Assembly: GCA_963971425.1 (NCBI GenBank)
Contig: OZ020518.1
Location: 18,294,990 to 18,358,989, forward strand
Source of the DNA: Bryoerythrophyllum caledonicum
Lineage: Eukaryota > Streptophyta > Bryopsida > Pottiales > Pottiaceae
Reading direction: 5' to 3'
Length of the DNA stretch: 64,000 nt
The translations under genes were made by a program, and so were the position numbers. Positions 1 to 64,000 of this stretch are shown piece after piece (position 1 is the stretch's first letter; each line of letters begins with the position of its first letter). The notes under the pieces were generated by a model that saw nothing but the letters and a program-made list of their open reading frames with translations, did not search any database and was not told where the DNA came from.

Positions 1-388
1 CTTCCTTCAATTTGTATATTTTTATGTATTTTCAACCCAAGGGTTTGACCTCTCACCATTGTTTGGGTTGAAATTTTGACTGCCGGCCTCTTGACGTAGT
101 CCCGGTGTGAAGCGGCCCTCAGTTGTCCAAGTACATGTATTCCATAACCTTGCTTCAGGCAGGATCAACAAATCCATGGTAGCAGAGGCAAGTTGGTACA
201 GAGGTGCCACAAGTTGGTCCACAGTCCCAATCATGTACACCTTAGAGTCAAAATGGCTCAGGAATTGAGGTCAAGGTGGGGCAAGAAGCGCTCCAGTCCC
301 TAGAGAATGGCGTGATTTACAAGACAGTTTCTTGTGTGGGGACATCATTTCAATCCTAGCTAGACACCATTCTTCATTGCAATGGATA
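1..388. other. Left edge, no gene recognised
   Basis: A 72-codon open frame lies on the minus strand (240-22) but has no motif I recognise and no visible splice context. The stretch ends at the TTAA that opens the next element. Confidence 0.4.
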
Positions 389-1140
389 TTAACCCTTTGG
401 CGCCTAGTTCATGTTTCTCCAAACCAAGATATCTGCTGATTTAACCCTTTGAATTAACTTTGAATGGAAATGCAATGCTTAGTTTTAGTATCAAACCTTA
501 CAAAATTGAACTCAAACCATGACCTAAACTTTGGGAAAATTTGTACAACATTCAAGGTTGATGGAATATATTATAGTGATTAAAGTTACCGTATATTGGT
601 GATGAAATTGTGGACTTTGGGAGGTATACTACTTCATCCATCAACAGATTCTTGTAAGAATTTTTGTACTTTGAATAAAAGAAGTTCACATATGCTCTAC
701 ATCGATAGCTTTGCATTGACATATCCTATGTGAAATATTGATGATTTTTTACTTTCTGTCTACTTGATTGTATTAAAAAATGTTCCAAACTTATACAAAT
801 TAAAACAAAAGTTTTGCATGGAATGAAGAATCTCTTAAAGACAATTTCAATCAAAATTTAAGACCAAAGTCATTTTACATGTGTGTGAAATACAACATAG
901 TATGCAACATGGTCTTCGTTGTATTTTAGTGTATTTGATGTATTTTGCATTGTATTCCTCGCTATTCCATAGGTTTTATAACTCCAAGTCATGCTCTGAT
1001 TTTTGCAGAGTGTTCATGTGATGCGTGCGCAAATTTGAACTTCAAATTTTGCAACTTAATTCCTCATGGATTTCATGCAAATTGAGTTTCAACATCTCCA
1101 AAGTCCCATTCGGGGTCTTGTGTGGGCTTCAAAGGGTTAA
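389..1140. mobile_element. TTAA-flanked piggyBac-like non-autonomous element, family 1 copy 1
   Basis: The sequence is bounded by TTAA at 389-392 and 1137-1140. Its ends are CCCTTTGGCGCC on the left and the inverse of CCCTTTGAAGCCC on the right. A second copy at 34748-35543 is alignable along its length, including a shared stretch around GTGTGTGAAATACAACATAG. TTAA duplications with CCC-starting ends are the hallmark of piggyBac superfamily elements. No transposase is encoded, so this would be a MITE-like derivative. The superfamily assignment is inferred from the ends only. Confidence 0.6.
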
Positions 1141-2038
1141 GCCCATTCCAATGATGAATTCTCTCATTTGGCCTCTTGCACATGATGTTAGAATTTTTTT
1201 AGATGCTGGAGAACCATTTTTGTCATACCCTACTTCAGAGTTTTATGATTGCACGTGGTCACAATATATTTCTTCCTCCCGGAAGACTTTCATGGAAACA
1301 CTTTTAATACCATTTAAATTTGTATGTAATGACAAATATTGCAACTCCCCCGGATCATAGTTGACTAAGCTGGTATGGAATCCTCAACTAGTCAAAGTTT
1401 AACCCTTAAATATCAGAAGGTGCCGTTGGTGGCCACCATATTCTACATGTACGGTGTTGTATTTGAATATGATAAGGTTCAAATATTTAAATGATTCCCA
1501 AATGAAAGATGTTAGTTGAAGAATCTTTAATCCAAAGGTGTAAGTCTTCTTAAACTTCAATACATTTTCTGTATTCTATTGAGTAAGATACGGTCATATA
1601 CATACGGTTTTCAACTGACGTTTAAGGTTAACCCCTGAAAAACTAGGCCTTCTACTTCACCAAAACCACCCCAAAACTACCATTTCGAGATGAAATATTA
1701 TTAGACTTATTCAAATAATTTTTGGCTATTTTCAACTGTTATATATTCAAGCTAACTACTACAAAAAGACATCATAATTTTTTTTGTAAACTTTGACTCT
1801 ACATAAAGAAAGATATGTGCATTTGAAGTGTGAAAAATTGTTCTTTTTTACTGTGCCCGGACAAGTTCAACATACTTTGACTCAAGATAAAGGCAAATTT
1901 TTGTACTGTATAGAGCATAAACTCAATGGACCTATGTTCTAATTTGTGTTAGGTCATTGCATGCTAAAATTCACAAGTAGTAGAGGTGCTTATGAAAAGA
2001 AAAATGGACCTGTAACAACTAGGAGTATAGAAACCTCT
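1141..2038. other. Intergenic, no gene recognised
   Basis: AT-rich sequence with no supported coding region. I see no terminal repeats or RNA gene. It separates the TTAA element from the LTR of the gypsy relic. Confidence 0.4.
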
Positions 2039-2460
2039 TGTGTAAAGAAAGATTGATAACCGCAACAGATCGAGAGTCCTAACCAACATCAAATAAACAA
2101 AAAACATACACTAAAACATATGTACGTAGTACACCCTCAAGGAACAAGTATGAAATCATTCATGTAGTCAAGCGTCTCGCACTCCGCAAGGGAAAAATCC
2201 ACGAGTGCAAGTAGTATAAGAGAATGCGGAGCTTTTACTAATGATAAACAATCACTCACAAGCAAAGGTAATCACTAAACACTCTCTAATTCACTCACAA
2301 AGCTTGACTTCATAAAGATGCCAAGTCAAGGACGTGTGCCCCATTATACGCACACACACAACCCTAAGTGGATGAAAATAATCCATGGATGAATACGGTG
2401 CCCCGCCGTATGTCCCAAACCCCGTAGATTAGTAACAAACTAATCTACGCTAACACGACA
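2039..2460 (-). repeat. LTR copy 1 (3' LTR of the methyltransferase gypsy relic)
   Basis: This block starts immediately after the decayed pol terminus. It is related to sequences at 18385-18715, 21083-21572 and, inverted, 33028-33485. Shared landmarks in LTR orientation are GCGTAGATTAGTTTG, a TCCACTTA-containing segment, CTTGACTTGGCATC, GAGTGCGAGACGCTTG and a terminal TTCTTTACAC. Compared with copy 3, which begins TGTCAC, the first 40 or so bases appear deleted here. The boundary positions are approximate. Confidence 0.7.
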
Positions 2461-2464
2461 CTTC

Positions 2465-3305
2465 CAACCATCCTTGCCTTCTAGCAACAATATGCCACTG
2501 GGCTACACATCCTTCATGCGAAGAATTGTGCGCCCTACCTTGACGTCCAATGTTGTGGGCGCCTCACGTTTCAGATAAATGTAATTTCCGGTGGAAAAAC
2601 GTCACAGCTAAGGTTGGTAGGCACCGCTACGAATATGAGCGTATCATAAGGTGTCACGGTGCTGAGCGATGGATAAGTTCTCCATGGTCATAGGCATCGC
2701 GTGCTTGGAGAACTCCTCTCAATCCCATAGACATTGGGCCCACACCTCGAGATCATTCAAATCCGCAACCGAAGCCAACTTTTCCCAAACGAAATTCGGT
2801 AAAATTGGCTCCCGCTTGTATAACAATCAATATGGATCGAAAGCAGCTAGTGAAGCCTATCGGTAAAATCGGTATTCCATGGCAATCCATGGTATCATTA
2901 GAACTCAACCATAGTGACCACCCTGAAGGAATCTATACTTCCGTAGGCCTCGCTTCACGTTCTGAACCACACACTTTGCCAAACCGCCTGCTTCTGGGTG
3001 ATCTCAAGAAGTCGTACGAAGGTCAATCAAAGCTTTGGCACAGAAAGCTTTGAAAGCCCCACAGAAGTCACGCCCTAGGTCGGTCAAAACTCAGCTAAGG
3101 CTCTAAAACGAGCCAACACCCGGTCGAAGAATGCCATGGCCCCCAACTTTGAAGAGTTTTGCGGAAGAGCCACGAGTTCAATCCACTTGCTGAAATGCTC
3201 TACCATCACCAAGACATACTTGGCTCCGCTTGAAATCATGACAAGTGGACCAACAAAGTTCAGAGACCACCGATATCCTAGCCCTATAATGGGCAAAGGC
3301 TGCAA
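2465..3305 (-). pseudogene. Gypsy integrase core and C-terminal tail, broken
   Basis: The upstream part carries the start of a retroviral-type integrase core: a GLGYRWSLNFVGPL block followed by YVLVMVEHFSKWIELV, which contains the region of the first catalytic Asp. Further along, in other frames, lie an LPNFVWEKLA block, an SIAQHRDT block and a terminal block resembling PTTLDVKVGRTILRMKDV. These match the post-core tail of plant gypsy integrases. At least one in-frame stop and several frame changes separate them. The protein would have inserted the cDNA copy into the genome. The terminal block ends within a few bases of the LTR. Confidence 0.75.
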
Positions 3306-3973
3306 CTACGGTGACAAGGTGTTGAAGCTGGATCGAACCCGATCATATAATTCATAACAAGAAACATACGTGGCGACCTACTGATACATGCCGGTCCACC
3401 AATATTAGTTGCCCAACATTGAATGAGTTTGTCATGCACCAAAATGTCCTAGATCATTGTGTACTTGCCGTACCAATAAAGCCCTCGGATCTAGCCTGTG
3501 TACTATGCACCTTGTCTCATCCGGCGACACCCGAAATTGAAAGTTGTTCTCCCAACGGAACCATGTTATTCAGTGCTCAACTCAATCACGCTCCATAGCA
3601 GAAAGAGCTGGGGGAAGTTTTCCATGTTGTAGCTTGTACAAAAGTGGAACGTCTTTCCGTACATCGCTAACAACTTGGGCTCTATTCAGTTCCTCATCCG
3701 TTGCCAACTCAGGCAACATCGATACGGAGCCAGACATCAACATGAGGTAGTCGCTGCATGCCACCCTATGACTGACTCCCTGTTACAGTCCCTATGCCAC
3801 GGGCACCAACGAGATCCTCTTCTGAAGGACTTGAATTGCAAAATAGACCATCATCATCCAAGTTCGTGATGCCCGCTCGATGTACAACCACAAAGTCATA
3901 CTCCTGAAGCAACAAAGCCCCACCTAGCAAGCTTGCCAGTAAGCTTGTCCGACTCCATGAGCCACTTTAAAGG

Positions 3974-4195
3974 CTAATGGTCGGTTATCAACGTAAAACG
4001 TTGCCCATACAAACAGGGCCTAAAATGGGTTGTCGCCCAAACCGCGGTCAAAGCCTCTCCCTCATAGGACAAATAGTTGGACTCCGTGTTGTTGTTGTTG
4101 CTCCTAGAAGCAAACTCCACAACGTACTCCCATCCCTCATCATCCATCTGAGTCAACACAATCCCCAATCCTAGAGCACTCCAGTCTGTGTGCAA
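3974..4195 (-). pseudogene. Gypsy RNase H domain fragment
   Basis: A 73-residue open frame contains HTDWSALGLGIVLTQ (first catalytic Asp), a YEGEALTAVWA segment (catalytic Glu) and LITDH (catalytic Asp). It is the domain that removes RNA from the RNA:DNA hybrid during reverse transcription. It lies between RT and integrase, as expected for Ty3/gypsy. The frame is interrupted on both sides, and the stretch 3306-3973, where the H2C2 zinc finger should be, is too decayed for me to assign. Confidence 0.8.
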
Positions 4196-4594
4196 CGGAA
4201 AGGGTCGTGTCGCATTTGGATGTCACAGCACAAGCGTTGAACCGAGCTTCAACTTCACATTAGCAAATGTCTACTGCCGCTCTCGTCTCTAAGTCCATGG
4301 TTGATGCTTTCCTGTGAGAATAGTCAACGGCTTAGCAATTAAGCTAAATTTTTTGACAAATCGGCGATAGTAATTTGCCAAACCAAAAAAAGCTCAAACC
4401 CGTAACACGTCGTTTGGGGCAGGAATCTTTTGCAACGCATCCACCTTGGCGTGGTGTACGCCAAGACCCTTTGAATCGATCATACGTCCCAAATATGGCA
4501 ACTGGTTGTGGAAGAACTTGCACTTGCCATAATGCTAGCGCAATCTCCACTGCCATAATCATTCAAACACCGCCTAAGGATGCCTCACATGCAC

Positions 4595-5064
4595 CTATGG
4601 GTTGCTACTAAAAATGATAACATCATCAATGTAGCATCGGGCAAACAGTAAATCGGTCAACACCCACTCCATTATCCTTTGAAACTTAGCGGGTGCGTTC
4701 TTGAGGCCAATTAGGAGGAACTTCCATCGGTAAAATTGATCTCTCTCATCCTGATCAACTCCCGGGAATGCTGTCTTCACCCAATCATCCACCATCAATG
4801 ATAACTGGTGATAACAAGACCGCAAATCTACAGTACTAAATACTCTTCGTGGCCCACCACAACAAACAACTTCTTCGGCGTAGGCATGAGATACTGATAT
4901 GACTTGGTCTTGCAATTTGACTGGCTTAAAATTTCCACACATCCGCTTCTCTGTCCAGCTGCCAATGATATCCTTTTTGATGGCATAACCGTGGCACAAG
5001 CATACTCGCCGTTAGAGAGCTCAATCAAGCTGACAGCCAACAACTCCTGACAACGAGTCTCCAC
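4595..5064 (-). pseudogene. Gypsy reverse transcriptase, frameshifted
   Basis: Two overlapping frames cover the fingers and palm. One holds VETRCQELLAVSLIELSNGE and a PTPKKLF block. The other holds VFSTVDLRSCYHQL (motif A with Asp), GLKNAPAKFQR (motif B) and YIDDVIIFS (motif C) at 4633-4622. The two catalytic aspartates of YIDD are preserved, but a frameshift near 4900 breaks the protein. The homology is typical of plant Ty3/gypsy. The segment from about 5064 to 5378, upstream of RT, shows only weak linker remnants. Confidence 0.85.
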
Positions 5065-5594
5065 CCTAACTTTCTCTAAAGGACTGAGCTTGTACGGTCG
5101 TCAAAAGATTGGGTGGTCATCCTTCAACTGGATGTGTATTAGTATGCTCTTGTAGCCCTCTAAATCATGGAGACTAAAAGCAAAACAACTACGATACGAA
5201 CGTATGAACGCTCATACCTTTCGTGCCTTAGCGAAGGTAAGATGTGGCTTCAAATCTAAAGGCCAATCATCGAACTTTGTGGTGTCCTTCTCAACTGTAG
5301 GCAACTCACCATGTACATGCACAATCGGTGATTGCTACTTGGTAGTAGAGAGAGCATTCATGCCCCCAGACTTCTCACTCATGGGATCCATAGAAAATCC
5401 CATGTCGTGATGATAAAATTGGAAAAAAATATCCTAGGCCTAAAGTCCTCGGCCAAGGTTGCAAAGACACGTTGAGCACAAAGCTTCTCAATTGTATGCC
5501 TCTTCAAATAAAAAAACAACTCCGCTACCTCGATCTCTGTGAGATTTGGCATCGTTGCCCTCGGACCATCAGAGTGTGCCCCTAACACGCGTGG

Positions 5595-6522
5595 ATGTTT
5601 ACACGAACGGCGCTGCACGGCAAAACCGAGGCCACAAACCCAATCAAGGATACTGAGGTCAAATGTTTGACCCAACAAATAATGACACTAGCTCTCAAAG
5701 AGATTTGGTGCGGCGGTGGTGCATGTCAAAAAGTCCATCGTCCGCTCCCTCTCATTGGCCAAAGACTCCTCGTAAGTTTGGAAAGTAGAATCTCAAACCA
5801 TACCCGGACCGCGTGTCCCACAAGCAAAAGACCCCTGGTAACACATGAATGTGGAAAATGCCCCCAAGTGAAACCTACGCGGTTCACCACCGACATTGTG
5901 GCTCATGATCCTTGGTAATCTCTGTGGGAATACGGTGGTCGTCCAAGATGTCATTGACTTCACGGCGCATAGGCCGTTGCACTTGAGCAAGTGTTGAGGT
6001 GAGCGTCGCCGATGATGCCATGTTGGTCCAAATTCAATGTGGCCGATGGGCATAAGAGCCCAACGTTGCGTCATGTACAAACGTAGGGGGACCAAGAAGG
6101 TGAGGAGTACATTCTCAAAAATGTATCCTGGTGGATAGTCCACCACTGGATAAGCCTAAGCAAATCCGCAAAGAGACCCGACCGTAGATCATCTAAGCCA
6201 CGTCCATTGCCCGCCTGTGAATGGCCTTGGCAAGGCCATCCGACAATCACCAAGTCCACGTGATTCAACTGGCGAAGATCATCTTCACTAATCAACGTCA
6301 CATCACGTGGCAACTTGCCAAAACACCCTTGAATTGCAGAAGGTGGTAACAACTTTGGGTACAACGCGAGGAGACGCTAAATGTGATGGTAAGCGGCATG
6401 GTTGGCTGCAAAGCTACTATCCACGTGGATGTACGAGCGTACATTGAGCCCGGCCTCCTACAAAGCGTGAGCCCCGTTTTGATATCAAAAAATAGCTCCA
6501 CGAGGGTAATATCTTTACCCAC
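5595..6522 (-). pseudogene. C5-cytosine DNA methyltransferase domain inside the gypsy element, broken
   Basis: In order: a degenerate motif I (ITLVELFFDIKTGL, about 6507), motif IV (VIVGWPCQGHSQAGNG, with the catalytic Cys codon at 6232-6230), motif VI (YIFENV, ENV at 6116-6108), a motif VIII-like block (GSYAHRPH, 6060 downward, then IWTN), and a C-terminal part with FSTFMCYQGSF, NERERTMDF and LLGQTFDLSILDWVCGLG. This order and spacing are those of a C5 methyltransferase, which transfers methyl from S-adenosylmethionine to cytosine. The nucleophile Cys and ENV are kept, while motif I has lost its glycines. Frameshifts near 6370, 6140 and 5930, and stops inside the C-terminal part, show that this copy is inactive. 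It lies between retropepsin and RT, so it was presumably part of the pol polyprotein. Confidence 0.85.
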
Positions 6523-7200
6523 TGGTCGCCACCAAGTAGCGCGAGCCCAATAACAGAGTGGATGATTCCACTAAAAGTTGTGGAGCATCAAAAGCGTCTG
6601 CAATCTCCCAACTGCGACGTGTAAGCTCCAACTGAGTCGTCCATGGAGAAAGTGCATCCTTGCAATGACGTGCAGGGATCTCCACTGGTCTATGTTCATA
6701 TGATTTGGCTACCACCGACATAAAAGCATATATCTCCTTCAAAAGTGTAGAACCACGTGGCCAATCGGATGCCAAAGCACAACAACTGAACATAGTGTCC
6801 GCCGTGGAAGCCACGGCGCTAGCAGCGAAGACAACCGGAATGAGCTCCTTTCTGCCATGACCGACAAATAACCTAGCCCTTATCCACGCCTCTTTTGTCC
6901 ACTTGTCCACCCAAAATCGAAGGATAAAGCGCCTGCTCATCCACCAAGATGTCGTAGTTGATGGCACCAGTCATAGCGCACTGGAGAGATACATAGGAGA
7001 ACAATGGACAAGATCCAACGCCAAACATCAACTGCAACGGATGTCGTATGTAGCCCATGGCCTTCTCCGTGCTCCTAGCGATGTAACAATCTTAAATGGG
7101 CAAGGCTTAAGGTCCAAAGCACCTAGATTGAAATCCTGGACTAGCTACTTGGCAATCATTATTGGTTGAGCTCCGGAATCCAACATAACACATAGGTAGG
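6523..7200 (-). pseudogene. Gypsy retropepsin and linker to the methyltransferase
   Basis: The active-site motif DSGAQP lies at 7180-7163, followed in frame by IMIAK, a TAG stop and LVQDFNLGALDL, typical of the aspartic protease of plant gypsy elements. A further frame has YDILVDEQALYP. A 150-residue open frame (6967-6515) then runs as a linker into the methyltransferase, ending a few codons before its motif I. The linker contains RKELIPVVFAASAVAS and an EIADAFDAPQ segment and resembles no catalytic domain I know. The protease would have matured Gag-Pol. Confidence 0.75.
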
Positions 7201-7859
7201 TAGCTCAAGTGGGATTGCCATCCTCACGGCCGACCACCATGCCTCTATTGTCATTTACTAAATGTACCACCTGTGGACGCATACTGCGTCGCTCCCATGC
7301 CGACTGGGCTACAACGTCTAATAAATAAGCCACTCCAAAGATCAAGGACTGATCTCCGGCAGTCTGCTCCATCGATGTACACAAGGCATTGGCCTCAAAC
7401 GTGAAAATAGCCTCCGCCGCCAACTTTGTCCGCAATGCCGGAAAATAATCCTTGGTAGGTCAAGCCGTCATTGCATGCGGCATCTCCAACATACTACCCG
7501 CCAAGTGGAATACACCGGATGGTTGAAAATTCGGTGTTAGAAGGTCCACACCGGCAAACACCGGCAAGTGCAACACTTTATACGCCAAGGTATGTCGCAT
7601 CTCCACGAGTGGATGAAATCGGGGTCGGAGTCGGAGCGGCAATAGAAGTGGCCCCATCCGCGATGTTGAAAGAAAGAGGTAATCGAAACTGACCAATGTA
7701 GTCCGACAAATCTGTGTAGCGTGGAAGGCCACTACCACCTGGCACAAAGGAAGAAGGTGTCATCGCCTCTACGGTAGTTTGAGCACAAGTGGCAACTATT
7801 GCCACCACCTCCCCTCAAGCGCCATACAAAGAGCGATATAGGGCTGAAGATGAGCCCTA

Positions 7860-9261
7860 ATTCCTCACCGGAGGCTGTGTATCAGTCACTTGCCTCAAAG
7901 AGTCCATCGCCCTCATCTACTTCTTCAGCTTTGTCATTTCGGCTTGAAGTGTCTTCACTACATCCAATCTAGCTGCCGAAGACCCTAGGCGCTTCTCCGG
8001 ATGTAGAAAAAAATAGTTTTCATCACTATCGCGTGACTTGCCATAATGAGAGCATGTCACAACCTTCTTTCCCTTGCCCCAACCTTCTCTACAGTCTTGG
8101 ACGCCTTCGTCTTGGACATGGCCTTCATGGTGCCTACTTTTTCTTTTTGGAGCAATTGAAGTCCCCCTTGGTGTGACCTGCCTCTCCGCAAGCCCAACAA
8201 TGCACAACCTTTTCAGATTCTGCCTCTGCCAAGCTTTCGGTCGTGGTGGCAAGCTTTTTGGACTTAGGAGCGTCCATCAGCACGGTGATCAAATCTGTGG
8301 CCTTGCTCCTGCCCAACGCTCTATCAAGCGCCTCCACCATAGCAAACGCCTGCGCAAAAGTGGCATTCTTGTGATACCAAAAAAGAAGATGCAAACTAAT
8401 CAACTCCACCATCTGCTTATCCATCTTCAAAATGAAGATCTTCACCAGCTGGCGCTTTGTAAGCACATCACCGACCTCCGCTGACAACCGCGCCAATTGG
8501 GTACATATAGTGCATGGGGTATCCTCCTTCCGACGGAAATCTTGGATGCGCTGCATTTGATCACGCCTAAACCCCCTATACTCCACCTCCAAGTGCACCA
8601 TGAATTGCACGAAAATATCAAAGGCTGGCGAATTGTCAACCGCCATCAATGCCACACTTGTTGCCACGACCAATCGTGACATGGCCCCTATGTAAGATTA
8701 TTTGCCCACAATGGCAACGCCCTTGCGTCAGGAGTCCTCACCGAAAAAACCTTCTTCTACCTTGGGTTCATTGGTGGAAGTCGAGAGTTGGGCAACCGCA
8801 TTCTCTTTGAGCGCACTCACCAACTCCACACGCTGGCGCCAATACTTCTCAACTGGGCGCAACTATGTATTGTGCTGCGAGGTCTACCTCCCATATGACT
8901 AAAGGACCTCTAACTCCAAATGTTGGGGCAAGAACTCAAATGCATAGTAGTTGTTAAACGACGGCGTCCGCTGGCGCTTTTCTTTCATCTAGGTCAGGAA
9001 TCGGAGCCGCCAATTTGGCAGGGAGATGCCCTTAGCTCGTTCCGAGAACCTGTCTAGCACAACATGACGGAGATCGTCCTTCATGTCCTCAATCGTGTCC
9101 ACGCTCCAAATCCAAAGCCTATGGTCGGTATCCAACGTCGAAACATGCTCCAAAGCCTCATCGGTATCCGACCCTGTTCTAAAGTCTGCGGTGGAAGCAC
9201 TCTTTAGGTGGTTTGGTAAGGGGGAGCGATAATACCCACTCTGGATACTCACCATAATCAA
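7860..9261 (-). pseudogene. Gypsy gag (capsid/nucleocapsid), broken
   Basis: Open fragments at 9261-8989 and 8682-8134 read as one Gag-like protein: a DLRHVVLDRFSERAKG block, a capsid-like helical part (FVQFMVHLEVEYRGFRRDQM, then QLARLSAEVG and QAFAMVEALDRAL), and a zinc knuckle CWACGEAGHTKGDFNC at 8199-8152. The spacing after the His is six residues rather than the usual four. A second, degenerate knuckle (CSHYGKSRDSDENY) follows near 8060, with the second Cys and the His replaced. Intervening stops and a frame change after the first knuckle mark it as dead. The protein would package the element RNA. Confidence 0.72.
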
Positions 9262-10366
9262 AAACTACCCCGCAACCTATCTACGGGTACTATCTTATAG
9301 GGTAAGGGTACGAATGTGCAACCTGCACCTACAAAACTACCAAATTTTGTGGTTCACCGGTCATGACCTCCGGCTAGCACATGTGCAACCACAACCTCCC
9401 ACATGGAAATGTCTTGCCGGCCATAAACCTGACTTCACCTCTACGGTACCCTATCACAATCTAGGACAAGTAGAAATGGAGCTAGCAAAAAACACCGGCA
9501 ATAAGCCCGCAACACGGGAGAGGTATTGCACAAGAATCTAAAAATCAAAACCGGATCATCTCCCCCAACAACATAAAAGCGGTAAATGATAATGATTAGA
9601 GCCACTGACACACACCTCCAGTGGATGGTCACAAGTCGCAAAACCTGCAACATGACAAGGAAAACATCCAAAGGTGTCCTTCTCAAAGTCTAAAAGTATG
9701 GAGATAGCAAGCAAATGCGGTCGCAATGTTTACAAACACAAGTCCCTCCAATGAAAATCACATATTAGAAGACAAACGTGCTCAACATCTATCCAATACT
9801 AGGATTGAATTAACGATTAAATGTCCTAAATATAGGCACAAATTTCACTGAAAATTGCGTTAAATTTCCCTAGTTACATACCTCCAAAGTTTAGACACTA
9901 ATCTTTTTTTAACAACCCATAGAAATCTGGTTTTAAAAAAAAATTCCACTAAAATTTTTCCTTCTCCCTAGGTAGAACCCCCTGTGGGGAGTTCAATCCA
10001 AAGTCGGAATTAAAAAAAAATAGTTTGGGAGATATTACCTCACAGTTAATAAATTCTGCCCAAATTACAGTTTCATCAATAGTGGATGAAAATTGCCCGC
10101 AGGGCCGCAGCAGATGAATTTGTAAAAATGGAAGAAAAATTGTAGATCAGGTCCAACAAATGTTCGTCTTCTTCCAATTCTTGCGCCGCTGACATCTTGT
10201 TCAGAAATTGTTTTATTCGAGCTCCATTTGTTGCGTTGGCTCCATCTTGACTCGCTTTACAACATCAATCTAAGCATTCAATTTTTTTCTAAACTCACCC
10301 AAGCTCAAATACTAGAGCCAATAGTAGAATGTGGGAGGGTCTTTGTGAAGTAAAAAACTAGTGAAT
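9262..10366. other. Leader-side flank of the gypsy relic, no gene
   Basis: The first few hundred bases could be the untranslated leader of the element, but I find no LTR match and no tRNA-complementary primer site. The rest is AT-rich with homopolymer runs and no coding signal. Confidence 0.4.
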
Positions 10367-10489
10367 CACTACACTAAATATGGCTTTTAATGTAGTGGAC
10401 ACAAAATACAAACCCACACACTAATTTTTAAGTTTACAATTAGTGTAGTGACAAAACTATACACTAAATGTCAACTACTACACTAAATG
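10367..10489. repeat. CACTACACTAAA inverted and direct repeat cluster
   Basis: CACTACACTAAAT at 10367-10379 faces its inverse ATTAGTGTAGTG at 10439-10450, and a direct copy ACTACACTAAATG follows at about 10476. The same inverted motif occurs at 18355-18388 and 62345-62375. It could be the ends of a small transposon family; no duplication of the target is visible. Confidence 0.45.
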
Positions 10490-10789
10490 TCAATTCCAAT
10501 AAATAGTGGAATATAAGGTTTTTCACTTGTGGGCATTTAGTGTATGAAACCTAGAAAATGATTATGTGTACATTTTGAGCATCAAAGTAAAAAAGATTTT
10601 GGGTGCATGAAGAAAAACAAAAATTTGCAAGAGAAACATTGGGAAAAGTAGAATGTAGATATGGAAAATTCCAAAAATTCCAAAAACTGGACAAAGAAAA
10701 ATGTACATACGGAGGGAAAATGAAATTGCAAGTTTAAGATTGGAAAAATAAGAACTTTGATTTAGAAGGAAAGTGAGAAAAGAAAGGAA

Positions 10790-11320
10790 TATTGGAAAAG
10801 GAGAAAAATATTAATATACAATAAATACACAATAAATATACAATAAGTATACAAGAAATATTCAATAAATATTCAATAAATATACAATAAATTCCCATCA
10901 AATATTCATTAGATATTCATTAAATATGCATCAAACATTCATTAAAAGTTCATTGAATATTCAAATACACATAAAATATACACTTGAACTTTATTCACTA
11001 TTCATTAAATATAAAAATATACATGAAATTGTCATAAAATATACGTTTAAAACTCATTCAAAATTCTTTAGATATTCTTTAAATATTAATTAAATATAAA
11101 AATGTATATTAAATGTTAATTAAATATATAAATATATATTAATTATCCTTTTAATATACAAATATATTATATATATGAATATACACTAGGTATTATTCTA
11201 ATATACAAATGTACTTTATATATTCATTACATATTCTTTAAATTTTCATGAAATATATAAATATACATTAAATATTCATTAGATATTCATTAAAAGTTTC
11301 AAGGAATGCAAGAGATATGA
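10790..11320. repeat. Degenerate AT-rich tandem repeat
   Basis: About 500 bp built of variants of ATTCATTAAATATAC / AATAAATATACAAT, with period drifting between about 10 and 20 bases. There is no coding potential. Confidence 0.6.
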
Positions 11321-11426
11321 ATGGGAATAGTTGGGAATGGGAGGATAAGGAAATGAGGTTGAGGATGAGACGGGGAGAATAAATACATGGTGGCGAGTAG
11401 GTGGTTGATTGAGGGCTAATACTATT

Positions 11427-11440
11427 TATCAACTTGTTAA
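11427..11440. repeat. Target-site duplication of LINE A, left copy
   Basis: TATCAACTTGTTAA, identical to 18184-18197. It directly abuts the first base alignable with the internal part of LINE B. Confidence 0.85.
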
Positions 11441-11579
11441 TGCCCTTACCTTGCTAACAATCTTATTAATGAGTCACTAAAATGTTTTAATCCCATACCA
11501 CAATATATCCATCCACCCCCCCCACCCTCTTAGCTTCCTCCCCAAAACCAAAATAACCCTCCTCCACAAAACCAAAATA

Positions 11580-12842
11580 TTAGCTCAAACAATGGAAGCA
11601 CAAACATAATTACATGGAATGCTTCATCTCTAAACACCGCTCTCCATAGCCTACAAGCCTTGGTCACACATACAAACATGCCACCGGCCGTCATAGTTAT
11701 ACAAGAAACAAAAATATCCGCCACAAAATCTACAAAATACATACAAAACATATTTCAAGACTACAAACTTATTTTTAACAAACACACATGCACTAACAAG
11801 GTGCATCCAACAACAAAGACCATACACACCGGGCCGCGGTGGCCCCCTTACACTAATACACAAGAAATACGCTTTTCCGGGCAACATCAAAAAAATTCCT
11901 ACCCCAATGCACATATCCCCCTACCTCCACATAATTCAAATTACTAATCAACCACTACAAGCATGGTTAATCTTTCACATGTATATGCCCTCCCATCCCG
12001 AAGATACTAGATTTATTATAGACATATAAAACACCATTACATATCAAATAAATCAAAACCCTAACCATACCTACTTGTTGTGTGGAGACTTCAATAGAGA
12101 CATAGCTCTAATTGGTCGACAAAACAAAAACCACATCACCCCTCCTCAAACTACAGACTATCAATGGCGCCACTTCACAGAAAACTTAAACTTTACCTAC
12201 ATAAATACTGATACAAGATACTCTAGACAAGGCGGATATAACTCTAGTGATTGGAGCCTAGTAGACGGCTTTTACATAAACACAAATAACACTACACAAT
12301 ACACCTCTACAACAAACAAAGATACTATTCTCAACTCGGATCACTCACCTATAAAACTTCACATCCCAAATAACCTACTAATAAGTCGCACCCCTATAAT
12401 CACCAACACGGATACTATCCGAATACTAAACCCCATTCCAAAAGATAACTTAGAAAAATTCAACACAAAGTTCTTTGAAAAAAACTCCATACAAATTGAC
12501 TCTCTCATAAACACCCTTGAATATAACTACCAACTCTCTCCAACACAATGGCACGAAAAGTGCCACACCCTACATACAAATATAAATAATATCTCTAATA
12601 CATTGGAACAAACTTGTAAAGCCCAACCAATACCACAAACAACAAACAGATCATCTCTACAAGGCGGTTATCTACCCCGCAAAATGTCCAAAACATGGAA
12701 ACAATACATACCCACATACCATATAATACAAAAAACTATTAGAATCGTAAAAAATAACCCACAATGGCGTGACAATCCTATATGTACCGAACTACTAACA
12801 CTGCACCATGCCCAAATCTCTGCCCCACCCCCCCAGACCTAG
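11580..12842 (+). pseudogene. LINE A EEP endonuclease and linker
   Basis: Blocks in several frames match an apurinic-like endonuclease/exonuclease/phosphatase domain: ITWNASSLNT, IVIQETK, LLCGDFNRDIALIG (12075 onward), SDWSLVDGFYI and LNSDHSPIKLHI. The last three lie in one 255-residue open frame (12075-12842). The GDFN and SDH signatures carry the catalytic Asn, Asp and His. The enzyme nicks target DNA to prime reverse transcription. Frameshifts upstream of 12075 disable this copy. The open frame continues into an arginine/lysine-rich linker (GGYLPRKMSKTWKQ) that leads to RT. Confidence 0.85.
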
Positions 12843-15330
12843 CCTATGATACGTGGATTAAAGACATTGCAGTAATCGCAAAAAATGCCAATATTCAAGG
12901 CCGGAAAATAACTAGAAAATACTCCAAAGATAATATTTAAAAAGCCATCTCAAAATACAGACAACTATACAAAACTAGCGCTACAAAAATAAATAGAAAA
13001 GTTTTTTAAAAACAAGAATCTCCACCACTAGATTGTATCCTTGACCAATATAAAAACATTCTAACTAGCCCGGAATATATTGCAAACGAAATATTCAATC
13101 AACAGACAAAAAATAATAGACCCACAGTACCAACATGCAACTACCAACCACAACATCTTATCAAATGCACATGCGTAGTACGCCAATATCCATGGCATGA
13201 CCTAGACGGATTTACCTTAGAAAACGAGGTGAACCTGAAATTCCAATACATACATACGTCAATAGAGCCATATATGACACATGTCTCCGCAACCTTGGAA
13301 ATAACAAAGCCCCAAGGCCAGACCGTATACCGAACTCAATACTCAAAAATATGCCCCCAAGATTTAATAAATTATTATTTCTATTTTTTTCTCATTGCTA
13401 TAAACAAAAACAAATACCAACCTCATGGAAAACAAGTGCAACAATTTTACTGTACAAAAATGGAGACCCTTCAATATTACCAAATCATAGACTAATAGCA
13501 TTAGCCAATACAACATATAAACTCTACACCAGTACACTTACCTCAAATAATCCTCATATGGTGAAAAGTTTAAAATCCTACATGATAGTCAAGAAGGATT
13601 TAGAACAAAGAGAAATACCTCTAGACAAATACAAACTATAAAAGTGGCACTAGAAAACGCACGATTCACAAATCAAGACATATATGTTCTATATGTTGAC
13701 TTCAAAAACGCCTTTGGCTCTATAGACCACACCCGATTATTAGCAATAATGACTGATATTGGATACCCAAAAGATGCAACTGCACTAGTTGGAAATATCT
13801 ACTCCCAATCATCTACTTACTACATCAGTGAGCACTTTGGTAAAACTAAGCCCATCCCCATTCATAGAGGCACTATACAAAGAGACACCCTCAGTCCATA
13901 CCTATTCATTATATTTTTAAAACCACTACTTAGATGGCTAGAGTGAGGCAAGAATGGATACACCTTTGGTACATCACAAATCACCATAAACTCTGCTACC
14001 TACGCCGACGACCTTGCTACTATAACTAACAAAATAAAATCATTACAAACACAAATTGATAAAATCGACAAATATTGTAAATGGACTGGTATGGACGTAG
14101 ACGTCCCAAAATGCGTGGCTACAGGATGTCCAAAGAAATCCAAAATGAATCCAACTATATTCAAAGCCCTCATGCAAGCTTCTAACATCAACTACCGTGG
14201 TCAACCAATCCCCATACTACACCAAAAGGAAGCATATGTTTACCTAGGCACAAATCTTGTTCCCTCTCTAAAATGGAAAATCCAGATTCACACTACGACC
14301 ACAAAACTCATTAAACAATGCAAGGAATTAACAACATGTCCGGCCACCATGAAACAAAAACTAAAATGATTGACACCGTAATACGCCCAAATGTAGCATA
14401 TAGTTTCTACGCTATACCATACTCTATGCCAACCATTAAAAAACTTGACAAAAAAATTATAACCATACAAAAAACCATTTGTGGTATGCCAAGATGCATG
14501 TCAAATGCAATAACCCAACTCCCACATAACCTATTTGGACTTGAAGCTTTCTCCCTAAAAAAAGCCTATCTAAGATGTATCGGGGAACAATTACAAAATG
14601 CTCTAAATGACAAAGGTAGGCTTGGGAAAATATATAATGGACTAACGCATTACATTCTTGCTCAATATGGTGGCGCCGTAAATATACCTAGAATTGAAAA
14701 AATGGATTGTATAAGATCACCTATAACTCGTACATTTTTCTTATTAAAACAAGTAGCTAAAGTTCACCTTAAGAGTACACTTCCAAATTTCCTCTTTGAA
14801 CAAACATCATAAGAAGTAGTATGGCGTCAAGAAACACGCAACCATAACACACTCAACGCCCAACTCTCCCAAAAACTTTTACAAAAACTCCTTTCAAAAA
14901 ATATTTTTGAACTAAAACAAATCACTCTACCAAACGGCACACACATCATGAATAATGAGGACTTCAAAACCTTCCACTTCACCCCATCCAAACTAATCAA
15001 GAGTGCCCTAAATGTTGCCAAACAACTTTTTTGCCACCCAACATGCCCACCTACATGCGATACCCCTTGTAACATACACCCACACTCCCATATACTCCAA
15101 GACCCATTCATCACCATCAACAACAACATCCTCCCAAGAGTTAACCTACCATCAATCCATCCTCCCAACCCATCATACCCACACCACCCCCGCCCCCTAA
15201 CATACATCACCAAAAATCCCACCACATATCCTATTAATAAAATCATACGCCACGAACACATACAACATCTAGATACCAACAAAATACAAAATACCTATAC
15301 AAAATACCTTTGCTAATGGCAACACAACAA
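12843..15330 (+). pseudogene. LINE A reverse transcriptase
   Basis: Recognisable RT blocks: an LGNNKAP-like start near 13300, ILLYKNGDPSILPNHR (motif 2a) in two frames around 13450, motif A YVDFKNAFGSIDH (13697 onward), motif B RGTIQRDTLSPYLF (Gly to Arg compared with copy B), and motif C YADD at 14001-14012. Thumb and connection segments continue to about 15330. At least five frameshifts or stops are visible by comparison with LINE B. YADD in place of the more common FADD is shared by both copies, so it is ancestral to the family here. Confidence 0.85.
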
Positions 15331-15445
15331 CAATACATTCAATAAATGGCTTCCTCAAATAAACCTCTTTCCAAGACACGACTATAATACCTCCACATAC
15401 AACACTGAAAAACTAAAACAATATTATCAAAAAATTAAAGATAAA

Positions 15446-17628
15446 TTGTACTCAGAAATCATTCAAGCCCACCACCCCCAAGAACAATTACAAGACTCAA
15501 GATCCGTAACTCCACCTATAATCATCCCACTCCTAAACATCTACACAATGGAAAGTAACCCCGAAAACGATATTAACACAATCTCGAACACAATTAAAAT
15601 AGAGCACAATAAAGCCCATCTATATGAAGCAAATGGCCGACATTTACACACTATTCCCACTACTAGACTCCAATGGCTATGGACCAATACAACACGAAAC
15701 TAAAAACTCCTACACACATTGAACCAACTACCCAATCATTTGAAACCGAATTAATCTGGCTATACCAAAGATATAAATACCGCATTCCAAAAAATAATCC
15801 CCTCAAAAATGCACAATACACAATACCCACATCTATTCCAGACTCACTAATCTCATCCTTTAACATCAAACAATCATACTTCTCTTCCCCCGTCACATGC
15901 TCCATCAAATTAAAAAAATTCTACTCAGCCTTGGAAAGAGATAAAATATTTGGCTCCTTGGAAAAGGCATTTGACTATAAATGGATTGGTAATGGTATAG
16001 CTCACCCCCACAATGAGGAAGAAACTCAACAAGCACTACACTTGGCCCGCCTTGTTGCTAAAAATGACCCACAACACACGTCTACACTCATTATCACACC
16101 AGACAAAAATTGGTACCAAAACTTTAATCTCCAGTCAAGCCCATTTGCAGACTCCCATATCATTGCAATATTTGAAGCAGACTCAATCCCATACGAAGAA
16201 CCTACTATCCCACCCGAGCAAAAAAAGTCTAGACTTGAACCATCTACATTACAAATAGTATGCGTCCATCACCAAAACCAAACTATTGGCACCCTAGAAC
16301 AGCTTGCCAAACTCACCTCCATAGCAAAAACCCTTACCATAAATCGACTATATACAAAGATGGCCCCACCAACACCTATACAAACATCAGTCAATAGAAA
16401 CAAAATATGGTCAAAACTAAACTACAATAACAACACACCTGACCACAATCTATCACTTCTACTTCTCCCAGACTACCAAACAACCTGACCAAAATTTAAC
16501 CCTGCATATAGTTACTATACTGATGGCTCCTTCAAACCACTAGAACAAATTAGTCCGGGTAATTGGCGTAGAGAAAAAGCCGGTTATGGAATATACAATC
16601 CTACGAAAGAAATCAAATTAGCCAAAAGACTACATGGGCTACAAAATATCCTCAGAGCAGAACTCATGGCCATCCACAAAACACTCGAAATTGTTACAAC
16701 AAAATACAATAACGAACCAACGCACATATTCACAGACTGCATTAACGCACTATACTTATTAAACACCCAAATAACACACCCTATCCTCCACAATAGCCAC
16801 CCCGACCAAACCATACTAAAATCTATGGTCCAAATGATACTAAAACATAGACAAATCACAACCATCCACAAAGTTCGAGCCCACGCCGATATTGATGGTA
16901 ACGAACAAGCGGATAAACTAGCAAAAGAAGGCGGGGAAAAATCACACAAAAATGCCAAAGATCCACACGAACATGCCCACGCCACACCATACTACTTCCA
17001 AAAAGAAGACTGGCCCTCCAAAGAAGGCACCGCCGATAAAGGCCCAGTTAGATTTTTGAGCAAATACCTCAAAAAACAAGACCTATATAACAACCTTGAC
17101 ACAATCTCAGACAACTTCCCTAACATAGAAAAGTGGACTAATAACAACAACATCGACAATGAACTCTCTACAAATTTCTGGAAAAATCCCATCATCACCG
17201 ACTCACAAATAACATGCCTTATCAAATTCCGTACCGGACAATACATGGGAAACGCCCATAAACAACTCTTTTTTGGAAGAGAAAGATTCTCATTGATAAC
17301 ATGCCCAATATGCACGTCCACGGATCCCGATACATGGCTACATGTTTTACTTAAATGTCAGAACCACCACATACACTCCCTAATTGTCAAAAGACATAAC
17401 AAAGCCGTATGGGAACTCCGTAAATTATTCACCTCCCATAACAAATCAAGATGTTTTATCCTCATGAATGCCGGCACCTTTAACAACAACCTACAAGAAA
17501 ACACGGTCCCACCATGGCTACTCCCATGTACATGCGAAACCCAACGATGCCACTGCAACGCTCGACTCGAACCGGACATACTCTACGTTAGAGGCCTACC
17601 ATACAACGACCCCCACCCGACCACATAA
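15446..17628 (+). pseudogene. LINE A connection, RNase H and zinc-finger C-terminus
   Basis: From 15673 one frame is open to 17628 except for a TGA at 16486-16488. RNase H type I runs from about 16515 (YTDGS) through ILRAELMAI and HIFTDC to VRAHADIDGNEQADKL (about 16930), giving all four acidic catalytic residues and the conserved His. A C-terminal zinc module CX2CX9HX4C (CPICTSTDPDTW, then HVLLKC) follows near 17305. The frame breaks at about 17600, after which the last 69 residues continue in another frame to a stop at 17975. Confidence 0.88.
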
Positions 17629-17975
17629 ACCAAAACTACACCATTCAATTCATCGAATTTACATATTGTAATGACAGATTTTCCCCTGAAACAATCGAAA
17701 ACAAAATCAACAAATACCAACCCCTTATAGATGACATCACTGCCCTCGGATGGAAACTGGACCCCCTTATGGTAATCACAGCTAGCGCTCGCGCCACCAC
17801 CTTTATCCCATCTATAAAAACCCTAAAAGATACCTTCAAAATTCATATTAATACAATTACAAACACTTTCAAGAATATTAACGTCATTGCCATACAACAC
17901 GCTATGTCCATCCTTCTACATAAACGCAAAATTGAAAACAACCAAGCCCTCCCCGATGCACAAGACCCCCCATAA
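17629..17975 (+). pseudogene. LINE A ORF2 terminal segment after a frameshift
   Basis: The frame 17769-17975 ends in ENNQALPDAQDPP, nearly identical to the end of LINE B ORF2 (ALPDTQDPP, stop at 46938). This identifies the natural end of ORF2. The function of this segment is unknown. Confidence 0.8.
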
Positions 17976-18183
17976 AACTACCTCTTTACCTCACTTTAAT
18001 CCCTAAATTTTGTGGCTGGTTGGTTCTGTGGCTCTTGGTTACATGTCACATAGTGTCTACCTTTGAAAGGGGGAAGTAGTTCCAGCTTATTAATTCCCTG
18101 TCCATTGGACATGGTCTTAATAGTGGAACAAACAGACACTTTATTCACGTGAGCCTCTCTTTAGGAGACCGACGTTCATTACA
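17976..18183 (+). other. LINE A 3' UTR
   Basis: About 208 bp conserved with LINE B (46658-46937, inverted) and with the 138-bp LINE C. Landmarks are GTGTCTACC, GGGGGAAGTAGTTCC, TGGACATGGTCTTA, ACAGACACTTTATTCAC and a terminal GAGACCGACGTTC. It probably contains the template recognition signal for reverse transcription. Confidence 0.8.
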
Positions 18184-18197
18184 TATCAACTTGTTAA
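18184..18197. repeat. Target-site duplication of LINE A, right copy
   Basis: TATCAACTTGTTAA, identical to 11427-11440, directly following the conserved 3' end. Confidence 0.85.
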
Positions 18198-18354
18198 CAA
18201 ATTTTTGTGCTAGGGTTGGTGGTTGATTGGTGGCAAATACTAAGGGTACTAGGGTAGGTGGACAATTGAGGGATAATATTCATGATAATGGCGGCTAATA
18301 CTAATTGCCAACTTGTTAACAAGTAATGTACTAGGGTAACTATATTATTTGTAC

Positions 18355-18388
18355 CATTACACTAAAAGCCATCTTTAGTGCAGTGTAG
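18355..18388. repeat. CATTACACTAAA hairpin
   Basis: CATTACACTAAA (18355-18366) pairs with TTTAGTG...TGTAG (18374-18388). It belongs to the motif group at 10367 and 62345. It abuts the truncated LTR copy 2. Confidence 0.45.
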
Positions 18389-18715
18389 TCAAGCATCTCA
18401 CACTCCACAAAGGGAGAATCAACGAGTGCAAGTAGTATAAGAGAATGTGGAGCCATTACTAATGATAAACAATTGCTTACAAACAAACGTAATTACTAAC
18501 ACTCTTTAACTCACTGACAAAGCTTGATTTGACGAAGATGTCAAGTCAATGACGTGTGCGGTGCTATACGCACGTACACAATCCAAAGTGGATGAAAATA
18601 ATCCACCGATGACTATGGTGCACCGCCATAGGTCCTAAACCTCGTAGATTAGTAACAAACTAATCTACGCTATCACTAAGATGTGGAGAGGCCCTCAATG
18701 CCATGTCCCGTGAGA
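18385..18715 (-). repeat. LTR copy 2, truncated
   Basis: In minus orientation it begins near TCTCACGGGACATGGC and runs through the shared GCGTAGATTAGTTTG and CTTTGTCAGTGAG segments to GGAGTGTGAGATGCTTGACTA, where it stops. The terminal third present in copies 1 and 3 is missing. No internal retroelement region is attached, so it is a solo or fragmented LTR. Confidence 0.65.
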
Positions 18716-19450
18716 AAGCGGTCCTTTACTTAGGTAAGCAATTTTAATTTTTAAATGAAGAAATAATTGTTGGATCTAAAATCCTAACGGTGAATAGAAT
18801 TATTATGACTTATTCTAGCAATAGAGAAAAATGTTTTTCAGAATAAGTAAAATCTTTAACTTCTATGCTTTTTGTTAGTAAAAACAATGAAGGTTGCTAA
18901 GAACTCTCCTTCACTACTACCCGCCTAATAAAAATGCAATTATCAACTCTACAATGGCACCATTCATCTCCATAGTACCTTGTCCAACTGCCAAAAGAGC
19001 CAAGCTTTATATGTTTGAAGCACCATTCCTTTTTTCCTATAAGTCCAAAAAAAAAAATCCCCACAAAGATAATCCATATTCCTATTCTCACTATAAATTT
19101 CAAGAAGTTATCTTCATAAATACGCTAATCTCAACTTACAGCAAGTTGCAATAACAACAATTTTGCCGCATGTAGTGATTGCAAAAGCACTTATTGGATT
19201 CAATATTATGAGTTTGGCGTACAATGACAAAGTTTGTTGGATAGTTCCCACCAGCTCGGAAGAAATGATATCAGGGAGGGCCACATCACTAGGATTTCAA
19301 GACATGTAGCTATAATTTCTTTGAAAAAGATACAGTGAGGTTAGAATGCATGCTATATGGCATTCCATGTGGCGTTTGATTTGACCTCTAAAAGGATTCA
19401 TGGTGCTTTTGGGATTTTGGAGCGGTGTTGATGAGAGCCATTTTATGTTT
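18716..19450. other. Intergenic, no gene recognised
   Basis: AT-rich. An 86-codon open frame at 18894-19154 has no recognisable domain and low complexity at its end. It ends at the TTAA of the next element. Confidence 0.4.
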
Positions 19451-20384
19451 TTAACCCCTAAAGGACCACGACCACTTTCGCTCTAAAACCAGTCCAAAAC
19501 TGCCACTGCTAAAAAGAGACATAAAAATCACAGTTTAAAGTGAATTTTGGATTTTCAACCGTAAGATCTTAAAAAATACTTCTATATAAACATGCCATAA
19601 AATTTTGGTTGCAATCCACCGCACGGATTAATAGATTTTAGTGTTTAAAGTCAAAACAATGGTTCATTTTCTTCCCTGCGTTGAGTAGATCAGCAGACTT
19701 TGACTTCACTTTGTATCAAATTTTTGCATTGTACAAGGTCTAAATCTTTTACCATAGTCTTAAGCATGATGTTATTTCCCAACACACCAATTTTTAGAGG
19801 TAATAAAGGGGTGTAGCATATTCAAAACAAGTGTGCAAGGAGTGGAGGTTCAAAAATTGCCATTTCACGTTTTATTTTTTTGTGAACTACTTATGTATTC
19901 AAATGATAATCCAAACGGTCAATAAGAATTTTTTCACCACATATTGTTGTTGAAAAAATAAAAAGTGAAAAATATGAAGATCTCTAGGTTTTATGTAGAA
20001 AAGATGAATTTTTTTTCCCCCGTTGCCCAACAATGTGTGAAAGTGTTTGACTTGGAATAAAATGCCTTTTTACACTAAAGACAAGAATTTTTTTTGAAAA
20101 TTTCCTAAAAAGGAAATATTCTTTACGTGTGCGAAAAATCTCAATGTCAATAGAAACTTTTGTCAGAAATTTTGAAGGTGCCCAGTGTTCCCACTCTTGG
20201 CTTTAAGTGGTACTAACTTTCAAACCACAAATCCAAAAAATAAAATAAAAATATGTCCACGAAGCTCTTATCAGAGGCATTCTAGTATAAAAAATTTAGA
20301 GAAAAAAGATTTTTTTTCGAATTTTAGGAAGCTGCCCAAAATCATAAATCCCCCCGGAGGAGACTCTAGTCCTTTAGGGGTTAG
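19451..20384. mobile_element. TTAA element family 2, copy a
   Basis: Starts TTAACCCCTAAAGGACCA at 19451 and ends CCTTTAGGGGTTAG at 20384, so the terminal inverted repeat is CCCCTAAAGGAC and the right TTAA has one substitution. Related copies lie at 25790-26665, 27837-28791, 31785-32720 (inverted) and 33560-34393. There is no transposase. By its ends it resembles a piggyBac-type non-autonomous element. Confidence 0.62.
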
Positions 20385-21082
20385 GGTCTGCAAAGGTTAT
20401 ATTTACTGTTGGCGAGACCGTTGCAGTTGACGCTGCTCTTATACATCACAACATACGTCAATCCCTCAAAGGTTGCAACACATGAGAAAAACATACCAAA
20501 GTACACAAATAAAGTTATATGACCTAGACTAGAATGTATTCAAGCCATTAAGTCAATCACTCCTACTATAATCCTTCTAACCTCAATTTTGTAGCAATCA
20601 TCCCCTATTTTTACCACGGCACGCTCTTTCATGTAACTCAAAAAGCGACAAGTGTTTACCAGGTTTTAGATTGTGAATCGGCAATTTTTGCCTTCAATTA
20701 TATCTCTTCAACTCCATTGTTGCTAGTCTCTATGTGTTTGTTTCCAAACCCAAGTGTTAAACCCAAAGAGCATCTCTACTCGCTGTGTGAGCCTAACAAT
20801 ACAGGGCTATGAGATGGTGGAGAGATGCATAACCCATGGTCCAACTGCTCGGGGATGAGTCTCAACGCTAGCTAGAGAGAAACGCTCCACCCGGCTACCT
20901 AGCCCCGTTAGCATCATTTATGGCATAACAATGTTCCTCGCATCGTTTGCCCATGTTTCGTTGCCGTTGTTCTTTACATGGATGTCTGAATTGTTTATGG
21001 GGCAACCAATCATTGGCGAGTTTGGGCCTGCAGGCCTCACCGCCATTTGCCAAATGCCCCTTCAACGGTCATCCCGCCATGT
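20385..21082. other. Intergenic, no gene recognised
   Basis: No coding signal, terminal repeat or RNA gene visible. Confidence 0.4.
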
Positions 21083-21572
21083 TGTGTAAAAAGATATCGC
21101 TAAACACTAAAGATTGAGAGTCATAACCAACATCAAAGGAACAAAAAACATACACAAACACAAGTATACATAGTACACCCTTGAGTGTAAGTAATACACC
21201 CCCTTTGTCAAGTGAAAAGTACAAAATTACACTAATAGTCAAATGTCTTGCACTCCACAACAGGTGAATCAACGAGTGCAAGTTAGAAATGAAAATACGA
21301 CGTCTTTACTAATGATTACACCATCACTTACCAGCAAAGACAATCACCACTACTCACCAATGTCACCCACAAAGCTTGACTTGACAAAGATGTCAAGGCA
21401 AAGAAATTGCCCTGCTATAAAGACACAAAATCCTAAGCGGATGAATTCATCCGCTTGATGAATGTGGATCACCGGATGCAACTTTTCTAAACGCAAGTAA
21501 ATTTTGTAAACTAACTAATCTACCAAGGCACACTACAACTCAATGAGACCCCCGATGCCACGTTCCGTGACA
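21083..21572 (-). repeat. LTR copy 3, near full length
   Basis: In minus orientation it begins TGTCACGGAACGTGGCATCG at 21572 and ends in a TTTTTACACAAC segment near 21083, giving about 490 bp. It is the most complete LTR in the window, with TG at the start, although the CA at the end is eroded. No internal coding region flanks it on either side, consistent with a solo LTR. Confidence 0.65.
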
Positions 21573-23930
21573 ACCAAATCGGATTGTAGCGCAGTAGGTG
21601 GGTGGGCAGACTAGCCTACGGCTCTGTGCTAGGCCGGAATTTTTCCGAGTGTAATGCGTCGTGGTGGGGGTGCTCTAATCCTTAAAAAGTCCAAATCGCC
21701 AAATTTGATGCGTGGATACGATACAACGTTTATCTTATATATGTGGATGTAATATTTATGTGGATCATCTACACTAATTTACATCAAGCATATGCATGTC
21801 AAGTTTCAATCAAGTATTCATTTTCAAGCAAGTGTATGCCAATTGACCTTTGTACGTTAGTGTTGAAATTCGTTACACACTACGGTAACTCCCCTTGTAA
21901 CCAACCAAATCGGGTAATCAACAGCTTTTAAATTAGGGTATATTCAATCATTTATATCTAAATACCACCCATTCAATTCCAAATGGAGGTTTGCTATTTG
22001 TCAGGAATTCTTACTTTTAATTATTTCTTTTGGAGTACCTATCAATAGCCACCGGCTAAAAGTGGCAACACACTTTAAAATTCATGACTGATTTTCATTT
22101 CATCAAAATAATATGAAATCACTTGGGTTGAAATTAAAATTATATTGGCCATTATTGAAAAATAAATGTATTATATTTGTTCTCTCCGCATATGCACATT
22201 GCTCAGCTTGATGGTTGTAGGGGTTTTTATCTTAGTTGGATTCGCTACAAGGTTGCAACGTGCATGCCATTTTCATACGTGCCAGGTGACTTCCAATAAG
22301 AGACTTTTAATTACTACAAGATGAAACCTTGAACCAATTAGGAAATTTGCGAGCGTCCTAGATTAGGAAAAATCTCCTACATCCTTTAAGGCCAAGCAAC
22401 CCAATTTTGGTCGTCTCCAAAAGTTTTGATATGTACCCGTTGGAAAGATTCCAGCTTCAAAATCTTTCTGGTGGCTACAAGCCAAAATTTTCAAAAACAA
22501 CCAAAATCGGGTCGCTTGATCTTACATGGTTCATTTGTGCCATATTGAAAAGAAAAATAAATTGTTTGTCGTTGGAGGCCAAATAATATCTCACTATGAG
22601 AGCACCGGCATGCGCCATGCTATTGATTACCCTGGCGGGCACGATGTGTGTCTGCTTCCCAGGGAGGTCCCCATTGCGAAGAGATTTGAGCGCACCAAGG
22701 TCCAAATGTAGAGGGACGCCAAATATCAGCAAATTCACTGCACCTTGGCATAAAATTTTGAGCACTCCAAAAGTTTTTGAATGACGTTGCTCAATAGATA
22801 ACGGCTAGTTTGGAGGGTGATCATGTAAAAGCCCAAGAATGCGCCCCATGTCAGATCTACAAGATGCATGGTCATTGACAGGGACGCTAGGGCGGAATGT
22901 TTAGCGCAAAGCCAAAATGTTTGGTGCATTGCTGGCCGCGAGCGCAATGCAGAAAGAGAGAAATATCTATTGGTTGGCCTCGTAAACCACTTTGCGTCAA
23001 TGATCTTGGGGGCTTCCACACCTTTTCTAGCGGGTGCGGGTGCTCTTAGAGCCACAAGAAAGCAACATCGGAGGAAGAGTACAGTCTAAGCTTTTAATAT
23101 GCTATAGGTCGGGAGCAGAGGAAACATAACACATGTAGTGTTATAACATACAACACTTCTAAAACTTGATCTCAATAGCTAGATCATTCATATTTTCATC
23201 CTTTACCCCAATTTTCATCCAATAATTTCGCCCACAATGCCAAATTTCATCCAAAATAGTCACTCCAAATTCTAAATCGTGTTTTACCTAGCTAGTTTTA
23301 CTGCCCCTACTCCTATTCACTGCCCCATAATTTCTCCAATTCTTCCAACTTCAACACCTATGAAAGTGAAATTAACAAAGTAAGGAGCGAGACATGTAAT
23401 ATCACTTAACATACAACACTTGATAGTGTAAATTTTTAGGGAGCATATTTTTCATACCGTTATGAGATTATAACCCCTAAAGAATAACATATAAAGAGTT
23501 TAGACTGTAGATAAGTACCGAACGACGAATCCACAACCATCAACCAGCCCTTTTAAGGCTAAAAATAGACAAATGGCAGAAAGGTTATCTAATAATAAAA
23601 ATAGAATATTCCCGACAAAAGTGGGAAATTTGTGATTTCACATTGCCAAAATTCCATCAATGGTTGTTGCTATGTTGCCATATTGCCACTAATGAACAAC
23701 AGGGACTCCATCTTGTCGCCAAAAAGGATGTACAAATCTATGTTTATAGAGATGAAATCTTCGAAATGAATATTTATGGAGAAAATTTAGTTTCGTTTGG
23801 ATAGAGGAAAAAGCCAGAAGTGCTCGCCTCTGCAGCCACTGTGGGGATCCTACTAAAACGGAAAAAAAAAGGACTGACCATCAACTGTTTCAACTTGTTG
23901 ATCCACAACCATCAATTCTTGATTCCATGA
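21573..23930. other. 2.3-kb intergenic stretch, no gene recognised
   Basis: Overlapping open frames of 60-106 codons occur on both strands between 22475 and 23089 in a locally GC-richer patch. None shows a domain, a splice pattern or similarity to the repeats here. It may be a very decayed gene or element. The rest is AT-rich and featureless. Confidence 0.4.
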
Positions 23931-24275
23931 CATGACAGAAGCCGACCTCCTAATGGGCCAAGATATCACAAATGGTCAGATAGATTCCCTATGCCTACAA
24001 GCCTACACAGTTCTTAACTTCATAATGCCGCATCAGCACCCATCACATGACAGACGACGACGACCTCCTCGTGGGCCAAATTATTACAAGTGGCCAGCCT
24101 AGATTGCCTATACCTACAAGCCTACAGAGTTCATAACTTCACACTGCCGCATCAGCACTCATCACATGACTGAAGTCGACCTCCTCGTGGGCCAAATTAT
24201 CACAACTGGCCAGGCAGATTGCCTATACCTACAAGCCTACTGACTTCATATCTTCATACTGCTGCATCAGCACCC
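23931..24275. repeat. Three-copy tandem repeat of about 115-119 bp
   Basis: Units start at 23931, 24046 and 24165, each with CATGAC near the start, then GACCTCCT...GGGCCAA, ACCTACAAGCCTAC and GCATCAGCAC. Units 2 and 3 are closer to each other than to unit 1. Confidence 0.85.
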
Positions 24276-24510
24276 TTAGGCTGCACACATGCAGAATCAT
24301 GAAGCATATTCCAGACCGAATTTAAGTATGGTAACTATACCGAAATAATATGCTCTATTAGAGGGAACAGACGATGGTATTTTTTGTTCATCTATTGACA
24401 GTTCGTCCCCTCTTGACGTCAGCGTCGCGTGGGCGGGGACATGGTGACCCCCCGCATCCTCGCCCCATCCAATCTGAGCTGGCTTCATCCCCAAATGATG
24501 TGCATCCTAG

Positions 24511-24590
24511 AGGAGGATTGTAGAGGAGTAGGATTTAGAGGAGGAGGATTGTAGAGGAGTAAGATTTATAGGAGGAGGATTGTGGGAGGT
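24511..24590. repeat. Purine-rich short tandem repeat
   Basis: About 2.5 copies of GAGGAGGATTGTAGAGGAGT followed by A/G-GATTTA. A simple-sequence block. Confidence 0.7.
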
Positions 24591-24829
24591 TATGGAAAGG
24601 GCTGCTTTACACTACGGTGTAGAAGTGCACTGGTTGGTCAAGAATTTCAGTCTAAGACATGGTTATTTGAGACAACAGATGGTATGCCAGAGGAGATGAA
24701 AATGAATGTAATGAATGTAAGTTAGAGTCAAATCTTGCACTCGTGGATGGAGGTGGTAAAAGTTAGCTAAAGCTCTAGGAGAGGCTTGGTAAGTTCATTC
24801 CGATTTCATCTCCAACCATCCACAGCGTT

Positions 24830-25190
24830 CAGCAAAGGAGACGGGAAAACCGTTGCACCGCTCAGCGGCGGAGATGGAGGAGCGCAGTGGGGAGAGTTTG
24901 TAAGAAAAGTTCAGCGGCGAGCAACATCGCAATGAAGCGGGGGAGAGTTCAGTGCAGTGCAACCGGTGTAGAGTTTAGTGGATAGTTCAATCGGGGGGGA
25001 GTCCAGCGGAGTTCAGCAGAGTTCAACCGGGAGAGACTTCAGCGAAGTTTATCGGGAGAGTTCATCGACGGAGTTTATCAGAGCTTCAGCAGCGAAGTTC
25101 AGGGGAGGTTCAGTGCGGTGGAGTTCAGCAGAGCTTCAGTGGCGGAGTTCAGGTGAGGTACGGTTTAAGTTGAACTTCGGAACAGTTCAA
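24830..25190. repeat. GTTCAGCGG-type minisatellite-like block
   Basis: Many variants of GTTCAGC(A/G)GNG and GGAGAGTTCA follow one another with irregular period of about 10-20 bp. A 72-codon open frame crosses it, rich in Ser, Gly and Arg, but the composition follows from the repeat and I do not call it a gene. Confidence 0.6.
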
Positions 25191-25789
25191 CAATAGAAGC
25201 ACTATTTCAAGAATTTACACATTGAATACTGAAACTAAAGTTATTAGAGCCTCACTCAAGTACTAGAGCCTTACTTTGGTTAGTGTATTTGAATTAGTTT
25301 GGATCATTGACGAGCACCGTGAGTCAAATTACTTCGACCTCTGTCATGTTCTTCTAGCCCCTGAGAGCATGTCCACCACATGCCCCAAGTACCATGCCAC
25401 TATGTTCGGCAAGAGGATCCGCTACTCAACACATCCCACCGTAGACAATATCCATCACTCCTAATATGGAGTCCCTCCAAACACTTGTAATTTCACATAA
25501 TTTTGGCGTGTGATTTTTGGGGACACCATATATTTGGTCGACATGATTTGGTCAACATGATCTGGTCTGAATATGCTTGCACGCATGAGGAGCAACAAAT
25601 GGGCAATCAAGAGAAAATGGGCGGATGAATAAGAAAGTTGCCCCAAATCAAGGGGGTTTGTCATGGAAAGGATGTGGTGGGGCAACTGCCACAATCCGCA
25701 TGCCTGGGCCACCAACCAGCCCACCACCGCTTTCTTTGGTGTGCCCGCACAGGGAGGAGTTGTGGCCATGTTCTAAAGGCCCAAGGCAT
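25191..25789. other. Intergenic, no gene recognised
   Basis: Short open frames on both strands, no domain recognised. Confidence 0.35.
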
Positions 25790-26665
25790 TTCCCCCTCCA
25801 GAAACTCTCCAGAACCGCCACTATAAAAAAGTGGCAAGAAAATCTTATTTTGAAGTAAATTTTTGGATTTTTAACCATAAGATCTTCAAATATAATTATT
25901 TGTAAACTTACCATAGTTTTTTGGCTGCAATCGCCCACACGGATATGAGGATTATAGCATTTGAAGTCAAAGAAATTATTCATTTTCTTCCCTACATTGA
26001 GTGAATCAACAGATTTTGACTTCACTTTGTGTTAAATCTTTTCACTACACAAGGTCTAAGTCCTTCAACATTATGTTAAGGATGATGTTAGTTCTTAATA
26101 CACCAATTTTTAGACGTAGAGAAAGGGTGTAGCATATTCAAAATAAGTGTGTAAGGAGTGGAGGTTCAAAAATTGCAAATTCACGTTTTTTTAAAGAAGT
26201 TAATTTGTTTGAAAATGATAAATCCAAATGGTCAATAAGTAATGTTTTTCTTACCACACATTGTTGTCTAAAAAATTAAAAGTGAAAAATATGAAGATCT
26301 CTAGGTTATATGTAGAAAAGAAGAAGTTTTTGGTACCTTGCCCAAGAATGTGTGCAATAGTTTGACTTGGGTTAAAAAATTTTTTACACTAAAGACAATA
26401 TGTTTTTTTTGACATCTTCGAAGAAAGTAATATTGTCTATATGCATAATAAACAATAGAAACTTCTAGCAAAAAATTGGAGCTGCTGGGAGTCCCTATTT
26501 CTAATTATGAGTGGGACTAACTTTCAAACCATAAATTCAAACATAAAAAAACCTCCACGAAGCTTTTATCATGGGACATCTAGTATAAAAATTACAAAAA
26601 GGTTTTTTTTTTTCTCATTTCAAGAACCTGCCCAAAGTCAATATCATCCTCCAAGGGGCATATGG
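25790..26665. mobile_element. TTAA element family 2, copy b, ends eroded
   Basis: The interior aligns with 19480-20340 in the same orientation (shared GGATTTT...ACC.TAAGATCTT, TAGCATATTCAAAA.AAGTGTG, AAAATATGAAGATCTCTAGG). The terminal TTAA and inverted repeats are no longer recognisable. Confidence 0.6.
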
Positions 26666-26950
26666 GATCTCAAAATTGTGGTTGCACGAGGTATTTCCGG
26701 GAGGTGGGCCCTTGTCTTACTGACACCCTCTCATTTTAAAGGGTCCAGAGGCTTTTTTAAGAACTATTTTTGACAAACTTGGGGCCACTGGGCCACTTGG
26801 AGGCTCCATTTGCTATAAATAGACCCACCAAAAATAAAATAGGGACTAGGATTTTTCCCATCCCCTCAAAATACCTCGTGCAACCAAATTATTGAGATCC
26901 CGGGAAATGGTCTTTTAGGGACCAGGAATACTAACATTGATGTGTGCAAA

Positions 26951-27458
26951 TAAGGGACGGTTTACAATATGGACCACAGAGATTGACCACAACCCTCTAA
27001 AATCTATGATTGGCCAAGGAAGTTGTCCCGGTCTAAGTTCGCTTTACACTACCTTGAAAAAATGAGATTGACCACAGAGTTCGAGGTTACCTAAGTATGT
27101 TTTTTTTTGCCGAGTGGATAATGTGTCTTGGTCCAACGGGTTTTCCGTTGGGTCGAGGCAAATAGGTCGACTCGACGGAAATCAAGGGGACCGTTGGGCT
27201 GAAAATCAATGATTGGCTAAAATTTATTTTATTTATTGTTTTTTAATTACTTTTTCCCAGATTTGTATATACACATTTAAAAATCAGCCCATACTTGTCC
27301 TAGTCCAAATCCACTTTACACTGTGAGAAGTGACCAAGACACTCAAAAAAAGATTTTTGACTTTTCATGGTCACGGCTCTAGACCAAGAGCCGTGACCAT
27401 GAAAATAAATGATTTCTCTTGGTCAATCCTCATGGTCCATAGTGTAAACCGCCCCTAA
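26951..27458. mobile_element. PIF/Harbinger-like MITE with TAA duplication
   Basis: TAA at 26951-26953 and 27456-27458 flank inverted ends GGGACGGTTTACAATATGG (left) and the inverse of GGGGCGGTTTACACTATGG (right), followed by a further matching ATTGACCA block. TAA/TTA duplications with G-rich TIRs are characteristic of PIF/Harbinger. There is no coding capacity. An inner inverted pair TCATGGTCACGGCTC / GAGCCGTGACCATGA occurs near 27366-27405. Confidence 0.72.
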
Positions 27459-27836
27459 GACTCCGTATCTGAATAATAATTGAGCGATACTAACTGGAGA
27501 ATGCAACCCATTTTCTCTTAATTATTAATACATTGTCTTTATTACAAGATTATGAATCAAATTGATTCCACCACATTTGATTCAACAATCATTTCACTTC
27601 AGGTATCCTGGTGGAACTCAATAAGCTGGCAAAATATACCATCTCAGGAAATTGATTCAGAGGCAATAATATGTTCTCTTGGCTACTCGGAACCTTCAAA
27701 GTTTACGTCAAGTTTTTGTTGACCCTTGAACGAGGGGCAGGCTATGGCACTGCCATCAATCTAAAAGTGCGTTAAATGATACATTTAAGAATCTATTATG
27801 ATCATAGATGGTGATTGCGCCATAGCCAACCCGTCA

Positions 27837-28791
27837 TTAACCCCTAAAGGACCAAGTGTCAAAAATGGGCTTTTTGAAAGTTTGGTCAGGTTCCTATGGT
27901 GTCAATTTCCAACATTCCTCTTTGAATTTTTTACTATAGAACGGCATTACCAAGACCTCAGTAGGAAAACATTTTTTTTTTTCCTAAATTGGACATTTGA
28001 TGAAAAAGTTATAGGGTTTTGAATTTCAAATGGGGAGAGCGGGCACCTCGGGCACCTCCAAAAACTTTTGCTAGGACACTATCAATTGTGAGATTTTCAA
28101 TTTTCACAAGCAATATTGTTTTCCTTCATACTGTCAAAAAAATTTCTTGTCTTTAGTGAAAAATAGTATGCCAAACAAAGTCAAACATTTTCACACATTG
28201 TCACTCAATGTCAGGGAAGGTACCAAAAAAATTTATTATTTTCCACATAAAACCTAGATATCTATATATTATTCACTTTTTATTTTTCTACTACAATATG
28301 TGGTGTAAAACTTCTTATCAACCATTCGGATTATCAATCTAAAACATATTAAGTTCACAAAAAATTATAGTGTGAATTGGCAAATTTTGAACCTCCACTC
28401 CTCGCACAGGTGTTTTGAATATGCTACACCCGTCCTCTACCTCTAAAAATTGGGGTGATCAATGATCTAACATCATGCTTGACAAGATGGTAATGGATTT
28501 GGACCTTGTGTAGTGCAAAGATTTGACACCAAGTGAAGTCAAAGTCTGCTGATCCACTAAACGCAGGGAAGAAAATGTACCATTTGCTTGACTTCAAACA
28601 TTATAATCTTTCAATCCGTGCAATCAAAGTTTATGAAATTCCTTAGATACAGTATTTAACAAGTCTCAATTGAGATCCTACAGTCAGAACTAGAAATAGA
28701 AGTTTTTGTTTCCTTCTTTGTTCATTGCACTAGAATCCAACAATTTTGAAGTGTTTTTGGTGTAAAACTGTCACGATACCTTAGGGGTTAA
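27837..28791. mobile_element. TTAA element family 2, copy c, complete
   Basis: The best-preserved copy: TTAA at 27837-27840 and 28788-28791, ends CCCCTAAAGGACCA and CCTTAGGGG. It is 955 bp long with no transposase. A weak 74-codon frame inside is not conserved between copies. Confidence 0.7.
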
Positions 28792-29564
28792 ACGGTTTAT
28801 GTGTCTTGCTTCTGCAAACACTCAATTGGTTCTGTAGAACGTCATAACTAGTGTTGAGGAACTCACATCTTAATTTACTATAATGTCGTCCAAATTTTCA
28901 TTATACTGTGGCCCTAGTATTTTCAACTCAATGAAATGTATTACACCACTAATAGAATACAAATTTGTGTACCATATGGGTCATACAATTGTACAATATG
29001 TGTACAATTTAGAGATTGAAGCTGATGGAATGGGAGCCAAAGGCCACTTTGTGGAGCTTGTAGTCAACTGTGTTAGAAGTTGCGGTATGACTCTCCGGAG
29101 TGACCGGACCACATATCAATACTCTTATATTCTTTATTAATTTACTAAGGGGGGTTTTACACTATGGTGGAGAACTCCACCAGCCGGTCAAGAAGTCTCG
29201 GCCAAGACATGGTTATTTGAGGCAAGCGGTGGATGTTGGACAAGACAAAAAAGAATAAAGTAATGCATGAAGAAGTCTTGACCGGTTAGTAGTGTAAACA
29301 CCCAATGGTGAAGTCCACCAGCCAACTTCATAAGGTGAAGACCACCAGTGAACTTCACCACCAAGAAAGTTTATGCTAGCCAATGAAAACTACAATATCT
29401 ACTGGTCCCCATGGACATGTTATGTAACATTATGGGCTCCGTTGAACTACAAAAATTTACATCTTTTGCATCAAATGTCCAAATGTAGTAAGGTAACGAT
29501 TGTTGGGAAAAAAGCCACTACTTGTCTAGTTTGTGTGGTAAAAATTTAACATGAATACAATATA

Positions 29565-29857
29565 AGGTAGGTGGCTCTTAAACCGACTTGTTTCTTAAAC
29601 CGTCCTCTAACTGAGAGGTACATTTTGCTTTGTTCAATGTACCTGCAGTGTACATTTCAAGAGGGGGTCAGTTCTAGAAACAACTTCAAAAAATTTGTAA
29701 CTAATTCCACGAAGGTCCAAAAAATATGAAACGACTTGGATCATATGCCAATTGCATTTTTCTTCCTACGAAAATTTACTGAAAATTGTTCTTAGGAGTT
29801 TAGCTCTTCCAAAAAGCAAATCAGCTCTTAAAGGGTCCGTTTAAGAGCCACCTACCT
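29565..29857. mobile_element. TA-flanked MITE, perfect 19-bp inverted repeat
   Basis: AGGTAGGTGGCTCTTAAAC at 29565-29583 is perfectly inverted at 29839-29857, flanked on both sides by TA. TA duplication suggests the Tc1/mariner superfamily. 293 bp, non-coding. Its end sequence AGGT resembles that of the MITE at 44839-45237. Confidence 0.72.
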
Positions 29858-31068
29858 TACATGTTGTTAGCACACACAACCATGTTATAATTGATTTGTT
29901 TCAAACCTTTTAATTATTTGCTTGCCTTTTCTTCAATTGCCACATAAGGCTTGTTGATGTTGACATTAGACTAGGTAACAACACATCTATGTGCTTACTG
30001 TGGGTTCTACTTTATAATTCTTAAACTACAAAAACAATTCGATTTGGTTGTTCAAAATTTATTTACCAAAAGTACATCAGGAAAATAGAAGGCAATTTTG
30101 TTCATATGTAGAATATATCAGAGATATATGTTTCTTATGGTCATATTGATTCCATACGGGTCATAAATCACATTCCATATCAATATTGACATAAACTCAA
30201 TATTGTTTCAATCCTTCTTGAGATCATATTGTAAAAAGACAATATGAAGTTGGTATAAGTTATTTTCAATACAATAATTTTAAAAATGAAATATGAAAAA
30301 TAACACATAATTTGAAAAAAATATTAGTATGAAACTTTAGGACATTGTTTTTTTGTCTGGACAATAATTGACCCAAGTAATAGAAATGAAATGATTTTTG
30401 CATATTAGACGAGTGTGTAAAAGAAATCTCAAAAGATGTCAATATTAAAATAAAAATAAGATATACCTTGACAACGATTGATGTCCAAATATAAGGTCAA
30501 ACTCAAAAGCAACTATTCTAGATAAAACATGTACCATCAATGTAAGTTGTTTTTTAAATTTCCTTCCCGCTTTTTGCCAATGTCATCTTGTCTTTTCCTT
30601 TTAATTTCTTCTATGCGCCAACTCTTTGTAGATGAAAAATCATTTTCCAAATTAGCTTTTGATTTCTTTGATCAAAGGATGGATATCTCCCATTAACTTA
30701 TTGTTATAAGGTCCCCCATGCATTTTTGGCCATAATCACCTTTCAAAATCTATACATTTTACATCAAGTGTAAAGATGTAGTAAAACCTTTTGGAAAAAA
30801 TGGTCCTACTTGTCTAATTTGTGTAGTAAAAAGTTCACATGAACTGAACATACAATGTAATTTTGAGAGCCATTTATTACACTGGGTCAACTCTACTTCT
30901 TGTTTAGAAAACATAATCTAGCATAGAGTTTTTGGGTTACAGTCAACTTTGAGAATCTAAGAAAAAGTAACAAGTAGCAAACTCCTACTTGAAACAAAAG
31001 TCCCATAATCATGTCATTTACAAGTAAAGAACAGTTGAAAATCAATAGCAATAAAAATTTGCAAATAT

Positions 31069-31350
31069 GCAGAACCCCCTTCCACTAGAATGCACGTAAC
31101 ACACTCGATACTAATTTCACGGACTTAAAATTTATACCACATAAACTAGACAAAAATGCGCATCTTTGGAGAAAACAAGTGTTGTAAAAGGATCTTCTAC
31201 CAAGAAGTTACATCACGCCGAAGTAGCAGTGTTTAAAACTGGCCCTGAATTTTATGGCAGAACCCCCTTCCACTAAAATGCACGTCACTCACTGAATACT
31301 TATTGAATGGACTTGAAATTTGTACCACATAAACTAGAAAAAAATGCGCA
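31069..31350. repeat. Direct repeat of about 95 bp
   Basis: The segment CAGAACCCCCTTCCACTA through ACAAAAATGCGCATCTT (about 31071-31165) recurs at about 31257-31345 with roughly 15% difference. It is internal to the PIF-like element, probably a tandem duplication with a spacer. Confidence 0.7.
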
Positions 31351-31784
31351 TCTTATTCAATAATTTTTTCAAAACTGACACTCATGGAAGGAGAAACAAG
31401 AACTTGAACTGCAGTAAAATTCAGCGAATTTGGAGGGAGAAAGAATGTTTTTAGTAAGTTCTTCTTCTCCTGTGGTTTGGTTTCTTGTCCAGGGGGTTGA
31501 GGTCGGACAAGAAACTAATCCAGAGGAGAGGATCTCTTCGAAAAAGTGTTGCCACATAGGCATCCATGTCATTTTTTCATCCATGCTTGAAGTTCTTCAC
31601 CGGTTAAGTCTTGGCCGTAGTGTAAACCCAATCCGGTGAAGAACAAATTGTTCTCCAATCATATTGCTCCATTTCCCTTGAATTCTTGGCCGGTGGAGTT
31701 CTCCACCATAGTGTAAAGCGGGCCTAAACCTCTCTCATGACTATCATAGCTTTTTTGTGCCACATTCATTATGTTAAATACATC

Positions 31785-32720
31785 TTAACCCCTAAGGTTC
31801 TGTGACAGTATTACACCAAAAACACTTCAAAATTGTTGGATTCTAGTGGAATATACACAGAAGGAAACAAAAACTTTGATTTCTAGTTCTGACCAAAGGA
31901 TCTAAATTAAGACTTATTAAGTAATATATTCACAGAATTTCATAAACTTTGACCGCAAGGATTGAAAGATTATAGTGTTTGAATGGTTCATTTTCTTCCC
32001 TGCATTCTATGGATTGGCAGACTTTGACTTCACTTGGTGTCAAATTTTTGCACTACTCAAGGTCTAAATCCACTACCATCTTATTAAGCATGATGTTAGT
32101 TCCTTATAACCAAGTTTTAGAAGTAGAAGACGGGTGTAGCATATTCAAAACAACTGTGTAAGGAGTGGAGGTTCAAAATTTGCCAATTCACACTATAATT
32201 TTTTGTGAACGTAATATGTTTTAGATTGATAATCTGAATATTCAACTAGAAGGTTTACACCACATATTGTTGTGGAAAAAATAAAAAGTGAAAAAAATAA
32301 AAATATCTAGGTTTTATGTGGAAAAGAATAAGTTTTTCTGGTACCTTGCCCGACAATGAATGACAATGTGTGAAAATGTTTGACTTGGGTTGATATGCTA
32401 TATTTCACTGAAAACAAGAACTCTTTTTGGACAATATGAAGGGAAATAATATCACTTGCTAGTATTGAAAATCTCACATTCAATAGTGTGTCATAGCAAA
32501 AGTTTTTGGAGGTGCCCGAGGTACCCGCTCTCCCCATTTAAAATTCAAAATCCTATAACATTTTAATCAAACGTTCAATTTAGGAAAAAAAATGTTTTCA
32601 CACTAAGGTCTTGGTAATGCCTTTTTATAATATAAATTGCAAAGAGGAATGTTGGAAATTGACACCATAGGAACCTGACCAAATTTTCAAAAAGCCCATT
32701 TTTGGCACTTGATCCTTCAT
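31785..32720. mobile_element. TTAA element family 2, copy d, inverted
   Basis: Starts TTAACCCCTAAGG at 31785 and aligns with the inverse of 27837-28791 throughout. The far end stops at GGCACTTGATCC near 32715, so the last dozen bases and the TTAA are lost. Confidence 0.68.
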
Positions 32721-33027
32721 CGTAGACTTGTCATTGTATGGTTTGTTGCCATCCAGTTGGAATTTCTGGTTTAAATTTAGGGATAGGCAACATGAAGATT
32801 AATCAAAGGATTGACAACAAAGTTGTCTAAGGCAATTAAAGTTGAGTATGACATTGCACCTATCTTTTTGTTACTTCTTCATATTCTAATTGATTTGGGG
32901 ACGGGCGACATCTTCGACTCTATGCGTACAGTTGTTGCAGTGACATCACCGTGGAGTTTAGACTTGTGAGTGTTGTTTGGTCCTAGCTAGATAGAAGGTC
33001 TCTTTATCCACTAGGGGGGGCACTTGA

Positions 33028-33485
33028 AGGTGTACTACTTATACTTGTTTTTGTGTATGTTTTGCATTTATTTGATGTTGGTTAAGACTCTCAATATGTT
33101 GTGGTTATTGATCTTTCTTTACACGACAGCTGTCACAAGACGTGGAGTCGAGGGCCTCTCCGCATCGTAGTGTTTTAGCGTAGATTAATTTGTTATTATT
33201 CTACGGGTTTAGGAACATACGGCGCCCCACCGCTTTATCCATGGATGATTTTCATCCACTTATGATTGTGTGTGTGCGTACACCACCGCACACGTCCTTG
33301 ACTTGGCATCTTTGTCAAGTCAAGCTTTGAGAGTTAGTTAGAGAGTGTTTAGTGATTACCTTTGATTGTAAGAGATTGTTTGTCATTAGTAAAGGCTCTG
33401 CATTCTCTTATACTTCTTGCACTCATTGATTCTCTTTTTGTGGAGTGCGAGACGCTTGTGGTTATGGATCTTCCTTTCCACGACA
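33028..33485 (+). repeat. Two LTR pieces in tandem
   Basis: An LTR end (33028-33128: GAAGGTGTACTACTTATAC through TTTCTTTACACGACA) is followed after two bases (GC) by an LTR start (TGTCACAAGACGTGG at 33131), which runs to TTTCCACGACA at 33485. The second LTR lacks a central block of about 90 bp found in copies 1 and 3. Orientation is opposite to the other LTR copies. The end TTTACACGACA and start TGTCAC define the family termini. Confidence 0.65.
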
Positions 33486-33559
33486 TGGTGTCAATTCATA
33501 ACATTTTTCTTTGATAATTATACTATAAATGGATATTATTAATAATTAATAGCTTTGTG

Positions 33560-34393
33560 TAAGTTTAGTTTTTTTTCCCCAACATTTGACATTGAATGAA
33601 AAACTTGTAGGACTTTGAATTTCAAATAGAGAGAGTTGGCACGTCAAGCAACTCCAAAAACTTTTGCTAGGACACTCTATTGAGTGTAAGATTTTCAATA
33701 CTAGCAAATGATATTATTTCTTTTCATATTGTCAAAAGGAATATCTTATGTTTTTGTGAAAATAGCATATTAATCCAAGTCAAACATTTTCACACATTCT
33801 CACACATTGTTTGGCAAGGTACCAAAAAATAAATTCTTTTCCACACAAAATTGAGAGATATTTGTATTTATTACTTTTTATTTTATCCACATTAATATGT
33901 GGTGTAAACCTACTTATCAACCATTCGGATTTCCATTCTAAAACATATTAAGTTCACAAAAGAATTTAACGTGAATTGGCAATTTTTGAACCTCTACTCC
34001 TTGCACAATTGTCTTCAATATGCTACACATCTTTTCTACGCCTAAAAATTGGTATACAAAGAACTAAAATCATGCTCAACATGATGGTATAAGATTTGGA
34101 CCCTCTCTAGTGCAAAAATTTGACACCAAATGAAGTCAAAGTCTGCTGATCCAATTAATGCAAGGAAGAAAATGAAGCCTTTTCTCTACTTCGAACACTA
34201 TAAGCTCTCAATCCATGTAGTCAAAGCTAATGAAATTTTGTGAGCATGTTATTTCATTGATTTTAATTGAGATCCTATGGTTAATACAAGTCTAAGTAAA
34301 AGATTTGGTTTTCTTCCTTATCCATCGCCCTAATTAGACAAGCAGATTTGAGGTGTTTTTTGTGTGAAATTATCAATGGATTTTAAGGGTCAA
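33560..34393. mobile_element. TTAA element family 2, copy e, start eroded
   Basis: Aligns with 28020-28790 in the same orientation (shared CTCCAAAAACTTTTGCTAGGA, TATGTGGTGTAAA, AAGTCTGCTGATCCA). The 3' end reads TTTTAAGGGTCAAGG, so the terminal TTAA is mutated. Confidence 0.6.
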
Positions 34394-34419
34394 GGACGAC
34401 ATTTGTGACGAAGTTTTGG

Positions 34420-34640
34420 GAGATGCTACGAGTGGATATATTTTATTGCGAGTAATCACTACATCAACTACACAGTTGGTACATTATATTAGGACTAGTC
34501 ACTACAAACATCACTATAGTATGCCTGTTAGACTCCAACACACATCCACACCGCATTCATTGGAAGCATATGGATTCAAGGAACTTTAATTAGGCTGCAC
34601 ATCAAACAAAGATGAAGTATTGGGACTCCACCAATTTGCA
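34420..34640 (+). repeat. Dispersed repeat shared with 62740-63115
   Basis: GGAGATGC.ACGAGTGGATA, GTCACTACAAACATCACT and CAAAGATGAAGTAT.GG. CTCCACCAATTTGCAAA recur in the same order at 62750-63120. This copy lacks the foldback insertion present in the other. No coding content. Confidence 0.75.
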
Positions 34641-34747
34641 AATTTTACAAAAAATAGTCACCAACAATCATATCATGATTTGAATTTATAGAAGCTAGGA
34701 ATACCTATGACCTCTCGTCCACCTATGAGCCTTTCATTCTTAAAGGG

Positions 34748-35543
34748 TTAACCCTTTACCTCCCAGCTATGCTTCTGAAAAAACCAAGATTTCTGTTGAT
34801 TATTTTCTTTGAACCGGATTTGATGGAAATACAATGCCTTATTTTCATATATGACAAAATTGAACTTAACCCTTGACCCGAACTTTGGGGAAATTTTGCA
34901 CAACGTCCCACGGTTAATGGAATAGATTATGGTGTTTAAAGTTACCATATATTGGTAGTGAAAATTGTGGATTTTGGAGGATGTCCTACTTTAACCATCA
35001 ATAGATTCTTGCAAGAGTTATTTTACTTTGAATAAGAGCGGTTCAAATGTGCACCAGGTTGATAGCTTCGCATTGACATATCATATGTGAAGAAAATATT
35101 TATACACAATTATTGGTGACTATTTTTTGTTTTTTTCTACTTGATTGTATACAAAAATGTTCCAACCTTATACGAATCAAAACGAAATTTTTCTATATAA
35201 TATGAGGAGAGAGATCAACAATCACAAAACAATGAGGAATGTCTTAAAGACAAAGTTCAATCAAAATTTAAGACCAAAATCAATGTGCATGTGTGTGAAA
35301 TACAACATAGTATGTGACATGATATTCACCATATTCTCTGTATTTCAGTGTATTCGATGTATGTAGTGTTGTATTCCTAGCCTCTATAAATCCAAATCAT
35401 GATATGATTGTTGGAGAGTGTTCATGTAATGTGTGCGTAAATCTGAACCTCGTATCTCAAAGCCTAACTCCTCACTCCTCATGGATTTCATGCAAATTGA
35501 GTTTTAGCACCTCCGGAGTCCCATTGCGGGCTTAAAGGGTAAA
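34748..35543. mobile_element. TTAA piggyBac-like element family 1, copy 2
   Basis: Starts TTAACCCTTTACC at 34748 and ends GGGCTTAAAGGGTAAA near 35543 (one T lost from TTAA). It aligns with 389-1140 over most of its length. Immediately to the left, TTAAAGGG at 34740 looks like the terminus of another TTAA element, so two element ends meet at a single TTAA. Confidence 0.6.
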
Positions 35544-37403
35544 GGTGAGATTATATCTTAGCACAGGTTATTATAATTTATCAGAGGTACCATTTCTGGG
35601 AGGGATGAGTGAAGAGGATATCCCTTGTCAGTGTCATGACAGTAGTTTCGACCACGATGTAAGCTGCTTTATATCAACATGATCGACGAATCCACGTACA
35701 ATCCGCCCACGACAACTCCACAGTCGGAGTGAACAGCGAGGGATTCCGAAAAATTGGATTCCCAAACGATGCTTGTCCGAGCAAGTGTGGCTTCTCACGA
35801 TCTGTGCCGCCTCTCCTGCAAATCAAGACTGGTCCCACGCACACAGCCCACTTGAGAACCTGCAGCAACTGAACACTTGGTCACTATAATACTATACGTC
35901 TAGACTAGCTCCCGTTGCAGTGCAGTAGTATCCTTGCTCCAGCCCTGGCAGAATCTTGTAAAACCCCGGCCTCGAACAATGCGATAGTATCATCGGATGA
36001 AAACGTGAAAACACTGGTGTCGCTAACTAACAAGCCAGCCAGACGGAACTGGTTGCGTGCTGGTGGATTTCCAATCGGCCAGCACTACACGCTCGACCAT
36101 CATGTGCACATGCGCCGTCTGAATTAATCTCCAGAAATTTTCCAGCCCAATGCATGCAACTCAGCTCACTCAGCTTGCATGGCGTCATCCCGGCACCTGT
36201 CGATCAATCAACAGAGATGCCCATGCTGTTATTCTTTCATCTAACTTTAGATCACCTTGTTGGACGTTGTGTCTGTCACTTACGATGCAGAATCTTCGAT
36301 CGAGGACTGCGGTGTAAAGCACGATCCAGCATGTGAAACGTTGTACTTCCAAGCAAGTGCAGCAGTTTGGCTCGTGAGAGCATTCTGAGAGCTCATGCAT
36401 AGGTTGCTCATGTACAGTACTACAGGGCACCCGGGATTCGTCCAAACTTACCACCTGACAAAGAGTTTCAGTGCAACTAATTGTGCTGGCCCCACTACTC
36501 GAACCTGCCGATTCCGATGTCCGAGTCATACATGCTATAGCAGCTAGATGTCGAGTCAACAATCTCATCAGCACTGCTTATTCAAAGGAAGATTAATCTT
36601 ACAAGTGTGGTGATCAGTGTTGTCACGTGAATGATCTTATCGACTCTCTGGAGGTTTGTGCACTGAGTTTACGGTGTAACAGGCTCCAGTAGATCAACAG
36701 TAGACCTATGGTACTAGATGTAGACATAGCTCTTGGGTTTGTGTGGTTGATCTCAGGTGCTATGATGTGAGGATGGTAGGTGCGAACTACCCATTTTTGT
36801 CCCAGTTTTTGACTCGATAAAGTGAACATGCAGGAGAATCTGTTCATTCTGCAGGTACTCTTTTGTCGAAAAGTTAGAACAATTTTGTCCACTGCGGTTG
36901 AAAAGTGCCGTTATAAACATTACTTTTGTGTGCATGAACTTGCATGTAGTAGACCTAGGCCCAGTGGAGCGCCCGTGCTGCAGGTGGGGTAAGAAAATGG
37001 GTGCAAACTGGGGATTCAATGAATTGGCTTGCAAAGAATTGGGTGATGAGTAGTTCCCTGAGCATGTGCTGAATAACTATTCATTGGAATGTGAGAAGGG
37101 GCTCTAGAAAGTTCTCATGAGTAGGCTCTGTCTTCATTCGAAATTACGCAAATTTCAGTACCATGTGCAGTACCATGTGCAGTACCATGTGCAGTACTGT
37201 GAGCAGGAATCATGTTCCAGTTATAGTGACTGCCAAAACTGGGTACAAACACAACATATTGAAATTCAACAAACAATGTAAGGAAATTGGATGCACCAAA
37301 AATGAAACCATAGATTGCGTAGGATAACCATTGCAATCAGTCATACTTCCATTGCGATTGAGGTCTATTACACACAAGTATGCATGTACAAAAAAAAAAG
37401 GAA
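35544..37403. other. 1.9 kb without a recognisable gene
   Basis: GC content is higher than in the repeats to the left, and open frames of 60-129 codons occur on both strands (for example 36574-36185, minus). None shows a domain or credible splicing. It may be non-coding flank of the gene island or a decayed gene. Confidence 0.4.
37156..37203. repeat. 12-bp minisatellite
   Basis: CAGTACCATGTG repeated three times exactly (37156-37191), then a degenerate fourth copy. Confidence 0.9.
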
Positions 37404-38512
37404 AGTGAAGTTGAGTGCAAAACTCAGTTTTGCTCACATTAGTTGGAACAATGTTGAAAATTTGTCCACCTATCCTAAGCAGCTATAACAGCTGCAATGC
37501 ACGCTCAGGCATGCTTCTAAACAAGTTCTTACAGTCATTGAGAGTAATTGAAGCCCAACAATCAGACCTCAACACGCTCCCACAATCATTCCTTTGGGAG
37601 GTCTCTCATATTGGTTCAGTCCACGTTTAAAAGTTGCCCACAAGTGTTCAATCCGATTCAAGTCTCGAGATTGCGCCGGCCACTTCAAAAGAGTGAATTC
37701 TTGCAAATTCAGCCAATGACGCACACTCTTCAATGTATGTTTTGGGTCATTATCCTGTTCAAAAATCAAATTGGCAGGATCTAAATTGTATGCATGGAGT
37801 GTATGAATCAATTCTCGCTCTAAAATTTCTCTATACATGTACTGATCCATTCTTCCTTCAATCCTACACATCATATCAGGGCCACTCGGAGGTTTGCAAC
37901 CCCACATCATCAATCCCCACCTCCAAACTCTACAGTATGTTGCAAAATTCCAACACTTCTACTCCGCCCATTACAAAACCAACACCAACTGCGACCATTA
38001 GAGCAAAATCGGTTGATTAGAGAATACTACACAATCCCAATCATCATGAGTCCAATGGCAATGACGTCTAGCAAATTCTAATCGTCCCTTAATCTGAAGA
38101 AGTGTGAGCTTTGGTTTCTTTTGCTTCACTTTACATTTTCAAACCTGTTTTTTGTAACACTCTCCTCATAGTACTATCACTCATACCAACATGAAGCTCT
38201 TCTCTCAAGTAATTTCCAACTTGGTGTGCAATTTCTAAGCTACCTACAGTGATTTCTCTCACACAAGCCCTACAACTAGTTGCACTGTACACCTCTGGCC
38301 TGCCACCAAAACTGCGATTCACATCACTTAACTCACTCAAATGTTGCTTACGAAATTGTTCAATCCAACTTCGGGATACTTGTAGGTCTCTAACAACATT
38401 TCTAGTACTTTCACCCTTCCTCAATTTCTCTAAAGTTGCTTTTTCTATCTGCTTTCTATCAACAACAAGAGAGAGAGACCTCAATGAAACCATTTTGCTC
38501 AACTTGCGTACA
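37404..38512 (-). mobile_element. Tc1-type DD34E DNA transposon relic
   Basis: A broken transposase (38493-37569) lies between inverted blocks: AAGTTGAGTGCAAAAC near 37408-37423 and the inverse of AAGTTGAGCAAAATG at 38491-38505. The two-base indel in the inverted repeat and the absence of a clear TA duplication leave the exact limits uncertain. Tc1 elements move by cut and paste. Confidence 0.65.
37569..38493 (-). pseudogene. Tc1-family transposase, frameshifted
   Basis: The N-terminal part (from ATG 38493) has a helix-turn-helix pattern (KGESTRNVVRDLQVSRSWIE) and a second DNA-binding segment with FGGRPEVYS and REELHVGMSDSTMRRVLQ. A stop at 38131 and a frame change follow, then a KPKLTLLQIKGRLEFARRH block. 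The first catalytic Asp, expected after VVFS, is missing in a small deletion. The C-terminal frame (37913-37569) holds LMMWGC-like sequence, EQDNDPKHT (second Asp) and DLNRIEHLW (Glu). Exactly 34 residues separate these, giving DD34E. Plants usually carry mariner-like DD39D elements, so this family is noteworthy. Confidence 0.8.
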
Positions 38513-39452
38513 TGATGTGCAGTGAATAGGGACACAGTTATAAATGTGAAGACCAAGAACATGCCAATCCAAAAAATCAGACCCAAAAAACCACTTGCGC
38601 ATGTCAGATTTGTAGCATTCATTGCATAATCCAAGTGTGAGCATACCTAAGTTTTATTGCTAATTTACTTTGATCTACATCTTTCTCAAATTATTTTGCA
38701 TTGTTGGACTTGTAATTTGGTAGCCACATCGTTATACTTGAGCCATCGACTGATTGTGCACGAACTTGTTGACACTGAAGCTTCTGCGTCGGTGTAGAAC
38801 ATATTTCGATCAGAGCTTACATGAAAGGTGCAACAACCAGAAGCTTTTGAGCACTTGTATGGAGCAATATATTATGGATATTGTTATCATAACAAAGGTC
38901 GACCAACTTATGTCAAGCATTGAACCAAGATTCGTCCGTACGTGAAGTGTTTTACAATGAAAAACTGCAGAATTATGCCGTTTCCTCTCTCATCAAACTT
39001 TCAACGGAAAACAGTGCAACTTATTACCACATACACTTCAAAAACAGTCAAAAAATGAGATCCTCACAGTACAAAGTCAACTGAGGTGCAACACCAAGAG
39101 CTGAAAGAAGTAGATGGGAACTAATAACTGATTCCTCGTGAGTTATAGTTGCTCTAGTTCTTCTACACTAATATATTCTCAGGTTGGCTACTAGTATTAT
39201 AGCTACAGCTGCCATTAATTTCGAGTTGAGTTCATCCCTGCCACGTCACCTCGACTTTTGGGCACCAGGGTTTAGGGTTTAGTGTCGGCATGTAGGGTTT
39301 TAGTTTCTTTGTCTCGGTTCAGAGCAGTTGGTGATTAGGGTTCAAATATGACAGAGCCGATACGTTTGGGATTTTCTTCGATGTGTTCAAGAGGAGGGTT
39401 TTGGAAGAGAAGTTACAGAGAAGTTGATAGCTGCATCTGAATTTGAAGGGGG
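38513..39452 (+). promoter_or_regulatory. Upstream region of the RMT2-like gene, with telo-box motifs
   Basis: TTAGGGTTT at 39272-39280 lies in GGGTTTAGGGTTTAG (39268-39282), and TAGGGTTT recurs at 39293 and ATTAGGGTT near 39334. Telo-box motifs (AAACCCTA) are established promoter elements of plant genes for translation and growth. They sit 110-185 bp upstream of the ATG, probably around the transcription start. No TATA box is assignable. The remainder (38513-39240) has no gene. Confidence 0.5.
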
Positions 39453-40672
39453 ATGGAAGGAGCTGGGGGAGTAGTGGAGCTGCTGACAGCGGCGGCGGAT
39501 GGAGATCTGGAGCGCGTCCGGACTTTGTTGGACGCGGGCACGGATGCGTGCGAGGGGAGCCCCGAGGGCATGACCCCGTTGATGCTGGCCGCGCAGAATG
39601 GGCATGGCGCGATCGTGCGTGCGCTCCTTGAAGCCGGCGCTCCTTGGAACGCATTGAGTCCCTCGGGCAAGTGCGCCGGCGACTTTGCCATGGAAGCCGG
39701 CCACCAGGAAGCTTTCGATATCCTCCTTGACGCGGGTAAGCAGAGAGTAATCGATCAATGCAAATGGTACAATGCGGTCAAATTGAGGGGTTTGCTCCAA
39801 TCCATCGTGGTTTTGTAATTGTGTCGCGTTTGGTGTGGAGCTGTCAGGTATGCAGGCTGAGCTCATTCTGGGCGTGGTAGCGCGACAAGAGAGAAAAGTG
39901 GCTGAAGGGGCGGAGAAGCCCTACTTGCAGCAGCGGGTGGAGTACAGCGAAGGCAGGTTGATGGACGAGGAGAATAAGGGCGTCATGATGGCGTGGGAGA
40001 GTCCTCTAATGGCAGCGCACGCGAAAGCCGTGTGTGCAAGCGGAGGACATGTGCTGAATGTGGGGTTTGGGATGGGCTTGGTGGACACGGCCATTCAGAG
40101 CCACAATCCAGCGTCGCACACCATCATCGAGGCTCACCCTGAGGTTTACAAGCGCATGCTGGAAACAGGGTGGGGCGACAAGCCTAACGTTCGGATACTG
40201 TTCGGTCGCTGGCAAGACGTTCTCCCACAGCTAGATTCTTACGACGGTAAGCGAGCCTCACATCACACCCTTCTTCGGGTTGTTGAGTTCAACCTTGTCG
40301 TCTCAGTGTGTGTCAACCGTGCTGCCAGGGATATTCTTTGACACATATGGGGAGTTCTACGATGATTTGAAGGAGTTTCACGACCACCTTCCGAAGCTGC
40401 TGAACAAGGGTGGCGTATATTCCTACTTCAACGGACTGTGTGCAACCAACGCTTTCTTTCACGTGGTGTACTGCCAGCTCGTGGCGTTGGAGCTTGCTCG
40501 TCTGGGTTTGACCACCCAGTTCATTCCCTTGCCGGTCAAGGATTGCTTAGACGAAGAGACATGGCGTGGTGTGTACCACAGGTATTGGCAGCTAGACACT
40601 TACTTCCTGCCTGTTTGTCAATCTGAAGAAGAGGAAAATGAAGAGGATACTCAAGTGGATTCCAAACAATAA
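39453..40672 (+). CDS. RMT2: Ankyrin-repeat arginine N-methyltransferase, RMT2-like
   Basis: Three exons, 39453-39735, 39848-40246 and 40329-40672, joined by GTAAGC donors and CAG acceptors, give 341 residues in one frame ending at TAA 40670-40672. Residues 1-95 hold ankyrin-type repeats (EGMTPLMLAAQNGHGAIVRA and GDFAMEAGHQEAFDILLDAG). Residues 95-320 are a class I SAM methyltransferase: HVLNVGFGMGLVDTAI (SAM loop), HTIIEAHPEVYKRM, and GIFFDTYGEFYDDL, with a Glu/Asp-rich tail. This architecture and length match plant homologues of yeast Rmt2, which methylates the delta nitrogen of an arginine in ribosomal protein L12; the plant substrate is not something the sequence shows. All splice sites are canonical and no disruption is seen, so it is probably expressed. 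Telo-boxes upstream suit a translation-related gene. It converges with GSNOR. Confidence 0.9.
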
Positions 40673-40673
40673 A
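40668..40673 (+). terminator. AATAAA polyadenylation signal overlapping the stop codon
   Basis: AATAAA covers the TAA stop (40670-40672). Whether it is the signal used is not known; no other AATAAA follows closely. Confidence 0.35.
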
Positions 40674-40840
40674 GCATTTTTGTATTGTCAGATTGGTGTG
40701 TGGACCAATGCTCGTTCAGTGTATTTGATTAAACCAAGTTCTCTTGAAGTGGTATGTGCTGTATTTGAGTGGAAAATGTGAACTTCGACAAAAAGGTATT
40801 AGATAATTGAAACTAAAACCGAGGGCGTACTTCGGGGTTT

Positions 40841-40911
40841 TTAACCCGACGTGAACCAAACACGCACCTTCTGATCTGGAGTCAGACGCACTACCATTGC
40901 GCCACAGATCC
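40841..40911 (-). pseudogene. trnW-CCA: tRNA-Trp(CCA), probably decayed
   Basis: The minus strand from 40911 reads GGATCTG (acceptor), GCGC/GTGC D stem, an anticodon stem TCTGA/TCAGA with loop CTCCAGA (anticodon CCA), and a GCGTG/CACGT T stem. It matches the plant nuclear tRNA-Trp pattern, but it is 71 rather than 72 nt, with one base missing in the variable loop. The T loop reads TTTGGTT, so the invariant C56 and A58 are changed, and position 72 is A opposite G1. These changes hit the pol III B box and tertiary contacts, so I call it a pseudogene. It lies in the 575 bp between the two convergent genes. Confidence 0.78.
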
Positions 40912-41247
40912 CCTCGTGATTTCGGATCCCTTTGTGACTAGGATCGAAAAAAATCATATCGCGTACTTACATACATAACGGTGCTGGTATGGTTCATCCT
41001 CAGATTTACATTGGAATGTGTTCTGATACGTTGTTAGACAGCTGTAGCTCACAATGTCTTCGAAGTTTTACACCTGTTCATGATATCTAACGTACGGTAG
41101 GAGTCAAAATATATATTTGCGCGTGAATTGAAGACCTCACTCGTCAAAAACATGCGAGTTTTCAAGCACAGCAGAATTATCTACTAAAGTTCAGATGCCG
41201 AGAAAGTCTATATCTTGTCCAGAAGGCTTCGGAAGCACAGCAATGTT

Positions 41248-44600
<3,353 letters not shown>

Positions 44601-44838
44601 TGTCCTGTCTCCACAGCCGTCACAGACATTGGTACAGGTGGGAGGTGTCGGAGAAGGGATCTAGGTAGTTGGTAGATGATGTGGGTATCACGCTAAAAGG
44701 GTTACGCGGTGTGGGCATGGGTGGGTGGCTTTTGACCCCATTTGGTCCCTGGAATTTCGGATTGGGACTCGGGTGATCAAATGGGTTCAACCCAATAGAC
44801 TCAAGGGGTCCAAGTCCAGGCCCAGACGGGGGCTGTTA
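44601..44838. other. Intergenic, no gene recognised
   Basis: The stretch immediately upstream of the GSNOR leader, possibly promoter; no motif I can name. Confidence 0.35.
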
Positions 44839-45237
44839 AGGTTGGATGACCTATCACCACCACAAACCCCATAACCAACAATCGTACGTGGGCCAAAACC
44901 ACCAGCCACCCATCCCATTTCAGAAATTTTAGGAAGTCAATTATAATTGGGTGTCAGTTTATAATTGGTTCAAAGCTCTCGGTTTTTAGTCTCTTGCACA
45001 AGTGGTCATTAGCACAACTCAGTGTGGAATTAGAGAGTTTTGTATGTCGAGAATGGGTCACTGCTTACTATCCACTTTGAAAATTTGTAGCAATTTCAAT
45101 ATGAAGAAATAAATGGTCACGACAATTGCAATATTCATGAAATCCTATTTTGAATTCCCAAAAAAATTCTTACCACATATACAAACGCTATAAATAGGTT
45201 AGCAAGCTTAAGTTGGTGGTTATAGGTCATCCAACCT
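44839..45237. mobile_element. TA-flanked MITE
   Basis: AGGTTGGATGACCTATCACC at 44839 is inverted near 45218-45237 (AGGTTGGATGACCTATAACC), one mismatch in 20, flanked by TA on both sides. 399 bp, non-coding. Tc1/mariner-type by the TA duplication. It lies about 240 bp upstream of the GSNOR leader. Confidence 0.7.
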
Positions 45238-46645
45238 TAGCCACCTCCACTGCACTCATGTGCATTTGCTTAGCGACAAGTCCTTTTTTCGATAACCAAC
45301 CTCTTCATGCCAGTTACCGTCTGTAACAGGTCGTGAAGGATTCTTGGATTAGAGTGGACGGTTGGGATTGACCACAACGCAATGATGACTTTTCGTGACT
45401 TTAATTGTAGTCGTTGGATGCAAGATTCGATTGTGTAATGATTGCAACCGATTGTGTATATTGACTTGTGCAAAATCGTGTTGGAGGGTGGCCGGTTACC
45501 GCAAATAATGTGTTTGCTCTCTGCGAATCGTACAACAACACGTCGCCAAAAATTGAACCACGATCCGTTACGTCACGTTTAGAGTGTAAGGGTTTTGGTT
45601 TATTAGGCCTTCACACAGATTTACTCCCATGCGCCATGTGCTACAAAAAGCATCCACCACACACTCCAACCTCCACACCAACGGCCTTTGGAGTGACTGA
45701 CAAACACCACATCTCCCCACCTCAGATGCTTTTGGCACTTCGACGCATGGCGGGACGACAACGAAAGGTCATTTCAGGGCAACATGGTGTGAGCTTGTCA
45801 GCACTCTAAAATTTCCGGGTCAGGCTAGTAAACGGATTAAGGTGGTCCTGGTTGGTTTGCAAGGTAGGCCTGCAAAATGTGTGGACATTGATTCTTGCGG
45901 GAAGCACACTCATTGGCCGAGGGCAATGGGGTGGAAACTTCCGTTGGTTATTGGATAGGGCCACGGCCTTGTCACAATCACCCACAACTTGGCTAGCCCC
46001 TTAACTGTCTCAACGCCGGATTTCAAGTGAAACTCCGCACCGTGAGGAATGGTGCGGGTGCTTTTAGGTCCTAGTGGCATATTTAGTTTCTCTAGTGCCA
46101 ACAAACTCTTGATTCATGAATATATGTGAGCTCAAATACTCTCTTATATTCCATAATTGGGCATCTTTATTTGTGGACAAACATGTGGATATTAGGGGCC
46201 AGGGGTTTGCATGGGCTTTAGCTCATTTTCAATCTTCATAGGATAGAAACCATGATGCTGGAAAAGTAGAGTACCGCAATTAATGAAGATTGAGAAAGAA
46301 CATAGTTCTTTTATATGGACATGAATGATGGGTTTGCAGAATTCATATCTATTTGTATGGGAGTAAAATGCCCATTCCCAACCATTCTCAATTTTCATGG
46401 AGAACGTCTCTCATTGGACCCTACAAACCTTTGTGCCAAATCTTCATGTAATATTCCTCATGAGAATGGCGTGATACCGTACATTGTAGACCCCATAAGA
46501 TTGTTGTGACATCAATCCATTGTGGGTGGACGTATCTCCGCCAAAGGTGATTGAGATTAGCTTGAGGGCACATTTGGTTGTGTGCTCTGACTGTAATGCC
46601 CACCAAGCCCGAAGCCATTGAATGATCTCCAGTGTCTGAGGTGGA
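45238..46645. other. Intergenic, no gene recognised
   Basis: Open frames up to 113 codons with no domain. This is the sequence into which LINE B inserted. Confidence 0.4.
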
Positions 46646-46657
46646 GGATACAGTCAG
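46646..46657. repeat. Target-site duplication of LINE B, copy at its 3' side
   Basis: GGATACAGTCAG, identical to 62253-62264. It abuts the conserved LINE 3' terminus. Confidence 0.78.
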
Positions 46658-46937
46658 AAGAAGAAGAACGCCCGTCTCCGAAGGAAATCGGCGTGAATAA
46701 AGTGTCTGTTCGTTCCACTACTAAGACCATGCCCACCGGACAAGGAATTAGTAAGAAGGAACTACTTCCCCCTCTCGAGGGTAGACACTATCTAACGGGT
46801 AGCCAGAGACCCGCCAAGCAAGACACCCAACCAACTAAACATCCATCTTACCAAACAAGTAGCCAAAAACACAAACAAACAAGCAGGAAGCCATGAGCCA
46901 CAAGACTAATCAGTGAGGAAAATCGAAGCGGGGAAAA
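46658..46937 (-). other. LINE B 3' UTR
   Basis: 280 bp from the ORF2 stop (46938) to the duplication. It shares GTGTCTACCCTCGAGAGGGG, GAAGTAGTTCC, GGGCATGGTCTTAG and ACAGACACTTTATTCACG with copies A and C. The short CTTCTTCTTC end may be the tail. Confidence 0.8.
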
Positions 46938-47801
46938 TCAAGGGGGGTCTTGTGTGTCGGGAAGGGCTTGGTTGTTTTCAATTTTGCATTTGTGAAGTAA
47001 AATAGACATGGCATATTGAGTAGCGGTGGTGTTAATGTTTTTAAAGGTGTTTCTAATTGTATCAATGGGTATTTTGAAGGTATCTTCTAGAGTCTTTATA
47101 GATGGGATAAAGGTGGTGGCTCGAGCGCCGGATGTGATTACAACAAGGGGGTCTACATTCCATCCGAGGGCAATGATGTCGTCAATAAGGGGTTGGTATT
47201 TATCTATTTTATTTTGGATTGTTTCCGGGGAAAATCTATCATTGCAATATGTGAATTCAATGAATTGAATGGTGTAGTCTTGGTTGATGTTATCGGGTGG
47301 TGGGTCATTGTATGGTAAGCCTTTAACACAAAGGATGTCTGGTTTGAGCCTAGCGTTGCAATGACATCTTTGGGTCATACACGAGCATGGGAGTAGCCAA
47401 GGGGGGACCGTATTCTCTTGTGGATTGTTATTATAAGTACCGGCGTTCATTAGTATAAAACATCTCGATTTATTGTAGGAGGTGATTAGTTTTCGGATTT
47501 CCCATACCGCTTTATTATGTCTTTTAACAATTAGAGAGTGTATGTGGTGGTTTTGGCATTTGAGTAGGACATGGAGCCATGTGTCGGGGTCCGTTGAGGG
47601 GCATATGGGACATGTTATGGATGGAAATCTTTCTATTCCAAAGAAGAGTTGTTTGCGAGCGTTTCCCATATATTGACCCGTACGGAATTTGATGAGGCAT
47701 GTTATTTGCGAGTCTGAGATGATGGGGTTTTTCCAAAAATTTGTAGAGAGTTCATTGTCTATGTCGTTATTGTTAGTCCATTTTTCTATGTTAGGAATAT
47801 T
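46938..47801 (-). pseudogene. LINE B ORF2 C-terminus with CX2CX9HX4C motif
   Basis: An open frame of 243 residues (47669-46938) begins MGNARKQLFFG and carries CPICPSTDPDTW then HVLLKC, a zinc knuckle-like module near residue 20, as found at the end of many LINE ORF2 proteins. A stop at about 47802 separates it from RNase H in the same frame. It ends ALPDTQDPP, the same end as copy A. The role is probably nucleic-acid binding during target priming. Confidence 0.85.
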
Positions 47802-48420
47802 TTATGAGATTGTGTCAAGGTTGTTGTAGAGGTCTTGTTTTTTGAGATATTTGCCTAAAAATCTAATTGGGCCTTTGTCGGGGGTATCTTCTTTGGAAGG
47901 CCAATCTTCTTTTTGAAAGTAGTATGGGGTAGCATGGGCATGTTCGTGTGGGTCTTTGGCATTTTTGTGTGTTTTTTCACGCCCTTCTTTTGCTAGTTTG
48001 TCTGCTTGTTCGTTGCCATCAATGTTAGCATGGGCTCTCACTTTGTGGAGGGTTGTGATTTGTGTACGATTTTGTAACATTTGGACCATTGATGTTAATA
48101 TGGTTTGGTCGGGGTGGCTATTGTGAAGGGTAGGGTGTGTTATTTGAGTGTTAAGTAGGTAGAGTGCATTTATACAATCGGTGAATATATGTGCGGGTTC
48201 ATCATTGTATTTTGTTGTGATGATTTGTAGTGTTTTGTGGATGGCCATGAGTTCTGCTCTGAGGATATTTTGTAGTCCATGAAGTCTTTTGGCTAGTTTA
48301 ATTTCTTTGGTAGAATTATATATGCCATAGCCAGCTTTTTCTCTGCGCCAAGATCCCGGGCTAATTTGTTCTGGTGGTTTAAAGGAGCCGTCGGTGTAAT
48401 AACTATATGTGGGGTTAAAT
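47802..48420 (-). pseudogene. LINE B RNase H domain
   Basis: YYTDGSFKP near 48404 (first Asp), ILRAELMAIHKTL (Glu, 48265 on), HIFTDCINALYLL (Asp), then VRAHANIDGNEQADKLAKEG (His and last Asp, about 48040-47985). All catalytic acids are present. This is type I RNase H with the conserved His loop, unlike the archaea-like RNase H described in some plant L1 elements. The frame closes with a TAA/TGA-type break at 47802. Confidence 0.85.
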
Positions 48421-49690
48421 TTTGGTGTGGTATGGGTTGGATAGTCTGGAAGAGGGGGAGGTATGACGGAATAGTTTAATGTGTTGTTGACATAGTTTAG
48501 TTTTGACCAGTTTTTACTTTTGTTTACGGGGGTTTGTATGGGTGTTGGTGGGGCCAGTTTTGTGTATAGTCGGTGTATGCCTAGATTGTTTGTTATGGAG
48601 GTAAGTTCCGCAAGTTGTTCTAGGGAACCAAGGGTTTGATTTTGATGATGGACGCGTAGTATTTGTAATGTTGATGGCTCTATTCGGGTTTTTTAAGCTC
48701 GGGTGGAATAGTAGGTTCTTCGTATGGTATTGTGTCTGCTTCAAATATTGCGACGATATGGGAATCTGGGAATGGGTTTGGATGTTGGTTGTTGTTTTGG
48801 TACTAATTGTTGTTCGGTGTGATGATGATTGTTTTTGTGTTATTTGGATCATGTTTGGCGGCAAGTCTAGCCCAATGTATGGCTTGTTCCATGTCCTTCT
48901 CGTTGTGGGGGTGGGCTATGCCATTACCGGTCCATTTGTAGTCAAAGGCCTTTCCTAGGGATCCGAATATTTTGTCTCTTTCATAGGGTGAGTAGAATTT
49001 TTTTAGTTTGGTAGAACATGTGACTGGGGAAGAGAAGTATGATTGCTCGATATTAAAGGATGAGATCAGTGAGTCTAAAATGAGAGTGGGTATTGTGTAT
49101 TGGGCATTTTTGAGGGGGTCAGTTTTTGGTATTCGGTATTTATACCTTTGGTAGAGCCATATTATTTCGGTTTCAAAGGGTTGGGTCGTTGGTTCGATGT
49201 TTGTAGGAGTTTGTAGTTTTGTATTATATTGATTCCATAGCCATTGGAGTCGGGTAATGGGGATGGTGTGTAAATGTCGGCCGTTTTCTTCGAATAGATG
49301 TGCTTGATTGTTATCTATTTGAATTGTGTTTGAGGATGTAAGGATATCATTTTCGGGGTTGCATTCTGTTGTGTAGATGTTTAAGAGTGGGATAATTATG
49401 GGTGGTGTTACGGACCTCGAGTCTAAGAATTGCTCTTGGGGGTGGTGGACAAGGATGATATCTGAGTATATTTTGTTTTGGATCTTTTGATAGTATTGTT
49501 TTAATTTTTCAGTGTTATGTGTGGAGGTATTGGTGTCATGCCGTGGAAAAATGTCTCTTTGGGGGAGCCATTTATTGTATGTATTATCATTGTGTTGCCA
49601 TTGGCATAGATATTTTGTGTAGGTATTTTGTATGTTATTTGTGTCTGTGTGTTGGATATGTTTATGATTTATGATATTATTAATGGGGTA
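48421..49690 (-). pseudogene. LINE B ORF2 connection segment, frameshifted
   Basis: By alignment with copy A the true frame changes near 49690 and again near 48690. Blocks such as SRSVTPPIIIPLLNIY, IIWLYQRYKYRIPK and SYFSSPVTCS are shared with copy A. No catalytic motif is expected here. Confidence 0.7.
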
Positions 49691-52600
49691 TGTGGTAGGG
49701 TTTTTGGGGATGTATGTTGGGGGGCGGGGGTGGTATGTATGTGGAGGGTTAGGGGATTGGTTGGTGTGGGAATATTTCTTGGGATGATGTTATTGTTGAG
49801 GGTGATGAATGGATCTTTAAGTGTATGAGAGTATGGGTGTATGTTGCAAGGGGTATGACATATAGTAGGGCATGTTAGGTGGCAAAATAGTTGTTTAGCA
49901 ACACTTAGGGCACTCTTTATTAGTTTAGATGGGGTGAAGTGGTAGGTTTTGAAGTCCTCATTGTTCATGATGTGTGTACCGTTAGGTACAGTAATTCGGT
50001 TTAGTTCAAAAATATTTTTTGAGAGGAGTTTTTGTAGAAGCTTTTGGGAGAGTTGGGCATTGAGTGTGTTATGATTTAATGTTTCTTGGCGCCATAGTAT
50101 TTCTAGTGTTGTAGGATTAGTGAGGAAGTTCGGGAGCGTACTTTTAAGGTGGGCTTTAGCTATATGTTTTAATAAGAAGAATGTTCGTGTTATTGGTGAT
50201 CTTATGCAGTCACTTTTTTTAATTTTCGGTATGTTTTCGGCGCCACCATATTGGGCAAGGACATAGTGAGTTAATCCATTATATATTTTCCCAAATCTTC
50301 CTTTATCGTTTAAAGCATTTTGCAGCTGTTCGCCTATACATCGGAGGTATGCGTTTTTTAGGGAGAAAGCTTCAAGTCCAAATAGGTTATGTGGTAGTTG
50401 GGTTATTGCATTTGACATACATTTTGGTAATCCACATATGGTTTTTGGTATGGCTACTATTTTTTTATCAAGTTTTTTGATAGCTGGCATAGAGTATGGT
50501 ACACCGTAGAAACTGTATGCCACACCTGGGCGTAGTACGGTATCAACCATTTTTATTTTTTGTTTCATGGTGGCTTGGCATGTTGTTAGTTCTTTGCATT
50601 GTTTGATGAGTTTTGTCGTTGTGGTGTGGATTTGGATTTTCCATTTTAGTGAGGGAACAAGGTTTATGCCTAAGTATATGTATGGTTCATTTTGGTGTAG
50701 TATGGGGATCGGTTGATTGCGGTAATTGATGTTCGAGGCTTGCATTAGGGCTTTGAAAGTGGTAGGATTCAATTTGGATTTGTTTGGGCATCCGGTAGCG
50801 GCACATTTTGGGACACCTACGTCCATACCGGCCCATTTACAATATCTATCAATTTTGTTTAGTTGTATTTGGATTGATTTGATTTTGTTAGTTATGGTGG
50901 CTAGGTCATCCGCATATGCGGCAGAGTTTATTATGACCTATGATGTGCCAAAAGTGTATCCGTAATTTCCTCTTTCTAGCCATTTGAGTAGTGGTTCTAG
51001 AAATATAATGAATAGGTATGGGCTGAGGGTATCCCCTTGTATAGTTCCTCTTTGGATGGGTATAGGTTTTGTTTTCCCAAAGTGTTCACCGGTATAACAT
51101 GTAGATGATTTAGAATAGATGTTTCCAACAAGTGTAGTTGCATCTTTTGGGTAACCAAGATCCATCATTATTGCTAGAAGTCGGGCATGGTCAATTGAGC
51201 CAAAGGCATTTTTGAAGTCCACGTATAGTATGTATATATCTTGGTTAGTAAACTTTGCGTCTTCTAGTGCGGCTATTATAGTTTGTATTTGTCGTGCGGT
51301 ACTTCTCTCTGCTCTAAATCCCTCTTGACTATCATGTAGGATTTTGAATTTTTCGCCGTATGAGGATAGTATGGAGGTGAGTGTACTGGTAAAGAGTTTG
51401 TATATTGTGTTAGCTAGTGCAATTGGTCTATGGTTGGGTAGTATGGACGGGTCGCCTTTTTTGTATAGTAGAATTGTTGTACTTAATTTCCATGAGTTTG
51501 GTATCTGTTTTTGTTTATAGCAGTGGGAGAAGAATAGAAATAATAGCTTGTGAAATCTTGGAGGCATGTTTTTTAGTATTGAGTTTGGTATGCGGTCTGG
51601 GCCTGGGGCTTTGTTATTTCCAAGATTTTGAAGGCATGTGTCGTATGTGGCTCTGTTGAGGTATTTATGTAGTGGAATTTCTGGTTCGCCCCGTTTGTCA
51701 AAGGTATATCCGTCCAGGTCGTGCCAAGGGTATTGGCGTATTGCACATGTGCATTCTATTGTATGTTGTGTCTGGTAATTATATGTTGGTACTGTTGGTC
51801 TATTGGTTTTTGTTTGTTGGTTAAATATTTCATTCGCAATGTCTTCGGGGCTAGTTAGAATATTATTATATTGATCTTTGATACAATCCATTGGTGGGGA
51901 TTCAAGGTTTTTAAAGACTTTTTTGTTAATTTTTTTGGGGCTGATTTCGTATAGTTGTCTGTATTTTGAGATGGCTTTTTTAATGTTTTCTTTTGTATAT
52001 TTTGTGATTATTTTCCGGGCTTGTATGTTGGCATTTTTTGCAATTATCGCGATATCTTTTATCCATGTATCGTGGGGAAGGTCCGGAGGCGGCGGGGTAG
52101 GGATTTGGATGTGTTGTATAGTTAGTAGTTTGTTGTGTATGGGACGGTTACGCCATTGAGGGTTTGTTTTTACAATTCTAATGGTTTTACGTATGGTATG
52201 GTATGTAGTTAAGTGTTGTTTCCAAGTTTTAGAAAGTTTACGGGGTAGATACCCGCCTTGTTGAGAGGTTCTGTTTGTCATTTGGGGTATTGGGTGTGCT
52301 CTGCAAGTTTGTTCTAGTGTATCAGAGATTTTATTGATGAGTTTGTCTTGAGAGTGGCATACTTCTTGCCATTGTACTTGTGTTAATTGACTATTGTTTT
52401 CAAGAGTGTTTATGAGGGAGTCTATTTGTACGGCGTATTCTTTGAAGAATTTTGTGTTGAATTTTTCTATGTTGGTTTTTGGGATGGGGTTGAGTATGCG
52501 TATAGTGTCTTTGTTTGGGATTGTAGGAGTTCTACTAATTAGTGTGTTATTTGGGATGTGCAGTTGTACGGGTGAGTGGTCCGAATTGAGAATAATATCT

Positions 52601-53900
52601 TTATTTGTTGTGGAGGTGTATTGTGTGTTGTTGTTTGTATTTATATAGAAACCATCTATTAGACTCCAATCACTATAATTGTAGCCATCTTGTCTAGAGA
52701 ATTGTGTATCGGTATTGATGTAAGTGAAGTTTCAGTTTTCTGTGAAGCGGCGCCATTGGTAATCAATGTTTTGAGGGGGGGTGTGATGGTTTCCATTTTG
52801 GCGGCCAATTAGCGCTATGTCTCTATTGAAGTCTCCACATAATAGGTATGTATGATTGGGATGATTATTAATATGGGTTGTAATAGTGTTTTGTATATCT
52901 AAGAGAAATCTAGTATCTTCGGGATGGGATGGCATATACATGTGAAAGATTAACCACGGTTGTAGTGGGTGATTAGTGATTTTAATTATTTGAATGTATG
53001 GTGATATGTGCATTGGGGTAGGGATTTTGTTGATGTTGCCGGGGAATGTATATTTTTTGTGTATTTATGTAAGGAGGCCACCGCGGCCCGGTGTGTATGG
53101 TCTCCTTTGTTGCATGCATCTTGTAAGTGCATGTGTATTGTTAAAGATGAGTTTATAATCTTGAAATATATTTTGTATATATTTTGTAGATTTTGTGGCG
53201 GTTAGTTTTGTTTCTTGTATAACTATAAGAGCCGGTGGTGTATCTGTGTTTGCGACTAGAGTTTGTAAGCTAGGAAGGGCAGTGTTTAGTGAGGAGGCAT
53301 TCCATGTGATTATGTATGTATTTTCTTGGTTTGATCTAATGTTTTGATTTTGATTTTGAGGAGGGATGTAGGGAAGAGGTGGGGGTGGGTGGGTATATTC
53401 TGGTATAGGGTCTAGACATTTTAGTGATTCACTTATGAGGTTGTTAGGGAGGTAAGGGAATTTTAGTTTTATTATATCATTTGAGGGTGGTATGTCTTGA
53501 CTATGTAAAAAGTCGTATAGTCTTTTATGTATTGAGTTTTCATGGTTTATAATATTTTGGTTGTCTACTAGGAATTCAGTATAGGGGTGCGGAGTGTAAA
53601 TGTGTCGTTCTGGTGGGTTTTGTAAGGTTAGTAAGGTTTGTAGGAGTGTATTAGTCCATGTAATTGTGTTCAAATTTTGTGGATTTAGAAGTTGGTTACA
53701 TTCATCTATGTTTGGATGAGTAGTGATTATTAGTGCATATAAGATGTGGGGTGGTGGATGCGTATTTTTTTGTTGTATGTATTGGGCAATGTTTGGGTGG
53801 GAAGTGTTGTGTATGTGGTGTAATGTATGTGTGTTTTTTAGAAATGGTGCGAAGGGTTTTGCAATGTGTTCATATTCTGGTTGGAGTTTATGGTATTAGG
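49691..53900 (-). pseudogene. LINE B ORF2 core: EEP endonuclease and reverse transcriptase, three or so in-frame stops
   Basis: One frame covers nearly everything. EEP: IITWNASSLNTALPSL, ALIVIQETKLTATKS, HMYMPSHPEDTRF, LLCGDFNRDIALIG (52850 region), LNSDHSP. RT: LGNNKAPGPDRIPNSIL, ILLYKKGDPSILPNHRPI, DSQEGFRAERSTARQI, YVDFKNAFGSIDH (motif A), RGTIQGDTLSPYLFI (motif B), and YADD at 50916-50905 (motif C). Stops lie at 53065, 52732 (Leu codon to TGA) and 50938 (TAG, just before YADD). The enzyme nicks the target and copies its own RNA. Compared with copy A the catalytic residues are the same, and this copy is far less decayed. Confidence 0.9.
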
Positions 53901-53963
53901 TATAAAGTAGATTTTGGCATTTTTCTTATGTGATGTAGGATGTCTTTTTAGTATATTGGGCAT

Positions 53964-53993
53964 GGGTCCCGGGTTGGTTTCAATGTCTCCTCC
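53964..53993 (-). other. 2A ribosome-skipping motif, canonical
   Basis: GGDIETNPGP followed by Pro-containing MPN, preceded by HKLLLLL. D(V/I)ExNPGP is the known 2A consensus, which makes the ribosome skip the Gly-Pro bond. Known 2A peptides occur in some APE-type non-LTR elements as well as in viruses. Confidence 0.88.
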
Positions 53994-54473
53994 TAGAAGT
54001 AGTAGAAGTTTGTGGTATATATGTTTAGTGGTGTATTTTAAAGGCTTTGTTGTGTTATTAATGACTTGTTGGTTTGGGGGTAGGTGGATGTTTGTATTTT
54101 GTGTGTGAGTTGTGGGTTTATTTATTTTTATAGTAGGTGTAGTTGTTTTTGTCTTTAGTTTATTTTTTGTCCATGTGTTTTTTGTGGTTGTTTTTGTTTT
54201 AGTAGTGTATGGATGTATGTATGATTGGTTGTATTTTATCTTGGTTGTTTTTGTCCGTGTGCATATGTAACTATTATGTTTAAGACTATTTGTATGTGGG
54301 TTTATGTTGGTTTTTAAAGTGGCTTTTAAGTCCTTTTTTTCATATGCGGTGTTATTATATACTTTGTGGTTTGTACAATTGTTTGTTTTGGTGTTTGTAT
54401 TAGTATTTGGTATGAAATATATTTTGGCATTCTTTTTGTGCGAAGCGGGGTGTCTTTTTAATATGTTCGGCAT

Positions 54474-54503
54474 GGGTCTTGGGTTAGTCTCCATGTCTCC
54501 TCC
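54474..54503 (-). other. 2A-like motif, degenerate (NPRP)
   Basis: GGDMETNPRP preceded by YYKLIILI. The Gly that ends the consensus is Arg here, which should abolish skipping. It is otherwise a paralogue of the motif at 53993. Confidence 0.8.
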
Positions 54504-54547
54504 AATTAATATTATTAGTTTGTAGTAGATGGGTTTTTTGTTTTGTT

Positions 54548-55396
54548 TTAGAATTTTTTGTTTTTGAATGTGGCTTTGGTATTTGTGTTTTTTTGATTGT
54601 ATGTGTGTATGTATATGTATGTGTTTCGTTGATGGTGTGTGGTTGTCTTTGTGTGTGTGTATGTAGTTTTATGTGGTATTATATTAGTATTCTTTTGTAT
54701 GTTTGTATTAGTGTATGTCACGGTTTTTGTCTTGGTATTTGTATCAGTATCTTTGTTAGTATTTGTGTTAGTATTTGTGTGAGTACACGTACCAATATTT
54801 GTATTGGTATTTGCATTTGTATAAGTATACGTTTTTGTATTAATATACATACCACTATGTGTATCAGTATACATATCAGTATTTGTATCAGTATATTTAT
54901 AAGTATACTCATCGGAGTATGTATCAGTATAAATATCAGTATACGTACCAGTATATGTATCCGTATATTGAAATAGTGAGTTTTCTAAAAGATTTCTTTC
55001 TAAACATATTTTGTCTAAAACTATGATTTCTAAAAACAGATTGGTATTTATTTCAATAAGATTCGTATATATTCTTACTGTCATTAGAATTTCTATTTTT
55101 AGTAATTCTATTTTTGGGGCCTTCGGCGCACAACCGGCCGGCGAGACATTCATCCCACCTCCTATATTAATTATTCTACATACTCTCAAAAACATTTTAC
55201 TCTTTAATCGCAAACTCTTCTCATCTTTATATATATCAATTTTAATATTATAATTAACTTTCCTCTTATCCCTACAATTTATATTCCAAATTCTATTTTT
55301 AGTCTTTATTAATTTATTATTACTATCTTCTCTGTTTATTTTTACTCCGAAATTATTTTTTCTCTTTACAACTTTGGTTAATTTTCCATCCCTCAT
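54548..55396 (-). pseudogene. LINE B Tyr/Thr/Asn-rich extension, second part
   Basis: 282 codons in the same frame as 58003-55523. They include a GGGMNVSPAGCAPKAPKIE segment encoded by a GC-rich island (55116-55146), then a long YTDTYT/NTNT low-complexity run (about 54975-54718). The frame ends at 54548 but, after a one-base shift at A-runs near 54550, continues as LKQNKKPIYYKLIILIGGD into the first 2A. I infer it was joined to ORF2. Function unknown. Confidence 0.55.
54718..54975 (-). repeat. Low-complexity (GTATCAGTAT)n-like coding repeat
   Basis: Plus strand shows irregular repeats of GTATCAGTAT and GTATTTGT; on the coding strand these give Thr-Asp/Asn-Tyr units. A similar block lies at about 57000-57310. 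Confidence 0.7.
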
Positions 55397-55840
55397 TTTT
55401 TATTTTCTTAGTAAGCATATTCTATTTTTAGTACTGCTCTTTATAGTTATGTTCTTAATATTTGTATTCTTATTATAATTAATTCTCATTACTACTTTGG
55501 TAAAAATTTCATCCCTTTTTTTTTATTTCATTAGGAAGCATAATCTATTTTTAGTACAGCTGTTTATAGCTATTTTCTTAACATTTGAATTTTTATTATA
55601 ATTAATTCTCATTACTACTTTGGTTAATTTTCCATTCCCTATTTTTGATTTTCTTAGGAATCGTATTCTATTTTTAGTATTGTTGTTTATAGTTATGTTC
55701 TTCATCTTTGTATTCTTATTATAATTAATTCCCATTATTAATTTTGTTAATTTTCCATCCCTTATTTTGGATTTCCTTAAAAAGTATATACTACTTTTAG
55801 TGCTATTGTTTGTTCCTATGTTCTTATTATTTGAAACCTT
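55378..55840 (-). repeat. 123-bp tandem repeat, about 3.8 units, period of 41 codons
   Basis: Units begin at about 55378, 55501, 55624 and 55747. Encoded unit core: FLRKSKIGNGKLTKVVMRIN then YNKN. The period is a multiple of three, so the reading frame is kept across units. An in-frame stop (55523) interrupts the second unit. Confidence 0.85.
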
Positions 55841-58003
55841 TGAAATTTTATAAATATCTATCTTCTTCCTATTTAATTTATAATATCTCTTTTTACTCTC
55901 CTTGATTATCCAATTTTTTGACATTTTGATATTCCTTGTCTTCTGATGGATTTTGGGTTTAGATTCCCTTCTACCCTTATGTATCTTTCTTACTAAATTT
56001 CCATTCTTCTTTTCATTATTATTGTGTCCTGTTTTGTTATATGTAGTTATGATACTTATTCTCTCATTCTTTTTATTATTCATTCTAAATCTATCTTTCC
56101 TCTTATTTTTTATTTTGGTTTTGATACTTTTGTTTTTAGTTTCTGTACTTAATCTATTCTTTGGATTAGTTTTATCTTTTTCATTTATTTTTTTGTTTGT
56201 TTCTATTTGATTATCTTTTCTTATTTTTGTTTTATTTACTTTCTTTGTTTTATTTCCTTTCTTTACTTTTATTTTATTTCCTTTGTTAGTTATATCTTCT
56301 CTTGTAGTTTTTCTTTGTTGTTTTTTAATATTCTTCTTAGTATTCATTTGTTTTGAATCATTTCTAATCTTTGTTTTCCATATGTATTTCATGTAAGTTC
56401 TAAATTTTTTATTTTCCTTTGTATTTTTTACTACTTTACTAGGTTTAAGATTTTTCTTACTTTTTGTGTTTGTCCTTTCTCTTATTTTGTGATTTTGGAG
56501 TTTGTTGCTTGATTTTTGATTTTCAGTATATTTGTTTTTGATGATATACCTTTTGGATGTATCGATGTCATTACTTAATATTAAGAGGGACGTTTCATTA
56601 ATATTTTCTACTGTTAATTTTTTAATTCTTATTTTTTGAAATGAGAGTGGTTTTGTGTTTATAGTTTTAAGTAAAAAATGTTTACGTAATCGTATAAAAA
56701 TAATGTTTAGTAGGTTTATATTGTGGGTTGAAATATTGTATGAGATTTTGTTGATGTTTGTGGTTTTCATTTTATCAAGTGTGTGGAAAGAGTTGTATTC
56801 TTTGTTTTGTATTTTGCCTTTGTGTGTAAGTGTATTGATTGTAGTGTTTGATCTATTTATAATGGTGTTTGTGTGAGAGTTATACACTTCTGTATCAATG
56901 CTAGTATGATTATGTGTGTTATCATGTGTATTGGTAGTACTATTTATGTTGGATTTTTTAGTATATACATATGTGTATATACTACAGTCCATACTAGTAT
57001 TTGTATTAGTTTTTGAATCTGTAGTCATACTCGTAGCTATACTGGTATTTATATCAGCATATATACAAGTGTGTTTGCTTGTATTGGACGGTATGTATTC
57101 AGTGTAGTATATGTATTTATTTTTTGTTTTAATACAGTATGTATTTGGGGGGGTATTTATGTCGTTTGTATATGTAGTTGCGTTAGTATATGTCTTGGGA
57201 TTTACACTAGTATTTGTTTTGATGTTTGTATTAGTGTGTATTTCGGTATCTATACTGATGTTTATACTCGTATTCATATTTGTAAAGAGGTCAGTATTTT
57301 TGTCCCGTATATATATGAATGTATTTGTACCTATGTATGTATTGTATACATGGTAGTTGGTAAAGTATTGTCGGCCTTTGTTTGGGTGTGTATTTGTGTG
57401 TGGGGTGTAATTGTCTTTTGTATGTGTGCTATTTGTTGGTTGGGGTTTTGTATGTGTTGGTAGAATGTGGTGAGAATGTTTTTTTGGGGTGGTTGTATGT
57501 AAGTACCTTTGGTCAAGTTGGTGTGTTTTTGTGCGTTTTTTGGTGTGTGGTATGTGTTTGGTGAGGAGATAACTCCAATGAGTGTGGATATTCCAATGCC
57601 ATTGGCATTGATAAGTGGGGGGTGTTTTGAGGTAGTGGTGTAGTTTACCATTTATTGCTATAATTTTTTTTGTAAGACATGTGGAGTGTGGTGATATTAC
57701 CACAAGGCTAGTTACAAACATGGGATAGGTGTGAGTGAGGGAATATTTAAACAAGGAGATAGTAAATGGGAGAGAGATGGGGTGTGTAGTAGAGCTATTG
57801 TGTACTATGAGGGTGGAGGGAGAACGAAAGTATGAGTGTATTGATAATGATCTTTTAAGCAAATCTATATCTAGGAGATCAGCTATGTAGAAAAGTAGGG
57901 GATGAAGTAGAGTGATGGCATAGAGGGTATTAATAAAAGATGAAAGGGGAGAAAATAGGGCTAGTGAAAGGAAGAACCAGTGCCATCCTGGTTGGTGAGT
58001 CAT
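55523..58003 (-). CDS. LINE B long Lys/Asn/Thr-rich frame between ORF1 and the 2A motifs
   Basis: The first ATG lies at 58003, 18 nt past the ORF1 stop, and the frame is open for about 826 codons. The N-terminal 80 residues are hydrophobic and Leu/Ser/Tyr-rich (WHWFFLSLALFSPLSSF, then LHPLLFYIADLLDIDLL), with possible membrane-like helices. Residues 210-420 are a Thr/Asn/Tyr low-complexity run. Residues 450-830 are highly basic (Lys/Asn/Arg), ending in the 41-codon repeats. I know no family like it. It may be an N-terminal extension of ORF2, separated from the replicase by 2A. Biased composition means the length could partly reflect AT content on one strand, so coding status is uncertain. Confidence 0.5.
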   Translation of the reverse strand: MTHQPGWHWFFLSLALFSPLSSFINTLYAITLLHPLLFYIADLLDIDLLKRSLSIHSYFRSPSTLIVHNSSTTHPISLPFTISLFKYSLTHTYPMFVTSLVVISPHSTCLTKKIIAINGKLHHYLKTPPTYQCQWHWNIHTHWSYLLTKHIPHTKKRTKTHQLDQRYLHTTTPKKHSHHILPTHTKPQPTNSTHTKDNYTPHTNTHPNKGRQYFTNYHVYNTYIGTNTFIYIRDKNTDLFTNMNTSINISIDTEIHTNTNIKTNTSVNPKTYTNATTYTNDINTPPNTYCIKTKNKYIYYTEYIPSNTSKHTCIYADINTSIATSMTTDSKTNTNTSMDCSIYTYVYTKKSNINSTTNTHDNTHNHTSIDTEVYNSHTNTIINRSNTTINTLTHKGKIQNKEYNSFHTLDKMKTTNINKISYNISTHNINLLNIIFIRLRKHFLLKTINTKPLSFQKIRIKKLTVENINETSLLILSNDIDTSKRYIIKNKYTENQKSSNKLQNHKIRERTNTKSKKNLKPSKVVKNTKENKKFRTYMKYIWKTKIRNDSKQMNTKKNIKKQQRKTTREDITNKGNKIKVKKGNKTKKVNKTKIRKDNQIETNKKINEKDKTNPKNRLSTETKNKSIKTKIKNKRKDRFRMNNKKNERISIITTYNKTGHNNNEKKNGNLVRKIHKGRRESKPKIHQKTRNIKMSKNWIIKESKKRYYKLNRKKIDIYKISKVSNNKNIGTNNSTKSSIYFLRKSKIRDGKLTKLIMGINYNKNTKMKNITINNNTKNRIRFLRKSKIGNGKLTKVVMRINYNKNSNVKKIAINSCTKNRLCFLMK
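57000..57310 (-). repeat. Low-complexity GTATTTGT/GTATCTATAC repeat
   Basis: Irregular short-period repeats encoding Thr/Asn-rich sequence on the minus strand. It resembles 54718-54975. Confidence 0.55.
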
Positions 58004-58020
58004 TCGTGGGTGGTCCGTGG

Positions 58021-59697
58021 TCAATCCACGTTTGACGGGCCATTTGGTGGTGGGAGAGAGGGCACCGATCCGCTTCCATTGATACCTTGCATCACCGAAA
58101 GGGCATTCAACATTAGTTTCTCAACATTGATGAGTTTAGATTTTACCTCCTCCGTGCGCGCGTCGGTGTATTCTCGTGTTTCACGAATGATGTCTTCCTT
58201 GAAAGAGGAGAGTTCCAATCGAATTTGTTTGCGGCCTTCTTCCACAATCGCGGTCATCTCCTCCCGAAGGGTGTTGGTAGATGTGGGGGTGGACTTCATG
58301 GATGCCACCGTGTTAACCAAGGCCGTGTTGATGTCATTGAAACCCCATTTCTCCACCATGGTGGTGGATGGGGGGTCAATGCCATCTAGGCTCCTACGAT
58401 GCGGGCGGACTTCAACTTGATGGAGTCCGATGTTGAAGGTTTTGTTGAGGTGTTGTCGATACACAATGGGGTTGGTGACCTGGACGTTGGCGGAACCATT
58501 GTGCTTCCCTTCTATCTGTCTATGGAACCATATAGTGACAACGTTCTTAGCTTGGAGGGCATGGGTGATGGCTGCCGTGGTGTCATCCACGCTCATGAGA
58601 ATGGGGAGTTGTGACATGGTTAGAGTCAAAGCATCTTTCTTGGCCCTATCAGAGGTGGGAAAGCCACGAGAACTGCTAGCTTTGGCAGAGAGGATCTCTT
58701 GAAAGGTGGTGACTTGGTGTCTCTCCAGTTTCTTGGCTTGTTTGGGTGTGGGTGCGACAATCCAGGCATGGGACTCCGCTACCTCCTTCTGTACGTCCGT
58801 CACTTCAAATTCGAGGTTTCTAGTGAAACCGTTGTGTACCACGTCTTGGAAAAGTGCTCGTGCGGTGACTCCTTTCAAGTTGTCGCTCTTGATGCGGACC
58901 GAGAGGCCTTGCCGAGCCACCGCATGCCAAGATTTGCACACTTTCCCTAGGGATAGTGGACCCATGGGGTCAAGTGGCAAAACGAAGTACCGGGTGCCGC
59001 GGAGGAGTGCTAAGGCATCCACCTCTGGGTGGAGGAAGTGGATTTTGATGATCCCTGAGAAGACCCCCTTTAGTCCCTCCTTCTTAACCCCTTTGCAAAG
59101 GATTGCAAGAGGGTCAATAAGATTAGTACCCAACGGTATGTTCATATGTGCTAGTCTGGCTTTGGCTAGTTTTTTAATGTCGTCATGGTATAGGGGGTGG
59201 TTAGGTAGTTCAAAATATATGGCCACATGAAAGTCATATGCTAAACCGGTCTCCGGGTTCGTAGGGATGTCAAAGGGGACTTGAGTGATGTTGAAGTGTT
59301 GTCCTTCAACATCATCATATCTTGTCTTGGGGTAGAGTATCTGTGGGATCCTGGGGTAAGCTATGGTAGCCTCTAATGCTTCTTCCGCTTCTCCTTTGGG
59401 GACACCTCTAGTGATCATATCTCTCACCGTTTCCCCACTATGGAGGACCTCTTGGCCAACATCCTGAGCTAGTTTCTCCATGGTGGGGAAGCCTAGCCAA
59501 AACTTGAAGGTGGTGAAGTCAGGGACTGACACATGGGATATACCATGGGAACTACTTCTAGGTTTCTTGGCAAGGTGTGGGGTGTCTATATTGGAGGAGG
59601 TGGAGGTGTTCTCTATTGAGGGCTTTTTGGTGTAAAATGTAGGGTTTTCGACGTCCATTGCTATCATGTCTAGTGTGGCCGGGGTCTGATTTGCCAT
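58021..59697 (-). CDS. LINE B ORF1 protein
   Basis: The frame is open from 60846, but I choose ATG 59697 (context AAAAATGGC), giving 558 residues that start MANQTPATLDMIAMDVENPT. The sequence becomes protein-like exactly there: the preceding 380 codons are Pro/Ser/Thr-rich or His/Gln tandem-like. The mid-region has an ordered domain (about residues 70-420; VPDFTTFKFWLGFPTMEKLA, FDIPTNPETGLAYDFHVAIYF, LSLGKVCKSWHAVARQGLSV). The end has a predicted amphipathic coiled coil (FKEDIIRETREYTDARTEEV, then KLINVEKLMLNALSVM). I recognise no zinc knuckle or RRM with certainty. Position and coiled coil suggest the RNA-binding ORF1p of a LINE. No stops in this copy. Confidence 0.68.
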   Translation of the reverse strand: MANQTPATLDMIAMDVENPTFYTKKPSIENTSTSSNIDTPHLAKKPRSSSHGISHVSVPDFTTFKFWLGFPTMEKLAQDVGQEVLHSGETVRDMITRGVPKGEAEEALEATIAYPRIPQILYPKTRYDDVEGQHFNITQVPFDIPTNPETGLAYDFHVAIYFELPNHPLYHDDIKKLAKARLAHMNIPLGTNLIDPLAILCKGVKKEGLKGVFSGIIKIHFLHPEVDALALLRGTRYFVLPLDPMGPLSLGKVCKSWHAVARQGLSVRIKSDNLKGVTARALFQDVVHNGFTRNLEFEVTDVQKEVAESHAWIVAPTPKQAKKLERHQVTTFQEILSAKASSSRGFPTSDRAKKDALTLTMSQLPILMSVDDTTAAITHALQAKNVVTIWFHRQIEGKHNGSANVQVTNPIVYRQHLNKTFNIGLHQVEVRPHRRSLDGIDPPSTTMVEKWGFNDINTALVNTVASMKSTPTSTNTLREEMTAIVEEGRKQIRLELSSFKEDIIRETREYTDARTEEVKSKLINVEKLMLNALSVMQGINGSGSVPSLPPPNGPSNVD

Positions 59698-62252
59698 TTT
59701 TGAAGAAAAAATAGGGTCCGTACTAGACTTTTTCCTCTTTAGTCTTGTCCTAGGGGATTGTGGGGGGAGAGGGAGGTTGGAATTATGGTAGAGAGGAGGT
59801 CTTAGGGAGGGGGAGAGGTGATAGTGGTAGGACTTAAGAGAAGGGAGAGGGTCGCAGGGGGATAGCGAGGGGGATTTTAGATGGAGGGAGGTCGTAAGAG
59901 AGAGGTAGCAGAAAGTTAGAGGAGAGGGTTGTGAGGGGAGGAAAGTCGCAGAGAGGGGGTTGTTAGTTGGTGGAAGGTCGCTGTGGGAAGGGGGTCTAAG
60001 TTGGCAGGTCGCTGTCGGGGGGTTGCTACTGGGAGGTCGCTGGTTTTGAGCAGGTCGCTGGCGATTGTGCTGGGAGGTCGTTGGAGGAGGGTCGATGGGG
60101 GTCGCTGATCTCCTTCGTATCTTGATGGGGAGGTCGGTGTAGGGCGTTGGCAGGTGACCGTTGTCAAGTGTGGGTGATCTCGGGGGGGGGTTGGCTACTG
60201 GCTCCGAGCGATCCTGGTTTGGGTTGATTGTTGGCTGCCAGTGATCACGGGAAGGGAGGGGTCCTGTGTTTACCCACGAAGAGTCTGCTGGGGTCACTAA
60301 TTCCTCATCGTCTGTGAGTGTTTTGTGCCTTACTTCGCATGTGTAGGTTGTTGAGTTCGCTCTCTCTGCTATTCTTGCGGTACTCTCGGGTGTTGTGATA
60401 ATGTCGTCTGCTGCTCCTACGGCACTTTTGGTTGTTGAGTGAACGTTGTTTGCTGCTCGTACTCCTCCTATGGCATTCTCTGTTTGTGTTCCTCCTGCTT
60501 GTGTATGCTGCTTGCGTGAGTTTGTGTATGCTCCTTGTGTACGATGTCTGTTCCTGTGCGCAGTCTGCCTGTATGCTCCTGTGTGCTCCTGTGTATGTTG
60601 CTTGTGTATATTGTCTGCCTCTGTGCTCCTATGTGTAGCCTGCCCGTGCGCTCCTGTGTGCTCTTGTGTATGCTGCTTGTGTGTGATGCTTGCCTGCGTG
60701 CTCCTGTGTGTATCCTGCTTGCGTGAGTGGTTAGTGTATCTATGTGTAGCTTGCGGCGTGCTTGTCCCTGCGCCTCCTTTGGATCTTGACCCTGTTCCTG
60801 TTCTTGTTAGGGTTCTGCGTCTGTGGGTTTGTGGGCGGGGGGTCACTGTTCGTGTATCTGTAGAGTCTCTACGTCGGGAGGTTTGGGTGTGGGGGGTTGA
60901 GGAGAATGGTTGAAAGAGAGGGGAACCTATTGCAGAGAGGGAGAGAGGGGGGAAGGAGGAGTAGGGGGGTGGTGGGGTTGAGAGGATCCTATTGCAGGGA
61001 GAGGAGGGTTGAGTAGATTGAGAGGAGTGAAGAGTTTTTCGGGTGTACTTACCTTTTTTTTGAGCTGTTTTCTTGTTTCTTCGTGCTCCTGCGATGTTTG
61101 ATGTATTGTTGATACTAGTCTGCTGACCGCGTTCCAGGAGCCTCTTCCAGATCGCTTGTTTCTGATGGTGCTGTTGTGTGGGGTTGCAATGTTGTCGCAG
61201 GTCCTCTGCGGATGCGCGCGGGGTGGCTCCGAGTTGGCGACTAGGTTTCCTCCTATGGTTTGTTGATTAGATCTGCAATAATTTTGCCAGTGCTGCCGCG
61301 TGTGCGGTGTTCTACATCTAGTGTGTGTGAGTGTACTGGTATGTAATCTGTCCAAGGAAGCTATTGGTGTGTGAGTGCTGTGCAGATCTCTTTGTATCAC
61401 AGATGTATTGTAATTTGCAAATAGATCAAATACTAATAAACAAGCAAAAAATAAAATGAGCTGAAGTAAGGTCAGATCGAACCTGGGCACTCCAGGGGTG
61501 GAGTGCTGGCTGCTTGGTTTCGTGAGGTTGGCGTGCTCCTTTATGGCTGGTGTTTGCTGCAGAGCTTGGATGCACTTCTGGTCTTGTGATCGTCCCTGAT
61601 CGCCGTTTTCCTCTTGTCCCTTTTGTGACTTGGTGGCACTCTCTTGCGCTTGTGTTGACTTGAGATCTCGTTCTCGTTGCTGGTTGGCTACCCTCTCCAG
61701 ATCTGGTGTTTGCTCCTGGCTGTGTGCGCTCTGTTGATCTCGCGTTTGACCTAGTAAACGGTCTTCTGTGTAAACTACTGCTATCGCGGGTCTGTGTGTG
61801 GACTTCAGATCGTATGTGTAGTGGTTTCTGGATCGGGACAACAGTTACAAGAAGTCTAAGTGGGCTTAGGGCGTTACAACCAACACAAAGCTAGATCTGC
61901 CCCTGTATAACGAATTTGAGTTCTAAGAGGTTAGATCGAATTCCAACACAGGGTCCCAACGCTTTCAGGTCAGCCCACACTCCGATCTACCTTCAGATTG
62001 TTCAAAGTTCGTATGCCAGAGTTAGATCTAACCTTTACTACCCCTACCCAACACAAACGCCACTCTCAAAGCCCACTGTTGCCTCCGATCTAAGCTATGA
62101 GCGGGGTAATCAACAAATCCAGCCACCTTTGTTGCGCTCACACCTCTTCCCAGAGACTAACTTCTTTGTACACCTCACCAGAAAAAACGGAGCTCTCAGC
62201 TACTCTCAGACATCTCGATTCGGCCTCACAAGATCTTCCTGGAAGGAAAGTC
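59698..62252 (-). other. LINE B 5' leader, including a Pro-rich open stretch
   Basis: From 60846 to 59698 the ORF1 frame is open without interruption, with His/Thr/Gln tandem-like units (HKQHTQEHTGA, about 60700-60550) and Pro-rich sequence. A separate 304-codon frame at 61841-60927 shows no domain. A LINE leader normally contains an internal promoter; nothing specific is visible. The first base after the duplication is 62252 (GACTTTCCTTCC on the minus strand). Confidence 0.55.
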
Positions 62253-62264
62253 GGATACAGTCAG
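62253..62264. repeat. Target-site duplication of LINE B, copy at its 5' side
   Basis: GGATACAGTCAG, identical to 46646-46657. Confidence 0.78.
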
Positions 62265-62344
62265 CTTTTACAACAGACCTTTTTGTTTTATCAAAATTAG
62301 TTTGCAATAAAGAGCTGCTAATATTTGGAACGCTTGCCTAATAT

Positions 62345-62375
62345 CATTACACTAAAATTTATGTTTAGTGTAGTG
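62345..62375. repeat. CATTACACTAAA hairpin
   Basis: CATTACACTAAA (62345-62356) pairs with TTTAGTGTAGTG (62364-62375), one mismatch. Third occurrence in the window of this inverted motif. Confidence 0.5.
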
Positions 62376-62739
62376 GTGCTATGTGATTTATCATCTGAAA
62401 GTGCTACAGTTTTTTACTTCTAATGAAGTTTCTTACTGAGAGCTCAACTATCTATACCACTCTAAGAGGGTGATCATTGTCAACATTGTTGGTAAAAATA
62501 TTCACCGAGAGTAAAACTTATAGCATTTATAAACATATATTGTGGCTATACTAAGCATTAATTTTAGAGTAGTAGCAAATTCATTGTTCTTCAGTTACTA
62601 AGAATTTTGCTTCTATTTGGCTTATGTGACGCCGTTGACACACCCTCTCGACAAATAATAGAAATAGTAAGTGGAAAATGACAAGTTTGCCACTATTGCA
62701 GTGAATCTATTGGAAAGGTATTAACCCATTAATGATGAC
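62376..62739. other. Intergenic, no gene recognised
   Basis: Short AT-rich stretch with no coding signal. Confidence 0.35.
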
Positions 62740-63120
62740 ATTTGCAAGCAGGCCTTGGAGATGCCACGAGTGGATACATCTCACTGCAACTAGTCACTAC
62801 ATCATCTTCACAATGGATATATTTCATTGCAAGTGGTCACTACAAACATCACTGTAAACATCACTATAGCCTTTCGCCCGTCTGACTTCAACACACATTC
62901 TCACCACATTAGTTGGAAGTGCGGGGATTCAAGGAACTTAACCCTTTAAGGACAAGGCTAAGAGCAACCATGGGCGGAATGTACCCATTGCCTTGATGAT
63001 GGACAATTGCATCTACAACCCTCGTAGATTCCGTCCATAGTTGCTCCAGGTCTCGTCTTAAAAGGTCTAAATTAGACCGCGGATCAAATAGAGATGAAGT
63101 ATCAGTCCACCAATTTGCAA
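62740..63120 (+). repeat. Dispersed repeat shared with 34420-34640, with foldback insertion
   Basis: Same order of blocks as at 34.4 kb. An additional block of about 125 bp occupies 62938-63065. Confidence 0.72.
62938..63065. mobile_element. Foldback TTAA mini-element
   Basis: Starts TTAACCCTTTAAGGAC at 62938. GAGCAACCATGGGCGGAAT (62962-62980) is inverted at 63028-63046 with two mismatches in 19, and weaker pairing extends outward to both ends. The paralogous repeat at 34.6 kb reads straight through (GGAACTTTAATTAGG), giving an apparent empty site. Confidence 0.62.
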
Positions 63121-63212
63121 AGGATGGAATGAAGGATTTTTTAATTTTATATATTCCTTCATTTGAAGAATAATTTTAAAATAGTTCTAACAAGTGCAAA
63201 TAAGAAAATTGA

Positions 63213-63350
63213 AGAGAAAGGAGAACTCCGGTTGCTAAGGTAGGGGGGCCAGAGTGAATAAAGTGTCTGTCCGTTTCACAACTAAATTCATGTCCACCGG
63301 ACATAGGCTTTGTAGTATGGAACTACTCCTTCCTCCCAAGGGTAGACACC
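63213..63350 (-). mobile_element. LINE copy C, 3'-end-only insertion
   Basis: About 138 bp matching only the LINE 3' UTR (minus strand GGTGTCTACCCTTGG, AGGAGTAGTTCCAT, GTCCGGTGGACATG, ACAGACACTTTATTCACT). It is flanked by AAGAAAATTGA (63202-63212) and AAGAAATTTGA (63351-63361), a duplication with one mismatch. Extreme 5' truncation, as in target-primed reverse transcription. Confidence 0.78.
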
Positions 63351-63361
63351 AAGAAATTTGA

Positions 63362-63849
63362 TACTTATTGTGAGCCAAAAAAGAAAGATGGAGTTCAAAA
63401 AAAAATTGGTGGTATTTTGCTATTTGAAAGGTATTTGAAATTACATTTGGCAAGTTTTTTTGTTAAGAATACCAAATGATTGTCCAAAAGGTGAAGTTAA
63501 TAAATTTTAATTTAATATATTTGTTTCAATGCTGGTGACTGTACTATAGTATTACATTATTAAATTTTTTATGATGCCAAAACATAGGAAATCTAGGATT
63601 TGGAAGAAAAAGAAAACCCTAAAAAACCAAAATAAAATAATTCAGTTTCCATTTTATTTGATTTTTGGCTTCATGATTATATTTCCAAGCAAAATGTAGG
63701 CAACGAAGAAGGTTACCATTAATGTTGGATGCCCTACAAACACAAACTTAGATTATGGACAAATATGCTTTGAATCCAATTCTACTACAATTTTAAAAGC
63801 CATACTTAACGATTTTCATGCATTGAAATATAATACATACCCTCTCAAA
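63362..63849. other. Intergenic, no gene recognised
   Basis: AT-rich, with no coding signal. The left limit of LINE copy D cannot be placed here. Confidence 0.35.
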
Positions 63850-64000
63850 CACTACAACTAACACAAAAACACCAAATAAAACAAAAGGCCTATTATACTC
63901 AATTAAAATTATTCATAACAAACTTCTACTACTACTTGGTGGAGACATCGAAACAAATCCAAGCCCCATGCCAAAATTAGTAAAAATACTTCCCTTGATA
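63850..64000 (+). mobile_element. LINE copy D entering at the right edge, with 2A-like motif
   Basis: On the plus strand HNKLLLLLGG then DIETNPSPMPK is encoded at about 63917-63976, homologous to the 2A segment of LINE B. NPSP replaces NPGP, so skipping would probably be lost. The ORF2 body lies beyond the window. Confidence 0.72.

Follow-up and report, generated by a model that had tools for sequence, protein, structure and literature searches.

A Ty3/gypsy retrotransposon family encoding a Dnmt3-like cytosine methyltransferase domain in the moss Bryoerythrophyllum caledonicum

The closest described counterpart of the element studied here is KnitGypsy-Dnmt3 of the alga Klebsormidium nitens, which, as presented in the main text of de Mendoza et al. 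2018 (PMC5890265), is an element of the same kind; the precedent cited in an earlier sequence-only reading of this locus was the right one. The two have in common the gypsy domain set, an unrearranged Dnmt3-type domain, DIRS-like repeats and purifying selection. Compared by description, they differ in that the algal DNA methyltransferase (DNMT) is reported in 'the Pol polyprotein ORF', whereas the moss DNMT lies with Gag and the protease (PR) ahead of a UAG codon, and in that the moss element resides in a land plant, in more than 100 copies. The terms 'PHD' and 'readthrough' are absent from the main text of that paper, and 'TSD' is used there for a LINE element only. The same text describes two further retroelement-borne cytosine methyltransferases, SymbioDIRS-Dnmt3 and SymbioLINE-Dnmt, the DIRS group showing two arrangements of its domains; the two methyltransferases belong to dinoflagellate tyrosine-recombinase DIRS elements or LINEs, whereas the moss element is a gypsy element.

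Comparable acquisitions have been described in other gypsy elements. Those of the Tat lineage, in the main text of Neumann et al. 2019 (PMC6317226), bear an extra domain between PR and reverse transcriptase (RT) in some clades and between RNase H (RH) and integrase (INT) in others, paralleling the two DNMT placements (T1 and T2) reported below, although the extra domain is an RNase H in Tat and a methyltransferase in the moss. Gypsy elements of the orchid Phalaenopsis have likewise gained a nucleic-acid-modifying enzyme, according to PMC9289625 a domain related to m6A RNA demethylases, in contrast to the cytosine methyltransferase of the moss. Methyltransferases, PHD and Marchantia go unmentioned in the main text of the plant LTR survey (PMC6317226), and a passage of a 2019 paper (PMC6338049) describes elements of this kind as missing from land plants 'such as tracheophytes', a statement whose broad form the moss and liverwort elements go against. 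No report of DNMT-bearing elements from mosses or liverworts was found in the literature searched, which mostly excluded subscription papers and bioRxiv preprints. Here, a kind of element first described in an alga proves to be well preserved in a land plant.

The window copy

The window, by which we mean the whole analysed stretch of 64,000 nucleotides, contains on its minus strand a decayed Ty3/gypsy copy of family B (2040-10369) with an eroded 5' end, delimited by blastn to L028, an open copy (80.3% identity over 7592 columns, together with shorter pieces). Read along the minus strand, it starts with the end of repeat A1 and the leader (10279-10369, a 73.9% match), followed by a frameshifted ORF1 remnant (5338-9276, tblastn and mapping) that comprises Gag, a zinc-knuckle region (7991-8187, its CCHC read in translated frames), a retropepsin with DSGAQP (6847-7294, the motif read in frames) and a frameshift-disrupted Dnmt3-type cytosine methyltransferase domain (5612-6537), these last three being mapped from L028. 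A TAG in the context AAG-TAG-CAATCA (5335-5337, from the junction alignment and mapping from L028) parts ORF1 from the ORF2 remnant (2455-5334, tblastn with residues 1-960 of 1047), which retains RT, RNase H and integrase and yields an RVT_1 Pfam match at 4595-4999 (E 1e-12). Repeat A2 (2137-2453, by similarity to L028) and repeat B2 (2040-2141, a 92% match) complete the copy; the PHD finger and the stretch of repeat B1 are absent from it, as judged by mapping from L028. The order protease, methyltransferase, RT, which the sequence-only reading had proposed, is hence correct.

Within the methyltransferase region, 786 of 926 aligned bases are identical to those of L028, and the Pfam DNA_methylase profile matches at 6071-6364 (minus strand, E 4.7e-10), in agreement with the proposed membership in the C5 methyltransferases. 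Reading by eye, we found zinc knuckle, DSGAQP, GWPCQGHS, ENV, an AHRP block and YIDD in this order across three minus-strand frames. Motif IV (GWPCQGHS), ENV and the VIII-like block, which had been named earlier, are thus present on the minus strand, though in different frames; motif I, named along with them, is degenerate in this copy. With its domains spread over three frames, the window copy is dead.

Two solitary repeats lie nearby on the same strand. The A-B unit at 21080-21572, with flanks TGGT/TGGC alike at three of four bases, is the product expected from recombination of A1 with A2; the other is a lone repeat A (18385-18713, an 81% match). The window further holds pieces of a LINE-like (non-LTR) element with endonuclease-like and RT-like ORFs (12075-13946, plus strand, by eye) and a tRNA match (40841-40911, minus strand; Rfam RF00005, 42.7 bits).

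Open copies in the genome

In the 437-Mb assembly (894 contigs), contig C894 is a plastid with rps7, ndhB and rpoC2; identity of its rpoC2 is 95% to another contig, 92% to a cluster named for Syntrichia filaris (Pottiaceae) and 87% to Trematodon, which places the host close to Pottiaceae. A search of the assembly recovered at least 123 PF00145 matches (123 of 1055 candidates scored), including one bacterial stretch and one DRM exon. The DNMT domain of a sister family, A, retrieved at least 114 whole or near-whole domains at 87-100% identity (114 of 2148 candidates scored), of which 22 lie, as read from the match table, in frames of at least 1300 aa with no stop inside the match. Many DNMT-bearing copies thus have open frames in a gypsy context; they lend strong support to the earlier proposal of such an element family in this lineage. 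The ORF2 of family A gave at least 44 matches (44 of 7880 candidates scored); 31 have a methyltransferase profile match upstream, and the other 13, fetched singly, all encode the domain, one of them frameshifted. Copies without the domain, which would have spoken against the sequence-only reading, are therefore missing from these 44 best-scored copies of family A, and loss of the DNMT in part of that family was rejected (0 of 44). Coincidental similarity and a host gene struck through nesting were also rejected, given the open copies, their Pfam domains and the genome-wide DNMT matches.

Some matches fall outside the family. The best PF00145 match (L001/L033, G000:C14:16012000-16021999) was set aside: it lies in a bacterial-looking, ORF-dense stretch with transposase-like and DNA methylase ORFs and a masked run, inside the chromosome-size scaffold C14, and is probably contamination built into the assembly. 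A second candidate, L034 (G000:C3:9276000-9285999), proved to be a host DRM-like gene with rearranged motif order and intron-split exons. Among the matches to the family-A domain, two on opposite strands about 10 kb apart, at G000:C14:8198317 (+) and G000:C14:8208085 (-), agree in score, frame length and stop, and represent either an inverted duplication or a stretch mirrored in the assembly.

In the open copies, ORF1 (1353-1371 aa) contains zinc knuckles, the DSGAQP protease and the DNMT, the protease being recognized from a sub-threshold Asp_protease_2 match (E 0.0012-0.0024) plus its motif. ORF2 (1041-1047 aa) contains RT, RNase H, an H2C2-rve integrase and a PHD finger; its Pfam order of RVT_1, RT_RNaseH, Integrase_H2C2 and rve is the Ty3/gypsy arrangement with a DDE (rve) integrase. 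The two frames are parted by a single in-frame TAG, its context being CAA-TAG-CAACCA (family A) or AAG-TAG-CAATCA (family B). Among 28 distinct junction copies, the window included and 5 duplicate loci left out, 26 have the TAG and 24 the full UAG-CARYYA; L014 and L015 have a changed context, L026 does not align there, and L027 (G000:C3:4090300-4100299) has CAG instead, giving one longer open frame. Fusion of ORF1 and ORF2 was also observed in several metagenome relatives. UAG-CARYYA has the form of the tobamovirus-type readthrough signal, and since synonymous sites are saturated between families A and B, its context is conserved beyond mere relatedness. From this we infer that readthrough probably occurs at the junction. 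Because the DNMT precedes the TAG in the Gag-PR frame, it is encoded with Gag and PR and not with RT; the earlier description of a domain built into pol was accurate as to its position between PR and RT, but the 'pol' label needs correcting.

All five elements fetched with both ends read A1-coding-B1-A2-B2 instead of having plain direct LTRs, with A of about 350-370 bp, B of about 105-240 bp, outer ends TGTC...GACA, and 4-bp target duplications (AGCA, TAAC, GTGC, CCTC, AGGA). The A arms are identical in L021 (372 bp) and L023 (350 bp), 98.6% identical in L028 and 98.1% in L036; no primer-binding site was recognized in the elements by eye. The inner B1-A2 junction has two extra bases (GC or AC) missing from the outer ends, which would fit trimming by the integrase and insertion of a terminus-joined molecule. 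Split direct repeats of this form are a DIRS trait, but membership in the DIRS group was rejected on account of the rve integrase, the absence of a tyrosine recombinase among the Pfam matches of the scanned ORFs, and the 4-bp duplications that all five elements show. These elements, which unite DIRS-like repeats, a DDE integrase and 4-bp duplications, also offer a case for working out how split-repeat elements replicate.

The methyltransferase and its possible roles

The family-A domain has a Dnmt3-like catalytic fold in Foldseek comparisons, an unrearranged motif order and the catalytic Cys, Glu and Arg; a second list of structural rows re-examines the same Foldseek matches and excludes no family. 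The assignment of the family-B domain to Dnmt3 is by sequence alone and is weaker (DNMT3A, E 5.1e-6). In a dN/dS analysis of copies chosen for open frames, 5 duplicate loci being left out, the DNMT is under purifying selection, with RT more constrained than the DNMT; this selection suggests that the element benefits from the domain.

Decay in the window copy was scored solely at positions where three open copies carry the same base; there, C-to-T changes are found at 150 of 708 CG, 116 of 500 CHG and 256 of 2116 CHH sites, beside A/T transitions at 156 of 3465. This pattern, CG about equal to CHG and above CHH, and not confined to CG, resembles the effect of host CMT/DRM-type silencing; it is what such silencing would leave and allows no conclusion on the enzyme that the element encodes. 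CpG observed/expected ratios of 0.83-0.88 (three open family-B copies), 0.58-0.59 (three family-A copies) and 0.75 (a fourth family-A copy) compare with 0.58 for the remainder of the window, so that no special CpG depletion is seen in these seven copies.

The open copies thus combine a zinc knuckle-PR-DNMT frame, a UAG-CARYYA junction and an RT-RH-INT-PHD frame with conserved catalytic residues, purifying selection and 4-bp duplications. The window copy is a dead member of a large moss Ty3/gypsy family encoding a Dnmt3-type de novo cytosine methyltransferase. We lean, with some reserve, towards the view that this enzyme is made in Gag-like dose and methylates the element's cDNA before or at integration. 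Most ribosomes would stop at the UAG and yield abundant Gag-PR-DNMT, while a few would read through it to produce RT and integrase, so that the methyltransferase would be made in Gag-like amounts. The split repeats, A-coding-B-A-B, would serve in reverse transcription to give a cDNA with joined termini (circular or bridged), which the DNMT would methylate before or at integration and the DDE integrase would insert, trimming the two spacer bases and making the 4-bp duplication. Bearing such marks, the incoming DNA would be taken for that of the host and establish itself quietly, and the PHD finger may choose the chromatin. As the enzyme is kept under selection and is encoded beside Gag, methylation of the element's own cDNA before or at insertion would be the simplest account. 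Weighing against it are the host-like decay of the window copy, the lack of special CpG depletion, the failure to recognize a primer-binding site, a dN/dS estimate drawn from copies chosen for open frames in which RT is the more constrained, and the yeast result for KnitGypsy-Dnmt3 given below.

Other roles have to be weighed against self-methylation of this kind. The domain might act to tame the element, marking new copies so that host silencing holds them off; with transposition kept rare, the host would come to little harm and the lineage would endure. This reading, raised in the discussion of de Mendoza et al. (PMC5890265), is compatible with the conservation of the domain and with the silencing of the old window copy, as seen in its C-to-T excess in CG, CHG and CHH; we consider it unlikely, as the many young open-frame copies point to a family that moves well, and within-genome selection favours copies that escape restraint. 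Abundant enzyme, as expected from the Gag-side production that the junction context implies, could also methylate chiefly RNA or host DNA in place of the element's own cDNA, for example upsetting the regulation or defence of the host. Such an action in trans appears improbable to us, given that fold and sequence match the DNA-acting Dnmt3 and that packaging alongside RT would speak for the cDNA as target.

It is also conceivable that the domain is a passenger that binds nucleic acid or acts as a linker, with catalysis irrelevant. The Klebsormidium domain produced no methylation in yeast, a result that its authors call inconclusive (PMC5890265), and the tested motif I glycine varies (G in 26, C in 21 and S in 18 of the 71 related proteins compared below). 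The catalytic Cys, Glu and two Arg are nevertheless kept in 69 to 71 of the 71, across both T1 and T2, which makes a non-enzymatic role very improbable.

Self-encoded methyltransferases are now seen in mosses and liverworts, including Marchantia, a genetic model, and the long-open question of why a transposon would carry an enzyme of the sort normally used to silence it can now be put to the test in tractable plants. A concrete prediction on enzyme dose and timing follows from the placing of the DNMT on the Gag side.

Relatives across green plants

At least 57 protein relatives came from a first search and at least 24 from a search with a T2 protein, 20 of them new, which with two moss rows makes 79; 71 were placed, 8 with less than 240 aa of DNMT being dropped. 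By domain order, 40 are T1 (PR-DNMT, then RT where the frame continues), 28 are T2 (RT-RH-DNMT-INT) and 3 are ambiguous; no Klebsormidium-named protein is among the matches listed in either search. T1 and T2 are split by one branch (100/99) both in the RT-RH tree (24 rows, including 5 of the 40 T1 rows, the 47 of 71 lacking sufficient RT and RH being dropped) and in the DNMT tree (70 rows, one dropped), and by this shared branch RT and DNMT have travelled together since the split. Rooting of the DNMT tree with DNMT3A, a moss DRM and one bacterial row as outgroups foundered on their long branches, and T2 does not come out as one group there. A PDB search with the T2 protein P0185 gave RT, integrase and PHD matches and no DNMT among the best 60 of 98, and the presumed Dnmt3 nature of the T2 domain follows solely from its homology to T1.

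Tentatively, gypsy elements with DNMT and PHD might form one ancient green-plant clade spanning chlorophytes, zygnematophytes, liverworts and mosses, in which the DNMT was relocated within the polyprotein or captured twice; the moss DNMT, encoded with Gag ahead of a leaky stop, would supply many enzyme molecules per particle, and pre-methylated DNA would reach the DDE integrase via a split-repeat, terminus-joined intermediate. This is a possibility that we hold with less confidence than self-methylation in the moss; if true, a retroelement sets its own epigenetic state before entering the genome.

The T2 elements of the chlorophytes Haematococcus lacustris and Chlamydomonas eustigma resemble the moss element in their homologous DNMT (about 35-44% identical), gypsy RT-RH-INT and PHD finger, but their DNMT sits between RNase H and integrase, whereas that of the moss, a T1 element, sits between PR and RT. 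CrREM1 of Chlamydomonas is another green-algal gypsy element with a PHD finger, which to our knowledge has no DNMT and is likened here to the moss element by description. The T1 rows include Marchantia polymorpha and Closterium, and one Marchantia protein, P0015, runs PR-DNMT-RT-RH; the same order is found in pieces in P0050 of Sphagnum fallax, which lies below the length cut-off.
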